A model generated the notes under the pieces. That model searched no databases, was not told the DNA's origin, and was given only the letters and a program-made list of their open reading frames with translations. Made by a program: the position numbers and the translations under genes. From the NCBI GenBank assembly GCA_016926625.1, contig JAFGOE010000083.1, forward strand, positions 24,569 to 88,568: a stretch of DNA of 64,000 bases. Direction: 5' to 3'. Shown in pieces: positions 1-64,000 of this stretch. This DNA is from Candidatus Zhuqueibacterota bacterium. GTDB taxonomy: Bacteria; Zhuqueibacterota; Zhuqueibacteria; Thermofontimicrobiales; Thiofontviventaceae. Numbering within the stretch: position 1 is the first letter of the stretch; every line of letters begins with the position of its first letter.

Positions 1-1293
1 TTTCGCTACTTCCTCTTCGGATCGACACCGTCTAAAATCAAACCCGATCTGCGCGCGGATCTGCCTACTACAGGGGAACAGGTGTACGACGTTCGTCAGC
101 ATTTCGGTACGTTCATCAAGCAGGAAGGGCATTTGAGTTTTGGCCGAATCTATATTCCTCTGGTAGGATTAAATCGGATCACCGATCGATATTTCGCCAT
201 GGATATTGTTTTCACAATCGGTGATGATTTATTATGGTCTGGTCTGCCTCAGATATTTACGGTACTGACTATTATCTATTTTTTAATTAACATCTTCGTC
301 ATTCGTCGGGTGATCACCTTCGGGTCACAAATCAATAAAATGATCGTTAATAAATTCAACCAATTGAAACATGGTATTCGACAGATCTCATCTGGCAATC
401 TGGACTATAAAATCAGGCTGGGAGGAGAGGATGAATTCGTGGAGTTAGCCGATCACTTCAACGAAATGGGTGATCGTTTGAAACAGACGATGGATGAGGC
501 CCGGGAAAAAGACAGATTACAATACGAGTTGCATTTGGCGAGACAGGTCCAACTGAGCCTTTTGCCTGAAACATTACCCGAGATACCCCATTATATTATT
601 TCCGCATCCATGGAGACAGCGACTGAGGTGGGAGGCGATTTCTATGATTTTATGCCTCTCGGTAACGGCAAATACTTATTTTCGATTGGGGATGTATCCG
701 GAAAAGGATCATCTGCCGCACTATATATGGCGCAGTATATGAGTCTGTTCCGCTATTCACGCCAGTTCACCAATGAACCAAAAAAGATAGCGCAGGGACT
801 CAATGATTATTTCTCGGCGAATGTCAACGATTTACAGATTTTTATAACGGCGATCATCGGATTGTTGGACACGAACACGCATACCATTGAAATCATCAGG
901 ATGGGGCATACAGAACCGGTTATTATACCGGCTGATGATAGCAAAAAGATACGCTTTTTGAAGGCAAAAGGAATTGGTGTGGGATTGACACGTAAGTTTA
1001 AGACCTTCGACAGGTTAGTCGAAAGCAAAACTATATCCATGGATAACGGGGATACCCTGTTTATGTATACGGATGGCATTATCGAAGCGAACAAGGTGGA
1101 CAAGGGTGAGGATGGTGAAGGAACGTTTGAACAGTATGGTGAAGAGAAATTATACGAAATCCTCACTAAAAACAGAAACAGAGCACCTTTTGAGCTGATT
1201 AAGCTGCTGGAAGAAGATATTGAACGGTTCTATGATGGCAGGCCAAGAATCGATGATCAAACATTACTGATTATCCGACGCAGTGACGTATAG
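1..1293 (+). CDS. HAMP + PP2C/SpoIIE-type serine phosphatase (RsbU-like), 5' truncated by window edge
   Basis: Frame is open from base 1 without a stop; TM segment, HAMP-like region, then VGGDFYDFMPL...GDVSGKGSSAALYMA...LFMYTDGIIEA typical of SpoIIE phosphatases. Confidence 0.9.
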   Translation, partial: FRYFLFGSTPSKIKPDLRADLPTTGEQVYDVRQHFGTFIKQEGHLSFGRIYIPLVGLNRITDRYFAMDIVFTIGDDLLWSGLPQIFTVLTIIYFLINIFVIRRVITFGSQINKMIVNKFNQLKHGIRQISSGNLDYKIRLGGEDEFVELADHFNEMGDRLKQTMDEAREKDRLQYELHLARQVQLSLLPETLPEIPHYIISASMETATEVGGDFYDFMPLGNGKYLFSIGDVSGKGSSAALYMAQYMSLFRYSRQFTNEPKKIAQGLNDYFSANVNDLQIFITAIIGLLDTNTHTIEIIRMGHTEPVIIPADDSKKIRFLKAKGIGVGLTRKFKTFDRLVESKTISMDNGDTLFMYTDGIIEANKVDKGEDGEGTFEQYGEEKLYEILTKNRNRAPFELIKLLEEDIERFYDGRPRIDDQTLLIIRRSDV

Positions 1294-1558
1294 TGAATAG
1301 CCCCAGTTCGTCGCTTACCTTAAGCTTGCGCGGCTGAGATTGAAATAATCATCTGATGTGCATATGACAACCAATACACTCCAATTCGTTGCGTGCAATC
1401 CTTCTGGTTCATCGTGAAACGTTTTACAAAGCTCATTCAAAAAATTGAATTTCAATCCGATCCGCCTCGCAGAAAAATAGAGAGGATGAGCTATCCTTAA
1501 AGCGTAACGTTCGGATAGGTTCATCCGGATCTCTTGAAAAATCAAGGGGGCATACACA

Positions 1559-2749
1559 TCAAATTTTGTTCAGCGCCTGGTCAAGGTCCTTGATAATATC
1601 TCGATCGTCCTCACATCCCACGGATAGGCGTACTAATTCATCGGTGATATGGGCTTCGTATCGTCTCTTTCTATCGACATTCGCATGGGTCATCGATGCC
1701 GGATGTTGTATCAAAGATTCTATCCCACCTAATGACACGGCAAGAGTGATCAATTTTACATTATCCATAACGATCTTGCCGCCTTCCAATCCCTTTTTTA
1801 CACCGAAGCTGATCATCGATCCGAAACCATCCATCTGTTTTTTCGCCAATTCATGTTGAGGATGTTCCGGAAGGCCGGGATAGCTGACCCATTCAACGTT
1901 CGGATGATGTTTAAGAAATTCTGCTACTTTCATCGCGTTTGATGTACTTTTTTCAAGTCTTAGAGCGAGGCTCCTTACGCCTCTGAGAACGAGCCATGCC
2001 TGGTGCGGATCCATCGTACCACCGAGATAACGCAGCACTTTTCTTAATTCCAGGAAATGCTCTTCAGTTTTAGTAATCAGGATACCTCCCACGATGTCCG
2101 AATGTCCATTGATAAATTTAGTGAGGCTGTGCAGGACGACATCGGCACCGTGATCGAGGGGACGTTGTAGGTAAGGACTGGAAAACGTGTTATCAACGGC
2201 AAAAATCAGATTGTGTTTTCGGGCGATCTCGGCGCATTTTTTTATATCGGTAAGCGCGATGGTCGGATTGGCAGGCGTTTCGATGTAGAGTAATCGGGTA
2301 TTGGGTCGTATCTCTTTTTCTATGTTCGTCGTATCGGATGTATCGACAAAGGTGCTTTGAACGCCGAATCTGGAGAAATCACGTTCCAGCACAGTACGCG
2401 AGGCTCCATAAACAGCCGAAGTGCTGATGACATGGGCATCCTTATTCAGAAAGGTCATATATAATGTAGACACAGCCGCCATACCGGATGCAGTCGCCAG
2501 TCCATCATATCCATTTTCCAGATCGGCGACACATTTCTCCAGTGCTCTGATCGTCGGATTCGCGAGTCGCGTGTAGATAAAGCCCTCTTTTTTGCCTGAA
2601 AATTTATCGGCTCCGTCATTGGCATTCTTAAAGGCAAAGGTCGACGTCTGATAAATGGGAACGGATACTTCCCCAAAACGTATATCATCCTCCGATACAC
2701 CGCCGTGTATTGCTTTCGTTGCTAAATGCATGTCACTATGATCTTTCAT
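1559..2749 (-). CDS. Cys/Met metabolism PLP-dependent enzyme, probably methionine gamma-lyase
   Basis: YTRLANPT, ETPANPT, AVDNTFSSPYLQRPLDHGADVVLHSLTKFINGHSD PLP-lysine motif, SLGGIESLIQHPASMTHA. Confidence 0.9.
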   Translation of the reverse strand: MKDHSDMHLATKAIHGGVSEDDIRFGEVSVPIYQTSTFAFKNANDGADKFSGKKEGFIYTRLANPTIRALEKCVADLENGYDGLATASGMAAVSTLYMTFLNKDAHVISTSAVYGASRTVLERDFSRFGVQSTFVDTSDTTNIEKEIRPNTRLLYIETPANPTIALTDIKKCAEIARKHNLIFAVDNTFSSPYLQRPLDHGADVVLHSLTKFINGHSDIVGGILITKTEEHFLELRKVLRYLGGTMDPHQAWLVLRGVRSLALRLEKSTSNAMKVAEFLKHHPNVEWVSYPGLPEHPQHELAKKQMDGFGSMISFGVKKGLEGGKIVMDNVKLITLAVSLGGIESLIQHPASMTHANVDRKRRYEAHITDELVRLSVGCEDDRDIIKDLDQALNKI

Positions 2750-2799
2750 TATGCCTCCAATTTACATAAAAAGTTATCGTTCCTGCGGGTAAAAAAGAG

Positions 2800-3678
2800 C
2801 TAAGGAACGATTGAATATACGGTTTTGAAATTGAGTTTGGCGACTTCCTTCAGCGCATCGGTTCCGTAGCGGTTAATAAAATTTTTTCCCGCCTGGATAA
2901 CGCCTGAACCCGCTCCTTTGGGTAGTTCGATTTGAAATTTATGATTAAGATTACTCAGTTGACTCAGAAATTCGTGTCGCGCCAGAATTGAGGCGGCGGC
3001 GACAGCCGGATTTTTTTCAGCCCGTGTTTGTTGTATCAATTGAACCCGGATGTGCTTCTCGTGTAGCGCATCGGCAATGTAAGATTCATCTCCGAATTTA
3101 TCGGACAAAATAACATGGCAGTCAACCTGTTTAAGAACAGCTTCTATGGCCTGCGCGTGTGCTTCGCCTAAAAGTGCGTTTAGATTATTCGATTTCGGAT
3201 AGAGTTGATTGTATTTCAGCGGGGTCAATGTAACGATCGAGTGGATAAAAGTCTGCCCGATAAGTTCGGCAAAGCGGTGAATTGATTGGTCCGAAATATA
3301 TTTACTATCGCGCAGCTCAGCGGCCAGCCGGGTTTGAAGGTCCTGCCTGGTTATATAGACGGCGGCTACGCACAGGGGTCCGAAAAAATCACCTTTTCCT
3401 GATTCATCGGTTCCAATCCAGCTCTGTAGATCTGCGATATGTTCGAGTCCTTCGAATCGGTTCGAGGCGTCGAATAAACGATTCGAATAGTATTCTGCCT
3501 CGTCTCCTTGTAGAAGAAGTTTGCCGCTCTTAAAAAACGTGATGGTGGTCTTGTCCTTACGGGCTCGCCAAAACGCATAGTCTGCTGGCTTGAATGTGAA
3601 GCCGTTGTCGGATAATTGCTTTTTCAACGTCGGTTCGTTAGCGATATCATGTTTAAGAGAGATGATGTTCCTTGTCAT
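2800..3678 (-). CDS. rnhC: Ribonuclease HIII
   Basis: IGTDESGKGDFFGPLCVAAVY motif plus N-terminal TBP-like domain and AAASILARHEFL. Confidence 0.9.
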   Translation of the reverse strand: MTRNIISLKHDIANEPTLKKQLSDNGFTFKPADYAFWRARKDKTTITFFKSGKLLLQGDEAEYYSNRLFDASNRFEGLEHIADLQSWIGTDESGKGDFFGPLCVAAVYITRQDLQTRLAAELRDSKYISDQSIHRFAELIGQTFIHSIVTLTPLKYNQLYPKSNNLNALLGEAHAQAIEAVLKQVDCHVILSDKFGDESYIADALHEKHIRVQLIQQTRAEKNPAVAAASILARHEFLSQLSNLNHKFQIELPKGAGSGVIQAGKNFINRYGTDALKEVAKLNFKTVYSIVP

Positions 3679-3820
3679 AGTCCTTTAATCGATGCTATGA
3701 TGATGGTTACTGTATTCATAGGTATAATTGATTACGTTTCAGAGTGAACATTCTATTTTATTTTCCAATCGGGTAAATCGTGTGAACCCAATGTCGATCG
3801 ATGCTTGAATGTTGATTTTG

Positions 3821-6733
3821 TCATTCTTTTTGAGTTGCCGGACACACATCGGAGAAGGCGCAATATTTACAATTCATGTAGCCGGGATTCGCCGTATAAT
3901 CGCGTTTTCTGATACCACTTGCTGCTTCTTTGATGCTTTCTCTCGCCTTGTTTAACATTTTGTCGTCGATCAGGGTCGTACCGACGATGTCCGTCTCCAG
4001 AAAATGTAGTTCAGCGGCCACGGGTCTTTGTTCGTAGATCGTTTCGTAGGCGAGAGCATATATTGCCAGCTGCAGACTGCTTTTAGCGCGATTATCAGCA
4101 TCCTTTTGTTTTCTTACTTCAGACGACTTAAAATCGACGATGTAAACGTTACCATCTCTGATATCGACACGATCCCATCGGCCGATGATACGGTCGTAAT
4201 CGATGACGAAAGAAAATTCTTTTTCGATGTAAGTCGGTGAATAGGGTGATTTCTCCTGTTTGCTGTAGAAATTCCTTAACGCCTGTTTGCCTGCTTCGAG
4301 GCGTTGTCTTTCGTGTTCAGCACTGATAAAACCTTCGCTTACCCAGGATTTACAGAACACTTGAATCACGTCCTCTGCCGTCATGGACAGATCGTTCATC
4401 TTGTTCTTATGATATTCCTTGATGGCTTCATGGATGGCTTTCCCATAGATAATCGTATGGTGTGGCATCAGAGGCACTCTTAGAATATGAATGTATTTAT
4501 ATTTCAGAGGACAGGTCAGATAATCATCGATCACGTATTGACTGAGTGTGATGGGGTGGTCATCGGGAATGGTTGTGTAATGTTCGGACGATTTTTTAGG
4601 AACCGGTGCAAATCGCTCAATAGCCTCCAAAGCAGACGATTTGAGATAGTCCTCGTCGGCTTTGACTTTATCCATTGCCTCGATGACGAATTGACTTATT
4701 TTTCTCATGCGTGAACCACCGTAATCGCGAGCGCTGGTAAGGTACAGTTCTTGTTTGGCGCGTGTCATGCCGACATAGCATAACCGTCTTTCTTCCTGGA
4801 TGTGGAAATCACCTGACGGCAGAGTATCTTTGATCAATTCATCAGGCAAACTTATTGCGTCTTTCCTGTTTCTCGACGGGAATTTATCATGAACCATACT
4901 CACCATAAACACCACCGGAAACTCGAGTCCCTTTGCCTTGTGGATGGTAAGGATATTCACGGCGTTTTCATCGAAATCCGCTTCTGCTGTCGCTGGATCA
5001 TCGCCCGCATCGATCAGGGCTTCCAGGTGGGACACGAATTCGATGACTCTGTCGTTATGTAAGGCTAATTCACGGAAACCGCGTACAATTTCAAAGAAAC
5101 GGGCGATGTTTTTGATCTTGTAATCTTCATTTAGTTTGATCAGTCGGTTGAGGTAATCGGTATCTTTTAAGAAATTATACAACAGCACCCCTGTCTCTTC
5201 GTTCCTGCTGTTGTCAAGATACTTTTTCAGATCCGCAGTGAGTTTTTGTACGGTGACCAAACCCTCTTTGCTCAAATCGAGTTGAAATTCTTCACGATTC
5301 GTCAATACATAGTACAGCGTCTTGTTGCTGCGGCTGGCGACATTCATCGCCGCAGTAATATCCCTCATCGGAATCTGATAGATGTCCGAAGACGCCAGAT
5401 AAAAGAGCTGCATCGATTCGTCAACGTTGGCGATTACCTTGAGAAATGCGATTAATAAGCGGACCTCCTCGCGACCATAGAGTCCGCGATTACCACTGAA
5501 ACGAAACGGGATAGATCTCATGTTAAGCGATCGAATGAAAGCGTCGGCATCGTTATTGGAGCGAACCAGAATGGCGAAGTCGCTGTACTGATATTTATTT
5601 TCCCTGATTTTCTGCACAATGATGTCGGCGACACCGTCGGCTTCAGCGGTGAGTGTATCGTAATGCAAATGGCTGACGAATTTCTCGCCCGGTTCGGTTG
5701 CGATCAATCGTTTATCGATATTTTCCTGTACCTCGAGTCTGTCCGGATTATTGTGCCGTATCAATTTATAGGCCGAATCCAGTATGGCCTGAGTGGAGCG
5801 ATAATTTTTTACAAGAACCACCAATTGGGCATGAGGATAGACTTTTTTGAAACTGAGTATGTTACTGATGGCGGCTCCTCTGAATTTATAAATCGATTGA
5901 TCATCGTCGGCTACGACGGTGATGTTGGCATGGTCGCCGGCGAGTAAGCGAATTAACTGAAATTGCGCGTAGTTCGTATCCTGAAATTCATCGATTAAAA
6001 TGAATTGGTAATAGTTTTGTATTTTGGCCAGCAGAGCGGGGTTTTGTCGTAATAGCTGCAAGGTCAATGATACCTGATCACCGAAATCGACTTTTCCTTC
6101 ACGCGACATCAGTTCCTGGAATTTTTTGTAACCGTCGGCTAATTCGGAATGTTGTTTAAAATGGTCGATGAGCTCTTCGCTCGTGCTGCCATCGTCGATT
6201 TTTGTTTTTAGCTGATTAACATAGGCGATATATTCATCAGGACTTATATCTTCATCTTTCGCGCGGCTGTATAGATTTAAAATCGAGTCGATAAATTTTG
6301 TTGGATCGCCTAACGGACGAAATATATTAAACGGGAAATCGAATAGTCGTTCTTTGAGAAAAATAATCTGTTCCGGTCGCGACAGCACTCTGAAGTCAGA
6401 CGATAAACCCAGATAAACTGCATACTCACGCAGCAATCGATCTCCGAATGAATGAAAGGTCGATATGGTTACGTTAGTAAATCCATAAGGCAATAACAGA
6501 TCGACACGTTCTTCCATTTCCGATGCTGCTTTATCGGTGAACGTGAGGGCGAGAATTTCTTCGGGCAGAGCCATTTTACTGTATATCAGGTAAGCAATTC
6601 GTTGAGTGATGACTTTCGTCTTTCCTGTGCCTGCTCCGGCTACGATCATGAGCGGACCTGATCCAAATTTAACTGCGTCACGCTGTTCTTCATTTAATTC
6701 AGATAATAGTATGTGTTCGTTTAATTCCTTCAC
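3821..6733 (-). CDS. UvrD/PcrA-type superfamily 1 helicase fused to a C-terminal RecB-like PD-(D/E)XK nuclease with Fe-S-type cysteines
   Basis: Walker A GAGTGKTKVITQRI, DEFQDTNYAQ, VLVKNYRS, VNILTIHKAKGLEFPVVF; C-terminus YIVDFKSS and CPLKYKY...CKYCAFSDVC. Confidence 0.92.
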   Translation of the reverse strand: MKELNEHILLSELNEEQRDAVKFGSGPLMIVAGAGTGKTKVITQRIAYLIYSKMALPEEILALTFTDKAASEMEERVDLLLPYGFTNVTISTFHSFGDRLLREYAVYLGLSSDFRVLSRPEQIIFLKERLFDFPFNIFRPLGDPTKFIDSILNLYSRAKDEDISPDEYIAYVNQLKTKIDDGSTSEELIDHFKQHSELADGYKKFQELMSREGKVDFGDQVSLTLQLLRQNPALLAKIQNYYQFILIDEFQDTNYAQFQLIRLLAGDHANITVVADDDQSIYKFRGAAISNILSFKKVYPHAQLVVLVKNYRSTQAILDSAYKLIRHNNPDRLEVQENIDKRLIATEPGEKFVSHLHYDTLTAEADGVADIIVQKIRENKYQYSDFAILVRSNNDADAFIRSLNMRSIPFRFSGNRGLYGREEVRLLIAFLKVIANVDESMQLFYLASSDIYQIPMRDITAAMNVASRSNKTLYYVLTNREEFQLDLSKEGLVTVQKLTADLKKYLDNSRNEETGVLLYNFLKDTDYLNRLIKLNEDYKIKNIARFFEIVRGFRELALHNDRVIEFVSHLEALIDAGDDPATAEADFDENAVNILTIHKAKGLEFPVVFMVSMVHDKFPSRNRKDAISLPDELIKDTLPSGDFHIQEERRLCYVGMTRAKQELYLTSARDYGGSRMRKISQFVIEAMDKVKADEDYLKSSALEAIERFAPVPKKSSEHYTTIPDDHPITLSQYVIDDYLTCPLKYKYIHILRVPLMPHHTIIYGKAIHEAIKEYHKNKMNDLSMTAEDVIQVFCKSWVSEGFISAEHERQRLEAGKQALRNFYSKQEKSPYSPTYIEKEFSFVIDYDRIIGRWDRVDIRDGNVYIVDFKSSEVRKQKDADNRAKSSLQLAIYALAYETIYEQRPVAAELHFLETDIVGTTLIDDKMLNKARESIKEAASGIRKRDYTANPGYMNCKYCAFSDVCPATQKE

Positions 6734-6962
6734 GATTGAACTGAATCCCGCTTTGTGCTTAGATGTATTTTAATTGTTGTTTGAAAAAGAATTTTGAAGA
6801 ATTACAATGAATGATCGAGTAATACATATGAAAAATATAAATAATAATTTTAAATTAAGCAAATTCTATTTATTAATTATTTACGACGATGCGAGCAAAA
6901 TTTGATTCGAATACAGGTAAAAGAAACCCTATTTCTCAGGATCCTATCATAAATTCAGATTA

Positions 6963-7181
6963 CTATTTAGTATTCGTCAATGATCTGCTGTTCATATCAT
7001 GAACGTCCGGGCAGTCTGATTCGTCATGTGAAATATCTTCTCCGTCACCCTTTTTATAAAATGGACAGTTATCGCAGTTCATGTTGCATTTAGGCGTCCG
7101 AATTTTTTTAATTATAACATAAATCAGATAGACAAGTGAAATGATAACGCTTATATATACAATTAAATCTTGCCACCACAT
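6963..7181 (-). CDS. FeoB-associated Cys-rich membrane protein
   Basis: Directly after feoB; one TM helix then KCNMNCDNCPFYKK; GGAGG before ATG at 7181 (start moved from the ORF-track 7208). Confidence 0.75.
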   Translation of the reverse strand: MWWQDLIVYISVIISLVYLIYVIIKKIRTPKCNMNCDNCPFYKKGDGEDISHDESDCPDVHDMNSRSLTNTK

Positions 7182-7182
7182 G

Positions 7183-9450
7183 TTAACCTCCGATAGGCAG
7201 TATAGCACTAAACTGATAGATGAGTGTCGCCATCAGCCAGGCAATGACGAGAGTGTATCCGGCGAGGAAAATCGGATATTTCCATTTTCCGAGTTCCTTT
7301 TTAACCACAGCGAGAGTGGCGATGCATGGGACGTACAGGAGGATGAAGATCATCAGTGCGAGGACATTTCTGGCGTTATACATCGGATCATTTCTCAGTT
7401 TTTCTTTTAGAGTCGCGGTACCGTGCAAATCCGGAATTTCATCATCATGCATCGTGCCTATACCGTACACAATTCCCATTGTAGAGATAATTACTTCCTT
7501 CGCCGCGAATCCGGCGATCAGTGCAATATCCATTCTCCAATCAAAACCACACGGCTTAAATACGGGTTCAATGAAATTACCTAACCGACCACCGTAGCTA
7601 TGTCTCAATTTTTCAGTGGCCAGCTTATTTTCCATCTCTGTGAGTTGATGTTGGTAATCTAACCGTAATCGTGTACGTTCTTCACTGTTTTTCGAATGTG
7701 ATGCTTGAACCTCATATGTCTGCTTCAATGACATGACCCTGCGATGATAATCATCAATCTGCTTCTGCGGCCGCGGGAAATAGAGAAAGAACCAGATGAC
7801 AATCGAAGCAGCGAGGATAAAGGTCCCAGCTTTTTTTACGTAAGTCCAGCTTTTCTCCCATACATGCGTCAATACGCCACGTAACGTTGGAACACGATAC
7901 GGAGGCAACTCCATGACGAACGGTGAAGCCTCGCCTCGATAATAGGTCAGGCGAAAAATTTTCGCGATGATGAGGGCGACAACCCATCCAAGAAACCAGA
8001 TACTCCAGAAAACAATTCCGGCACGATGGGCAAAGAACGCCGAGGCAAGCATAGCAATGACCGGTGTCTTGGCTCCGCACATCATAAGCGGCGAGACCAG
8101 TATCGTCAAAACACGGTCTTTAGGATTAACAAGGGTTCTGGCGCTCATGACTCCCGGTACTGCACAACCGGTCGAGATCATCATGGGTATAAAACTTCTG
8201 CCGTGCAGACCGAAAATATGCATGAATTTATCCATTACGAAAGCCGCACGTGCCATGTACCCGGTATCTTCCAGAAACGACAGGCCCAGGAAGAGCAGAA
8301 TAACGATAGGGAAAAAAACCAGTACCCCGCCCACACCACTGATAATGGCTTCGGTGAGAAAATCCCGCAAGATCCCTTCTGATAAACTGTGCGTTATCAG
8401 GTCATTGACCAGGCTAAAGAAATAATCGATCATACCGGAAATCGGATTCCCGACGCTGAACGTGATATGGTAAATTAAAAACATGATACCCAGGAAAATG
8501 ATTAATCCCAAATATTTATTCAAGATAATTCTGTCGATCGATTCGGTGTAATCTATCCTGCTCGAAGATGAGTCGATCTTCACCACTTCTTTGCACGCAC
8601 CATGAATGTAAGCGTATCGTTGCTCACTCACCACCACCTCCGGATCTTCACCAAAATGGCGTGATACCCATAGGCGACTCTTTTCGGCTGCATCGAGTAC
8701 TGCCTGACTGTTCTGATGTCTTCTTTTGATTCGGTCGACCGCATCTGTATCATTTTCGAGTAATTTGATCGCCATCCAATGCAGGGGATACCTGCTGACG
8801 AACTCTTGATCGGTTCTCAATACACTGATCAACGATGATATTTGGCTCTCCAGTTCAAGTCCATAATTCAATTTTCTTGTACTCGGTTCGATGACACCAT
8901 CGGCCAGATTTAGGGCTGCTTGGAGCAATTCATCGACTCCCTTACCGCGCGAACCGATCGTCTTTACAAACGGGATGCCAAGGATGATGCCTAACTGATA
9001 CTCATCGATAAGTATTCCGTTTCGGATTGCCTCGTCGGTCATGTTTAAGGCGCCTACGATCGGTACTCCTAACTCCTGAAATTGCAGGCAGAGGTAAAGA
9101 TTCCGTTCGAGGTTAGTCGAGTCGATGATATCGATAATAATATCTGGTTTCTCCCTCAAAACGAAATCGCGAGTCACAATTTCTTCAATCGAGAACGCCG
9201 TCAGGCTATAGGTCCCCGGCAGATCGATAATTTCGATGAACCTGCCGTCACGTTCAATTTTGCCGACTTTTTTTTCCACCGTGACGCCCGGATAGTTGCC
9301 GACGTGTTGCGATTCACCGGTGAGTGCATTGAAGATGCTGGTTTTGCCGGAGTTTGGATTTCCGGCCAGGGCGATTCTAATTTTACCTTTATTTTCAAGG
9401 GCAGGCAGCTTTGTATTTGTCCTGGCTTTGTTGTCCGACGATAGACGCAT
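7183..9450 (-). CDS. feoB: Ferrous iron transport protein B
   Basis: GNPNSGKTSIFNALTG, DLPGTYSL, polytopic C-terminal domain with FeoB Gate motifs. Confidence 0.97.
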   Translation of the reverse strand: MRLSSDNKARTNTKLPALENKGKIRIALAGNPNSGKTSIFNALTGESQHVGNYPGVTVEKKVGKIERDGRFIEIIDLPGTYSLTAFSIEEIVTRDFVLREKPDIIIDIIDSTNLERNLYLCLQFQELGVPIVGALNMTDEAIRNGILIDEYQLGIILGIPFVKTIGSRGKGVDELLQAALNLADGVIEPSTRKLNYGLELESQISSLISVLRTDQEFVSRYPLHWMAIKLLENDTDAVDRIKRRHQNSQAVLDAAEKSRLWVSRHFGEDPEVVVSEQRYAYIHGACKEVVKIDSSSSRIDYTESIDRIILNKYLGLIIFLGIMFLIYHITFSVGNPISGMIDYFFSLVNDLITHSLSEGILRDFLTEAIISGVGGVLVFFPIVILLFLGLSFLEDTGYMARAAFVMDKFMHIFGLHGRSFIPMMISTGCAVPGVMSARTLVNPKDRVLTILVSPLMMCGAKTPVIAMLASAFFAHRAGIVFWSIWFLGWVVALIIAKIFRLTYYRGEASPFVMELPPYRVPTLRGVLTHVWEKSWTYVKKAGTFILAASIVIWFFLYFPRPQKQIDDYHRRVMSLKQTYEVQASHSKNSEERTRLRLDYQHQLTEMENKLATEKLRHSYGGRLGNFIEPVFKPCGFDWRMDIALIAGFAAKEVIISTMGIVYGIGTMHDDEIPDLHGTATLKEKLRNDPMYNARNVLALMIFILLYVPCIATLAVVKKELGKWKYPIFLAGYTLVIAWLMATLIYQFSAILPIGG

Positions 9451-9677
9451 TATTTTATTTCCTCGACTAGTATCTGTCTTGCTTCCGACCGTCGTACTGA
9501 GACCTTAAATCCTTTTAGCTGCAGCTCGATGGGGTCTTTTAATAACGCTTCTCGCAACACTGTGCCGCAAGCTCCTCGGATAATACCCATATCGACCAGC
9601 CTGCGCCTAATCTCTCCTCTCGCCCTAAGCCCGATAATCATAAAATGTCCACCATCTTTAATATCGCATAGATTCAT
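9450..9677 (-). CDS. feoA: Ferrous iron transport protein A
   Basis: 75 aa SH3-like FeoA, RLVDMGIIRGACGTVLREALLKDPIELQLKGFKVSVRRSEA; adjacent to feoB. Confidence 0.93.
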   Translation of the reverse strand: MNLCDIKDGGHFMIIGLRARGEIRRRLVDMGIIRGACGTVLREALLKDPIELQLKGFKVSVRRSEARQILVEEIK

Positions 9678-9713
9678 TAACCATTTCCTTAAAAAAAAAC
9701 GTTGTTATTCTCG

Positions 9714-10139
9714 CTAAATTCCTGCCTTAAAGGCCTTATAGTGTTCTAACCATTCGGGATGACTCTGTATGTACGATATAAAATCCACCAGAGAATCAAG
9801 AATCTCCGAACTCATATGATGTTCGAGCACACATGCATTTTCTTTGGCCGTCATTTCATTGATGTCTAAAATTTTCTCCAGAAAAATCTCTATGATTTTA
9901 TGACGTCTTTCCAGCATCCGCCCCAGTTTTACTCCAGTTTCAGTCAACTCTACAAGTCCGTAATTTTCGTGCTTCACCAGCTTCTTGTCTTTCAAATACG
10001 ACAGAGCGGTAGAAACACTCGATTTTGTTACCCCGCGCTTATGTGCGATGTCTTTTACGCGTGCAACTTTCTCATTCTTCTGAAGCTCATAGATGATTTC
10101 AACATATTCCTGAGTGGTTGTGTCGAATTCTAAAGTCAT
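9714..10139 (-). CDS. DtxR/MntR-family metal-dependent transcriptional regulator
   Basis: Winged HTH, AHKRGVTKSSVSTALSYLKDKKLVKHENYGLVELTETG, ERRHKIIEIFLEKIL; head of the feo gene cluster. Confidence 0.92.
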   Translation of the reverse strand: MTLEFDTTTQEYVEIIYELQKNEKVARVKDIAHKRGVTKSSVSTALSYLKDKKLVKHENYGLVELTETGVKLGRMLERRHKIIEIFLEKILDINEMTAKENACVLEHHMSSEILDSLVDFISYIQSHPEWLEHYKAFKAGI

Positions 10140-10154
10140 GATTTATCCTAATTA

Positions 10155-10170
10155 GTTTGAACTATCAAAC
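10155..10170. promoter_or_regulatory. Candidate DtxR-family operator (GTTTGA-ACTA-TCAAAC)
   Basis: Perfect 6-bp inverted repeat with 4-bp spacer, 16 bp upstream of the dtxR-like start codon. Confidence 0.5.
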
Positions 10171-10280
10171 AAAGTTAAATTTATCAAATATTATTTGTAA
10201 AAGCAATAAAAAATTTTTTTTACTTGAAATATATGCTAAAAATGATATCTTAGAATAAGTAGTTTTAGGAGCACGGCGCT

Positions 10281-12683
10281 GTGATTATAAAAAATTTAAA
10301 ACTTGAAAATTATCGACGCTTTCGTTACATCGATCTTGAATTGCCCGAAAATTTAATCGGAATAATCGGCAGCAACGGCGTTGGTAAAACGACCTTAGTG
10401 GAGGCGATAGGATGGGTTTTATACGGGAACAAAATCAGGCGTTCGGATAAGCAAGATATCAGATCACAATTCTCGACTGACGATGACGTGTGCACAGTGG
10501 AGATGATTTTTACGATGGGGGGACATGAATATCGTGTCGTACGTAAATTAAGAGGAAAGAATGCGATTACAGAAGCTGCAATCTATCGTGATGGTGGCTT
10601 AAAACCGGAGGCAGTGCAGGAAAAAGGTGTCAATGAATACGTTGAACATTTAATAAATCTGGATCATAAATCGTTTTTTGCGTCAGTCTTTGCGCGACAG
10701 AGGGAACTGGCCGCACTGTCTGTCTTACAACCGGAGGAACGAAGAAGAAGCATCGCCCGACTCATCGACATCGATCAGATAGATCGGGCACGAGTTCAGG
10801 TCAGGGCAGATAAAAACAGCAAAGAGGGAGTGAAGCAAGGATTAACGATGCAGCTAAAAAGTGAACAAGAACTTAAACAAAAGCGATCTGATCTTAATAA
10901 AGATTTTAAGGTGAAACGCACAGAATTGTCCGAGTTGAAGGGCTTTCATAACAATCAGCTGAGCGAGTTCAAGAGATTGAAGGCGGAGTTTGATGCATTA
11001 TTTATGTTAAGGGATCAATTTATCGAGATCAATTCGAACTTAACCACCTGGACGACACGATTGAAGGACTTCGAAGAGAGGAAAGAAAATTTATCGAAAC
11101 AATTGAATTCCATAGAAAAGATCGAGGCGGAGCTGATTCCGTTAAGAGATGAAATCAAGAATTTCGAACAGGTAAAACGCCTGAAAGAGAAACTCGATGC
11201 GGAAAGTGCAAAATATGCTGAATTAGGCACATTGTTGAGCAAGGAAAAGCAATTGTCGAGCATAATTGATCGTAAGCGCGAGGAGATGCAGAAGGAATTT
11301 GATAAAATTACAGCCCTGGGCGATCTCGATAAAAAATTAGCCGATGTGGGACAGCTTCTCTTAGAGACTGAGCGGCTGTTAGAACAAAAAGACAGGGAAC
11401 GTAATGATCTGAACACGGAGTTGCAGAAGGTTACAGACAAGGGTCTTGAGTTAAAAAAACAGCGAGAAGATATATTAAAACTCGGCGCCGATAGTCCCTG
11501 TCCCGTCTGTACGCGTCCTCTCGGTGAGCATTATGATGGAGTCGTAGATAAATTCGAGCATGAATATTGGGATCTGCGAGCTCGCTTTCAGGAACTCAAG
11601 CGTCAGGTGGAGGACTATGACATACAGATAGACAATCTCAAAAAAAAGATCACGACGATCAAAATGGATAAAGACAAAGTTATCCGCGAGCATCAATCTT
11701 ACAAGGGGCGTATCGAGGCGAACCACAAATTGGGGAAAGAGATACACGGTTACGTCGATGAGCGACGTGCGGTGCAGTCCGAGATAAAGAAGATGGGGAA
11801 AATAGACTACGATAAGGAGAAGCATCGAAAATTACGAGACGAATTTGAGCGATTGAGTCGCGTCCGTGATAAGGTTTTACGATACGAGGAGAATGTCAAA
11901 CAGAAACTGAATCTTGAAAATGAAATAAAGACGTCGATCAAAATTATCTCTGACCTGAAGAGTCAGATTTCTGGTCATAGACAAAAGTTAAATGACTTGA
12001 ATTACGATGAAAAAAAATACCTGGAATCCAAACAGCATATCGAAAAAATTCAGTTAGACATCGAAAAATCGCGTAAAACGATGGAAGAGATGAATCACGA
12101 ACTTATCAAACTTGAGAAGGACATCGAGAAAATCACTGAAGAGATTGAAACAATAAAAGAGAATACCAGGAAGATCAAAACCATCGAAGAGGAAATGGCC
12201 TATTTAAATGCTCTGGACTATCATCTCGGTATTTTCAGGCAGGAGTTGGCAGGAAGAATAAGACCCGTGATCTCACAACGAGCATCGGAGTTGTTGAATT
12301 TAACGACGAACGGAAGTTATTCACTGCTTGATTTGGATGAGGATTACAATATTTATATATTCGATCAATCTGAGAAATTTCCGATCAATCGGTTCTCCGG
12401 AGGTGAACAGGATTTAGCAAATCTCTGTCTAAGAATTGCCATCAGCCAGGTCGTTGCTGAACGTTCGGGTGGAAGACAGGTCAATTTCATCGTACTCGAT
12501 GAAATATTCGGTTCACAGGACGAGGAACGAAAGGAATTGATCCTGAAGATGCTGCAGCATTTGTCAGCTCAATTCAGACAAATTTTTGTTATCACTCATG
12601 TCGAAGAGATAAAAGATATCATGCCCGTGGTTATTTCCGTTACACGAAAAAACGAATCAGAAAGCGCGGTGACGTTACTCTGA
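10281..12683 (+). CDS. SbcC/Rad50-like SMC-family ATPase with zinc hook
   Basis: GSNGVGKTTLVEAIGWVLYG Walker A, long coiled coils flanking CPVC hook, signature RFSGGEQDLANLCLRIA, VLDEIFGSQD; GTG start. Confidence 0.92.
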   Translation: MIIKNLKLENYRRFRYIDLELPENLIGIIGSNGVGKTTLVEAIGWVLYGNKIRRSDKQDIRSQFSTDDDVCTVEMIFTMGGHEYRVVRKLRGKNAITEAAIYRDGGLKPEAVQEKGVNEYVEHLINLDHKSFFASVFARQRELAALSVLQPEERRRSIARLIDIDQIDRARVQVRADKNSKEGVKQGLTMQLKSEQELKQKRSDLNKDFKVKRTELSELKGFHNNQLSEFKRLKAEFDALFMLRDQFIEINSNLTTWTTRLKDFEERKENLSKQLNSIEKIEAELIPLRDEIKNFEQVKRLKEKLDAESAKYAELGTLLSKEKQLSSIIDRKREEMQKEFDKITALGDLDKKLADVGQLLLETERLLEQKDRERNDLNTELQKVTDKGLELKKQREDILKLGADSPCPVCTRPLGEHYDGVVDKFEHEYWDLRARFQELKRQVEDYDIQIDNLKKKITTIKMDKDKVIREHQSYKGRIEANHKLGKEIHGYVDERRAVQSEIKKMGKIDYDKEKHRKLRDEFERLSRVRDKVLRYEENVKQKLNLENEIKTSIKIISDLKSQISGHRQKLNDLNYDEKKYLESKQHIEKIQLDIEKSRKTMEEMNHELIKLEKDIEKITEEIETIKENTRKIKTIEEEMAYLNALDYHLGIFRQELAGRIRPVISQRASELLNLTTNGSYSLLDLDEDYNIYIFDQSEKFPINRFSGGEQDLANLCLRIAISQVVAERSGGRQVNFIVLDEIFGSQDEERKELILKMLQHLSAQFRQIFVITHVEEIKDIMPVVISVTRKNESESAVTLL

Positions 12684-12746
12684 TATAAAATCACTAAAGT
12701 GTACACACTACTCCCGGAAACGTGATACGTATAGAATCAATAAAAA

Positions 12747-13526
12747 TTAAAGATCGATTGTTCCTCGCATGAATTCCACTGCCTTGCCTGCGATAAGTGT
12801 CCTATCCCCTGCATCAGTACAATAGATCACTCCACCACGTTTCGAAACCTGATGTGCAATCAGATGCGTCTTATTGAGTCGCTGCGACCAATAAGGAGTC
12901 AGAATGCGATGAGCCGAACCTGTAACCGGATCTTCATCGATTCCAATTTTAGGAGCAAAGAAACGTGACACAAAATCCACCGTCTCTCCTGGAGCCGTAA
13001 TAATAACGCCATCCAGATCGAGCAGTTTGATCTTATCGAAATCGGGCTGCATATCCTTGATCTGCTTTTCCGATGAAAATACGAGAAGGTATTCGTCCGA
13101 TCGATAAACTTCGTCCGCTTCGAGAGGGAAACTTTGTACTAACGTGTTCGATGGATTTATCCTTTGCATACGCGATGTGGGGAAATTCAATTGCAGCATA
13201 TCATCCATTTTGTTCACGTACAAAAATCCGCTCGCGGAACTAAATTTAAGCTCGTCTACATCGTTATCCAGATAGTTGAAGATGACGAACGATGCAGCCA
13301 GTGTAGCATGCCCGCAAAGAGGCACCTCATGAGTCGGTGTGAACCAGCGGATATGATAATGATCCTCATGCGGCACAAAATAGGCGGTTTCAGACAGGTT
13401 GTTTTCCATGGCGATGGCTTGAAGTACGTCGTCATCCAGCCATTGTTCCAGAGGACAAACGGCTGCAGGATTACCCTTGAAGACTCTGTCGGTAAACGCA
13501 TCAATTTGGAAACATTGAATTTTCAT
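12747..13526 (-). CDS. PhzF family isomerase/epimerase
   Basis: QIDAFTDRVFKGNPAAVCPLE, NLSETAYFV, FTPTHEVPLCGHATLAASFV. Confidence 0.95.
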   Translation of the reverse strand: MKIQCFQIDAFTDRVFKGNPAAVCPLEQWLDDDVLQAIAMENNLSETAYFVPHEDHYHIRWFTPTHEVPLCGHATLAASFVIFNYLDNDVDELKFSSASGFLYVNKMDDMLQLNFPTSRMQRINPSNTLVQSFPLEADEVYRSDEYLLVFSSEKQIKDMQPDFDKIKLLDLDGVIITAPGETVDFVSRFFAPKIGIDEDPVTGSAHRILTPYWSQRLNKTHLIAHQVSKRGGVIYCTDAGDRTLIAGKAVEFMRGTIDL

Positions 13527-13534
13527 GGTTGTGA

Positions 13535-14107
13535 TCAGTCCTCAGATTCTGGCTTGACCGGAATCGCATTTTTAAAAATTTGTACCTGTTTTAAAACATC
13601 GTTCGCGTGTTCAGCGACTGATACGTCCTCGAAGATACGTGCTATTTTACCTTCAGGATCGATGAGGAAGGTAATACGCGCAGGGAATAGTGATTTTAAC
13701 ATGCCTCGCGTCGCACCGTAGGCGCTGGCAACCTCCTTCTTGTGGTCACTTAAAAGAATAAACGGCAGATTGTATTTCTTCTTAAAATTCTTGTGGGATT
13801 CTACCGAATCGTAACTGACTCCGATGACGGTTACTTTCTCTTTTTCAAATCCTGAATAATCGTCACGGAAACCACATGCCTCTTTAGTACATCCTGGTGT
13901 GTCGTTTTTGGGATAGAAATAGATAACCAGGTACTGACCTTTAAATTCCGACAGCGTTCTCCACTTCCCGGCGTCATCTTGTAGTTTGAAGTCCGGCGCT
14001 TTATCACCAATTTTCAAAATAACATCTTCTGCCTGGCTGGATTCTTTTGCCGCCATACATGTAACCGTTATAAAAATAATTAACAACAATGTATATAGAT
14101 TTTTCAT
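13535..14107 (-). CDS. Exported peroxiredoxin (AhpC/TSA, Bcp-like)
   Basis: Signal peptide MKNLYTLLLIIFITVTCMA; GDKAPDFKLQDDAGKWRTLSEFKGQYLVIYFYPKNDTPGCTKEACGFRD; GGAGG SD before ATG at 14107. Confidence 0.93.
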   Translation of the reverse strand: MKNLYTLLLIIFITVTCMAAKESSQAEDVILKIGDKAPDFKLQDDAGKWRTLSEFKGQYLVIYFYPKNDTPGCTKEACGFRDDYSGFEKEKVTVIGVSYDSVESHKNFKKKYNLPFILLSDHKKEVASAYGATRGMLKSLFPARITFLIDPEGKIARIFEDVSVAEHANDVLKQVQIFKNAIPVKPESED

Positions 14108-14166
14108 GGCGCCTCCAAAATAGTAATATGCAGATAGTATACATCCATTTGATATCACCCGTTCCT

Positions 14167-15867
14167 TTATGATTCGAGATAAAGATAGCGCTTAATTTTT
14201 TGGGTTGGAGTTTTCTCAAACGGCTCGGTCTGTTCGATAATTTTGGACAGCTTAGCGAAAGCCGATAAATTTTCATTAACATGGACTCTCAGTGTCTCCA
14301 GAAGATTTTGTATGCATTGTCTGACTTTCGACTCGGCTTCTTTCATGCAGTTGAGTTGCTGATCGATCAGATCGTAATTCAGGTGCACCCGCGCGATCAG
14401 TTGTTTGTTTCTCTCATAGACAAGCGATTCCAGGACGAATTCGTTCTCGTTTAAAACCGCTTCAATCTCTTCGGGATAGACGTTTTCACCGCTGGGACCG
14501 AGGATGACGTTTTTTAATCTACCCTTGATATAGAGATAACCATCCTCATCGAACACACCCAGGTCCCCGGTCTTCAGCCATCCATCGGCTGTGAACGTTT
14601 CCGCTGTTCTTTCAGGGTCTTTGTAATACCCTAACATGACATTGGGTGCTTTGACAATGATCTCACCCTCACCCGTGTTCGGATTGGGGTTATCGATTTT
14701 CAGTTGAACTTCGGGCAGAGCCGGACCTGTGGATCTGAATTTCGTTTTGTCGGGCGGGGTGCCAGCGATCAGAGGAGCTGTTTCAGTCAGTCCGTAACCA
14801 ATGGCGTAGGGGAACCTGGCTTCTCGAAGAAATTTTTCAACTTCCGGCGTGAGAGAAGCGCCTCCGATAGCGAAAACCCTTAATTTGCCTCCAAATGATT
14901 CCAACAGCTTTTTACCGGCCATTTTATGGAGTAACATCCGAACGGTGTTGATTTTATACAGATTTCGTAAAATGAATTTATGAGTAAACTGCGGAAGAAT
15001 TTTTGTCTTATAAATTTTTTCGATGACCAACGGGACGCTGCACATGATGGTCGGCTTCACAATCTGCATCGCGTCGAGCAGTAAACGCGGAGTGGGCGGT
15101 TTCTTCAGATAATAGATACCACTACCACTGGCAATCGGTGTGACAAATCCGAGTGTGCATTCATAGGTATGTGACATCGGCAAAATCGACAACATCCTGT
15201 CGTTCTCATTCGAACCCACGATGGCTATTGTTTTGAGCGCCGTAAAGACAATATTTTTATGTGTAAGCATGACACCCTTGGAATGACCCGTTGTCCCTGA
15301 GGTATATATAATTTGAGCCAGATCATCTTCTTTGATGTTTACTTTTGGTGTTCCCTTTCTCTCCTTTCTGGCTGATTTACGGAGTTCTTTTATCTCCTTA
15401 AACCTCCCTCTCACCAATTCATCTAATTTCTCTTTCCTTGTTTTTTTCGGAACAAGGTGAAAATCATCGATCAGGAATATAGAATGCAGCTTATTGGATT
15501 CGACATCTACTACCTTGCTGTACAGAGAGTCCGAGACAAAGATGGCTCTGGATTCCGAATGCCGGATGATATGATGCACTGCGTTCGGATGAAAATCGGG
15601 TAATATGGGGACACAAACGGCACCCATGGTGGTAATGGCCAGGAAAGCTATCCCCCAATTCGGTTTACTCTCGCTTAGAATTGCGACGCAATCTCCTTTT
15701 CCAATACCCTGTTCAGCAAGAAGCTGAGATACATGGTTCACCTTTTCCTGTAATTCACGATAGGTTATGGGTTTGCCATCGACGTATGAAAGGGCCGGAT
15801 TGTCCGGAAATTTCTCTGCACTTGCACTTAAAATATGTTCCAGGGTCATTTTCTCTGGTTTTATCAT
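14167..15867 (-). CDS. Long-chain acyl-CoA synthetase (AMP-binding)
   Basis: IIYTSGTTGHSKGVMLTHKN, GYGLTETAPLI, WLKTGDLGVFDEDGYLYIKGRLKNVI. Confidence 0.93.
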   Translation of the reverse strand: MIKPEKMTLEHILSASAEKFPDNPALSYVDGKPITYRELQEKVNHVSQLLAEQGIGKGDCVAILSESKPNWGIAFLAITTMGAVCVPILPDFHPNAVHHIIRHSESRAIFVSDSLYSKVVDVESNKLHSIFLIDDFHLVPKKTRKEKLDELVRGRFKEIKELRKSARKERKGTPKVNIKEDDLAQIIYTSGTTGHSKGVMLTHKNIVFTALKTIAIVGSNENDRMLSILPMSHTYECTLGFVTPIASGSGIYYLKKPPTPRLLLDAMQIVKPTIMCSVPLVIEKIYKTKILPQFTHKFILRNLYKINTVRMLLHKMAGKKLLESFGGKLRVFAIGGASLTPEVEKFLREARFPYAIGYGLTETAPLIAGTPPDKTKFRSTGPALPEVQLKIDNPNPNTGEGEIIVKAPNVMLGYYKDPERTAETFTADGWLKTGDLGVFDEDGYLYIKGRLKNVILGPSGENVYPEEIEAVLNENEFVLESLVYERNKQLIARVHLNYDLIDQQLNCMKEAESKVRQCIQNLLETLRVHVNENLSAFAKLSKIIEQTEPFEKTPTQKIKRYLYLES

Positions 15868-15944
15868 TGTTTGCTCTCCTCATCACTTTCTTTATGGATT
15901 AATAATGCAACCATCACGTTATTCGGATACGATGATCGCATTGC

Positions 15945-17417
15945 TTATGGTGTATCAATACCCAATTGGTTCAAATAGGCACATTCTCTGTCGACTCTCT
16001 CTTCATCGGGTATATGGATGAATGAGTTAAAATGAATATCCACAACATCATTATAATTTAGACGATAAAATTGAATTTTCCCAATGGTTTTTCTTATGGA
16101 CATCTTAATTTTTCTGAAGTCGAATTGAGGCGGTGGTGCCATGAACAGAATGATGCATCGGTGAGCGAGTTCTCCGAATAACACGTAATCCAGATTAAAT
16201 TTTAACAAATCGCGTCGTTTGCTATCATCGTTGCCTTTGGCCATTTCATAAAGAGTCCAGGCTATCTCAAAATAATCGTCTCGTTTCACCAGGCTGATAA
16301 TCTGATATCCAGCATGGCTGAGCACGGTCTTAATTTCGTCCAACCGAGCGATTGCGTTTCCATGGATGAGAATAAAGGGGCATCCCTTTCTGATATGCGA
16401 TGAATCCGGATCTGGTGTTGTCTTTTCAAGCAGATTGGTGAACTTAATATCGTCCAGGGTGATCTCTTTCGGCGATAAGCAGTCTTTGAATTCGTCCTCA
16501 TCCAGATTGACAGAACGCCAGTACATGCGTTTGAAAAACGATCTGTGGAGAGACCTCTGATTCATTTGCGTCATTAATTTAGCGATGATATCTCCTGTCG
16601 TATATTCAGCACCGAGTGTTCTTTTAGAGAATGTAATCCCGTGAAAGTTCGATCCATGAACTTGCAGCAGGCCCAGGACATTGGCAATTTTACAAATGTG
16701 ATCCTGTATTTTAGTCAGCGACGAATCTAAATTCGAATAAACTTCGTAACCAACGATCCCCAAATCGGCATAGTCATGAAGTCGCTCTTCGATATAGTTG
16801 TAATTTTTACCGGCAAATTCATAAAAAGGATGTGCCAGCACGGCGACTCCGCCAGCAAGTCTGATAGCATCGATGCATCGATCGGCCTGAGGGGAGAGAG
16901 ATTCGATGTAGGACGAAGAACTTTTCCCCAGGAACTCATGAAAGGCCTGGTCGATTGTCTTAACATGTTTTTTTTGAAGCATGAATCGCGCGATATGGCT
17001 GCGACGAGGGAAAGCCGGACCGGAGAATTTGATCAATTCAGATTCATCGATAGGAAAGCCTTCCACTCTCAGCGTACTCAATATTTGCCGCAGCCGTTCG
17101 GCATCGGCCTGATGTAATAAGGTTAAAAATTGCTTGAATTGCCGATTATGATGATCGATGAAATATCCCAGAAAATCTCCTTGCTTCGCATTGATTTCAA
17201 TCGCCGGGATGACATAGATCCCTCGTTTCGCTCCTTCAAACATAAATTCATCGATACCGGCAACGGTGTGATGGTCGGTAAGGGCGATCGCGGTAAGACC
17301 CTGCGCATTTGCCATGGTAAACAACTGGTCCGCGTCGTGTACCCCATCGGAATAGATCGAATGTACGTGGAGATCGCAACGATCATGGGATTGATATGTA
17401 AATTCAGGCAGGTTCAT
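15945..17417 (-). CDS. PHP-domain metallophosphoesterase with C-terminal nucleoside-diphosphate-kinase-like domain
   Basis: CDLHVHSIYSDGVHDADQL, ALTDHHTVAGIDE, AVLAHPFYE; last ~145 aa resemble NDK (see findings). Confidence 0.85.
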   Translation of the reverse strand: MNLPEFTYQSHDRCDLHVHSIYSDGVHDADQLFTMANAQGLTAIALTDHHTVAGIDEFMFEGAKRGIYVIPAIEINAKQGDFLGYFIDHHNRQFKQFLTLLHQADAERLRQILSTLRVEGFPIDESELIKFSGPAFPRRSHIARFMLQKKHVKTIDQAFHEFLGKSSSSYIESLSPQADRCIDAIRLAGGVAVLAHPFYEFAGKNYNYIEERLHDYADLGIVGYEVYSNLDSSLTKIQDHICKIANVLGLLQVHGSNFHGITFSKRTLGAEYTTGDIIAKLMTQMNQRSLHRSFFKRMYWRSVNLDEDEFKDCLSPKEITLDDIKFTNLLEKTTPDPDSSHIRKGCPFILIHGNAIARLDEIKTVLSHAGYQIISLVKRDDYFEIAWTLYEMAKGNDDSKRRDLLKFNLDYVLFGELAHRCIILFMAPPPQFDFRKIKMSIRKTIGKIQFYRLNYNDVVDIHFNSFIHIPDEERVDRECAYLNQLGIDTP

Positions 17418-17431
17418 AACGCTATCGAAGG

Positions 17432-18628
17432 TTAACGGAGAACGTTTTTAGTGGCTGTCTGTCTGAGTAAGTAGTGGACTCTGTCATTCAAATCTTTATA
17501 TAGATCGAAACAGTGCTTACGGCAGACAGGGTCATCATGTCGGTCGGACTTTAAAAAATTATTCAAGCTCAGGATTTTGTATTCATATGGATCGTCGTGA
17601 AGGTAGATGGGTTTGGCCCCTTCTCGTAATTGGATGATACATCCGTAAGAGCCAATGGAATCGAAGGCGCGATCATCGAGTGACTGATAGCAGATCTTTC
17701 TTTTATGGTCCCATAAACCGTGCCCGCCATTCAAGATGGTATTTAATCGATGATGAAACATCTTATATTTAGCCGGGACATACTGTCGCGATATTTGAAT
17801 AAATTCGTGGAATTTGTGGTGATTCGTGTATTCCGGGTTTGAGTTGAGACCGTACACAGGAAGAAATTTAAAATCATCCACGTTACTATCAACGAGCCAG
17901 GAGAGGAATAACTTGAGTTCCGAAAAGTCATCCTGGATCAAACGTGAGTATCGCTCTGAATCGAGCGTGATGTTTAATGTCATGTGAAATGGTTTCTGGT
18001 ATTTATAGTCGACCAATTTTTCAATATTGTGTAATATCACCGGTAAAATATTATGAGAGGCAGTGATGAGATCATACTCAGAAGCGTCCAGAGAGTCGAG
18101 AGAGATGTAGAATCGCTGAATGCCTGCATCGACCAATGATTTATATTTTTGGAAATGAAGGGAGAGGTTGGTGGACATCGAGTTGTTTATGTTAAGTTGT
18201 GCCGAGTGTTCAACAAGCCGGACGATATCCTCCCGAATGGATGCTTCTCCGCCCGTCCATTGAACGTGTCTGGTGCCTGACGCTGCGAGTGAATCGAGCA
18301 GTGTGAGGATCTTCCCTGTTTCCCAGTGCATCATCGGATGAGATATGCTGTTACAATATTTACAATGAAAATTGCAACAGTTGGTAACGAATAATACGGC
18401 TCGGGTAACGGAGAGCGGAAAATCCAGATGATTCAGATGCTGATATTTCTGTGATAAATTTTGTGCCCGTGAATCGTCGAGTAAATATCCGATATTTTTG
18501 AGTGGTCTCATAGGGTCTGTAACCGATTGTGAATTTCTGAATAGTAAGAGTGATTTGTCCGAATCCGTGGCGCCGGAATGTGGCTGTCGATAAGAAATCC
18601 ATTGCTGTCGATGCTCGGAGAAGGACAT
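17432..18628 (-). CDS. Radical SAM protein
   Basis: RAVLFVTNCCNFHCKYCNS (CxxxCxxC), WTGGEASIREDI, YISLDSLD; additional C-terminal cysteines CRKHC. Confidence 0.9.
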   Translation of the reverse strand: MSFSEHRQQWISYRQPHSGATDSDKSLLLFRNSQSVTDPMRPLKNIGYLLDDSRAQNLSQKYQHLNHLDFPLSVTRAVLFVTNCCNFHCKYCNSISHPMMHWETGKILTLLDSLAASGTRHVQWTGGEASIREDIVRLVEHSAQLNINNSMSTNLSLHFQKYKSLVDAGIQRFYISLDSLDASEYDLITASHNILPVILHNIEKLVDYKYQKPFHMTLNITLDSERYSRLIQDDFSELKLFLSWLVDSNVDDFKFLPVYGLNSNPEYTNHHKFHEFIQISRQYVPAKYKMFHHRLNTILNGGHGLWDHKRKICYQSLDDRAFDSIGSYGCIIQLREGAKPIYLHDDPYEYKILSLNNFLKSDRHDDPVCRKHCFDLYKDLNDRVHYLLRQTATKNVLR

Positions 18629-18697
18629 CGATAACTCTGCTAAGTTAATATAATCATCGTTTTAAAAATGTAACGAATGTCACAAAAAAGTAAAATA

Positions 18698-20110
18698 TTA
18701 TTTAGAATGTTTTGAAAAATTTATCGCTTGTTTGAGATCATTTCGGTAATAATAGAGCAAACCCGTCGATGTCAGCAATATCCCGAGCAGCGATGGGATG
18801 AACGCCGTGATCAGGGTTGTAATCATAAACCAGATCTGGATGATCAGAACGATTATCAATGTAAACGGATAGCCCCATGCCTTATAGGGACGCGGCGCGT
18901 CCGGATATTTTTTCCGTAGCACCCACACGGAAAAAAAGGTCGACACATTGAAAATGGACGATGTAAACGAAAAGAAATCGATTATCGTTTCATAAGTATT
19001 TTCGGCGAACGCTGCTCCCATGAGTAATACAGATGCCCAGAAAGCTTGAACGATCAGGGCGGTATTTGGCGTCTTATATTTTTCATTGACCTTACTGAGA
19101 GGTTTAATAAACAGACCATCGCGCGACATGGCGTACCAGGTCCTCGCCTTGCATAATATTTGCGCGCTCACGTTGCCGAACGTATTCAACATGACGGCGA
19201 GTGAGATCAGCACTCCACCGGTCGTCCCGATAGCCATCTTGACGGCGTCAACAGCCACCCATTTGGCCGATTGTATTTGGGGTATTGATAACTGATAAAT
19301 GTAAGTACTGTTTGCGGCAAGATAGAGCAACATGATCCCGAAGATGCCCAGGATCAGTGAGAGGGGCAGGTTCTTCCGGGGTTTTTTGACCTCCTCGGCG
19401 ACGTAGGTGGCGCCTTCCCAACCACTGTACGCGAAGAATCCATACCGCATCGCTGCGCCGAAAGCAAGCATGGTGGACCAGGTGAATTTTTCCGGCCAGA
19501 AATTGGTGGTAAAATGACTCGCATCACCGGCGTTGATAAAGCAGATAGCGATGACGGCACCGACGGCTATTAATTTGAGCAGGCTGAAGATATCCTGTAA
19601 GATGCCGCTTAAAAAAACTCCGAAACAATTTACGAGAGTCAATGACCAGATGACGAACAAGGCCAGAAAGACTTCCACCGCCATCGAGTACGTATGCCCG
19701 GTGGCCATTTCATACAGAGCGTTGGAATATTCAGCGAACACCAGGGCAACGGCTGCAATCGACGCGGTCTCAGATACAAAAAACATGGCCCAGCCCCTCA
19801 GGAACGTCCACACCGGCGGATAGGCCGCTTTTAAATACGCATACGGTCCGCCAGATTTCGGCATCATCGCGACGAGTTCGGCATAGCAAAAAGCTCCCAG
19901 CAACGTGGCGATACCGCCAACGACCCATACGCCATAGAACAGACTGATCGAGGCGACTAACATCATGATCGGCATCGGTGTTCGGAATATCCCGGACCCG
20001 ATGATTCGATTAATGACAATGGATAGAGCTTCTACTAAACCTAATTCACGCTTCAGTTCTGTTTCTTCGGAAAATAGCTTGCTGTCTGACTGTAAATTTT
20101 GCGACGTCAC
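18698..20110 (-). CDS. APC superfamily amino acid permease
   Basis: SIVINRIIGSGIFRTP, FCYAELVAMMPKSGGPYAYLK, about 12 TM helices. Confidence 0.93.
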   Translation of the reverse strand: MTSQNLQSDSKLFSEETELKRELGLVEALSIVINRIIGSGIFRTPMPIMMLVASISLFYGVWVVGGIATLLGAFCYAELVAMMPKSGGPYAYLKAAYPPVWTFLRGWAMFFVSETASIAAVALVFAEYSNALYEMATGHTYSMAVEVFLALFVIWSLTLVNCFGVFLSGILQDIFSLLKLIAVGAVIAICFINAGDASHFTTNFWPEKFTWSTMLAFGAAMRYGFFAYSGWEGATYVAEEVKKPRKNLPLSLILGIFGIMLLYLAANSTYIYQLSIPQIQSAKWVAVDAVKMAIGTTGGVLISLAVMLNTFGNVSAQILCKARTWYAMSRDGLFIKPLSKVNEKYKTPNTALIVQAFWASVLLMGAAFAENTYETIIDFFSFTSSIFNVSTFFSVWVLRKKYPDAPRPYKAWGYPFTLIIVLIIQIWFMITTLITAFIPSLLGILLTSTGLLYYYRNDLKQAINFSKHSK

Positions 20111-20473
20111 AATATCAATTCCCCATCATTTTATTTATGATAATCGTGAGAAAGAGGAGGGCAACGTTGATCAATACTGATCCTGATGTACCGGCTCGTT
20201 ATGAATGTAAAATTTTCTAAAACGAATTAAAATAAATTACAATTTTAAAACATAATATACAACAAAAAACTTGAAATACAAATTTAATTTTCAGTTGACC
20301 CCGTCTTGATTAGAGCTCAACATGTGAATGACGGTGCAGGATTGGATCAAAATGCCGCCACTGGGTGATGACACGCCCATATGTAGTTACATCGTTAAAA
20401 ATGTACTTGCCTTTTATGAAAAAAAATATTATTCTGTAGTTGAGAGGAAGAGACTATGACGGGGAATTAACTC

Positions 20474-21487
20474 ATGAGAAATATTGTATTGGTGGCTGCC
20501 TGCCTTAGCTTGTTGCTGATGTGTAATAAAAGTGATATCTCCTTGGATAGCGATTCATCGGGTCACTACGAGACCGGGGTCGTCTTATACGAAAAAAAAG
20601 ACTATATTCACGCGACACAGGAGCTGAAGCGTGCGATTGCCGCGAACGATCATGTTCTGGATTCCAGAATTTTATTGGGGAATATTTACCTCGAATGGGG
20701 AAGGTTGAAGGAAGCGGCTGATAATTATGAGCATGCCCTGCGAGTGGATCGATATTCGATCGACGCGTTGATCGGTGTGGCGAGATTATATATCAAGCAA
20801 AACAGGATCCCGGAGGCGTTGAAGGCACTGCATGACGTTGTTAAACTGGATGATTATGCAGTAACAGCCCATTATTTATTGGGCGAAATATATCTTGATC
20901 GAAATGAACTTGCTCGAGCCGAAGTTCATTTCCGAAAAGTCCTAGAAATAGAACCGCAACATCCCGGGGCGCAGTTAAAATTGCGGGGTATCATGCATGA
21001 GGATAATGATGATGCAGTACCCGATAGATTAATCCATAAAGACACGATCACAAGGGCGGAACTCGCCCAATATATCGTCGCTTATTTTAACATTGAGCGA
21101 GATCGTTCGACCACCGTTGAGGACATGATCGATATCAAAGGGCATAAAGCCAGAGAGGCGATTCTTACCGTGGTAGACAGGGGTGTTATGCGACCAATGA
21201 ATTCCAGATTTTCTCCGAATGATTGGGTTAAGCGAGGTGAGTTAGCACAAGTCGGATTAAATTTATTAATCACTCAAACTGCGGATTCTTCATGGGATTC
21301 AGGATTTTCCGGAGTATCATCTCCTTATCTCGATGTGCATAACGATCATGACTATTTCAACGCGGTGATTATGCTGACGACCTATGGTGTTTTCGATCCG
21401 TCCGTATCCGGATTATTCGAACCGTCCCGCTATGTTTCCGGGGAAGAAGTTATCGATTTTATTACAAGATTACAATCGTTGTTCTGA
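20474..21487 (+). CDS. TPR-repeat lipoprotein-like protein with C-terminal SLH-like domain
   Basis: Signal/lipobox-like LLLMC; tandem TPRs (GVVLYEKKDYIHATQELKRA...); SLH-like region with ITRAELAQYIVAYF. Confidence 0.75.
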   Translation: MRNIVLVAACLSLLLMCNKSDISLDSDSSGHYETGVVLYEKKDYIHATQELKRAIAANDHVLDSRILLGNIYLEWGRLKEAADNYEHALRVDRYSIDALIGVARLYIKQNRIPEALKALHDVVKLDDYAVTAHYLLGEIYLDRNELARAEVHFRKVLEIEPQHPGAQLKLRGIMHEDNDDAVPDRLIHKDTITRAELAQYIVAYFNIERDRSTTVEDMIDIKGHKAREAILTVVDRGVMRPMNSRFSPNDWVKRGELAQVGLNLLITQTADSSWDSGFSGVSSPYLDVHNDHDYFNAVIMLTTYGVFDPSVSGLFEPSRYVSGEEVIDFITRLQSLF

Positions 21488-21571
21488 ACCACCTGCACTG
21501 CAACTCCATCGAAATCAAGAAACATCTAATACCAACGAATCGGAATGATTAAAAATAGATAGGAAAATATC

Positions 21572-24421
21572 ATGTCCCGCAAGCGAAAAATCGGAATCGC
21601 TATCATTTTGGTGATCATCGTACTGGTGGCCCTATATTTGGTATGTCGTTTAATGGATAGAAAGACAATTTACGACTGTATACCGGATGATAGCATGCTG
21701 ACGCTCACTGTGCACAATCCGGTGAAGGTTTGGCAGGAATTTGAATCATCGCAGGTATGGAACCGATTTAAGACGATGCAGCTGGCGAGAGATATCAGGC
21801 TGTCGTTGGACGCTATCAACAAGCGAGTTGGAAACGAGCGTAATAAGAAACTATTGGAGTTGATATTTCATGAACAGATCACTATTGCATCGAATGATTT
21901 TGAAACATTTGTACTCTATGCCGACATCGGTTTTAAGAGCGAGCTGGTGCGTATGCTTGATCTGGGTAAGGAATTGCTGGTCACGCGATCGAACGACGTT
22001 CGATTGAGCGAGGAAACTGTCAATGGCAGAACCGTCAATCGGATCGAGTTACTGAAGGACCGGAAGAGTTATGCGTACGCGGTCGTCGGTAACATCTTGA
22101 TCGCAGGTGATGATGAGAATCTGGTGCGCAAAAGCGTGATGGCGGCGGACCAATTGGTACGACGTTACAGTGATAACAAGGCAATTCATCGCTTAGAGGA
22201 TAGAATCGATCGTGAGCATAAGCTTCGATTGTACCTGAATATGAGGGAATTGAACGTAGACGAGCTCATGGTCGAATCGGTACATCCTCTCTTCAACGAG
22301 ATCACGGATGCAGTTGAATATATGGGATTAGGGCTGATGTGGGATGATCATGGGGTCACGTTGAACATGGTCAGTCCGTTTCAGCATGATCAACCACATC
22401 GGTTGTTGGAGAAGATGAGTGTAAGCGTATCCGATAACATTCCCCCGATTTCTGTGATCCCCCAGGATGCCGAGAATGTGATCTCGATCCGTTTGGGTAA
22501 ATTTGAAACGATCAGAAGTTTCACCGAAGAGCAGATGCGAAAAGATCCTGACACATGGAGAGAGTACGAGCAGAGCAGAAAAATGGTAGAGCAAGATTTC
22601 GGTATATCGCTCGATAGAGACATATTCTCCTGGATCGGCGATCATGTGGGTACCTTTGGCTTTCCGCTGGAGAATAAGGAGAAGCTGTCCCAGGTTCTAT
22701 GGATCAGAGCATCGGATGCTTCAAAGGCGGAACAATCGCTTAAACGTATTAAAAAAGCTCTGGAGAAGAAACTTCCGATCGTCTTCAAGGACAGGGTGCA
22801 CAAGGATGTGGCGATCAGTTACATCGACCTTCCGTTGTATTTGAAAATAATTTTCAATCCGATTTTCCAGAAGATTTCAAAGCCTTATTGGATGGTAGTC
22901 AAGGATATGGTTTTCTTCAGCGACGATATCGAGTCGTTGACCGCTGTGGTAGATACGTATAGAGGAGATCAGACAATTGAGGATGATGTCAATTTCGAAT
23001 TAATGGAGAAGAGCTTGTCCTTCGATAGCAATTTATTTCTATTTGCGCAGATGAAGCCTTCGCTGCAGTATATTAAGGGATTTCTCAATCGCTCTGCTGC
23101 AGCAGCGATAAATAAATGGCAGCCTTATCTGTTGAAATTTAGGCTGGTGGGTCTGAATTCAAATGTGAAAGACGACGAGGTGGCGGCGAAGCTTTATTTA
23201 AAATTAGCAGATGCGGATGAAGCACCGATCCATTTGCGATGGAAAATAGGGACGCAGGCGAAGATAAGTTGTCCGATCGCATCGGGGCAGTTCGATGCAT
23301 TAGTCGGAGACGAGCTCGTTATCGCGGATGAATCGGGTAAGTTGCAGGTGGTAAGTTCAGAAGCGACAGCGATGAAGGGTTGGCCCCGATATTTCGAAGA
23401 TGCTATCACCATTCCGTTGGCAATAGGGGATCTGAATGATGATTCCCGAGATGATCTGGTCGTCATCACGAATAAAAATATCTATACTCTGGACCGAAGC
23501 GGGAATTTACTGAACTCCGCGTGGCCACTGAAACTGAACAATCCCGTCATAACGTATCCTGTGTTAAGTGATATCGATGATGACGGAGGGGACGATCTGA
23601 TCTATATCTCAGACCATCGATATATTAATATCGTAAATGATCGGGCGATTCCGCTTGCGGGGTGGCCGCAGATGACCGCAGGCCCCATACGTTCTGCTCC
23701 TGCGGTCGGTGACATGGATGGGGACGACTCATACGAAGTCGTCGTGGCTACGGCCAATGGACTGGTGTATGTATATGACAGCAAGGGTAGAGTCCTGGCG
23801 CCCTGGCCGCGTTCCACGAACAGCGCCATCAGCGTTCCGCCCACGGTTGCGGATATCGATGGTGATAAGACATTGGATATCATCATTGTGACCATTGATG
23901 GGCATATATTTGTCTGGTCTTTTGGGGGATACAGTGTTTCAGGATGGCCGCAGAGTTTAGGTACGATGACCAATGGATATCCTGCGGTGGGAGATATAAA
24001 TGGTGATGGTAAGCCGGAGATCGTCATCGGTGCTGAGGATCATAAGGTCTATCTGTTCGATTCCGGTGGCGAAAGGGTGGTAAACTGGCCGCAAAGGACC
24101 CTGGGCAAGATTCGTTCGGAACCGGTCTTAGGTGATGTGAATGGGGATGGCCAGGCCGATGTGGTCGTCGCTTCCGATGATGGAAAGCTTTATGCGTGGA
24201 ATTTATCGGGAGAATTGATCCCCGGCTGGCCTTTGCAGGGATCCGAATCACCGGTGCTGGGCGATTTCGATGGTGACGGCTTGATCGATATCGTCGTCGG
24301 ATCATGGGATCAACACTGTTATTATTGGGGATTGAATGGTGAACATCGGCGCCATTCGATCGTCTGGGGCCAGTTCAGATACGATAAAGCGAATACAGGG
24401 CTGAAACCTGTCACAAGATGA
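21572..24421 (+). CDS. DUF3352-like exported protein with C-terminal FG-GAP/VCBS repeats
   Basis: N-terminal TM, CIPDDSMLTLTVHNP; about seven repeats of GDxxGDGxxDxVV type (VGDINGDGKPEIVIGAEDHKVYLF etc.). Confidence 0.7.
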   Translation: MSRKRKIGIAIILVIIVLVALYLVCRLMDRKTIYDCIPDDSMLTLTVHNPVKVWQEFESSQVWNRFKTMQLARDIRLSLDAINKRVGNERNKKLLELIFHEQITIASNDFETFVLYADIGFKSELVRMLDLGKELLVTRSNDVRLSEETVNGRTVNRIELLKDRKSYAYAVVGNILIAGDDENLVRKSVMAADQLVRRYSDNKAIHRLEDRIDREHKLRLYLNMRELNVDELMVESVHPLFNEITDAVEYMGLGLMWDDHGVTLNMVSPFQHDQPHRLLEKMSVSVSDNIPPISVIPQDAENVISIRLGKFETIRSFTEEQMRKDPDTWREYEQSRKMVEQDFGISLDRDIFSWIGDHVGTFGFPLENKEKLSQVLWIRASDASKAEQSLKRIKKALEKKLPIVFKDRVHKDVAISYIDLPLYLKIIFNPIFQKISKPYWMVVKDMVFFSDDIESLTAVVDTYRGDQTIEDDVNFELMEKSLSFDSNLFLFAQMKPSLQYIKGFLNRSAAAAINKWQPYLLKFRLVGLNSNVKDDEVAAKLYLKLADADEAPIHLRWKIGTQAKISCPIASGQFDALVGDELVIADESGKLQVVSSEATAMKGWPRYFEDAITIPLAIGDLNDDSRDDLVVITNKNIYTLDRSGNLLNSAWPLKLNNPVITYPVLSDIDDDGGDDLIYISDHRYINIVNDRAIPLAGWPQMTAGPIRSAPAVGDMDGDDSYEVVVATANGLVYVYDSKGRVLAPWPRSTNSAISVPPTVADIDGDKTLDIIIVTIDGHIFVWSFGGYSVSGWPQSLGTMTNGYPAVGDINGDGKPEIVIGAEDHKVYLFDSGGERVVNWPQRTLGKIRSEPVLGDVNGDGQADVVVASDDGKLYAWNLSGELIPGWPLQGSESPVLGDFDGDGLIDIVVGSWDQHCYYWGLNGEHRRHSIVWGQFRYDKANTGLKPVTR

Positions 24422-24611
24422 CCCCACGAACGCCGCCCGCGTATTATTGGGTCAAATTCCGCCCGTTGACTCTATCAACGATGTTCTTTCCTTTCTCGAG
24501 GATGGCAATCGAAGCCGAAGAACCATCGCGTAACCGGTTGTCATTCATCCGTAATAGTCCATGTTGCTCTCATCAGGGGCAAAAAAAAATAATCAACACA
24601 TAAAATTTTAC

Positions 24612-24639
24612 TTGACTTTAGAAAATAAATGTGTATATT
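24612..24639 (+). promoter_or_regulatory. Sigma70-type promoter of lexA, TTGACT-N16-TATATT
   Basis: -35 24612-24617, -10 24634-24639; about 70 bp upstream of the lexA ATG. Confidence 0.7.
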
Positions 24640-24659
24640 AATAGTAAACAAATATACAC
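24631..24659. promoter_or_regulatory. Candidate LexA operator region: GTGTATATT-N11-AATATACAC overlapping the -10
   Basis: Perfect 9-bp inverted repeat; a second imperfect repeat CACTGTAC-N10-GTATAGTG follows directly. Confidence 0.55.
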
Positions 24660-24710
24660 TGTACAAGAATACACGTATAGTGTTGTCCGGAAAAACAGGA
24701 GGTATACAGG

Positions 24711-25352
24711 ATGCAAGAGTTAACAGACCGGCAGCAGCATGTACTCAGGATCATCATCGATCAAATCAGGCGTATGGGTGTACCGCCGACGTTGGACGAA
24801 TTGAAGGAAAAGTTGGGGGTTTCTTCGAAGTATGGGGTGGTACGTCATTTAGGGGCATTAGTGAAGAAGGGATACATCGTACGCAGCAACAAGGCGCGGG
24901 ACATACGTGTACTTCGGGGACCGGATGAAGAGCCGTATTCATTGGGACAGTTATTACCGAAGGATGATGAGTATCAGTTACCGTTAATTGGTACGGTAAC
25001 GGCGGGAGCGCCGATCATGGCGGAGGAGAACATCGACCGTTATATCGCTGTACCGCAATATTTGATAGCGGACAGTCGGTCGTGTTTTGTTTTGCGGGTT
25101 CAGGGGTACAGTATGATCAAGGCCGGGATTCTGGACGGTGATCTTCTCATCGTTCGTTCGACGAATCAAGCGCTCAATGGTGATGTTGTGGTCGCATTGG
25201 TCGGCAATGAGGTGACGGTGAAGCGTTTGGTAACGACGGGTAACCAGAGTTATTTGAAGGCGGAGAATCCGCAGTACGATGATATTTATCCGCAAGAGGA
25301 CTGGTCGATTCAGGGTAAGGTATTGGCCCTGATACGTGAGAGCGTAAAATGA
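24711..25352 (+). CDS. lexA: LexA SOS repressor
   Basis: N-terminal wHTH LTDRQQHVLRIIIDQIRRMGVPPTLDEL; cleavage site TAGAP; catalytic Ser in QGYSM and Lys in NEVTVKRL. Confidence 0.95.
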   Translation: MQELTDRQQHVLRIIIDQIRRMGVPPTLDELKEKLGVSSKYGVVRHLGALVKKGYIVRSNKARDIRVLRGPDEEPYSLGQLLPKDDEYQLPLIGTVTAGAPIMAEENIDRYIAVPQYLIADSRSCFVLRVQGYSMIKAGILDGDLLIVRSTNQALNGDVVVALVGNEVTVKRLVTTGNQSYLKAENPQYDDIYPQEDWSIQGKVLALIRESVK

Positions 25353-25596
25353 TGGAACGGGCGGAGGTATTGGTGGCATATCGGTTTGAATCGTAAGGCA
25401 GCACAGAGAATAAGCAGCGGATGGAGAGTTTTTCAACGTGAGTGGACTTATACTGGCGGGGCATTCACGGCGAAGCGCAGTGGAGTGATGTTAAGATGAA
25501 CTGGCCTCGGGATTTTCCCGGGCGGCCATGAATTGATTACAGAGCGTATTCCAGCGCAGCAAGTCGGGGGAACATCAAACATAAAAGGAGTATACG

Positions 25597-25989
25597 ATGG
25601 ACGAATCGATTAAACAACAGATGGGCAAGATCGAATGGGTCGATCTGACTGTCGAAAATGCCGATGAGATCAAGGATTTTTATAAGTCGGTTATCGGATG
25701 GCGGGAGACGTCGGTGCGTATGGATGGATATAAGGATTACAACATGGTCGGCAAGGAGGTCAACGAGGGCGTAGCCGGTATTTGTCACGCACGAGGCTTG
25801 AACGCCGGCTTACCCGCGGCCTGGTTGATTTACATCGTGGTCGAAAATCTTAATGAAAGCATGACTCGTTGTCGTCAGTTAGGGGGTGAGGTCATATCGG
25901 GTCCGAGGTACATGGGGTATTATGGCCGTTACTGTGTGATCAAGGATCCGGCGGGCGCTGTAGCGGCCTTGTTCGAGAAGGCCTTGTAA
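25597..25989 (+). CDS. VOC (glyoxalase/bleomycin-resistance) superfamily protein
   Basis: GKIEWVDLTVENADEIKDFYKSVIGW and CVIKDPAGAVAALFE; AAGGAG SD. Confidence 0.88.
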   Translation: MDESIKQQMGKIEWVDLTVENADEIKDFYKSVIGWRETSVRMDGYKDYNMVGKEVNEGVAGICHARGLNAGLPAAWLIYIVVENLNESMTRCRQLGGEVISGPRYMGYYGRYCVIKDPAGAVAALFEKAL

Positions 25990-26086
25990 TCCGGCATGGT
26001 ACCGTGTTGATCTGCTGTGTTAATGGCGTCGATGGGCGGTGAATGTGATACTATTGTCCGGGTCGGCGCTGCTATCGTGAGGAGTT

Positions 26087-27274
26087 GTGGTCATGGAGCG
26101 ACAGGTTATTCATATCGACGTAAATTCGTTTGCCGTGTCGGTGGCGCGTATCAAGGACGCTTCGTTAAGGGGTCGACCCCTGGTCGTGGCCTACCCGAGG
26201 ATGGAGCGATCGTTGGTCCACACGGCATCGCAGGAGGCTCGTGCCTGTGGCATCAGGCCGGGAATCCCGTTGAATGTGGCACGGAAACTATGTCGTGAGC
26301 TGATGGTCATTTCGCCGGATCCGATCTTATACGCAAGGGCTTCGCAAGCGATCTATACGATTTTGACCGAATTCTCTCCGATCGTCGAACCCGTCGGATA
26401 TGGGAGCGCCTATTTGGATATGACGGGCACGACGCGTCTGTTCGGGATAACCCGGGACGCTGCGTACAAATTGCAACAGGAGATTGTATCGCGATTGCGT
26501 CTGGAATCGACGGCCGGTGTGGCCAGCAACAAGCTGGTGAGTAAGATTGCGTCAGCCGTAATTCAGCCGGTGAGCCTTCAGAACGTGATATCCGGGGCGG
26601 AGGAAAAATTTATCGCTCCGTTTCGAGTCGGTTATCTGCCAGGTATCGACCAGCAGATCAAGCAACAGTTAGTGGAGTTGAATATTCAGCGTATTCGGGA
26701 TATTGCCTCCCTGTCGCTGTCGCATCTGACGACCATATTCGGTCGCATCGGGATTCGATTGTACCAGGTGTCTCATGGGATCGATAAGACACCCGTGAAC
26801 CCTCCGCGACAGATCCCGATGCTTCTCGAGGAGTGCACGCTGGCGGATGACAGCAATGATCTGGATCGTTTACGGGCTGAATTATATGGGCTCATCGAGC
26901 GAGGAGCGTTGCGGTTGCGGCTGAGTCAGCGGACGACGCAGAAGATCGTGCTGGACATCGAGTATTCCGATCATAAGAAGGCCTATGGTCAGAAGAAACT
27001 GCCACGAGGCACGTATTTAGATCGGGAGCTGTTTTACTACGCGGAATCGTTGATGGAAAGGGTCCTGCAGCGTCGAACAAGGGTTCGGAGGTTAGCTGTC
27101 CGCTATGCGGTACTGGCGCCGGCAGTACCGCAGGGCTCCCTGTTTACGTCGAAGCAGGAGCAACAGAACATTCGACTCACCGATGCGGTTGATCGCATTC
27201 GGTTAAAATACGGTGCGAATGCCATCCGATCCGCTATGGGAATGGCCGCGTCATGTGGAATCGTAATTCAATAG
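26087..27274 (+). CDS. Y-family polymerase homologue lacking catalytic carboxylates (ImuB-like)
   Basis: VIHIDVNSF, GVASNKLVSKIAS and a little-finger-like domain, but SxDEAYLD is replaced by GYGSAYLD; QGSLF clamp-binding-like motif. Confidence 0.85.
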   Translation: MVMERQVIHIDVNSFAVSVARIKDASLRGRPLVVAYPRMERSLVHTASQEARACGIRPGIPLNVARKLCRELMVISPDPILYARASQAIYTILTEFSPIVEPVGYGSAYLDMTGTTRLFGITRDAAYKLQQEIVSRLRLESTAGVASNKLVSKIASAVIQPVSLQNVISGAEEKFIAPFRVGYLPGIDQQIKQQLVELNIQRIRDIASLSLSHLTTIFGRIGIRLYQVSHGIDKTPVNPPRQIPMLLEECTLADDSNDLDRLRAELYGLIERGALRLRLSQRTTQKIVLDIEYSDHKKAYGQKKLPRGTYLDRELFYYAESLMERVLQRRTRVRRLAVRYAVLAPAVPQGSLFTSKQEQQNIRLTDAVDRIRLKYGANAIRSAMGMAASCGIVIQ

Positions 27275-27287
27275 ATGAGAGGGATGG

Positions 27288-30266
27288 ATGTTTGTCCATT
27301 TGAACGTGCATAGTTATTATTCCTTTTGCCGCGGCGTCAATTCGATCGAGGAGCTCTGTCGCGCGGCCAGGGATCGCGGTATGGATCGTCTGGCGTTGAC
27401 GGATACGAATGGACTATACGGTCTTATCTGGTTTTTACAGATCGCCCGGGAGACCGGAATCGTTCCGATCATCGGAGCGGAAATTACGGTGGAAAATTTA
27501 CGAGCTACCCTGCTCGTGCGGACCATGGAAGGGTACAGAAATCTGTGCCGCATCATTTCATTGCGCCATCTGGAGAAGCCGTTCTCATTTTTAAATACGA
27601 TCGTCCGCTATTCGGCCGGACTGATCATTCTATCGGATTCGGTGCCGTTGTTGAATTTAATGAGAAACGACATCATCCCGGGCGATCTGTATGTCGAACT
27701 CAGGCCGGGTGCCCGTCGTCTGCAACTGTTAACCTACGCGAAATCGGTTAAGTTGCCGGCCGTAGCGACCAATGGGGTCTATTTCGTAGATCAGAATGAT
27801 CATGCGTTGCATCGTGTGCTCCGAGCCATCGATTGCAACACATCGCTCTCCCGCCTGCCGTCTGATGAAATTCAACCTCCGAGTTCATGGTTGAAATCAG
27901 CTGACGAGATGGCGGTCGATTTCCCTGACTATCCCGAGGCGCTCGCCAACAGCGTACGAATCGCGGACCGCTGTACGTGTGATCTGAATTTTGGTGGCAC
28001 TATTTTCCCGTCCCTCAAAGTGACGACGGGTGAATCGACGTTCGATTATCTTAAACGCGAGAGCTATGAAGGCGCGATACGACGATATGGCGCGGTCACT
28101 AAGCAGATCCAGAAACGAATGGATTACGAATTAAAGATCATCAAGCAGAAAGGATTTGCCCCCTATTTCCTGGTGGTTCAGGATATCGTCAGGCAGTCGA
28201 AACGCACCTGTGGTCGGGGATCGGCTGCTGCAAGTCTTGTGTCCTATTGCCTCGGAATAACGCATGTCGATCCGATCGAGCACGATCTCTTCTTTGAGCG
28301 ATTCTTGAATCAGGGTCGTGAAGATCCTCCCGATATCGATGTCGATTTTCCATGGGACGAACGGGATGAGATTTTGGATTACGTATTTCAGAAATATGGC
28401 GCCGAAAGAACCGCCATGATCGCGAACCACGTCACGTTCAAGTCGCGCGCCGCGGTTCGCGAGATCGCTAAGGTGTATGGATTGCCGAATACGGAGATCA
28501 AGACGGTGACGGACAAGCTATCGAGCTTTTACCGGGCGAATCGGATCTCCGATATCGTCCACTCTCATCCGGTGTATAAGCATCAGCAATTCCCTGAGCC
28601 ATGGCCCGAAATTTTTGAACTGGCCGAAAAATTGGACGGACATCCGCGCAATCTGTCGATTCATTGCGGCGGTGTCGTTATTACACCGGATCCCATCGAT
28701 CATTATGTGCCCATGGAACCGATGCCCAAGGGCGTCAATATCATCCAGTGGGAAAAGGATCAGACAGAAGAAGCCGGTTTGGTGAAGATCGACCTGCTCG
28801 GTAATCGCTCGCTGGCAGTGATTCGTGATGCGCTTGCAAACATTGCTGCGAACTATAACGTCGAGATCGATTATGCGACATGGAATCCTCTGTATGACCG
28901 GGAGACTCGGCGACTCATTCAAACGGGCGACACCATCGGTGTATTCTATGTCGAGTCGCCCGCGATGAGATTACTTCAAAAAAAGAGTGGAACAAGCGAT
29001 TTTGAACATCTGGTTATTCATAGCTCGATCATTCGGCCGGCTGCAAATCACTATATCAATGAATATTTGCGTCGCTTGCATGGTGAGCCATACGATCCAT
29101 TGCATCCGTTATTAGAGGAACTGTTGAAGGAGACGTATGGTATCATGTGCTATCAGGAAGATGTGTCCAAGGTCGCCATCGCGCTTGCCGATTTCGATCC
29201 GGCCGAAGCCGATCAACTCAGGAAGATACTATCTAAGAAACGCGCCAGCACGAAGATAGAGGATTTCAAGGGTAAATTTTACGAACGGGCCCTGAAGAAA
29301 AATATACCCCGATCGAGCATCGACAAAATCTGGAATATGATATTGAGTTTCACGGGTTATAGCTTTTGCAAAGCCCACTCTGCATCGTTCGCCCTGGTAT
29401 CCTACAAATCGTGTTATCTGCGGGCACATTATCCGGCTGAGTTCATGGCGGCGGTTATCAATAATCAGGGCGGCTACTATTCGACGTTCGCCTATATTTC
29501 CGAAGCCAGGCGTATGGGACTTATCGTCGAGTTGCCCGACATTAATGAGAGCCGTTGGGAATATACGGCCAGCGATCGACGAATTCGCGTGGGTTTTATG
29601 CAACTGAAAAATATTAAAGCCGATACAATCGATCATCTTATCAGCGAACGAGACCGCAATGGTCCTTATCAGCATTTTCATGATTTCCTGAAACGAGTCG
29701 ATCCGGACCCAGCCGACGCCCGGATATTGATAAAAGCCGGAGCCTTCGACTGGTTAGAGCACGATACGAGTCGCCCCGAACTGATGTGGCGACTCCTTTT
29801 ATGGCATAATCAAAGTACCCATACTAAAAATACGACGCTCGCGTTGTTCGATGAACCGCCTCCACCCATACCCAGGATGCAAAATTACGATTCAGCTACG
29901 ATGCTGGAGCATGAATGCGAAACGCTCGGATTTCTTATCAGTCGCCATCCGCTCACGTTGTACCATGAACGTATAATAAAAATGAAGTATATCCGCGCAC
30001 ATGATCTGTGTCGTCACAGCGGTGAGTTTGTGATTCTAATCGGCTGGCTGGTGACTCGCAAAATGACGCGAACGAAAGACGACGAAATGATGGAGTTTGT
30101 CTCCTTCGAGGATACCACCGCTATTTATGAAACAGTCTTCTTCCCGGAAGTCTACAATAAATTTTGTTATATGCTCACCTACTCTAAGCCCTACCTGATC
30201 CGTGGACGAGTCCTGCAGGAGTTCGGAGCCGTGACGGTTCAGGTGGAAGGCATCGAGTTCCTGTGA
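27288..30266 (+). CDS. DNA polymerase III alpha subunit, DnaE2/ImuC-like error-prone type
   Basis: Degenerate PHP (HLNVHSYYSFCRG, LTDTNGLYG), catalytic PDIDVDFPWDERDE, FTGYSFCKAHSASFALVSYKSCYLRAHYPAEF, C-terminal OB fold; 992 aa. Confidence 0.9.
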   Translation: MFVHLNVHSYYSFCRGVNSIEELCRAARDRGMDRLALTDTNGLYGLIWFLQIARETGIVPIIGAEITVENLRATLLVRTMEGYRNLCRIISLRHLEKPFSFLNTIVRYSAGLIILSDSVPLLNLMRNDIIPGDLYVELRPGARRLQLLTYAKSVKLPAVATNGVYFVDQNDHALHRVLRAIDCNTSLSRLPSDEIQPPSSWLKSADEMAVDFPDYPEALANSVRIADRCTCDLNFGGTIFPSLKVTTGESTFDYLKRESYEGAIRRYGAVTKQIQKRMDYELKIIKQKGFAPYFLVVQDIVRQSKRTCGRGSAAASLVSYCLGITHVDPIEHDLFFERFLNQGREDPPDIDVDFPWDERDEILDYVFQKYGAERTAMIANHVTFKSRAAVREIAKVYGLPNTEIKTVTDKLSSFYRANRISDIVHSHPVYKHQQFPEPWPEIFELAEKLDGHPRNLSIHCGGVVITPDPIDHYVPMEPMPKGVNIIQWEKDQTEEAGLVKIDLLGNRSLAVIRDALANIAANYNVEIDYATWNPLYDRETRRLIQTGDTIGVFYVESPAMRLLQKKSGTSDFEHLVIHSSIIRPAANHYINEYLRRLHGEPYDPLHPLLEELLKETYGIMCYQEDVSKVAIALADFDPAEADQLRKILSKKRASTKIEDFKGKFYERALKKNIPRSSIDKIWNMILSFTGYSFCKAHSASFALVSYKSCYLRAHYPAEFMAAVINNQGGYYSTFAYISEARRMGLIVELPDINESRWEYTASDRRIRVGFMQLKNIKADTIDHLISERDRNGPYQHFHDFLKRVDPDPADARILIKAGAFDWLEHDTSRPELMWRLLLWHNQSTHTKNTTLALFDEPPPPIPRMQNYDSATMLEHECETLGFLISRHPLTLYHERIIKMKYIRAHDLCRHSGEFVILIGWLVTRKMTRTKDDEMMEFVSFEDTTAIYETVFFPEVYNKFCYMLTYSKPYLIRGRVLQEFGAVTVQVEGIEFL

Positions 30267-30624
30267 TCGGATCACTATCGTCTCAATCCATTATCTGTTA
30301 GCGGAATGGATTATATGCCGATCGCGTCTCACCTAACAAACATCATCAGGCGGATGAGGTATTCGTCCGAACGCCTTCGATCACGAAGAACACATCAGGG
30401 ACACTGTTCCGTTCGGGTTAAGAAACGTAAGGACTGCATCGGCTTGAAATAGTTTGTACAGATACGCGCACCGTACGGACCGATTCCTGAAGAAATATCT
30501 TGCAATTTTTGGGAAAAGTTATTAATTTATAAATCTTTGTTTAGAAATTAGTCGTTCAAACTTTAACCCGCGTTGCATGTCGCTGTGCGGGACGAGAGAA
30601 TGTTTACATAGTCAAAGGATGTTT

Positions 30625-32802
30625 ATGGATAACGAGACACAAATCAAAACACACAGTACGATCATTGCACAGGAATTGGGAATCAGATCGTACCAGGTCG
30701 AAAAAACCATCGAATTGCTGGACTCGGAAAATACGGTTCCGTTCATCGCTCGGTATCGCAAGGAGGTTACCGGTAACTTAGACGAAGATCAGATACGCTC
30801 CATCGAAGACAGAATACACGCGTTGCGTGTGTTAGAAGCCCGTAGAGAGACGGTATTGAATTCGATCGAAAAACAGGGTAAACTGACGCCTGAATTGAAG
30901 GAGAAACTGTTAGCAGCGACCAAATTGCAGGAGGTCGAAGATTTATACCTTCCGTATAAACCTAAAAAACGTACGCGGGCGACTGTCGCCAGGGAGAAAG
31001 GATTGGAACCCCTTGCGGAAAGGATGCTAAGGCTGGACACAGAAATCGACGATTTTGATGCGTTGGTGGCTTCTTTTATCGATGTGGAGAAAGGGGTGGA
31101 GACTGCCGAAGACGCGCTGGCCGGTGCCCGAGACATATGTGCAGAGACCGTATCCGATGATGCCGATGTCCGCAAAGAAATTCGTGCGATAAGCTGGGAA
31201 GAGGGTCTGATTACATCCAACTGGAAGACGGAAGAGGGACACATCAATTATCAGATTTACAAGGAATTCTCACAGTCGCTCAAGGTCATACAATCGTACC
31301 AGATATTAGCGATCAACAGGGGTGAGCGTGAGGGCATATTACGCGTCAAGTTAGAGGCACCGGGTGATACCTGCATCTCGTCGATTGAAAAAATATATAT
31401 CAGCAATGAAGAATCGCTGTTTACCGTTCATCTGCGCACAGCGATCAACGATGCTTACAATCGCCTTATTGCTCCGTCGATCGAGCGCGAAATCCGCAAT
31501 GAGCTAACCGACCATGCGGATGAGCATGCGATAGAAATATTTGCCAAGAACCTGAGGAATGTTCTGATGCAGCCACCGGTTCACGGTGTCAATATGATCG
31601 GTCTCGATCCTGGATTCAGGACAGGGTGCAAAGCAGCGGTAATCGACAGAACCGGGAAATTCTTACGTGGAGTGACGATATATCCCCATGAGCCCCAGAA
31701 GCAATGGAAGGAAGCCAGGCAGACGATGCTCGATTTGTGCAAGGAGCACAATGTGGGTATCATCGCGATCGGTAATGGTACAGCATCTAGGGAGAGCGAA
31801 GCACTGGTCATCGAAATAATCGAGCAATGCGAAACCGATCTTGCCTACATTATCGTGAACGAGGCGGGTGCCTCGGTATACTCGGCGTCGAAATTGGCGC
31901 GGGAGGAGTTTCCTGATATCGATGTGTCCATGCGCGGTGCCATCTCGATTGCGCGGCGTCTACTGGATCCACTCTCTGAACTGGTGAAGATCGATCCCAG
32001 GTCGATCGGGGTCGGTTTGTATCAGCATGATGTAAATCAATCCAAACTGAACGAGATGCTGGATCGAGTCGTTGAATCGTGTGTTAATTTCGTCGGAGTG
32101 AACATCAACACGGCTTCGAAAGCTTTGCTGCGCTATGTAGCAGGCATCAACAGCAGGATCGCGGATAATATTATCGAATTACGAAACCAGAACGGTGGCT
32201 TCAGGTCGCGTTCTGAACTGATGGATGTGAAAGGACTGGGAGACAATGCTTTCACTCAATCGGCCGGATTTCTTCGTATTCCGAACGCGGATTATCTCTT
32301 TGATTCAACGGCAGTACATCCTGAATCGTATGAGGCGGCGGAAAAGTTATTACGCATATTGGAGCTGGATTCCGCTACCATCAAGCATAAGGGGAACCTG
32401 ATCCGGGAGCGTATAAAAACGAAAAAGTTGTCTTTAGAAACACTGGCGGAACTTACTGACACGGGCGAACATACGTTGAGCGATATTATCGAGAGCCTGG
32501 AGAAACCCAATCGCGATCCCAGAGACGAACTGCCTAAACCTATTTTCAGGCGCGATGTACTTAAGATGGAGGATTTGCAGGAGGGAATGATACTTGAAGG
32601 TACGATTCGTAACGTCGTCGATTTCGGCGCCTTCGTCGATATCGGTGTCAAGAATGATGGTTTGATACACAAGAGTCAGCTATCGCGCGGCTATGTGAAG
32701 CATCCGACCGATGTGGTCAGTGTTGGCAAGAATGTGCGTGTCAAGGTGATATCGGTGAATCCCGAAGCGGGCAGAATAAGTCTGAGCATGGTTGTGGATT
32801 GA
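30625..32802 (+). CDS. tex: Tex family RNA-binding protein with S1 domain
   Basis: TVPFIARYRKEVTGNLDEDQIRSIE, GLDPGFRTGCKAAVID, VGVNINTASKALLRYVAGI, S1 domain EGTIRNVVDFGAFVDIGVKNDGLIHKSQLS. Confidence 0.96.
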   Translation: MDNETQIKTHSTIIAQELGIRSYQVEKTIELLDSENTVPFIARYRKEVTGNLDEDQIRSIEDRIHALRVLEARRETVLNSIEKQGKLTPELKEKLLAATKLQEVEDLYLPYKPKKRTRATVAREKGLEPLAERMLRLDTEIDDFDALVASFIDVEKGVETAEDALAGARDICAETVSDDADVRKEIRAISWEEGLITSNWKTEEGHINYQIYKEFSQSLKVIQSYQILAINRGEREGILRVKLEAPGDTCISSIEKIYISNEESLFTVHLRTAINDAYNRLIAPSIEREIRNELTDHADEHAIEIFAKNLRNVLMQPPVHGVNMIGLDPGFRTGCKAAVIDRTGKFLRGVTIYPHEPQKQWKEARQTMLDLCKEHNVGIIAIGNGTASRESEALVIEIIEQCETDLAYIIVNEAGASVYSASKLAREEFPDIDVSMRGAISIARRLLDPLSELVKIDPRSIGVGLYQHDVNQSKLNEMLDRVVESCVNFVGVNINTASKALLRYVAGINSRIADNIIELRNQNGGFRSRSELMDVKGLGDNAFTQSAGFLRIPNADYLFDSTAVHPESYEAAEKLLRILELDSATIKHKGNLIRERIKTKKLSLETLAELTDTGEHTLSDIIESLEKPNRDPRDELPKPIFRRDVLKMEDLQEGMILEGTIRNVVDFGAFVDIGVKNDGLIHKSQLSRGYVKHPTDVVSVGKNVRVKVISVNPEAGRISLSMVVD

Positions 32803-32921
32803 TATTGAACATATGACCATAGACGTTGGATATAGGATCATGCTCGTCCTGACGTAATTAAATTTAGCCACATCGGCGATCTGCCTAAAGATTTCTAAGT
32901 CGAAAGAATCATCAAAACCAT

Positions 32922-32953
32922 AAACCTCCTGATGGTGTGACATCAGGAGGTTT
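32922..32953. terminator. Bidirectional rho-independent terminator between tex and trpB2
   Basis: AAACCTCCTGATG-gtgtga-CATCAGGAGGTTT, 13-bp perfect stem, 6-nt loop, T-rich tail. Confidence 0.9.
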
Positions 32954-33012
32954 TTATTTGGTACGCCATCATTGCACCCTGATCGATGTTTTGATTTATG
33001 GGTCGCGTTGTT

Positions 33013-34383
33013 TTATTCGGCAGCAGGGAAATCTTTCAACATGTCGTACGTTTTCTTCAGTTGCTCGTCCGCAAAGGTAGCGTCCTTCAGTTTGCCGGCT
33101 AAGAACGCGTCGTAACCAGCCATATCGAAATGTCCGTGTCCGCTGAGGTTGAAGAGAATGACCTTCTTTTCTCCAGCCAGTTTCGCCTTTTCGGCTTCGA
33201 TTATAGCAGCGCGGATAGCATGAGCAGACTCCGGAGCAGGGATTATAGCCTCTGTGCGTGCGAACAGTATGGCAGCGTCGAACACTTCGAGCTGATTTAA
33301 CGCCAGGGGTTCCATCAATTTTTCTTTCACCAGTTTGCTGATGATCGGAGACATCCCATGGTAACGGAGTCCTCCGGCATGTATAGGTGGTGGAACGAAA
33401 GAATGTCCAAGTGTATTCATAGCCAGCAGCGGAGTCAAGCCGGCGATGTCACCGTAATCATATGCATACGGTCCCTTGGTCAGCGTGGGACAGGTTTTAG
33501 GTTCCACTGCCACCATGCGGATCGACCTACCGTTAAATTTGTCAGGATAAAATGGGAAACAGAGTCCAGCGAAATTGCTGCCGCCGCCGACGCAGCCGAT
33601 GAGTATGTCCGGATAATCTCCTGCTATCTCCATCTGCTTCTTCGCCTCAAGGCCTACAATGGTCTGGTGCATGCAGACGTGGTTCAGCACGCTGCCCAGC
33701 GAATATTTAGTATCCTCGTTTTTCGCGGCGACCTCCACTGCTTCGCTGATAGCGATGCCGAGGCTTCCGGGAGAATCAGGATTTTCCTTCAGTACGGCTC
33801 GGCCAGATTCTGTTTCATCGCTCGGACTGGCGACGACGTTTGCTCCCCAGGCCTGGATCATCGAACGACGGTATGGTTTTTGTTGGAAGCTTACTTTTAC
33901 CATGAACACCTTGCACGCGATCCCAAAATAATTACATGCCAGGCTGAGAGCGCTTCCCCATTGACCCGCACCAGTCTCGGTGGATATCCGTTTGACACCT
34001 TCTTTCATATTAAAATAGGCCTGAGCAACTGCTGTGTTCGCCTTATGACTCCCGGCGGGGCTCACACCTTCGTATTTATAATAGATACGAGCGGGTGTAT
34101 CGAGTGCTTTTTCTAACCGCAGCGCTCTGTAGAGAGGGGATGGTCTCCAAATTTTGTATATGTCCAGGACCTGGTCAGGGATATCGATCCAGCGTTCAGG
34201 GCTCATTTCCTGCTTGATGAGCTCCATCGGGAATATGGGAGCCAGATCATCCGGACCGAGTGGCTTGTGAGTTACAGGATGCAGTGGCGGTTTCAATGGT
34301 GACGGCAGATCTACAAGAATATTATACCATTGTTTAGGTAAGTCTTTTTCATCAAGGAAAAATTTTGTTTGATTCATTTTCAT
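33013..34383 (-). CDS. trpB2: Tryptophan synthase beta chain 2 (TrpB2)
   Basis: [32 protein letters not shown] (PLP Lys), [16 protein letters not shown]; long TrpB2-type N-terminus. A second ATG 6 nt downstream has better SD spacing. Confidence 0.93.
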
Positions 34384-34424
34384 TACTCCTGTTAATTTAA
34401 CTGTTATATGAATTAATACTACGT

Positions 34425-35279
34425 TTACTCATCAAATAAAAATGTGGGCTCATAATAGAAACGGATCGATTTATCCTGAACCTGCAGTGTAATCCTCTGT
34501 TGCAGCCAGTGATTTTTTTCATCTATCGGCGCGTCAAAACGAAGAATATCGAGAGGGACATTCAAACGAAGAGCGCGCTTGGGAAGAATGATCCGTGTGA
34601 TTCCGCTCGGTAGAAACATGTTCTTTTCGACGATCTGAATTAAGTCGTCCTTGGAGATCTTTTTAAAGCATACAACGGCGCAAAAATCCGGATAATGTCT
34701 GCGCAGATGGCTCAGGTTCGTGTAACTTACCCGATCCATATAGGAAAATCCTCGATAAACATCCGTGATCTCCTTCAATAATTTCACCTTCTCAAATAGG
34801 TCGCCTTCAGCCGTAATCTTATAAATTTGTCCGTCATGAAATTGAATCTTGGAGAGTAAATCGCCGTTATCGGTGAAATCGATCATATCCGATGATTCCT
34901 GCTCAATCGATATCTGAGGGATAAGGAATAGTTTATTAAGAAAGTCGGTCTTGGAAAATTTTTCTACGGCGTGATGCCAGTGCAAGAACAGCAGATCCTC
35001 ATCGAAGAGGTCGATTCGCTGCACCAGCACATCTTTAATTTCTAACTTTTTCAGTGCGGTAACGCGGTTGGCTCCGTCGAGGAGGATCAATCTACTGGTA
35101 CCGTTATAATAGCCGACAATCGGCGGGTTTTTTAAGCGAGCTTCTTTTTGAAGATAGATCATTAATGAGTTGGAGCGTTCATTATCGGGTTCCTCATGAA
35201 AAAGGATGTCATCAATCGGTACAATCTTTAAATCGGGGAGTTCTCCGATCTTTAAGCGCCTGTCGTCCTGCAACTGCAC
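34425..35279 (-). CDS. ParB/Srx-fold SbnI/SerK-like putative free-serine kinase (O-phosphoserine synthase)
   Basis: [70 protein letters not shown] colinear with SbnI (recalled sequence). AGGAGG SD supports GTG at 35279 rather than the ORF-track TTG. Confidence 0.75.
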
Positions 35280-35319
35280 AATTCCCTCCTGGGTCCGTTG
35301 GGTTGAGTACAAAATAAAA

Positions 35320-35344
35320 AACCCACTATAGTTACTAGTGGGTT
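35320..35344 (-). terminator. Attenuator terminator of the trp leader
   Basis: Minus strand AACCCACTA-gtaacta-TAGTGGGTT followed by TTTTATTTT; 9-bp stem, 7-nt loop. Confidence 0.88.
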
Positions 35345-35407
35345 GGATTTATGATTATTTATTTGTTTTTATGTTAATTGGGTCATGAGCAAATCCTCTC
35401 CACCAGT
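35334..35407 (-). promoter_or_regulatory. Antiterminator pairing of the trp leader
   Basis: Minus-strand ACTGGTGG-AGA-GGATTT (35391-35407) pairs with AAATCC-AAC-CCACTAGT (35334-35350): 6+8 bp around a 3x3 internal loop, sequestering the terminator 5' arm. Confidence 0.75.
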
Positions 35408-35484
35408 ATACTATTATACCACCACCACCACCAGACTAAGACGTTGGAATTGTTCAGAGAGAAATTTTGAGGAGTGTTGCTCAT
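35383..35484 (-). CDS. Tryptophan leader peptide MSNTPQNFSLNNSNVLVWWWWWYNSILVERICS
   Basis: 33-codon ORF with five consecutive TGG codons, between the promoter and the attenuator terminator; below the ORF-track length cut-off. Confidence 0.9.
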   Translation of the reverse strand: MSNTPQNFSLNNSNVLVWWWWWYNSILVERICS

Positions 35485-35516
35485 GTTCAAATAATTTCCG
35501 TAAGTAAATGTTAAAA

Positions 35517-35545
35517 AATATAAAGAATAAATATTAATTTGTCAA
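35517..35545 (-). promoter_or_regulatory. Sigma70-type promoter of the trp leader, TTGACA-N17-TATATT
   Basis: -35 at 35540-35545, -10 at 35517-35522, just after the end of the upstream response-regulator gene. Confidence 0.82.
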
Positions 35546-35548
35546 TAC

Positions 35549-36928
35549 TTATTTTCTGATATTGTATTTTTTTATTTTTCGATAGAGTTGCGTTCTCTCC
35601 AGTCCGATCACTTCTGCGGTTCGTGATATATTCCATTTATATTCATTCAACTTAGCAAGAATAAAATATTTTTCAAAATTGTCACGTGCCTGGCGGAGAT
35701 CGTTCACTAAGGGTTTGTGTTTATCGAACGTATTACTGCTCATCAATGTTAGCAACGTTCCCGAATCGATGGTCCTGGCATCCGAATAGTGAACTACTCG
35801 CTCTAACGCATTAATTAGTTCACGTACGTTTCCGGGCCAATTCATATTCATCATCACGTTGATCGCATCATCTGTAAACAACTTTAGTTTGATATTATTG
35901 CTGTTACATATTTCCCGCATGTAATGGTCGACAAGGGGTACGATGTCTTCTTTACGTTGACGAAGTGGTGGAATATATATCTTAAATACATTGATTCGAT
36001 GATATAGATCTTCTCTGAATACTTTCTCTTCGATCATGGTTTCGAGATTTTTATTCGTGGCACAGATTATTCTCGTATCCACCTTGATAATGGAATCACC
36101 ACCTATTCGAGTAAATTCACCAAAATCGAGCACTCTCAAGACCTTCGCCTGAGCGCTGAGACTCAAGTCGCCAATCTCATCGAGGAAAATCGTTCCTTTA
36201 TTGGCTTTTTCAAATGCGCCAATTTTAATCTTGTCAGCACCAGTGAATGCGCCTTTTTCATAGCCAAAAAGTTCACTTTCGATCAGGGTCTCGGGTATGG
36301 CCGCGCAATTCATCCGATATAATATTTCGCTCTTTCTCTTGCTTTCATAATAAATCGATCGAGCGACTAACTCTTTTCCTGTACCCGTTTCACCAACGAT
36401 CAAAGCGGTTTTATCCAGCGGAGCCACCCTTTTTATCAATTGGCGAACCGTCTGGATCGATTGGCTTATTCCGATGAGTCGATATTTTTCTTTCAAATCT
36501 TCCAGGAGAAGACGCTGTTCTTTTTCCAGAGCTTGACTCTTCATTGCGTTCTTGACGGTCAGCAGAAATCGCTCCGGTTCGATAGGCTTCGTTAGGAAAT
36601 CATAGGCTCCCATTTTTATCGCATCGACGGCGATCTCGATTGTTCCGTAACCGGAGAACAGTATGACCAGTTGTTCCGGGTTCCTGTTCATGACATATGC
36701 TAGCAGTTCCATTCCAGCTAATCGGTTAGAATCGTTGAGAACGAGATCGATGAGTATTAAATCGATGTCAAATTCGTCAATCAACTTCATGGCTGAGGAG
36801 ATATCGCGGGCGCTTATTACCTTACAAGCATTCAGTTTCAAATATGCTGAAAAGGAGTCGATCACATCAACATCATCATCGATAATAAGTATTAATTTGT
36901 TTTCCAGTATATTTTCCGAAATATCCAT
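35549..36928 (-). CDS. NtrC-family sigma54-dependent response regulator
   Basis: Receiver DLILIDLVL; VGETGTGKELVARSIY, GAFTGADK, C-terminal Fis-type HTH. Confidence 0.95.
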   Translation of the reverse strand: MDISENILENKLILIIDDDVDVIDSFSAYLKLNACKVISARDISSAMKLIDEFDIDLILIDLVLNDSNRLAGMELLAYVMNRNPEQLVILFSGYGTIEIAVDAIKMGAYDFLTKPIEPERFLLTVKNAMKSQALEKEQRLLLEDLKEKYRLIGISQSIQTVRQLIKRVAPLDKTALIVGETGTGKELVARSIYYESKRKSEILYRMNCAAIPETLIESELFGYEKGAFTGADKIKIGAFEKANKGTIFLDEIGDLSLSAQAKVLRVLDFGEFTRIGGDSIIKVDTRIICATNKNLETMIEEKVFREDLYHRINVFKIYIPPLRQRKEDIVPLVDHYMREICNSNNIKLKLFTDDAINVMMNMNWPGNVRELINALERVVHYSDARTIDSGTLLTLMSSNTFDKHKPLVNDLRQARDNFEKYFILAKLNEYKWNISRTAEVIGLERTQLYRKIKKYNIRK

Positions 36929-36990
36929 TGTAGTTTATTTGTTTGTTCGAGGGTTAATTTATTTGCAATCACGAATGATCCTGTGAATAC

Positions 36991-37782
36991 TTATTCTCCG
37001 AGTATGGGTTTTATAATTGATAGTAAGAAATTATGAATATAGGGATTGGCTGTCACCATTTCCCCTGAGGTCAGGAAAGTGTCTCTTCCGGAAAAATCTG
37101 TCACGATACCGCCGGCCTCTTTAATCAGTAAAATGCCTGCTGATATATCCCAGGGACTTAATTTTGCCTCCCAAAATCCGTTTAAGCGTCCGCATGCTAC
37201 ATAGGCAAGATCAATAGCGGCTGATCCTGGACGTCGTATGCCGCTTACATGATCAAATACAGCGCGAAAGCTTTTTAAATAGTCGCTGATATAGTTTTTG
37301 TGTTTGAAAGGAAAACCAGTACCGATTAGACATCGTGCAGGATTTGTTTCCAGGGACACATGGATAGGCCGATCGTTTAAATAGGCTCCTCTATCTTTCT
37401 CAGCATGAAATAACTCCTTGCGCAGCGGATCGTATACGACTCCCATGATGATCTCATCATACTTTAAAAGCGAAATGGAAATTGAAAAGAAGGGAAATCC
37501 ATGAATATAATTCGTCGTTCCGTCCAATGGATCGATAATCCATTTGTAATCACTCTTTATTGTGTTTTTTCCGGATTCCTCAGCCATGATCGAATGATCC
37601 GGGAAATGGCTATGGATCAATTCTAATATTTTCGCTTCTGATTTCTTGTCGATCTCTGTAACAAAATCGAAATCGACTTTATTTTCTATCTCTATCGTAT
37701 GTAATTCTGTCGTGGCGCTTATTATGATTTTTCCTGCTTCCAGGGCTGCAATTCTGGCTATTTCGACTGGTTTCTTGTCCAT
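36991..37782 (-). CDS. Inositol monophosphatase family protein
   Basis: MAEESGKN, WIIDPLDGTTNYIHGFPFFSIS, LSPWDISAGILLIKEAGG. Confidence 0.95.
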   Translation of the reverse strand: MDKKPVEIARIAALEAGKIIISATTELHTIEIENKVDFDFVTEIDKKSEAKILELIHSHFPDHSIMAEESGKNTIKSDYKWIIDPLDGTTNYIHGFPFFSISISLLKYDEIIMGVVYDPLRKELFHAEKDRGAYLNDRPIHVSLETNPARCLIGTGFPFKHKNYISDYLKSFRAVFDHVSGIRRPGSAAIDLAYVACGRLNGFWEAKLSPWDISAGILLIKEAGGIVTDFSGRDTFLTSGEMVTANPYIHNFLLSIIKPILGE

Positions 37783-37811
37783 GGATGGCTACCTGTTGGA
37801 TTGATTTGCTG

Positions 37812-38774
37812 TTAGAATAAATTTGGATCCTTCGTATAATTCTTCATGGCTCGAACAGTCGCCGGAGAGGTCTTAATTATTAGATTACCGACTGATTTCA
37901 TTACGTGCGGAAAAATATCTACTCTGGAAACGACCTCGATGTACGTTGTCGGATCTGTATAGTCTGTCGGTCGCTGATTGTTGATCAGAAATTCGACCAT
38001 CTCCGGATTGGGATTCACGATAGAAAGCTTGTGATATCCTAATTTTTGAAACGACTCTCTGAAACGTTCTGCCACGTACCCATAGTGGGTACAGTTGAGA
38101 CTGATCACGACATGTGTTGACTTATCCCGTATAACCGTACTGGCCTCATTAACGCATGCTGCAATCATGCTTATTGTTTCTGTACTCGTATAATCATCCT
38201 CAATTTTATCCGCCAGATCAGAGCAGGCTATCTCTGATATAGACGATGAATGTATGCCCAGGGCGGTCAGTTTTTTTGAATAGACGGCGGAGGAGATCGT
38301 CGTCGGTGTACCGAAAATACAAATATGATAGCTTTCGTCGTGAATACGATTGACCACCTTGATGATCGAGTGAACACCGATTTCCACTATCTCGACGACC
38401 GGTGTGTCTGTGATCTTTGAGAACGGTGTATCCGGATAGATTACAGAAAGCGTGTTACAGCCAATGATGATAACATCCGGTTTATATTTACGGGTCATAC
38501 TGTTCAACGCCGAATTAAACATCGCCACCTTATCCGAATGCGAATCGAGTTTGTTATAACCACTAAAATTGTCGAATGATGAATTGAAGAAGATGACTCG
38601 CGCACTCTTGAAATAGGTCGTATTTCGTAACCGTTCAAAAAGACATGCCGCGATCGATAACCCTCCAAGACCTGAATCGGTGACAATTAATGTGGCAGTT
38701 TCCTGGCGACTCAGCCTGGTCGCTAAATTGAGCATATGCAAATCGGTCCTGAGAATGATAGCGTTATCAGTCAA
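37812..38774 (-). CDS. Asp/Glu racemase family protein (glutamate racemase-like)
   Basis: VTDSGLGGLSIAA, IIGCNTLSVIYP, SLNCTHYGYVAERF. Confidence 0.8.
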   Translation of the reverse strand: MTDNAIILRTDLHMLNLATRLSRQETATLIVTDSGLGGLSIAACLFERLRNTTYFKSARVIFFNSSFDNFSGYNKLDSHSDKVAMFNSALNSMTRKYKPDVIIIGCNTLSVIYPDTPFSKITDTPVVEIVEIGVHSIIKVVNRIHDESYHICIFGTPTTISSAVYSKKLTALGIHSSSISEIACSDLADKIEDDYTSTETISMIAACVNEASTVIRDKSTHVVISLNCTHYGYVAERFRESFQKLGYHKLSIVNPNPEMVEFLINNQRPTDYTDPTTYIEVVSRVDIFPHVMKSVGNLIIKTSPATVRAMKNYTKDPNLF

Positions 38775-38803
38775 GTTTCTTGCAAAAGACGAGCGGAAGG
38801 GTG

Positions 38804-40597
38804 TTAATCCTCTCTGTACAATTGTTCGATGACATCTTTAAATTTTTCTTCGATCACGTTCTTTTTGATCTTGAGACTTGGAGTCAGTTCTCCTTTTTCG
38901 ATCGACAAGGGCTCGGCCAGCAAGGCAAATTTTTTAACCTTTTCGAACCTGGCGAAATCGGTTTGCAGATTTTCGATCTCCTGTTGAATCAAGGAAACGA
39001 CGCCTGGATTCTTTATCAGGGCTGCATTGTCATCGGTGTTAATTCCATGGCTGCCGGCCCATTTCTTAAGGTTCTCCATACTGGGGATGATCAAGGCGCT
39101 GATAAATTTTCTATTATTACCGATGAGGCATACATCGTCGATGTACTTGCTCTGTTTGAGCCTGTTTTCGATGGGAGCCGATGCCACATTTTTCCCTCCT
39201 GAGGTGACGATGATGTTCTTCTTGCGATCGGTGAGGAAGAGGAAATTTTCATCATCGAGGTATCCGATGTCACCGGTATGCAACCATCCCTCCTCGTCGA
39301 TGACCTCGTGGGTCAATTCAGGGCGATTGTAGTAACCTTTCATCAGCGTATCACCCTTAACCAACACTTCACCATCCTCTGCCACTTTCAATTGCAGGCA
39401 GTCGAGCGGTTTTCCGCATGATCCGTATTTCGTCTTACCGAATGGCGTCAGCGTAATGATTAAGTGGGTTTCGGTCATTCCATAGCCTTCGATAATCCTG
39501 AGGCCGATGGCTTCGAAAAATTTGAGTGTCTCTACCGATAGAGGTGCACCACCAGCGATGGGGTAACGAAATGAGCCACCTAATTTCTGTTTGATCTTGG
39601 TGAAAGCGACCTTGTCTGCGAAATTGTATTTTTTCTCCAGCCATCTGGATGCTTTGCCTGAAATCCTTTGCTTGTGATATGTTAACCCTGTTTTCAGTGA
39701 CCAGTTAAATATTTTTCGTTTTATAGGAGAGCCATTTTCTACTTGCTCGAAAACAGCGCTCGCTATCTTTTCATACAATCTGGGCACACTTACCATAACG
39801 GTCGGTTTCGTTTCAGCGATGTCGTTTATAACCGTGTTGATGCTTTGTGCATAATGAATGGTAGCTCCGCGGTAAATCGGACACCAATGGCCGGCTAATC
39901 GTTCGTAGAGATGGCTGAGCGGGAGGAAGGACATGAAGATGTCTTCTGGCAACAGATTTAAAATGGCTTCCGAATGAATAATATCTATCACAAATCCTTT
40001 TTGGTGCAGCATGACGCCTTTTGGATTTCCGGTAGTGCCTGATGTGTAGACCAGGCTGCATGTCTCCATCGGATCGATCGTATCGATCAGTTCTTCTATT
40101 TTCCCCGGGTCGCCATCGGCTCCATCACGCAGCAAGGAATCGTACGTGGCAATTTGGTCATCGGCAGAAGACAATTCGTCGAAGGAGAATATATACTCCA
40201 GTGAAGGTACATCGGATGCGATCTCCTTCACCTTTGCGTATTGTTCATCATCTTCGACAAAGATGGCGCGGACTTTAGCATCATTTAATATATATTTGAT
40301 TTGAAGCGGCGGCAGGGTCTGATAGATGGGTACGACGATCCCATGGATGATGAAGGTCGCAAAATCCGTGATTGGCCATTCAGGACGATTGTTGGAGAGA
40401 ATCGCAATTCTGTCACCCTGTTTTATGCCGTGTGCTAACATACCATGGACTAATTTATTGATCGTATTTTTTAATTCGGTATAGGTGATCGACTTAATTT
40501 CTCCGTCTCTCTTGAAACGAAAGACATCCTTATCAGGATACTTACTGATTGTATGGAACAGCATTTGGGGGATACTCTGAAACATAAATACCTCCAA
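38804..40597 (-). CDS. Long-chain fatty acid-CoA ligase
   Basis: SLVYTSGTTGNPKGVMLHQKG, GYGMTETHLIITL, GWLHTGDIGYLDDENFLFLTDRKKNIIVTSGGKNVAS. Confidence 0.95.
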   Translation of the reverse strand: MEVFMFQSIPQMLFHTISKYPDKDVFRFKRDGEIKSITYTELKNTINKLVHGMLAHGIKQGDRIAILSNNRPEWPITDFATFIIHGIVVPIYQTLPPLQIKYILNDAKVRAIFVEDDEQYAKVKEIASDVPSLEYIFSFDELSSADDQIATYDSLLRDGADGDPGKIEELIDTIDPMETCSLVYTSGTTGNPKGVMLHQKGFVIDIIHSEAILNLLPEDIFMSFLPLSHLYERLAGHWCPIYRGATIHYAQSINTVINDIAETKPTVMVSVPRLYEKIASAVFEQVENGSPIKRKIFNWSLKTGLTYHKQRISGKASRWLEKKYNFADKVAFTKIKQKLGGSFRYPIAGGAPLSVETLKFFEAIGLRIIEGYGMTETHLIITLTPFGKTKYGSCGKPLDCLQLKVAEDGEVLVKGDTLMKGYYNRPELTHEVIDEEGWLHTGDIGYLDDENFLFLTDRKKNIIVTSGGKNVASAPIENRLKQSKYIDDVCLIGNNRKFISALIIPSMENLKKWAGSHGINTDDNAALIKNPGVVSLIQQEIENLQTDFARFEKVKKFALLAEPLSIEKGELTPSLKIKKNVIEEKFKDVIEQLYRED

Positions 40598-40650
40598 TAT
40601 TATTTGTCAGCGTTTATAAAGCATATTACAGCATATGTTAATTAATTTCA

Positions 40651-41082
40651 TCAATCATGATGATCGGGTACATAGGCTCTGTTCTTTTTCTTGTCACTGA
40701 TCCGCTTTTTGTTCCGCAGTCGTCTCAATATGGATTCTCTGGAAGGTTTCGTTTTGATTCGCTTTTTTTTCTTTCTTGATGCTTTTTCGATAAGCAATAT
40801 CAATTTGCTCAGCGCTTCCTGACGATTTTTAGCCTGAGTTCTATGCTTTTCGGAGCGAATGACCAGGTAACCATCCTGGTTGATACGATTTCCAGCATGT
40901 TCTTTCAATTGCTGTTTAACGTATTCAGGCAAATTCTTTGAGGCATCGATATTAAACCGAATTTGAACAGCGGTAGCTACCTTGTTCACGTTTTGCCCGC
41001 CGGGACCGGACGAACGCATAAACTGTTCATCAATTTCGCTCTCATCGATCGATATGTAACGTGTTATCTCAATCGCACCCAT
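40651..41082 (-). CDS. arfB: Peptidyl-tRNA hydrolase ArfB (GGQ rescue factor)
   Basis: RSSGPGGQNVNKVATAVQIRFNI; basic C-terminal tail. Confidence 0.93.
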   Translation of the reverse strand: MGAIEITRYISIDESEIDEQFMRSSGPGGQNVNKVATAVQIRFNIDASKNLPEYVKQQLKEHAGNRINQDGYLVIRSEKHRTQAKNRQEALSKLILLIEKASRKKKKRIKTKPSRESILRRLRNKKRISDKKKNRAYVPDHHD

Positions 41083-42211
41083 GTGTAAATTTATATATTA
41101 ATTCGTAGTTTTCATCCATTATTCGATATGACGAATACAGATCACATGTTAAGCAAGAATGGATCGGGGAGATCAGTACGATGTCACCAATATTGATTTT
41201 CGAGAACATCGATCGATCCAGTTGCACAATTCCATGTTCCTGGGAAAGAGATATCAGAGGAGCATTTTCGATAAATTCACCCAAATGATCATCATCATAT
41301 TCGGTCAGGTAACCATATATGTTTACGTCGTTGATTCTGATGCTATCTTTATAAAGATGTACGGCACCCCCATGAACCACAATTTGTAATCGATCGTCAT
41401 ATTTTCCAACGACCGGACAGGCTACGGCGACTGCGATTTCATTTTTTTTGCATGAACCGATATAAAACTGACTGATGTCATAAAAAACGAAATTGCCGGG
41501 TCTGATCTCATCAATGCCTTGAAAGTGATTAGCGACGCTGCATGTTGGGGTATCGCCGACTGATATAAGGCATGAGGCATGGCCTTGTTGTATCAGATAG
41601 GCTTTTACCTCAGACATTCGTTCCCTGGTTTGATCGTGGACTGCTTGAATTTCGTCTATACTACCGGATCTGTATGATTGACCCGCGTGTGTTAAAATTC
41701 CTCTGAAATTTAATAAATCAGATTCAGCGGCTATTCGGGCCAGAGCATCGATTTTAAATTTATCCGTCCAGGCGACGCCGGTCCGTGCGAGTCCGCAATC
41801 TATTTTTATCCAAACGTCGACTTGTCGTCTTATATTGTTTCTTAAGCGCTGCATCGTCTCGGTGGCGTCCAAAACAAGATGAATTTCGACGTCTCCAGGA
41901 AATGAATTAATCTGCTGTATCGCATTCGGATTCAGCAGGAAAGCGATCGTTATGTTCTTCCACCCATTGGCCGCGAAATAGTAAGCCATATCCAGTGATG
42001 AGACTGTAATTTTATCGACTTCGAATGATCTGAACCAGTCCCCGATGTCGGCCGATTGATGGGTCTTAAAATGAGGCCGAAATATCAAGTCGTTCGCACG
42101 CGCCATCCGCTGCATCGATTCGATATGTCGCATTACTTTGGCCTTATCGACCAACAACACGGGCCGGGTAAAATCGCTATTTTGCGTGAATCTTGAATTT
42201 AATGTGATCAT
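41069..42211 (-). CDS. Alanine racemase-N-domain PLP enzyme, D-threonine aldolase/D-serine dehydratase-like
   Basis: TRPVLLVDKAKVMRHIESMQ, LIFRPHFKTHQS, WIKIDCGLARTGV, LTHAGQSY, SVGDTPTCS. Confidence 0.85.
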   Translation of the reverse strand: MITLNSRFTQNSDFTRPVLLVDKAKVMRHIESMQRMARANDLIFRPHFKTHQSADIGDWFRSFEVDKITVSSLDMAYYFAANGWKNITIAFLLNPNAIQQINSFPGDVEIHLVLDATETMQRLRNNIRRQVDVWIKIDCGLARTGVAWTDKFKIDALARIAAESDLLNFRGILTHAGQSYRSGSIDEIQAVHDQTRERMSEVKAYLIQQGHASCLISVGDTPTCSVANHFQGIDEIRPGNFVFYDISQFYIGSCKKNEIAVAVACPVVGKYDDRLQIVVHGGAVHLYKDSIRINDVNIYGYLTEYDDDHLGEFIENAPLISLSQEHGIVQLDRSMFSKINIGDIVLISPIHSCLTCDLYSSYRIMDENYELIYKFTHGCD

Positions 42212-42462
42212 GTAAATCGTTTCATTCTAAGCCATAGAAGATCAATTAAATAATAATATAATCTTATTCTTAATAAATGTCAAGGATAAATAAGTCCTGG
42301 CAAAATGTCTTTAGTTTTTCATTTTAGTTGTTTCGAGACCGATTAAGCATAAGTCTTCATCAATTTCTAATGATAAATTCTATGGCAGATATTCAATAGA
42401 ATGCATGAATTGTATTAACAAAAACTTTTGCTTCATATTCGGTATATTTAAAGGCTGTAGCT

Positions 42463-45400
42463 CTATGATGAAAAGGCGAGCAACTCGATCAGTTCGTCTC
42501 GATCGAACGTTTTGACGAGTTGGGCGTCGTCGACCTGGACTAAATCATTCATTAATTTCTTTTTTCTTCGAATGATCTTGTCAATTTTATCTTCCAGGGT
42601 ACCTTCGGTGAGCAGTTTGAATACCTGGACACCGCGGGTCTGACCGATGCGGTGTACCCGGTCGGTGGCCTGGTCTTCGCGGGCCGCGTTCCACCATCGG
42701 TCGTAATGAATCACCACAGATCCTCCGACCAGATTAATACCCAGTCCAGCTGCTTTTAAACTTCCGGTAAACACCATACAATCAGGATCCGTATTGAAGC
42801 GTTCGATCATTTCACCGCGCTTAGTCGTCGACCCTCGAATGGAGGCATATTGAATTCCGATATCTGTAAGGTATTGGTTGATGAGGCTCAACATATTCAA
42901 ATATTGCGTGAATACAACGACTTTAAAGCCACTGTTCAGACTCTCCTCTAATAACTCGATGAATAAGTCCCATTTACCGGATTCATATTTTCTATAATCA
43001 AGATTTCCTTTTTCGAGCTGAGACGGGTGGTTACATATCTGTTTGAGGAAATTTAAGATTGAAAAAATATGCAGGTAGGGAATTTTTTCCTCGCGGTTGT
43101 TTAACTGCGTGACCAGTGATAGTGCTTTTGTGTTGATGACATCTCGATATAATTTAATCTGATCTTGACTCAACTCACAGGTCCTGATCTCCTCCGTCTT
43201 CGGCGGAAGTTCTAAAAGCACCTGATCTTTCGTGCGACGTAGTATGAACGGATTGATTAAACGATGTAACTGCTGTAATTGAAGCCGATTATCGTCCTGT
43301 TCAATCGGTTCTATGAATTTTCGTTTAAAACTGGTATCGGTCCCAAGATAATTAGGCAGGACGATGTCGAACAGGGCCTTTAATTCGGTGAGATCGTTTT
43401 CGATCGGAGTGCCGGTCAGTCCGATTTTGATGACGCCGTTCAATTTACTTAAAGCCGCGTTCGTGAGGCTGGTCTTGTTTTTCGCGATCTGGATTTCATC
43501 CAGGATGATGGTCTCGAAGGCCAGTTTATCGAGAACCTCCAGATCGTTTCGCATAACACCGTACGATGTGAGTATGACCGAATATTTTTCCCGTTCCAGA
43601 TATTTTAATTCACGCTCAGAGCCGTGATATACATGAAGGCGAACGTTCTTTTTGAATATGCTTAATTTATCTCGCCAATGTGAAATGACAGATGTGGGGC
43701 AGACGATTAGAAACTTCGCCTGATCTTTGATATAGGTGATCGCCTCCAGCAAGGCAATGCTTTGATAGGTTTTACCCAATCCCATGTCATCGCATAATAA
43801 TCCGGATAATTTATATTTATATAAAAACCATAACCAGGCGTATCCATTGTGCTGATAATCTCTTAATATGATATTCTGGTTATGTATAATGGGTTTTTGT
43901 GATTCAGGTTTATAGCTTAAGAAGTTATCGATCCTGTTTTTTATGGTTTGCTCCGCATTGATCACATTGTGTTCTGGCAAATTGGAGTGCATCTTGAAAA
44001 AATTAAGATTATTCATCCGCACTCTCGCGTGTCGAGGATCGGCGATATCTAATTGATCTTCATTTATCTCATGAATCCACATAAATTCAGGTAAATCGAG
44101 ATCGATCCAATAATCGTTTGTGATCATGAAGCGCTTGCCATCCTGAATCGATTTATAAATATCGTAAAAGGTGAGTGTCACATCGGAAATTTTATATTTT
44201 ACATCGAGGTGTAACCAATCATCCTCCGCAGATGAGATGAACACTCTGGCACTGTCCAAACGATTTACATATGTCTCGGATAATAGAGAAGGACTGACAT
44301 AGTGAAATTGATGGTTATCGATATAGGTTTTGTACCCCTTAATCACAGAAGGGATGCGTTCATTCGAAACGATAACCTGCTTGAAATTGAATAGTTCGGT
44401 ATCGTAATAGGAGATATCTCGCTCGTACTGATAAAATCCTTGCTCCTCGATATAGAGATACTTACCAAAGACAGAGATAACGCCATGATACTCTTCATCG
44501 AGTGTGATTACTTTTTCATCCCGGGGAAAAATTAGCACCGGCGTGATAATGAGATCGAAGTTTTCTGAAATCTTAAGAGAATAGTTCAATCGAATCACAT
44601 TGCTCGAAATATTTAAAATATTATTAAGATCGGGTCGTTTATGGAATGCGTTGATGATCTCAGATATTTGTTTCGGCGGAACATGGAATTCAAAATCTAA
44701 TGAATCGGACTCGATGATGATTTGATGCGCCTTGCCTTCATAGTTGACCCGGATCGAGGGGTAGGGGATATTGAGATACCATATTTTGCTGAAATCAAAC
44801 CAGAGGCTCTCTTCAAATTTCTGTAGCCACGATTTATAACCGGCAAGATTCATTCGCTCTTCCAGTTCGGTTTTTTCGGTATAGGGTAGATCGTAATATC
44901 CGTTTCCACCCTGGGCATCTCGGTTTAAGATGTACTCCATCACGGTCGAATCATGCTTGAAGAGTATGTATTTATATTTATTGATGATTTTAGTACTAAA
45001 TTTAGCCGTGACAAGATGGCTGAATATCATCTCATTTTTATCTGAGAGACAATCGATATAGACAAATTTTGTTGAGTTATCGATCCTGAATCTGAAATTT
45101 AAATCGCGGTTGGAGAACGCTTCATAACATAATTTCGCTAATAATTCCCAGAAGCTCTCATAATAATTTTTCGATATGTTATCATAGATTGATTGGGGAT
45201 TTTCGTGTTCTGAAAAGATGGTGCATAACAGAGCCGCGATATGAGGGCATATCATATTCCGCATATAAGTACCGCAGTCGCATGTGAAAGTGAAATTATC
45301 CTTGTATTGCTTCTTTTTCACTACAACCTGATGTACGTCTTCATTATCCTTGACTTGTGCTACGAATGAATTGCGGACAAAATCAAAGTTAATGCAGGCA

Positions 45401-45480
45401 CCATTAGCGAATAATTCTCTTCCTCGCTGAAGATGAGCTGCGGGAAAGCGATTTTCAAGAGCCCTGGGGAAATGATTCAA
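42463..45480 (-). CDS. SNF2-family DEAD/H helicase with N-terminal SWIM zinc finger
   Basis: CDCGTYMRNMICPHIAALL SWIM; GLLCDDMGLGKTYQSIALLEA, DEIQIAKN, RRTKDQVLLELPPK, DRVHRIGQTRGVQVFKLLTEGTLEDKI. Confidence 0.95.
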   Translation of the reverse strand: MNHFPRALENRFPAAHLQRGRELFANGACINFDFVRNSFVAQVKDNEDVHQVVVKKKQYKDNFTFTCDCGTYMRNMICPHIAALLCTIFSEHENPQSIYDNISKNYYESFWELLAKLCYEAFSNRDLNFRFRIDNSTKFVYIDCLSDKNEMIFSHLVTAKFSTKIINKYKYILFKHDSTVMEYILNRDAQGGNGYYDLPYTEKTELEERMNLAGYKSWLQKFEESLWFDFSKIWYLNIPYPSIRVNYEGKAHQIIIESDSLDFEFHVPPKQISEIINAFHKRPDLNNILNISSNVIRLNYSLKISENFDLIITPVLIFPRDEKVITLDEEYHGVISVFGKYLYIEEQGFYQYERDISYYDTELFNFKQVIVSNERIPSVIKGYKTYIDNHQFHYVSPSLLSETYVNRLDSARVFISSAEDDWLHLDVKYKISDVTLTFYDIYKSIQDGKRFMITNDYWIDLDLPEFMWIHEINEDQLDIADPRHARVRMNNLNFFKMHSNLPEHNVINAEQTIKNRIDNFLSYKPESQKPIIHNQNIILRDYQHNGYAWLWFLYKYKLSGLLCDDMGLGKTYQSIALLEAITYIKDQAKFLIVCPTSVISHWRDKLSIFKKNVRLHVYHGSERELKYLEREKYSVILTSYGVMRNDLEVLDKLAFETIILDEIQIAKNKTSLTNAALSKLNGVIKIGLTGTPIENDLTELKALFDIVLPNYLGTDTSFKRKFIEPIEQDDNRLQLQQLHRLINPFILRRTKDQVLLELPPKTEEIRTCELSQDQIKLYRDVINTKALSLVTQLNNREEKIPYLHIFSILNFLKQICNHPSQLEKGNLDYRKYESGKWDLFIELLEESLNSGFKVVVFTQYLNMLSLINQYLTDIGIQYASIRGSTTKRGEMIERFNTDPDCMVFTGSLKAAGLGINLVGGSVVIHYDRWWNAAREDQATDRVHRIGQTRGVQVFKLLTEGTLEDKIDKIIRRKKKLMNDLVQVDDAQLVKTFDRDELIELLAFSS

Positions 45481-45651
45481 TTTGGAAAATCCTTACATTG
45501 TTGCGTGTACCAAAAAATAGTCTAAATCTGTGCTCCTAACGTGACAATTATCGACTGCCAGTCAGAGAGTAAACATCTTCGATGAAACGAATCATCTTAT
45601 AGTTCTGTTTGCTTGCTAATTCAACATCCATGGAAACAAAATTCACATATT

Positions 45652-46056
45652 TTATTCGATTTCCATCTTAACGCTTCTGTTGAAAATCGCGTACATATTT
45701 TTCAAATGATCACCATGCTCGTCCATCAATACAGCCATCTTAAAATATACGCATTCCACCGGAATTCGCTCAGCCTCTTTACCCTTACCAATTGTCTCCA
45801 TTTTGGTCTTGACCGTAAAGTCCTCGATATTGACATCGACTAAAGTGAGCTCGGTATCGAAAGAATCATGGGGAGTGAATTTAACTGTGACTAGTTGTTT
45901 TCTGAAACCAGCGAACAATTCGGTAATCTGCAATGAGTTATCCAGTTTGGTTTCACCTCTGAAAATCATCTTATTGAAAAATTCTTTTGTCTCCCTGTTC
46001 TTTTCCTGTTTAGGTTGAAAAGAGGTAATCTTTGTATCATCAAATACCTGAGCCAT
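45652..46056 (-). CDS. Protein of unknown function (134 aa)
   Basis: Intact ORF in the gap upstream of SNF2 on the same strand; no family recognised. Confidence 0.6.
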   Translation of the reverse strand: MAQVFDDTKITSFQPKQEKNRETKEFFNKMIFRGETKLDNSLQITELFAGFRKQLVTVKFTPHDSFDTELTLVDVNIEDFTVKTKMETIGKGKEAERIPVECVYFKMAVLMDEHGDHLKNMYAIFNRSVKMEIE

Positions 46057-46311
46057 ATTTTAATTCCTTAAATTTTAAATAACAATAAGTTAAATCTAGT
46101 ATCATACGGGATTAATAGATGTATGAAATTGATGCGGTTGAATTTATTAAATCTTATAATATAATAAAATAACTCAATTAATCAAGTAAATTTTAAGATT
46201 ATTATTTTTTATCGGGAAAAGGATCAGTGATAACTTAATCCTGATGGTTCTCTATTCACGGAATTATAGAAATGACAGGATGGAGAGTATCGGATAATGA
46301 GGATAAAAAAT

Positions 46312-46350
46312 CCCTTTCACTATATTAATTGTGTTAAAATAGTGAAAGGG
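46312..46350 (-). terminator. Rho-independent terminator downstream of lepB
   Basis: 12-bp inverted repeat CCCTTTCACTAT / ATAGTGAAAGGG with 15-nt loop; on the minus strand followed by ATTTTTTA. Confidence 0.8.
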
Positions 46351-46428
46351 AAGGGATCTAATGATATGGAGAGTAAAATGGTCAATTCTTTATATGTTTT
46401 TTTACATCGAATGATTACCGTATTAATA

Positions 46429-47142
46429 TCAGTTAAGAGCGCTGAAGAAACGATTCCAGCGCGGATGCAGGAACGAATTTTTTCTCGATAGTACAACGGC
46501 AGAGGCCTTGCCTACAATCGCCTTACGATCAACCAATCCAAAGTATCTCGAATCGGCGCTGTCATCTCTGTTGTCACCCATGAGAAAATATTTATTTTCA
46601 GGGATTTCTATTGATGCAAACGAGTTTTCTGACCAATAGCGAGGCATGAACATGACTGCGTGCGTTTTCCCGGGTAAGTATTCTTCAAAAATGACACCGT
46701 GATGCGGAAGATCGTTTTCATAATCCAGTCGATCTAGGGGAGTTACGCTTTTATACGTAATCGGTTTACTATTGATGTAGAGCTGGTTATTCTGCATCTG
46801 CAGAACGTCCCCAGGTACTGCGATGACTCGTTTTACCAAACGCGTACGGTCTACCGGAGAAAAGCAGACGACAATATCACCGCGCTGCGGGTGCTGCCAT
46901 GTGGCTAGATGAGTCTGGGTGTAAGGAATCTTCAGGTCGTACGCTAATTTATTAACAAAAACACGATCGCCTTCGAGGATGGTTGGTTTCATCGATCCGG
47001 TGGGAACATCGTTCCAGTCAGCAATCACCGATTTGAAGGATGTAGCGATTAAGACTGCAACGAGTATATTGATCCCCCATTCTTTCCAAAATTTGACTGC
47101 TGTTTTTTTTATAATTTTCTTCATAGCGCACCGTAGTTTCAC
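46429..47142 (-). CDS. lepB: Signal peptidase I
   Basis: DWNDVPTGSMKPTILEGDRVFVNKLAYDLKIP, GDIVVCFSPVDRTRLVKRVIAVPGD, YFLMGDNRDDSADSRYFG. Confidence 0.96.
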   Translation of the reverse strand: MKLRCAMKKIIKKTAVKFWKEWGINILVAVLIATSFKSVIADWNDVPTGSMKPTILEGDRVFVNKLAYDLKIPYTQTHLATWQHPQRGDIVVCFSPVDRTRLVKRVIAVPGDVLQMQNNQLYINSKPITYKSVTPLDRLDYENDLPHHGVIFEEYLPGKTHAVMFMPRYWSENSFASIEIPENKYFLMGDNRDDSADSRYFGLVDRKAIVGKASAVVLSRKNSFLHPRWNRFFSALN

Positions 47143-47259
47143 AGGTTGTTAAGTGTCTTTGTTATTAAGACGACTGAAAGAATGCTTTGTTTTGGACTGT
47201 CATTGAAAAAAGTAAGTTTAAGGAAAAATTAACGTCCATTTGATTCATTCATGAGAAAT

Positions 47260-48948
47260 CTAATCGATGGTAAAACCAACGACTCGATAATTAAATTCGA
47301 AAGACAAGCTATTGCTCCATTCCGTGTCGAGTATGGTCTTATATCGTGTTCCGTCGATCGGACCCACAGGCTTTCCATAGGTATAGAACCAGTTTACGAT
47401 GGGACGTCCGGTGAATCCAAGGCTTATCCAGTATTTCCCAGGCGATAATTTCGGCCAATCCCGTTTAAAGTCGAAGTCGATCCAGACATATCCCGGTTTG
47501 AATGGAATCTTCTCCAGGGAGATGAAATCGCTCGAGGCGATCACTTCGTTGGGCATGCCGTTTTTTTCATCGAATAATTCTACCCACAACTCGCCGCTTC
47601 CGCCGAAGTTATGCAGAGCCAGGCTAATGATACCTAATTTAAGTGGCTTTTGCAGGACAAATACCTGAGCATACTGTTCGCCGCTGGTAACGTATTCGGC
47701 AGTTTCGACCAAAAAGTTTTTCTTTATCTCATAGGTGGATTCGTTTTCCTGCTCGGCCGGACCGCGGGTGGATAGGAAATCGACCCCTTTTGGAAATTCC
47801 AGATTGCCGTACATGAACGGTTTCGTGTACTGCATTTTCTCGAGTTGATCGGGTTCGATCTGCACCGGTTCGGGTTTCTTGATGACCGGTTTTTGAATGA
47901 AGGCTGCGGTAACTTCCGGAATGAGCAGCATTTTTTTAGGGCCGTACGTTTGTTTTATACCCGTTAATGTGACCTGATCATCGGAGAAATTTGACTCGAT
48001 AATCTCTTCGAATTCGGGTGTGGCTAATGTTCCCTTGGTCTGTGACCATCGAATAAGCCCGTCCTGTGACGTTTCGTTGTTATCGGTGCCGATCTCCACG
48101 CGGATGAACCGGTTGCTGACAAACAGAGCGGTTTGTTGAGGATCAAACGGCACCCAGCCCAGATCAGGAAAGAAGACTTCGACCCAGGAATGCCTGCCCT
48201 CGGCCATCTTGAGCGTGTATTTTCCGCGACCGATATCGATCGTATAGGGACGTTTGAGTGTGATCCCATTCACGATACGTACCGGTATACCCACTGCTCT
48301 CATCATCGCCGCGCTTAGATGAGAATAGTTCTGACAGTTACCCTTGCCTGACTTAAACGAGTAGAGACCGTTGTAACTTTCGGGAGTCAGCACGTAATTC
48401 ATGTGATCAATTACCCATGTTAAAATACGTTGTACCGCGTCGAATTCGGTTTTGGCTCCTTTGGTTAATTCATTTGCCTTAGCGACTATCGCAGGATCGC
48501 CGGTAGGAACCTGCTCGGTCGAGCCCAGATAATACCGTTCAGTCTCGGGGATATCGGTGATGGGAAAAGGGGTCGTTGTATTCAGTTTCTGAAGTAAGGT
48601 CTTTGTGTATGCCGAAAATGTGATATCGGTCTGTATCGAACGTGCTGGTTCATGCCAGGTTACCTTGATGACCTGATTACCCCTGTCATCTACATATTCA
48701 CTTTTTTCATCCGGAGACGGAATGAAGGAGAATTTCAGGTTCTCCACTCGCTGATTATAGGTCGGTGACTGATAATTTGATGGTTTAACAAACGTCAGGT
48801 ACAATTTACGAATGGCGGGATTTGGAGTAACCTTCTGAGACATACGATAGTCGATTTTAGACTCCTGGCCACCATTTAAAAGGTAATTCTCTGCCTGTGC
48901 CGGCGAAAAGGTCAGCAACATAACGCATATCATGATGATCTTTTTCAT
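47260..48948 (-). CDS. Exported transglutaminase-like domain protein
   Basis: Signal peptide; GKGNCQNYSHLSAAMMRAVGIPVRIVNG, GRHSWVEVFFPDLGWVPFDPQQ (Cys-His-Asp). Confidence 0.9.
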   Translation of the reverse strand: MKKIIMICVMLLTFSPAQAENYLLNGGQESKIDYRMSQKVTPNPAIRKLYLTFVKPSNYQSPTYNQRVENLKFSFIPSPDEKSEYVDDRGNQVIKVTWHEPARSIQTDITFSAYTKTLLQKLNTTTPFPITDIPETERYYLGSTEQVPTGDPAIVAKANELTKGAKTEFDAVQRILTWVIDHMNYVLTPESYNGLYSFKSGKGNCQNYSHLSAAMMRAVGIPVRIVNGITLKRPYTIDIGRGKYTLKMAEGRHSWVEVFFPDLGWVPFDPQQTALFVSNRFIRVEIGTDNNETSQDGLIRWSQTKGTLATPEFEEIIESNFSDDQVTLTGIKQTYGPKKMLLIPEVTAAFIQKPVIKKPEPVQIEPDQLEKMQYTKPFMYGNLEFPKGVDFLSTRGPAEQENESTYEIKKNFLVETAEYVTSGEQYAQVFVLQKPLKLGIISLALHNFGGSGELWVELFDEKNGMPNEVIASSDFISLEKIPFKPGYVWIDFDFKRDWPKLSPGKYWISLGFTGRPIVNWFYTYGKPVGPIDGTRYKTILDTEWSNSLSFEFNYRVVGFTID

Positions 48949-49006
48949 TATTACCTCAAAATAAAAGGATGTGAATATTATGGATATACATGCCGTATTG
49001 ATTTAA

Positions 49007-49035
49007 AATATAATACAAAATCATAGTTAGGTCAA
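49007..49035 (-). promoter_or_regulatory. Promoter upstream of the transglutaminase-like gene, TTGACC-N17-TATATT
   Basis: -35 49030-49035, -10 49007-49012. Confidence 0.6.
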
Positions 49036-49344
49036 GAAAATTAATTAATATTTCATTATTTTATTATTTTGAACGGATTCCGACCTATCCTCTCGAGTAG
49101 TTATTGGTTTTTAATGAAGTGGTTGCATTTGATTGCTATAAAGGAAGCTCGCTATCGGTTAAATTTGACAGAGAACAGTCGATGCATATTTAACGATATC
49201 ATCGATAAATGGTTCACGTGATCATAAGAGGAGATGCGATATGTCACAATATGTTTAGCAGTTGATGGTCGTGCCATAGGTTTTAAGAAAGTTGGAGTGC
49301 GACATAACCGTTCGATCCCGAACGATTATGCCGCTCATAAACGA

Positions 49345-52116
49345 TCAAGAACAACCGCTTGTAGAGCCACAAGTAAGGCATTTATAGCAGGTGCCATTTC
49401 TGACCATAATGGAACCACATTCAGAGCATGTAGGTGCATCGGATTGAGTTTGAAATATGTGTTTCTCGAACGATTCGTTTTTGACGATATCTTGTTGGAC
49501 AGCCTCGTCCTGCTGTAATTCCTGCTCCATGACATCAAAATCTTCTTTATCCGATTCATCCGGCATGAATTTCATCTGCAGCCATCTGAAAATGTAGTCG
49601 ATAATCGATTTGGCGATTGGAATCTGGCGGTTTGAAGTGAAACCGCTCGGTTCGAAACGAACGTGACTGAATTTATCGATAAGGACTTTCAATGGCACGC
49701 CGTATTGCAGTGTCATCGATATAGCGGTTGCGAATGAATTCATCAGGCCGGAGACGATAGACCCTTGCTTCGCCATGATGATGAACATTTCACCCGGCAT
49801 CCCATCGTCAAACATACCAACGGTGATATAGCCTTCGTGTCCGGCAACGGTGAATTTGTGCGTGATCGATTTTCTTTCATCAGGCAGCCGTCTACGATAA
49901 GGCTTTGATGGGATCTTCTTTTCTGCCGAGGATGGTTCCCTGGAGGTGGAGAGCGGTTGTGTTCTCTTGGCACCATCCCTGTAGATGGCGACAGCCTTTA
50001 GTCCTGCTTCCCATGATTTGATATAGGCTTCTCGCACATCGGCGTGTGTGGAGTTATGGGGCATATTCACGGTCTTGGAAATCGCACCGGATATGAAGGG
50101 TTGAACCGCAGCCATCATCTTGATATGGCCCATGTAATGGATGGATCTAACGCCGTTTAGCGGCTTAAACGCACAATCGAATACGGGTAAATGCTGATCC
50201 AGCAAGTTGGGGGCGCCCTCGATCGTATCCTGTTGATCGAGATAGAGTTTGATCGCTTCGATCTGATCGTCAGTATATCCTAATTTGGTTAGAGCGATCG
50301 GAATGGTGGAATTGACCAGTTTAATCGTGCCGCCGCCGACCAGTTTTTTATATTTCAACAGAGCGATATCCGGTTCGATGCCTGTGGTATCGCAATCCAT
50401 CATGAAGCCGATGGTACCGGTCGGGGCAAGGACGGATACCTGGGCATTGCGGTAGCCATATTTTTTTCCTGCTGCGTAAGTTTCGCTCCATACATCATCG
50501 GCGGACTGTAACAGGTCGCTTATCTCATCAAATTTATTAATCTTCATGACCTGGTCCAAATGTTTCTTGATCACGCGGAGCATGGGTTTTGAATTCTTTT
50601 TATACTCAGGGAACGGTTTCAAATGATGAGCGATTTCAGCCGATGTATTGTATGCCATCCCGGTCATGATGGCCGTGACTGCCGCTGCAAACGAGCGACC
50701 CTGATCACTGTCGTATGGATATCCGTTCGCCATCAGCAGCGCACCCAAATTAGCGTAACCGAGTCCGAGAGTCCTGAAAAGATGGCTGTTTTTATCGATA
50801 GAAGCAGTGGGATACGAAGCATTATGGATGAGTATGTCTTGTGCGATGATCATGATACGCACGGCGTTGGAAAACGATTCGATGTCGAATCCATTCTCTA
50901 CTGTGTAGAAACGCATCAGGTTGAGTGATGCCAGATTGCATGCCGTATCGTCGATGAACATGTATTCGCTGCACGGATTTGATGCATTGATCCAGGCGCT
51001 GTTCGGACAGGTGTGCCATGAATTGATCGTCGTGTCGAATTGCAGCCCCGGATCTCCGCACAGATGAGCAGCTGAAACGATTTGGTCCATCAGTTCATCG
51101 GCTTTGTAAGTATGGATGACTTCTCCGGTTGTAACAGCGTATGTTTCCCAGTGAGCGTGGTTCAGGACTCGTTTCATAAAGTCATCGGTCACTCGGACGC
51201 TGTGATTGGCGTTTTGGAAGAAGACCGAGTTATAGGCGATCCCATTAAACGAGCCATCGTAACCGGCGTCGATGAGTGCCCAGGCTTTTTTCTCTTCCTC
51301 GGCTTTACAGTTGATGAATTCCAGGATATCAGGATGATCGATATTCAGGATGACCATCTTGGCGGCACGACGCGTCTTCCCACCCGATTTGATCGCACCG
51401 GCGAAACTGTCATATCCTTTCATGAAGGAGACAGGGCCAGATGATGAACCGCCTGACTTTAATTTTTCAAATGATGAGCGCAGAGGTGAGAAGTTCGTTC
51501 CAGCGCCTGATCCCCATTTAAACAACATTCCTTCGGTTTTGGCCAGGGTTAAGATCGATTCCATGCTATCGGATACCGAGTTGATGAAACACGCTGAGAT
51601 TTGAGGTTTCTTTTCGATGCCGAGATTAAACCAAACCGGACTATTAAACGCTGCCATTTGATGAAGAAGAAGATGCGTTAATTCATGATAATATATTTCT
51701 TTCGTGTCATGCGAGGCAAAATACCCATCCTTGAATCCCCAATCGCTTATGGTCCTGGTTACTCTGTCTATCAATTGTTTTAAACTATGTTCTCTCTCTG
51801 CTGAGCCTATTTTCCCATGAAAATATTTAGAGGAAACGACATTTACCGCTGTCTGAGACCAGTTATCCGGGAATTCGACGTCGTTTTGTTCGAAAACAGG
51901 TTCACCTTTATCATTGATAATCGATGCGTTTCTATTTTTCCATTGAATTTTGTGAAAAGGGTGTACAGCGTCTTTATTAAAGAAAGCTGCTATTTTGAGT
52001 CCTTCCATTTTTCCATTAGAATCATCATTAATCTTTCTCATCAATGTACCATTGTCGATATCAGGACTTTTCTCATGAAGTGATTTTGATTCATCGTGCT
52101 GGTGATTTTTTATCAT
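49345..52116 (-). CDS. nrdJ: Vitamin B12-dependent ribonucleotide reductase
   Basis: FNSPVWFNLGIEKKPQISACFINSVSDSM, NPCSEYMFIDDTACNLASLNL, PTGTIGFMMDCDTTGIEPD, C-terminal zinc ribbon CSECG..CYKCLTCG; AGGAGG SD before ATG at 52116. Confidence 0.95.
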   Translation of the reverse strand: MIKNHQHDESKSLHEKSPDIDNGTLMRKINDDSNGKMEGLKIAAFFNKDAVHPFHKIQWKNRNASIINDKGEPVFEQNDVEFPDNWSQTAVNVVSSKYFHGKIGSAEREHSLKQLIDRVTRTISDWGFKDGYFASHDTKEIYYHELTHLLLHQMAAFNSPVWFNLGIEKKPQISACFINSVSDSMESILTLAKTEGMLFKWGSGAGTNFSPLRSSFEKLKSGGSSSGPVSFMKGYDSFAGAIKSGGKTRRAAKMVILNIDHPDILEFINCKAEEEKKAWALIDAGYDGSFNGIAYNSVFFQNANHSVRVTDDFMKRVLNHAHWETYAVTTGEVIHTYKADELMDQIVSAAHLCGDPGLQFDTTINSWHTCPNSAWINASNPCSEYMFIDDTACNLASLNLMRFYTVENGFDIESFSNAVRIMIIAQDILIHNASYPTASIDKNSHLFRTLGLGYANLGALLMANGYPYDSDQGRSFAAAVTAIMTGMAYNTSAEIAHHLKPFPEYKKNSKPMLRVIKKHLDQVMKINKFDEISDLLQSADDVWSETYAAGKKYGYRNAQVSVLAPTGTIGFMMDCDTTGIEPDIALLKYKKLVGGGTIKLVNSTIPIALTKLGYTDDQIEAIKLYLDQQDTIEGAPNLLDQHLPVFDCAFKPLNGVRSIHYMGHIKMMAAVQPFISGAISKTVNMPHNSTHADVREAYIKSWEAGLKAVAIYRDGAKRTQPLSTSREPSSAEKKIPSKPYRRRLPDERKSITHKFTVAGHEGYITVGMFDDGMPGEMFIIMAKQGSIVSGLMNSFATAISMTLQYGVPLKVLIDKFSHVRFEPSGFTSNRQIPIAKSIIDYIFRWLQMKFMPDESDKEDFDVMEQELQQDEAVQQDIVKNESFEKHIFQTQSDAPTCSECGSIMVRNGTCYKCLTCGSTSGCS

Positions 52117-52245
52117 TATGCCTCCTGACTGATAGATCATCCATATGTCTCAATAATCAAACTAGTTCATACTTAACTATCATTGAATGATTCGATGAAT
52201 TGAATTGACGACAACTTCATCGATCTCTATGTAAAATGCAGATGC

Positions 52246-52297
52246 AATATACAATATAATTATCATATAGTCAAGAAAAAAATACTATATATTGTAG
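52246..52297 (-). promoter_or_regulatory. nrdJ promoter (TTGACT-N17-TATATT) with NrdR-box-like element
   Basis: -35 52269-52274, -10 52246-52251; CTACAATATATAGTAT (52282-52297) matches the recalled NrdR consensus at about 13/16; a weaker half-site is ~33 bp away over the -10. Confidence 0.5.
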
Positions 52298-52665
52298 TAA
52301 TTTATAAAAAACAACCACAACCTGTAGTGGTTATAGATTTATACAATAAATTTTAGAGCAGTTTAATATTTATCGGACTGCAACGCAGTCGGATTGTTCG
52401 CTTTTAATATCAGGAATAGCAAATGAAATCAAAAGATCAGTCACTATTTGGAAGCCTTTATTACCATATGAATCGAATGAAAAGTAACGTATATTTTTGT
52501 GAACTCAGTCATCACCAATCAGGTCGATGTGTCGGAACGACCCTGGCATCAGCGTGTTGTTTCGTCATAATTTTCAAGACAGGATAATGAATAAAGGACG
52601 ATATATGGTGTATCATGATTAGAGCCACTCAATAGGTCGAATCTAATTCAGGAAAGGAGATTATC

Positions 52666-52845
52666 ATGATCTATTTAGAAGAGAAAAATGACATCAATCC
52701 GATTTGTCCTCATTGCAAGACGGAGATCAGAAAGGTATGGTATCAGGAACTGGAGACATTTCTGGGCAAGCGCTACATCTATTATTGTCCGAACTGTCGT
52801 GCCACTCTGGGAGTCTCGCATCGCAAGGGATTCTGGATGGGATAG
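52666..52845 (+). CDS. Small zinc-ribbon protein (59 aa)
   Basis: MIYLEEKNDINPICPHCKTEIRKVWYQELETFLGKRYIYYCPNCRATLGVSHRKGFWMG, CPHC/CPNC pairs, SD GGAAAGGAG; missed by the ORF track on length. Confidence 0.75.
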   Translation: MIYLEEKNDINPICPHCKTEIRKVWYQELETFLGKRYIYYCPNCRATLGVSHRKGFWMG

Positions 52846-52910
52846 GATGAGAGTTCACATCGTAAGATGTTGTTCTGTCGATAAAACGATAGATACCGAC
52901 TAAAATCGTG

Positions 52911-53189
52911 TTAATTTTCAGTGGAAGATGGATACATTTTTTGGTGATATTTCATGAAAAGTTTTTGTTGTTCCACTAAGCCACTCGTTTCACGGACGGT
53001 AAGATGCATAAAGGCATATTTCAGCATCTCGTTCAATAATTTTAAATTTCTGCGATAGTAATCCGGAGATCTTAATTCTTTGAGTTTAACTGACTCTAAT
53101 GCTCTGGCAGCTCGCTGCCAGGTTTCGATCCATTTTTTGATATTTTCTTTGGACGTTGAGTCATTCATCATCGTTTTACCTTTATTCAC
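52911..53189 (-). CDS. Small protein of unknown function (~90 aa)
   Basis: Intact helical ORF, no family recognised. Confidence 0.5.
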   Translation of the reverse strand: MNKGKTMMNDSTSKENIKKWIETWQRAARALESVKLKELRSPDYYRRNLKLLNEMLKYAFMHLTVRETSGLVEQQKLFMKYHQKMYPSSTEN

Positions 53190-53519
53190 ACATAGCGTTG
53201 AATAATGATTTTATTCTTTCAGATCAATAAAAGATGGTTAATCTATTATTAGATTCACTGCTATATGATACAAAATTGGATTGTCATTGTCAATAGAATT
53301 ATGCAAGGTAGTATTTGTATTGCTATCGGATTCTGGTACCTGGATGGCTGGAACGGTAAGACAAAAGTATAAATTTTAATTATTTCGTTTCATATAACTA
53401 TTTAAATCAATTGAAAACGGTTAGTGCTGATATTACTCAATCACTCAAATATACCGCCAATTATCATCGTCATGCATGTATAAAAAAATATAGGGGGAGT
53501 GCAAATTCTTACTCTTCTA

Positions 53520-54329
53520 TCATCTTCCTTTCAGCATATCGGCAATTGTCACTTCAGGGTGGTGATACCTTTTGATGTTCATATTGATACCGCCGAGGCT
53601 GATCGCTTCCTCAGGGCACCAGTGCAGGCAGGCGAAACAGCTCACGCAATGGTCTGACCATCTTGGTTTAGCATCTATGATTTCTATATTGTTGACGGGA
53701 CAGATGACTTTGCATATTCCACAGCCGTCACAGTTACTATCGGCCTTCAGCACCAGTGAGTTTACACCTTTGAACAACATGACCATCAGGAATTTCAGAG
53801 CATAGGGCATCATTTTAAGAACAGGCGGTCTAAAGAAGTCGATGAGCCAATTGCTCGCTTCGATTTTCCCTTCGTTTCTTGCGTCGATATAGGCGTATAT
53901 CTCATCTCGTTTTATTTTCCAACTCTCGTACATCCGACGATGTTGTGCTGCATCCATTGCACCCGAACCGATGCCATTATGCGGCATGGGGACAGTAAAT
54001 CCTGCTGATAAATGCCCACCGCAGGATTGCAGTACTTTATCAAAATGATGGAGCGACCTGGATGCAGCCAGTCCATAGGTGCACACGGCGAAAAGATACG
54101 CCGAGCCGATATGTTTTAATTTGCGGACAAAATCCTCCATTATCCGAGGGGGTTTGAAGTCGTAGGTAGGGAATACAAATCCGACCACATTCGCTTCAAC
54201 CGTAATCGATGTCTGGTTCATCCTGGATGTAACCGCTATCAATCTGCCGTTTAATTTCTTAGCCAGATATTCCGCTACAACAAATGAATTACCTGTGCCT
54301 GAAAAATAATAGATATCGACCTTCTCCAT
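53520..54329 (-). CDS. EFR1-type flavodoxin-ferredoxin fusion protein
   Basis: DIYYFSGTGNSFVVAEYLAKKL flavodoxin motif; two 4Fe-4S motifs CDGCGICKVICPV and CVSCFACLHWCP. Confidence 0.88.
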   Translation of the reverse strand: MEKVDIYYFSGTGNSFVVAEYLAKKLNGRLIAVTSRMNQTSITVEANVVGFVFPTYDFKPPRIMEDFVRKLKHIGSAYLFAVCTYGLAASRSLHHFDKVLQSCGGHLSAGFTVPMPHNGIGSGAMDAAQHRRMYESWKIKRDEIYAYIDARNEGKIEASNWLIDFFRPPVLKMMPYALKFLMVMLFKGVNSLVLKADSNCDGCGICKVICPVNNIEIIDAKPRWSDHCVSCFACLHWCPEEAISLGGINMNIKRYHHPEVTIADMLKGR

Positions 54330-54363
54330 GATCCACCGAATATTTTTTATAAATCTGTCTGCT

Positions 54364-54726
54364 TTAATGGTAAAGTATTTCACCAGCTGATTTCAGTTTG
54401 TCCTTCCACATGTCCAGAAGCACGCGAAGATCCTCTGCGGGATTATAATCCGGCTCGTCCGATGGTTCCAGTTGATCCAATATCTCAAACGTAAAGGCCG
54501 TTGCTCCGAACTCGTTCCAGTCCTTCTGCAATTCCCGATGACGATGCGATCCTAACTCGAGCTGAAAGCGTTGGCTATTGAGTTTTCCGCTAAGATTAGG
54601 TGCTGATCCCAGAAAAGATTTCCCGTTGACATTGTTGCGGACACGATATACTCCAGCAGGTGGAGGCGATTCCTTGTATTTACGAATAATATCTTTGCGG
54701 TTCATGTTGTTTCTCCAATTCATCAA
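54364..54726 (-). CDS. GIY-YIG-like nuclease family protein
   Basis: PPAGVYRVRNNVNGKSFLGSAPNL...FEILDQLEP. Confidence 0.75.
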   Translation of the reverse strand: MMNWRNNMNRKDIIRKYKESPPPAGVYRVRNNVNGKSFLGSAPNLSGKLNSQRFQLELGSHRHRELQKDWNEFGATAFTFEILDQLEPSDEPDYNPAEDLRVLLDMWKDKLKSAGEILYH

Positions 54727-54755
54727 GTATGTTGTTCAAAGAAGCTATTGTATTT

Positions 54756-55682
54756 TTAATTTTTTCGATTCAACCAACGCATCCAATCGATGCAGCGTGC
54801 GGTCCAGGTTGCTAAGTGCCCTTTGCCGACGGCCAGTGAAAAACCATGTCCACCTTCGGGGTAAATGTGCATTTCAACTGGGATGTTGTTATCCTTTAAT
54901 GCCTGATAAAATATCAAACTGTTCTCCACAGGAACCGACCTGTCATCGCTTGCATGAACGATAAATGTAGGAGGCGTATCCGCTGTCACCTGTATTTCAT
55001 TGGAGTAATATGCAGACAATTCAGGATTATGATTTTCACCGATCAGTGCATTTCGCGAGCCTTCATGCATGAAGGGATGAGAGAATGTGATGACAGGGTA
55101 CAAGAGAATCATGAAATCGGGTCTCGAACTCAGCGATTCGATAGGATCGGAGGCATTACTGTCTTCGCCATTAAAATGTGTTCCAGCCGTTGAAGCAAGG
55201 TGTCCCCCGGCAGAGGAACCCATGATGCCGATTTTATCCCCGGCAATGTTCCATTCGGCAGCATGGTAGCGAGTCAAACGAATGGCTCGCTGAGCATCGA
55301 TCAGTGGTGATTTATGATTTATGATATTACTTTCTGAAATAGGCAGACGGTACTTCAACACGATAGCTGCGATTCCATTCGCATTAAACCATTTTGCAAT
55401 ATCAGAACCCTCCCAATCGTACGCCAGACGGATGTAACTGCCCCCAGGACATATGACGACGGCCTGACCGGTGGCCATTCTTTTTGAAGGCAGATAGACT
55501 GAAATATTCGGTTGTTGTACAAAACTTATTCTTACGATATCGGAGGAATCGATCAGTTCGATCTCGTCCGCTTTTTGATAATTAGGGATTTTATCAGGCC
55601 ACAATGGCAGGACATAATTTTGTCCTGCACACATACTGGTCATGACGAGTAAAAATACGATCAACAGTGCATATTTCATCAT
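54756..55682 (-). CDS. Exported alpha/beta hydrolase (esterase/xylanase family)
   Basis: Signal peptide; VVICPGGSYIRLAYDWEGSDIAKWFN, GIMGSSAGGHLAST, HASDDRSVPVENSL, YPEGGHGF. Confidence 0.93.
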   Translation of the reverse strand: MMKYALLIVFLLVMTSMCAGQNYVLPLWPDKIPNYQKADEIELIDSSDIVRISFVQQPNISVYLPSKRMATGQAVVICPGGSYIRLAYDWEGSDIAKWFNANGIAAIVLKYRLPISESNIINHKSPLIDAQRAIRLTRYHAAEWNIAGDKIGIMGSSAGGHLASTAGTHFNGEDSNASDPIESLSSRPDFMILLYPVITFSHPFMHEGSRNALIGENHNPELSAYYSNEIQVTADTPPTFIVHASDDRSVPVENSLIFYQALKDNNIPVEMHIYPEGGHGFSLAVGKGHLATWTARCIDWMRWLNRKN

Positions 55683-55738
55683 TATCGAAGAGACCTTTCA
55701 AAATTTTATAGAGTACAGGTCATTGGTGTATATTGATA

Positions 55739-57403
55739 TCACGATACCGAATGCCTCAATATCGCGCCAGCCCTGGCACTCGTATGCTCTCCCTGGCTCA
55801 CGGTTATTTTACCATTGACGATGACATAATCTATGCCGACCGGAAATTGATGAGGATTTTCAAAAGTCGCCCTGTCTATGACCGTATCCGAATTAAATAG
55901 GACGATATCGGCGTAATAGTCTTTCGCCAGTATACCACGTTTTGGGATACCCATTTTTTGTGCCGGCATCGAAGTCATCTTTTTCACCGCAGTTGGCAAG
56001 TCGAATAACTGCTCCTCTCGACAATATTTCCCGAGGACGCGGGGAAACGTGCCGTAATAGCGCGGATGCGGTTGGCCTTCAGCCAGTATCCCCTGAGGCG
56101 ATATGGCGTTGCCATCGGAAGCGATCATTATCAAGGGTGATGACAGCACTTTTCTGAGGTTATCTTCGCTCATTCCAAATCCCACGATTCGAACACGATT
56201 TTTTTCCCGGGTCAGTATCGATCGAATGAAGTCGGTCGCTGACAAATTCTTCTCATTGGCACAATGAGCAATCGATTTTCCCACTAACTGCTTATTGTCT
56301 TTTAAGGAACAATAGGTTATTACCACACGCTCCCAACCACCCATATTTTTCCCCTGTGTCTCCAGGTGCTTATCGATTTGAGGTATGAGATGTTTGTCGT
56401 TCAACCGTGAGATGATCTCTGCCTCGTTGCCCTGGCGTGCCCACAGGGGTAAAAACGCTGACAATCCTGTGCCAAAGGCGATATAGGGATAACGATCGGC
56501 GAGGATGGGTAGTCCCGATGCGGAGGCTGAATGGATCATCTCCAGCATATGGTCGAGCTTATGCCAATTGTGGGGATGATTAGCCTTTAGATGAGAGATC
56601 TGCATGGATACGCCCGATTCGCGGCATATCGTCAAGGCTTCCTCGATGGCTTCTTCGACGAAGTCCTCTTCATCGCGCATATGCGTCGCATAGATGCCAT
56701 TAAGTTGGGCAACGACTTTATTCAGTTCGATTAATTCTGAAGTAGAGGCGTAACTTCCGGGAGCGTATTCGAGTCCCGTTGAGAGACCAAAGCTACCGTT
56801 TTCGATCGATTGTCTTAGCAGGTCCATCATCAACTTCAATTGCTGTGGCGTAGCCTGCACGTCATTTTTACCGACGACGTAACTGCGCAGGTTCCCGTGA
56901 CCGGTCAACGTGGCGTAATTAATGGAGATTTTATGATTTTGTAGTATCAGTAAAAAATTATTCACATCATTCCAATTGATATGAAATCCGTATTTAGCGA
57001 ATGCGTCTGCGTCTTCCTGGAGGAAGTCGCTATCGTTTAACGGAAACGGAGAGTAACCGCAATTTCCGGACAATTCGGTTGTGACACCCTGGTGTATCTT
57101 ACTCTCAGCTTTCGGATTGACCAATAATTCCAGATCGGTGTGCGAATGAATATCGATAAAACCGGGTGAAATGACCAATCCCTTGCCGTCGATGACGGTG
57201 TCAGCAGTGGTGCTTTTCAGATTTCCGATCGCGGCTATTTTATCCCCGATCACACCGATATCTCCCTGAAATGCTTCAGATCCGGTTCCGTCGATAACGG
57301 TTCCGTTTTTAATCAGGATATTGAATCGATTTCTAACACGGCAGCCACACAGCAAAGCCAGTGTTCCTGCGGTTATTGTTTTAACAAACGTTCGGCGGTT
57401 CAT
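55739..57403 (-). CDS. Exported N-acyl-D-amino-acid deacylase family amidohydrolase
   Basis: NGTVIDGTGSEAFQGDIGVIGDKI, SPGFIDIHSHTD, TELSGNCGYSPFP, GLSTGLEYAPGSYAS, terminal Asp region MIASDGNAISPQG. Confidence 0.93.
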   Translation of the reverse strand: MNRRTFVKTITAGTLALLCGCRVRNRFNILIKNGTVIDGTGSEAFQGDIGVIGDKIAAIGNLKSTTADTVIDGKGLVISPGFIDIHSHTDLELLVNPKAESKIHQGVTTELSGNCGYSPFPLNDSDFLQEDADAFAKYGFHINWNDVNNFLLILQNHKISINYATLTGHGNLRSYVVGKNDVQATPQQLKLMMDLLRQSIENGSFGLSTGLEYAPGSYASTSELIELNKVVAQLNGIYATHMRDEEDFVEEAIEEALTICRESGVSMQISHLKANHPHNWHKLDHMLEMIHSASASGLPILADRYPYIAFGTGLSAFLPLWARQGNEAEIISRLNDKHLIPQIDKHLETQGKNMGGWERVVITYCSLKDNKQLVGKSIAHCANEKNLSATDFIRSILTREKNRVRIVGFGMSEDNLRKVLSSPLIMIASDGNAISPQGILAEGQPHPRYYGTFPRVLGKYCREEQLFDLPTAVKKMTSMPAQKMGIPKRGILAKDYYADIVLFNSDTVIDRATFENPHQFPVGIDYVIVNGKITVSQGEHTSARAGAILRHSVS

Positions 57404-57784
57404 ATGATCTTCCGTTCTTAATGATTTGTGTGAGTAATTAACTTGTTTCTAACAGTTATAATAATAATCAGTGCAATAAGGCAGGCGATGAATAGAGAAT
57501 CTTTGACTGGTTGTATTGCACATGTTTCCATTCGATGTGTAGATTATATGTTGTTCATTGTATTATTAATAATGAAATCTTATCAACGACTTGTTCGATA
57601 ATAGAAGAAGGTATTCTGCAAATAAATTTTACCTGTCGTGCTTTCCAATCAAGACTCTTCACTTGATCCGCCGGGATGTTCCCGGGACAGGAATGTGATT
57701 TAATAACATAAAAGATAAATTACATCGCGGATGAATGCAAGTAAAATTTTGCCCTTGGTCTGTAAATTGATATAATTTATATCA

Positions 57785-58474
57785 TCATTGCTTAATCGCC
57801 TTGAAATAAAGAAGCGCACCGTTATCACACGATATAGGATAATATTGGAATCCATGTTCATTGCAGATATGACTTAATTCAGTTTCCGAATAGAGAACAC
57901 CTCTGATAGTGCTCTTCAGAATGTTTTTTTCCGGCACAGGGACGACGCAGACGAATATTCCGTTGGGAAGAAGGATACGATTAACTTCTTGAAACACCTT
58001 TTTAGCATTTCCGATAAAATTTAGTGAGAGGATGCAGAGACAGAGGTCGTAAATTTCGCTGGAAAAGGGCAAATCGTCGGCGCTTACCACATAAAATTCC
58101 GGATTTAAGAAACCGGCTTTAGTAAACCGTTTTGCCGCCTGTTTGAGAAGGCCGGGACTCACATCGGTGCCGGTGTATCGATTATCATGGTCGAGAAAAT
58201 TTACTGCACTTCCGCTGCCTGTACCCAGTTCCAGAATATTTTTCCCCCGAACATCGGCTAATTCTTGAGATAATGTTTGATAATGTTGTTTAACATCGGC
58301 ACCAAATTTTTTGGGGAAGACGGATCTTTCCATGATGACGTCATAGAGAAATGAAAAGCTGTCACACAGCCAGGGTTTGAAACGTTGAATTTTATTGCGA
58401 TCAGTCGCAAGATAGTAAAGTGTGCCTTTTTTAACGACATGAATGTCTGGTTTCAATGGGATCATTGGGATCAT
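57785..58474 (-). CDS. Class I SAM-dependent methyltransferase
   Basis: NILELGTGSGSAVNFLDHDNRYTGTDVSPGLLKQAAKR, DLCLCILSLNFIGNAKKVFQEVNRIL. Confidence 0.93.
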   Translation of the reverse strand: MIPMIPLKPDIHVVKKGTLYYLATDRNKIQRFKPWLCDSFSFLYDVIMERSVFPKKFGADVKQHYQTLSQELADVRGKNILELGTGSGSAVNFLDHDNRYTGTDVSPGLLKQAAKRFTKAGFLNPEFYVVSADDLPFSSEIYDLCLCILSLNFIGNAKKVFQEVNRILLPNGIFVCVVPVPEKNILKSTIRGVLYSETELSHICNEHGFQYYPISCDNGALLYFKAIKQ

Positions 58475-58592
58475 TTTTGTTTTTCTCCTGATAATGAATT
58501 TAAGTGATTAAATATTTTCGTTTTGTTTTTCCCTGCGGTTTTTTATTTCATAAGAACCATTTGGTTTAAACATATTAAGGAGTTTGCGTGTA

Positions 58593-60170
58593 TCATCGTT
58601 TCCGGTCATATATGTTCGTTTTATTTTCCAACCTATTCATTATTAATGTCGATAATGCATCTCCTTTTTTATAATGACCGACAAGGACATCCTCATATTT
58701 ATCGAGTTCGAACGTCAGGCTTGCAGAATCAAATGAAAATTTTAATTTAAAGGTGCTATCGACGGCAGCAGTTGTTTTTATCCAGCCTCGCTTGAAGAAA
58801 CCTGCCGGATGGTCTCCCCATGAGTAGAGGACAGATGCTTCGGTGGAATCGATATTTTCGATAACGAGTTGATCGGCGATGCTAAAATCACCTCGTCCGA
58901 ACCAGTGTCCTGAAAGTTTAGTGATAGAGCTATTAAGAGCATCGGAAGGCGTAATTATCTGAAATGTTTCTGCGATGGGTGCTTCGCTTTTGATTTTCTC
59001 AAAATTATAATTAAAATTGACATCGAACGATGGTAAGATATAGCGATACATGATCTCATTGTTTGGGGCTGGTGCGGCATAATTGCCTCCGGTCAGCAAT
59101 ACTACTGCATTTAATTCAGGAAGGATAATGATGTTCTGACCTCCCCAGCCAGATGCTGCAAACGAAGGGTATGAAACATTACCAAGTTTATAAGTCCTGG
59201 TCCACCATTGATAGCCATATCCCTCGTCGGTGTTAAAACGCACGTATGGTGAGGTCGATTTTGCTATCCATTCGGGTGATACTATCTGTTTGGATTGCCA
59301 TACGCCGTTGTTCAGCATAAGATAACCAATTTTGGCCATATCACGTGGTCTCAATTTCAGATCGCCGGAAGCGTATACCACATCGGGATTGATGTAAATC
59401 CATTTATGCTGTTTGATGCCCAGCGGATCGAACAAATATTTTTGGGCGAACTCGTCCAACCTGATGCCAGAGGTCTTCTGAATTATTTCTCCGAGCAGAT
59501 TGGTGTTACCGCCATTGTAGTAGAAATTGCTACCCGGTTGATGAATAATTTGCTTTGAAAGGATGTATCTGATGGGATCAGGGACGAGGAACAATTGGAT
59601 GATATCATTTACTGTTTCGCCGTAGAATATATCCTGTTCATTCCACTGCAGCCCTGATGTCATTGTCAGTAAATGTTGTAGTGTAATTTGACTTTTCAGG
59701 CTATTGTTAAGCGATGCATATTGTGGGAAGAAATTGAATAGTGTCTCATCAACGTTGTCGATAAATCCCTGATCCAGGGCGATTCCGAATAAGATGGAGG
59801 TAATACTTTTGGTAACTGATGCCATATTGTGAATTGTAGTGGAATTGAATTGGGTATATTCCCCTTTGAAGTCTTTTGCCTCATAATTAAAGGTATAGCC
59901 CGGAAAATAGTGTTCGAGGACGAGTTTGCCATCTTTAACAATTAGAACGCTATGGATATTTTGATAGGAGTCTTCACAAATCTTGTTCACCAATATTTGT
60001 AATTTAGTTGAATCGATGCCTGAGCTACTTAAATTTCCGACTTCCCAACCATCATCTGTTTGAGTTGGCTTGCTGATCACTGTATTGTGGATACTTGTAT
60101 TTTTTTCGTCTGAACAGTAAATCACGATAATCAGAATGAAGAAGATGATGGGAAATATATATTTTCTCAT
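58593..60170 (-). CDS. Serine hydrolase, beta-lactamase/class C-like family
   Basis: SVTKSITSILFG (SxxK), YNGGNTNLLGEIIQ (YxN-like), lipoprotein-like N-terminus VIYCS. Confidence 0.92.
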   Translation of the reverse strand: MRKYIFPIIFFILIIVIYCSDEKNTSIHNTVISKPTQTDDGWEVGNLSSSGIDSTKLQILVNKICEDSYQNIHSVLIVKDGKLVLEHYFPGYTFNYEAKDFKGEYTQFNSTTIHNMASVTKSITSILFGIALDQGFIDNVDETLFNFFPQYASLNNSLKSQITLQHLLTMTSGLQWNEQDIFYGETVNDIIQLFLVPDPIRYILSKQIIHQPGSNFYYNGGNTNLLGEIIQKTSGIRLDEFAQKYLFDPLGIKQHKWIYINPDVVYASGDLKLRPRDMAKIGYLMLNNGVWQSKQIVSPEWIAKSTSPYVRFNTDEGYGYQWWTRTYKLGNVSYPSFAASGWGGQNIIILPELNAVVLLTGGNYAAPAPNNEIMYRYILPSFDVNFNYNFEKIKSEAPIAETFQIITPSDALNSSITKLSGHWFGRGDFSIADQLVIENIDSTEASVLYSWGDHPAGFFKRGWIKTTAAVDSTFKLKFSFDSASLTFELDKYEDVLVGHYKKGDALSTLIMNRLENKTNIYDRKR

Positions 60171-60454
60171 GTTTAGTTCCTTTCTTTTAATAATTACATG
60201 TTCTACAAAAAGCGGCTACCATTAGAAGTCTTTTAAAGAATAATAGAGTCCTTGTAACAATGTATCGTATTATTTAATATCTGTCAATAGTTATTTTGAT
60301 CCTATGATTATTTAGCCATCGATTAGTTATTTTTATAATAATCTATCAAGCTAATAGATGCTATTTTGAAAACATTGAAATTATTTTTAATAATTTTAAA
60401 ATAAGATGATTCTTCTATGGTATATGGTATATTTTTACGATGAACAGATTTATC

Positions 60455-60482
60455 TTGACATTTTACAAAATTTTAATATATT
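60455..60482 (+). promoter_or_regulatory. Promoter for the PocR-type histidine kinase, TTGACA-N16-TATATT
   Basis: -35 60455-60460, -10 60477-60482; implies a ~230-nt 5' UTR. Confidence 0.6.
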
Positions 60483-60722
60483 ATTGATATATATGGAATA
60501 ATAACCGTGCGTGCTACAATAATTCTTTCACTTACTCCCCAAGATTCGAATATTATCTAATACGCCGTTTACCAACTATCTGCTAATCTGAAATTATTCC
60601 TAATATTTTTTTAACTGAATATGCCTCAATCTAATAACCGCTTTTCCTGGCAAAGTATCTATTTTGTGACATTACTGATATGAGCTAAAATTCATTTGCA
60701 GACAATAATCAGGGAAAATACC

Positions 60723-63002
60723 ATGAAAAAATTAAATTGGCCGATATTTGCTGATCATATTACCAAGGACGGAGAACTTTGCAAAGGTAGTTTAAGTGAT
60801 CTCAATGGGGTGGGTATTATCTCTAATGAGTACCTGAAAGGATTACTTACGCAAATTGCAAGTGTATTAGAAAATCCGAACACCATATTGGAATTCCCTC
60901 CGGATGCAGGCAAAGATCCGGTACGAACCGATTCGATCTCGATTCATTATGATATGCATCCTCCATGCAGAAAATTCAGAGAAGGAACATGTATGTCGTT
61001 CTGTAATAAATGTGACATCCTTCATGCCAATTTATTTCGCGACATCGAAGAAACGCAAATTCACGATGAATTAGTTCAGAGAATTAATTCATCTGGTTAC
61101 AAAACTAAATTTTTACAGGAATATGGTATCGAGAGTGATTTAACAGTTGAAACATATCAAGATAGATGTTTCATCAAATATACCTGTCCGCATTTAGGCT
61201 ACCAGGAATTAGTTTTTCCCATCATTTTCGAAAAAAAAATAATTGCAGCATTTTTTGTCGGTCAGTTACTGATTGAAGGTCATTTAGAAAAAGTCGATAT
61301 GGTTAAAGACATTTTTTTTAGGAAAAATAAAGATTGTTTTGATGAATATAATAATTCTCATCCCGGGGATAAAATAGACATCAATGATATATACCGAATC
61401 GACCATAAATGGAGAAGTGGGGAAAATATACTTACCACTACGAAGTACAAAGCCCTTATTGCGAATACATTCAGAGAATTAAATACGTTAGAATCACATT
61501 TAAACGAAGAGATAGGGCACACGAGAAAATATTTTTTATCCGACCGCGTAAATTACTATATTCAACTGGTACGCGACAATCTGACCGAATTAAGTCCTCA
61601 AAGTAATGAACAACTTAAGTACTTCTGGAATAAATTCGAATTATGCTTAAAAGAGATTCAAATGGATTTTCCAACAGAGCATTTAGCAGTTTTTGCCCGT
61701 GATTCATTTGTTATAGGGCAAAAAGATAGCCTGAAAATTGTTGCCTGGTCGGGAGAATCAAAAAAAATAGCAAAAAACTATTTGTATAATTTAAATAAAT
61801 TATCCTATTCGGTTTATGATCAGATACTGACTTCAGACATTCATCCAGAATTATTACAGGGATTCGAACCATCCAACCATATAGATGATACAAAAGATTT
61901 CGTCAGGGTCTTTCCATCACCGAGCGTAAAAGACCCAATTTATGTGATTTGGGTAAGGCATGATAACAGTAAATGGCCAAGACTATTAAAAAAAGAGACG
62001 GCTGATAGCGAATTTAACAGTATGTTTACGCTGTTTTGGACATTTATTTCTCTAATCTATACATCGATATGGGCTAATCGATCAAAACAAATTTTAACAA
62101 ATGCTTTGAGAGTGCTTGGACATGAGATCGGGCAATTATCGCTTGGTTTGGAAGCAGTTAGAGGCCAATACTTTGAACGACCCCAATTCCTCAAGATGTT
62201 ATCCAATGATAAAATAAGTCTAATAAATTCCGACATTGAGGGCCTGCTCACCCAGATAAGGTTTTTGACTGATGGCACGAAGAGCATCGTCACGGAATTT
62301 CCCAAAATCCATAAATCATCGCTAAACATGCATTTTATCTTCACGAAATGGTTACATCTATATCGATTGGAGATCTTGCATAAGAAAATCAAACTCAATA
62401 TATTGACTACTCCCAGATACGATCCGAATCAGCCACCGATGTTCGCCGATGAAATTTTGCTGCAACAACTGTTATACAATCTTTTGAGCAACGCGATCAA
62501 GTATTCACATCAGGGTACCATCGTGCATTTAAATTATGAAAAGGAGATCACCAATTTTGTTAAATACGGAAAAATTACTGTTACGAATTACGGCATAGAA
62601 GCAGATCCTAATATAAAAGACTTTAAATTGTATTACAGAGGGGAGAATGTCAAAGGGATTGAGGGGCTGGGCATCGGATTGCATATCGCGAAAAAAATTG
62701 CTCTTTTACATGGAGGCGATTTGACATTCACATGTCGAAAAATTTCGCCTTACAATGTTCCCCTGATCGAACAGTACCTGCAATTGGTAAGTGAAGGTAG
62801 TATCGAAGAGGAGAGTGCTACCGTAGCGAATCTGGAAAATGAACTGGCGAATCTTAGATCAAGTGGAATAATAACTGATTTAGTCGCTAAGACCAGCACT
62901 GATACTCCGCTCTATATACCCAAGAAATATGAAATGCGTAATAAGATTAAATATGCCACCTTTGAAGTTTCATTTAGTGCACTGTTCAAACTAGGAGATT
63001 AA
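60723..63002 (+). CDS. PocR-like sensory domain histidine kinase
   Basis: Cys-rich CRKFREGTCMSFCNKCDILHANLF and PIIFEKKIIAAFFVGQLL typical of PocR domains; HEIG H-box; HATPase N-box LLYNLLSNAIKYS and GLGIGLHIAKKI. Confidence 0.85.
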   Translation: MKKLNWPIFADHITKDGELCKGSLSDLNGVGIISNEYLKGLLTQIASVLENPNTILEFPPDAGKDPVRTDSISIHYDMHPPCRKFREGTCMSFCNKCDILHANLFRDIEETQIHDELVQRINSSGYKTKFLQEYGIESDLTVETYQDRCFIKYTCPHLGYQELVFPIIFEKKIIAAFFVGQLLIEGHLEKVDMVKDIFFRKNKDCFDEYNNSHPGDKIDINDIYRIDHKWRSGENILTTTKYKALIANTFRELNTLESHLNEEIGHTRKYFLSDRVNYYIQLVRDNLTELSPQSNEQLKYFWNKFELCLKEIQMDFPTEHLAVFARDSFVIGQKDSLKIVAWSGESKKIAKNYLYNLNKLSYSVYDQILTSDIHPELLQGFEPSNHIDDTKDFVRVFPSPSVKDPIYVIWVRHDNSKWPRLLKKETADSEFNSMFTLFWTFISLIYTSIWANRSKQILTNALRVLGHEIGQLSLGLEAVRGQYFERPQFLKMLSNDKISLINSDIEGLLTQIRFLTDGTKSIVTEFPKIHKSSLNMHFIFTKWLHLYRLEILHKKIKLNILTTPRYDPNQPPMFADEILLQQLLYNLLSNAIKYSHQGTIVHLNYEKEITNFVKYGKITVTNYGIEADPNIKDFKLYYRGENVKGIEGLGIGLHIAKKIALLHGGDLTFTCRKISPYNVPLIEQYLQLVSEGSIEEESATVANLENELANLRSSGIITDLVAKTSTDTPLYIPKKYEMRNKIKYATFEVSFSALFKLGD

Positions 63003-63006
63003 TCAC

Positions 63007-63432
63007 ATGAATATCTTATACCTCGAGGACAGAGGATCCGTGTCGTTCTACATATCGGAGTTTCTTGAGCACAAGGGACACACTGTATATCCTGCCTTTT
63101 CGATCATGGAAGCGAGATCGATCATAGAGGAACATAAAATAGATGTCATCATACTCGATCTGAATTTGAATCCGGATGGATTAAAAGAGGAAGAGATCGA
63201 AAAGACACTCAATGGTATTATTACGGGCTGGATCTGGTTTAATAACTACGTTTTGAGTAAAAATCCGAAAATGAAGGACAATGTGATCATACTCTCAGAG
63301 TATTTAAATGTGCTCGAGGAAGCGTATGGGAATGAGACCTCAGATATTAAAAAAATAGCAAAACGTGGCTTCCCAAGTCCGATTAGTCAGCTCACGAAGA
63401 AGATTGACGAAATAGAGTCGCAATTAAAATAG
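63007..63432 (+). CDS. Stand-alone receiver-domain response regulator with an atypical insertion
   Basis: MNILYLEDRGSVSFYISEFLEHKGHTVYPA, DVIILDLNL; adjacent to the histidine kinase. Confidence 0.85.
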   Translation: MNILYLEDRGSVSFYISEFLEHKGHTVYPAFSIMEARSIIEEHKIDVIILDLNLNPDGLKEEEIEKTLNGIITGWIWFNNYVLSKNPKMKDNVIILSEYLNVLEEAYGNETSDIKKIAKRGFPSPISQLTKKIDEIESQLK

Positions 63433-63442
63433 GAGCGTCAGT

Positions 63443-63613
63443 ATGGATGATGATAAAATTATGTTTAAATTAGGGAGCAGAGTTTTAACCATCATGATGA
63501 TCTCTATCGTACTAGTCAACTTTTACGTGTTGATTGCAGGATTTGTGCATTATATTCATTCGAGTCGAAAAATAATGGAGAGCATACAATATTCCCAGGA
63601 AGAGCAGAATTGA
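63443..63613 (+). CDS. Small single-TM membrane protein (56 aa)
   Basis: MDDDKIMFKLGSRVLTIMMISIVLVNFYVLIAGFVHYIHSSRKIMESIQYSQEEQN; AGGAG SD; 10 bp after the response regulator. Confidence 0.6.
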   Translation: MDDDKIMFKLGSRVLTIMMISIVLVNFYVLIAGFVHYIHSSRKIMESIQYSQEEQN

Positions 63614-63668
63614 AATGTTTGCACTTTCCCGGAGAGATTTCATCTTTCACGTAGACCAGGTAATTAAT

Positions 63669-63920
63669 TTAGTTCATTTTATAAGCTTCTCCCATGGCGT
63701 TAGCCGCTAACATAGCCTCCAGGACTTTTTCCGGCGTTATCTTTCCTGCCTCATGATGAATACTTGATCCCTGCATGCATGCTGCTTCGGCGACGAGCAT
63801 CAATTTAATACGATCGATATATCCCAGGCCGATATCTGCAAGGGTAGTGGGCAGTCCGACTTTCTCGCAGAAGGAGTAAACAGTGTCTAATTCTCTCGCC
63901 GTGATATTGCTATATTATAA
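63669..63920 (-). pseudogene. gldA: C-terminal fragment of glycerol dehydrogenase (GldA family), truncated
   Basis: Reads ITARELDTVYSFCEKVGLPTTLADIGLGYIDRIKLMLVAEAACMQGSSIHHEAGKITPEKVLEAMLAANAMGEAYKMN*; frame closes (TAA) right at the junction with IS-like sequence. Confidence 0.75.
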
Positions 63921-64000
63921 TGGACACTCAGTTGAGTTTGTGCGTTCAATAATTAACAAAATTGGAGTGTCTATATGAATCAAAAGAAATCAAGACGGCG
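63921..64000 (+). mobile_element. Left end of an insertion-sequence-like element, truncated by window edge
   Basis: TGGACACTC at the gldA break; GACACTC/GAGTGTC inverted pair; ORF starting at 63975 (MNQKKSRR...) resembling an OrfA start. Confidence 0.5.

Follow-up and report, generated by a model that had tools for sequence, protein, structure and literature searches.

The locus studied here lies on the minus strand of the window, the 64-kb stretch of DNA that was analysed as a whole. A sigma-70-type promoter begins directly past the stop codon of an upstream gene for an NtrC-type response regulator and is followed by a short ORF with a run of Trp codons, an intrinsic terminator, and two genes resembling serK and trpB2. 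The features are as follows.

35517..35545, minus strand: sigma-70-type promoter, TTGACA-N17-TATATT, matching 11 of 12 consensus positions
35383..35484, minus strand: leader peptide ORF of 33 codons, MSNTPQNFSLNNSNVLVWWWWWYNSILVERICS, with its ATG at 35484 and the last base of its stop codon at 35383; Trp-rich leaders are found in relatives
35419..35433, minus strand: run of five TGG (Trp) codons, proposed to be regulatory
35391..35407, minus strand: antiterminator 5′ strand (segment 2), ACTGGTGG-AGA-GGATTT
35336..35350, minus strand: segment 3, AAATCC plus the terminator 5′ arm AACCCACTA, the antiterminator partner
35320..35344, minus strand: intrinsic terminator hairpin (segments 3:4), AACCCACTA-7-TAGTGGGTT, followed by a T tract
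34425..35279, minus strand: serK-like gene (SbnI/SerK family of free-serine kinases), assigned by profile and structure homology
33013..34383, minus strand: trpB2 (TrpB-like PLP enzyme of the tryptophan synthase beta chain 2 type), assigned by profile and PDB matches

A sequence-only reading of this DNA had claimed the promoter, the 33-codon ORF with its five consecutive TGG codons, and a terminator with a 7-nt loop and U tract, and all three were found, running in the direction of transcription over 35545..35517, 35484..35383 and 35344..35320. The 8+6 bp antiterminator that it described is exact, with ACTGGTGG and GGATTT complementary to CCACTAGT and AAATCC. Within the antiterminator 5′ strand, ACTGGTGG occupies 35407..35400 and GGATTT 35396..35391, and the pairing extends to a GT in the terminator loop (35335..35334). 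Elsewhere in the 3.6-Mb genome, TGGTGGTGGTGG has one copy, within a glycine-rich coding stretch.

The combination of a Trp-rich short ORF and a terminator occurs a single time in the window and was absent from 20 random 64-kb sequences. This bears on the idea that a TGG repeat came by chance to lie beside the terminator of the upstream gene. TGG repeats can resemble microsatellites and the terminator might serve the upstream regulator gene, but the 34 leaders described below stand ahead of Trp genes and are complementary to the terminator arm, a conservation that refutes chance and leaves this explanation a negligible probability.

The downstream genes encode a putative serine kinase and TrpB2

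The serK-like gene has a probable GTG start at 35279, preceded by AGGAGG. Its product matches NF033589 (E 2.9e-16) and NF053625 (E 2.7e-10), with an NF033589 score of 59.6 bits that falls under the 350-bit equivalog cut-off. SbnI structures match it as well (E 1e-10, with the HE and DG..R motifs aligned), and the homology to SbnI and SerK, both free-serine kinases of ParB fold, spans the whole protein. The trpB2 product scores 742 bits against NF009057 (cut-off 366, E 1.3e-223) and matches TIGR01415 with E 1.1e-197, whereas the canonical trpB model gives it 150 bits against a cut-off of 392. In the PDB, it best matches beta chains of tryptophan synthase, and two of the three highest-ranking entries bear the name ‘beta chain 2’. 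These profile scores place the window’s TrpB in the TrpB2 rather than the TrpB1 clade.

Thermococcus SerK converts serine to O-phosphoserine (PMC5120207), which is a substrate of TrpB2 enzymes (Busch et al., 2014, as cited in PMC11917138). The pair therefore reads as a route from serine to O-phosphoserine and, with indole, on to tryptophan, and homology predicts a serine kinase and an O-phosphoserine-dependent tryptophan synthase for the two products. We found no TrpA, IGPS or canonical TrpB in the window’s genome (85% complete) or in G003, G012, G017 and G022 (95–97% complete). Most serK relatives likewise lack all three, while G005, G013 and G018 carry both systems. Since these proteins are missing from the window’s genome and most serK relatives, the pathway looks like indole-to-Trp salvage, and serK-trpB2 likely serves this role in Trp auxotrophs.

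Trp-rich leaders precede Trp genes across the phylum

SerK homologs were present in 17 of 82 genomes of the candidate phylum KSB1. The sequence-only reading had proposed that relatives be checked for loss of the Trp run or the hairpins; instead, a Trp-rich leader, an antiterminator and a terminator were present at every serK-trpB2 locus with enough upstream sequence (12/12), with Trp runs such as WWWW (G003, G009), WRWWWW (G002) and WLWW (G008). G010 and G023 stand outside the 12, as their contigs begin at the terminator or slightly ahead of it. A chorismate mutase gene stands between leader and serK in three genomes. Trp-rich leaders were also found in 8 genomes ahead of a trpB2 that stands alone and at 14 loci ahead of trpEGDCFBA. 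Because the scan that yielded the 34 leaders looked for Trp-rich ORFs, it selected for Trp content but not for antiterminators or for a location ahead of Trp genes.

No leader was found at the distant SerK homologs of G030, G080 and G081 (L019 in G030, L020 in G081 and L021 in G080; 34–35% identity), and the G030 serK does not adjoin trpB2. The regions upstream of trpB2 in G015, G025 and G029 likewise yielded none, in G015 also by eye.

Three further observations concern individual leaders. The trpB2 leader at L025 (G001), roughly 450 to 260 nt upstream of the gene, reads MPTINPTNHVHHNIHAHGWRMVSGIESRMKKS, with five His codons and one Trp codon, and retains an AGTGGG / AACCCACTAT antiterminator and a terminator; its sensed amino acid may possibly have switched from Trp to His. 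In G021, a tRNA-Trp gene (anticodon CCA; L062:5580-5653, minus strand) lies about 33 nt past the leader terminator and before trpE, and the attenuator may therefore control tRNA-Trp together with the trp operon. Several trpE leaders (L048-L050, L052, L054, L055, L060) have a second terminator-like hairpin downstream that shares sequence with the first, with AAGGCTGTG... or GGCGCTGTG... repeated, for example, which suggests tandem terminators.

Alternative RNA structures

The window’s antiterminator, ACUGGUGG-AGA-GGAUUU paired with AAAUCC-AAC-CCACUAGU, has a predicted energy of -19.7 kcal/mol (z -5.6), and none of 500 dinucleotide shuffles was as good; the terminator alone reaches -12.1 kcal/mol. 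The antiterminator strand starts about 10 nt past the final TGG and extends to a few nucleotides upstream of the stop codon. This same strand can alternatively pair with the 5′ region of the leader (AUGAGCAA..UCCUC), forming the classical 1:2 ‘no ribosome’ hairpin, which the sequence-only reading overlooked, just as it left the downstream genes unnamed. This hairpin is present in the window’s predicted fold, and its z-scores (-1.45 in the window, mean -1.6 over the 34 leaders) support it moderately, less than the antiterminator is supported.

Across the 34 leaders, the antiterminator had a mean z of -3.43 against shuffles, with p<=0.05 in 24 and p<=0.01 in 21, and a combined Stouffer value of -20.0 that overstates independence because the leaders are related. 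A terminator was identified for all 34, and the spacing from the last Trp codon to the antiterminator is usually 9–15 nt. The paired arms co-vary, as in ACUGGUGG/CCACUAGU (G000), GCAGUGGG/CCCACUGC (G018), GUGGUGGG/CCCACCAC (G012), CGUAGUGGG/CCCGCUACG (G026) and GAGGUGGGA/UCCCACCUC (G024). Among 17 spread-out leaders, the antiterminator strand tends to favour its own terminator arm, which ranked first in 9 and had a mean rank fraction of 0.09. Some trpE leaders have weak antiterminators, the antiterminator of G035 found no support against shuffles (p 0.43), and the trpE terminator of G038 was probably misassigned to a second, downstream hairpin.

When the full-length RNA was folded at equilibrium, the antiterminator was favoured in 6 of 34 leaders and the terminator in most, the window included, so the mechanism must be kinetic. 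The E. coli trp attenuator is a kinetic switch too. In a co-transcriptional test, in which the RNA was folded only as far as the terminator loop, a Trp-stalled ribosome allowed the antiterminator to form in 30 of 34 leaders. For the window, the predicted fold contains the antiterminator when the ribosome is stalled at the Trp codons, and leaves the terminator arm free when the ribosome is at the stop codon or absent; with no ribosome, the antiterminator strand is instead paired to the 5′ region of the leader.

A probable ribosome-mediated attenuator controlling serK-trpB2

By all available sequence tests, the locus is a ribosome-mediated Trp attenuator, and we consider it very probable (about 0.93) that it senses charged tRNA-Trp by transcription attenuation and controls the serK-trpB2 operon. 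The trp attenuation logic proposed from the window’s letters is supported by the predicted folding states, the relatives and the downstream Trp genes. When charged tRNA-Trp is scarce, the ribosome would stall within the five-Trp run, leaving the segment that begins about 10 nt past the last Trp codon available for pairing with AAAUCC and the 5′ arm of the terminator. This pairing would precede synthesis of the 3′ arm and allow readthrough into serK-trpB2. When Trp is abundant, a ribosome at the stop codon would mask the antiterminator strand and the terminator would form. If the leader is not translated, its 5′ part would pair with the antiterminator strand, making termination the default. These kinetics and the Trp response we infer; the sequence elements, alternative structures, conservation, covariation and gene content were observed.

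The leader lies only about 100 nt from serK, a distance that would also suit translational coupling or translation attenuation, in which a Trp stall exposes the serK ribosome-binding site and no transcription termination is involved. However, a strong intrinsic terminator with a T tract stands between the leader and serK, its 5′ arm pairs with the antiterminator, and the serK ribosome-binding site is downstream of it. Translational control is thus very unlikely.

Leader codons track operon content

Eight genomes (G012, G016, G017, G021, G022, G024, G030 and G031) have at least two Tyr codons in the Trp cluster of their leader, as in YWFWYWYYY and HWFWYWYYH, while the remaining 26 leaders have at most one each. 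All 8 Tyr-rich leaders, versus 0 of the 26 others, precede an operon that carries further aro genes alongside chorismate mutase and/or tyrA. The gene runs behind all 8 also contain aroA, in most cases joined by DAHP synthase, aroE and aroC. In the stretches read downstream of the other 26, some of them short because of contig ends (the G002 contig stops inside serK), we found no chorismate mutase, tyrA or aroA; DAHP synthase alone was downstream in 3. The 8 Tyr-rich genomes span four families, and the match therefore reflects few independent events. A peptide that senses the products of its operon would be expected to give such a pattern.

In G012, G017 and G022, the gene order is chorismate mutase, serK, trpB2, DAHP synthase, tyrA, aroA, aroE, aroC, so that serK-trpB2 occupies the place of trpEGDCFBA in relatives. 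The aromatic supraoperon loci that combine serK-trpB2 with a mixed W/F/Y leader are L083 and L101 (both G017), L098 (G012) and L099 (G022). Taken together, these patterns incline us, with some reserve, to a joint reading in which one attenuator plan has been reused phylum-wide for three kinds of Trp operon, its regulatory codons retuned to the operon’s products. On the same footing, serK-trpB2 would replace trpEGDCFBA, even in one family’s aromatic supraoperon, and the codons would be for Trp only or, in operons that include chorismate mutase and/or tyrA, for Trp, Phe and Tyr together. If retuning is true, a single mixed leader would respond to each of the three aromatic amino acids.

The leaders also bear on whether the terminator is governed by a riboswitch (the ‘trpB motif’, RF04312, for instance) that binds a metabolite or protein, while the ORF is incidental. 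RF04312 matched the same region at a sub-threshold 16.6 bits, and the motif is also found ahead of trpB in some bacteria (PMC11109978), but the match falls far under the 59-bit cut-off (E 6.5). The divergent leaders show no apparent conserved fold of the aptamer type and instead keep the Trp run, the antiterminator spacing and the complementarity of antiterminator and terminator. A riboswitch would, moreover, leave the tracking of operon content by codon content unexplained, and we regard it as highly improbable. Under the attenuator reading, the regulation of the locus is evidence that TrpB2 and a SerK-like kinase act as a unit for making tryptophan, in which the kinase provides the O-phosphoserine for TrpB2. 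The relatives form a natural series in which leader codons track operon content, offering a clean route to the study of changes in the amino acid sensed by attenuators.

Comparison with known systems

At the gathering cut-off, Rfam gave nothing in the window and no match in 25 loci (20 with serK or trpB2 leaders and 5 trp-operon loci), all but one of which came from relatives. The trpB motif RF04312 (PMC11109978) is likewise a terminator-linked cis element that is sometimes found before trpB, but it is a riboswitch candidate of Firmicutes and Fusobacteria to which the window has no real match. The uORFC-13-1 motif before aroF (PMC8632094) is, like the window’s leader, a uORF-based attenuator candidate for an aromatic pathway gene, but motif and gene are different, and it bears mainly on the mixed W/F/Y leaders of relatives. 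Naville and Gautheret (2010; PMC2965389) wrote that, until their own case in Firmicutes, they knew of demonstrated leader peptide systems from Proteobacteria and Actinobacteria alone. Our search of the open literature and a few subscription journals found no earlier description of attenuation in KSB1 or of a serK-trpB2 operon, and the locus would extend ribosome-mediated attenuation to an uncultured phylum with no earlier example found. The actinobacterial Trp leader attenuators are reported to show leader peptide attenuation outside Proteobacteria; they differ from the window in phylum and in the genes controlled.

The closest parallel in design is with E. coli trpL and the proteobacterial Trp_leader family, RF00513. 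Over its full length, the RF00513 model scores the window’s leader at 21.5 bits (E 0.032), below the gathering cut-off of 41, and the leader is therefore not placed in that Rfam family. Both have a short peptide with Trp codons (two in E. coli trpL, five in tandem in the window), mutually exclusive helices (2:3, 3:4 and, tentatively in the window, 1:2), an intrinsic terminator and Trp biosynthetic genes downstream. By these shared elements, the window’s leader is predicted to work like the members of Trp_leader though it scores below their threshold; unlike E. coli trpL, it would control serK-trpB2 rather than trpEDCBA.
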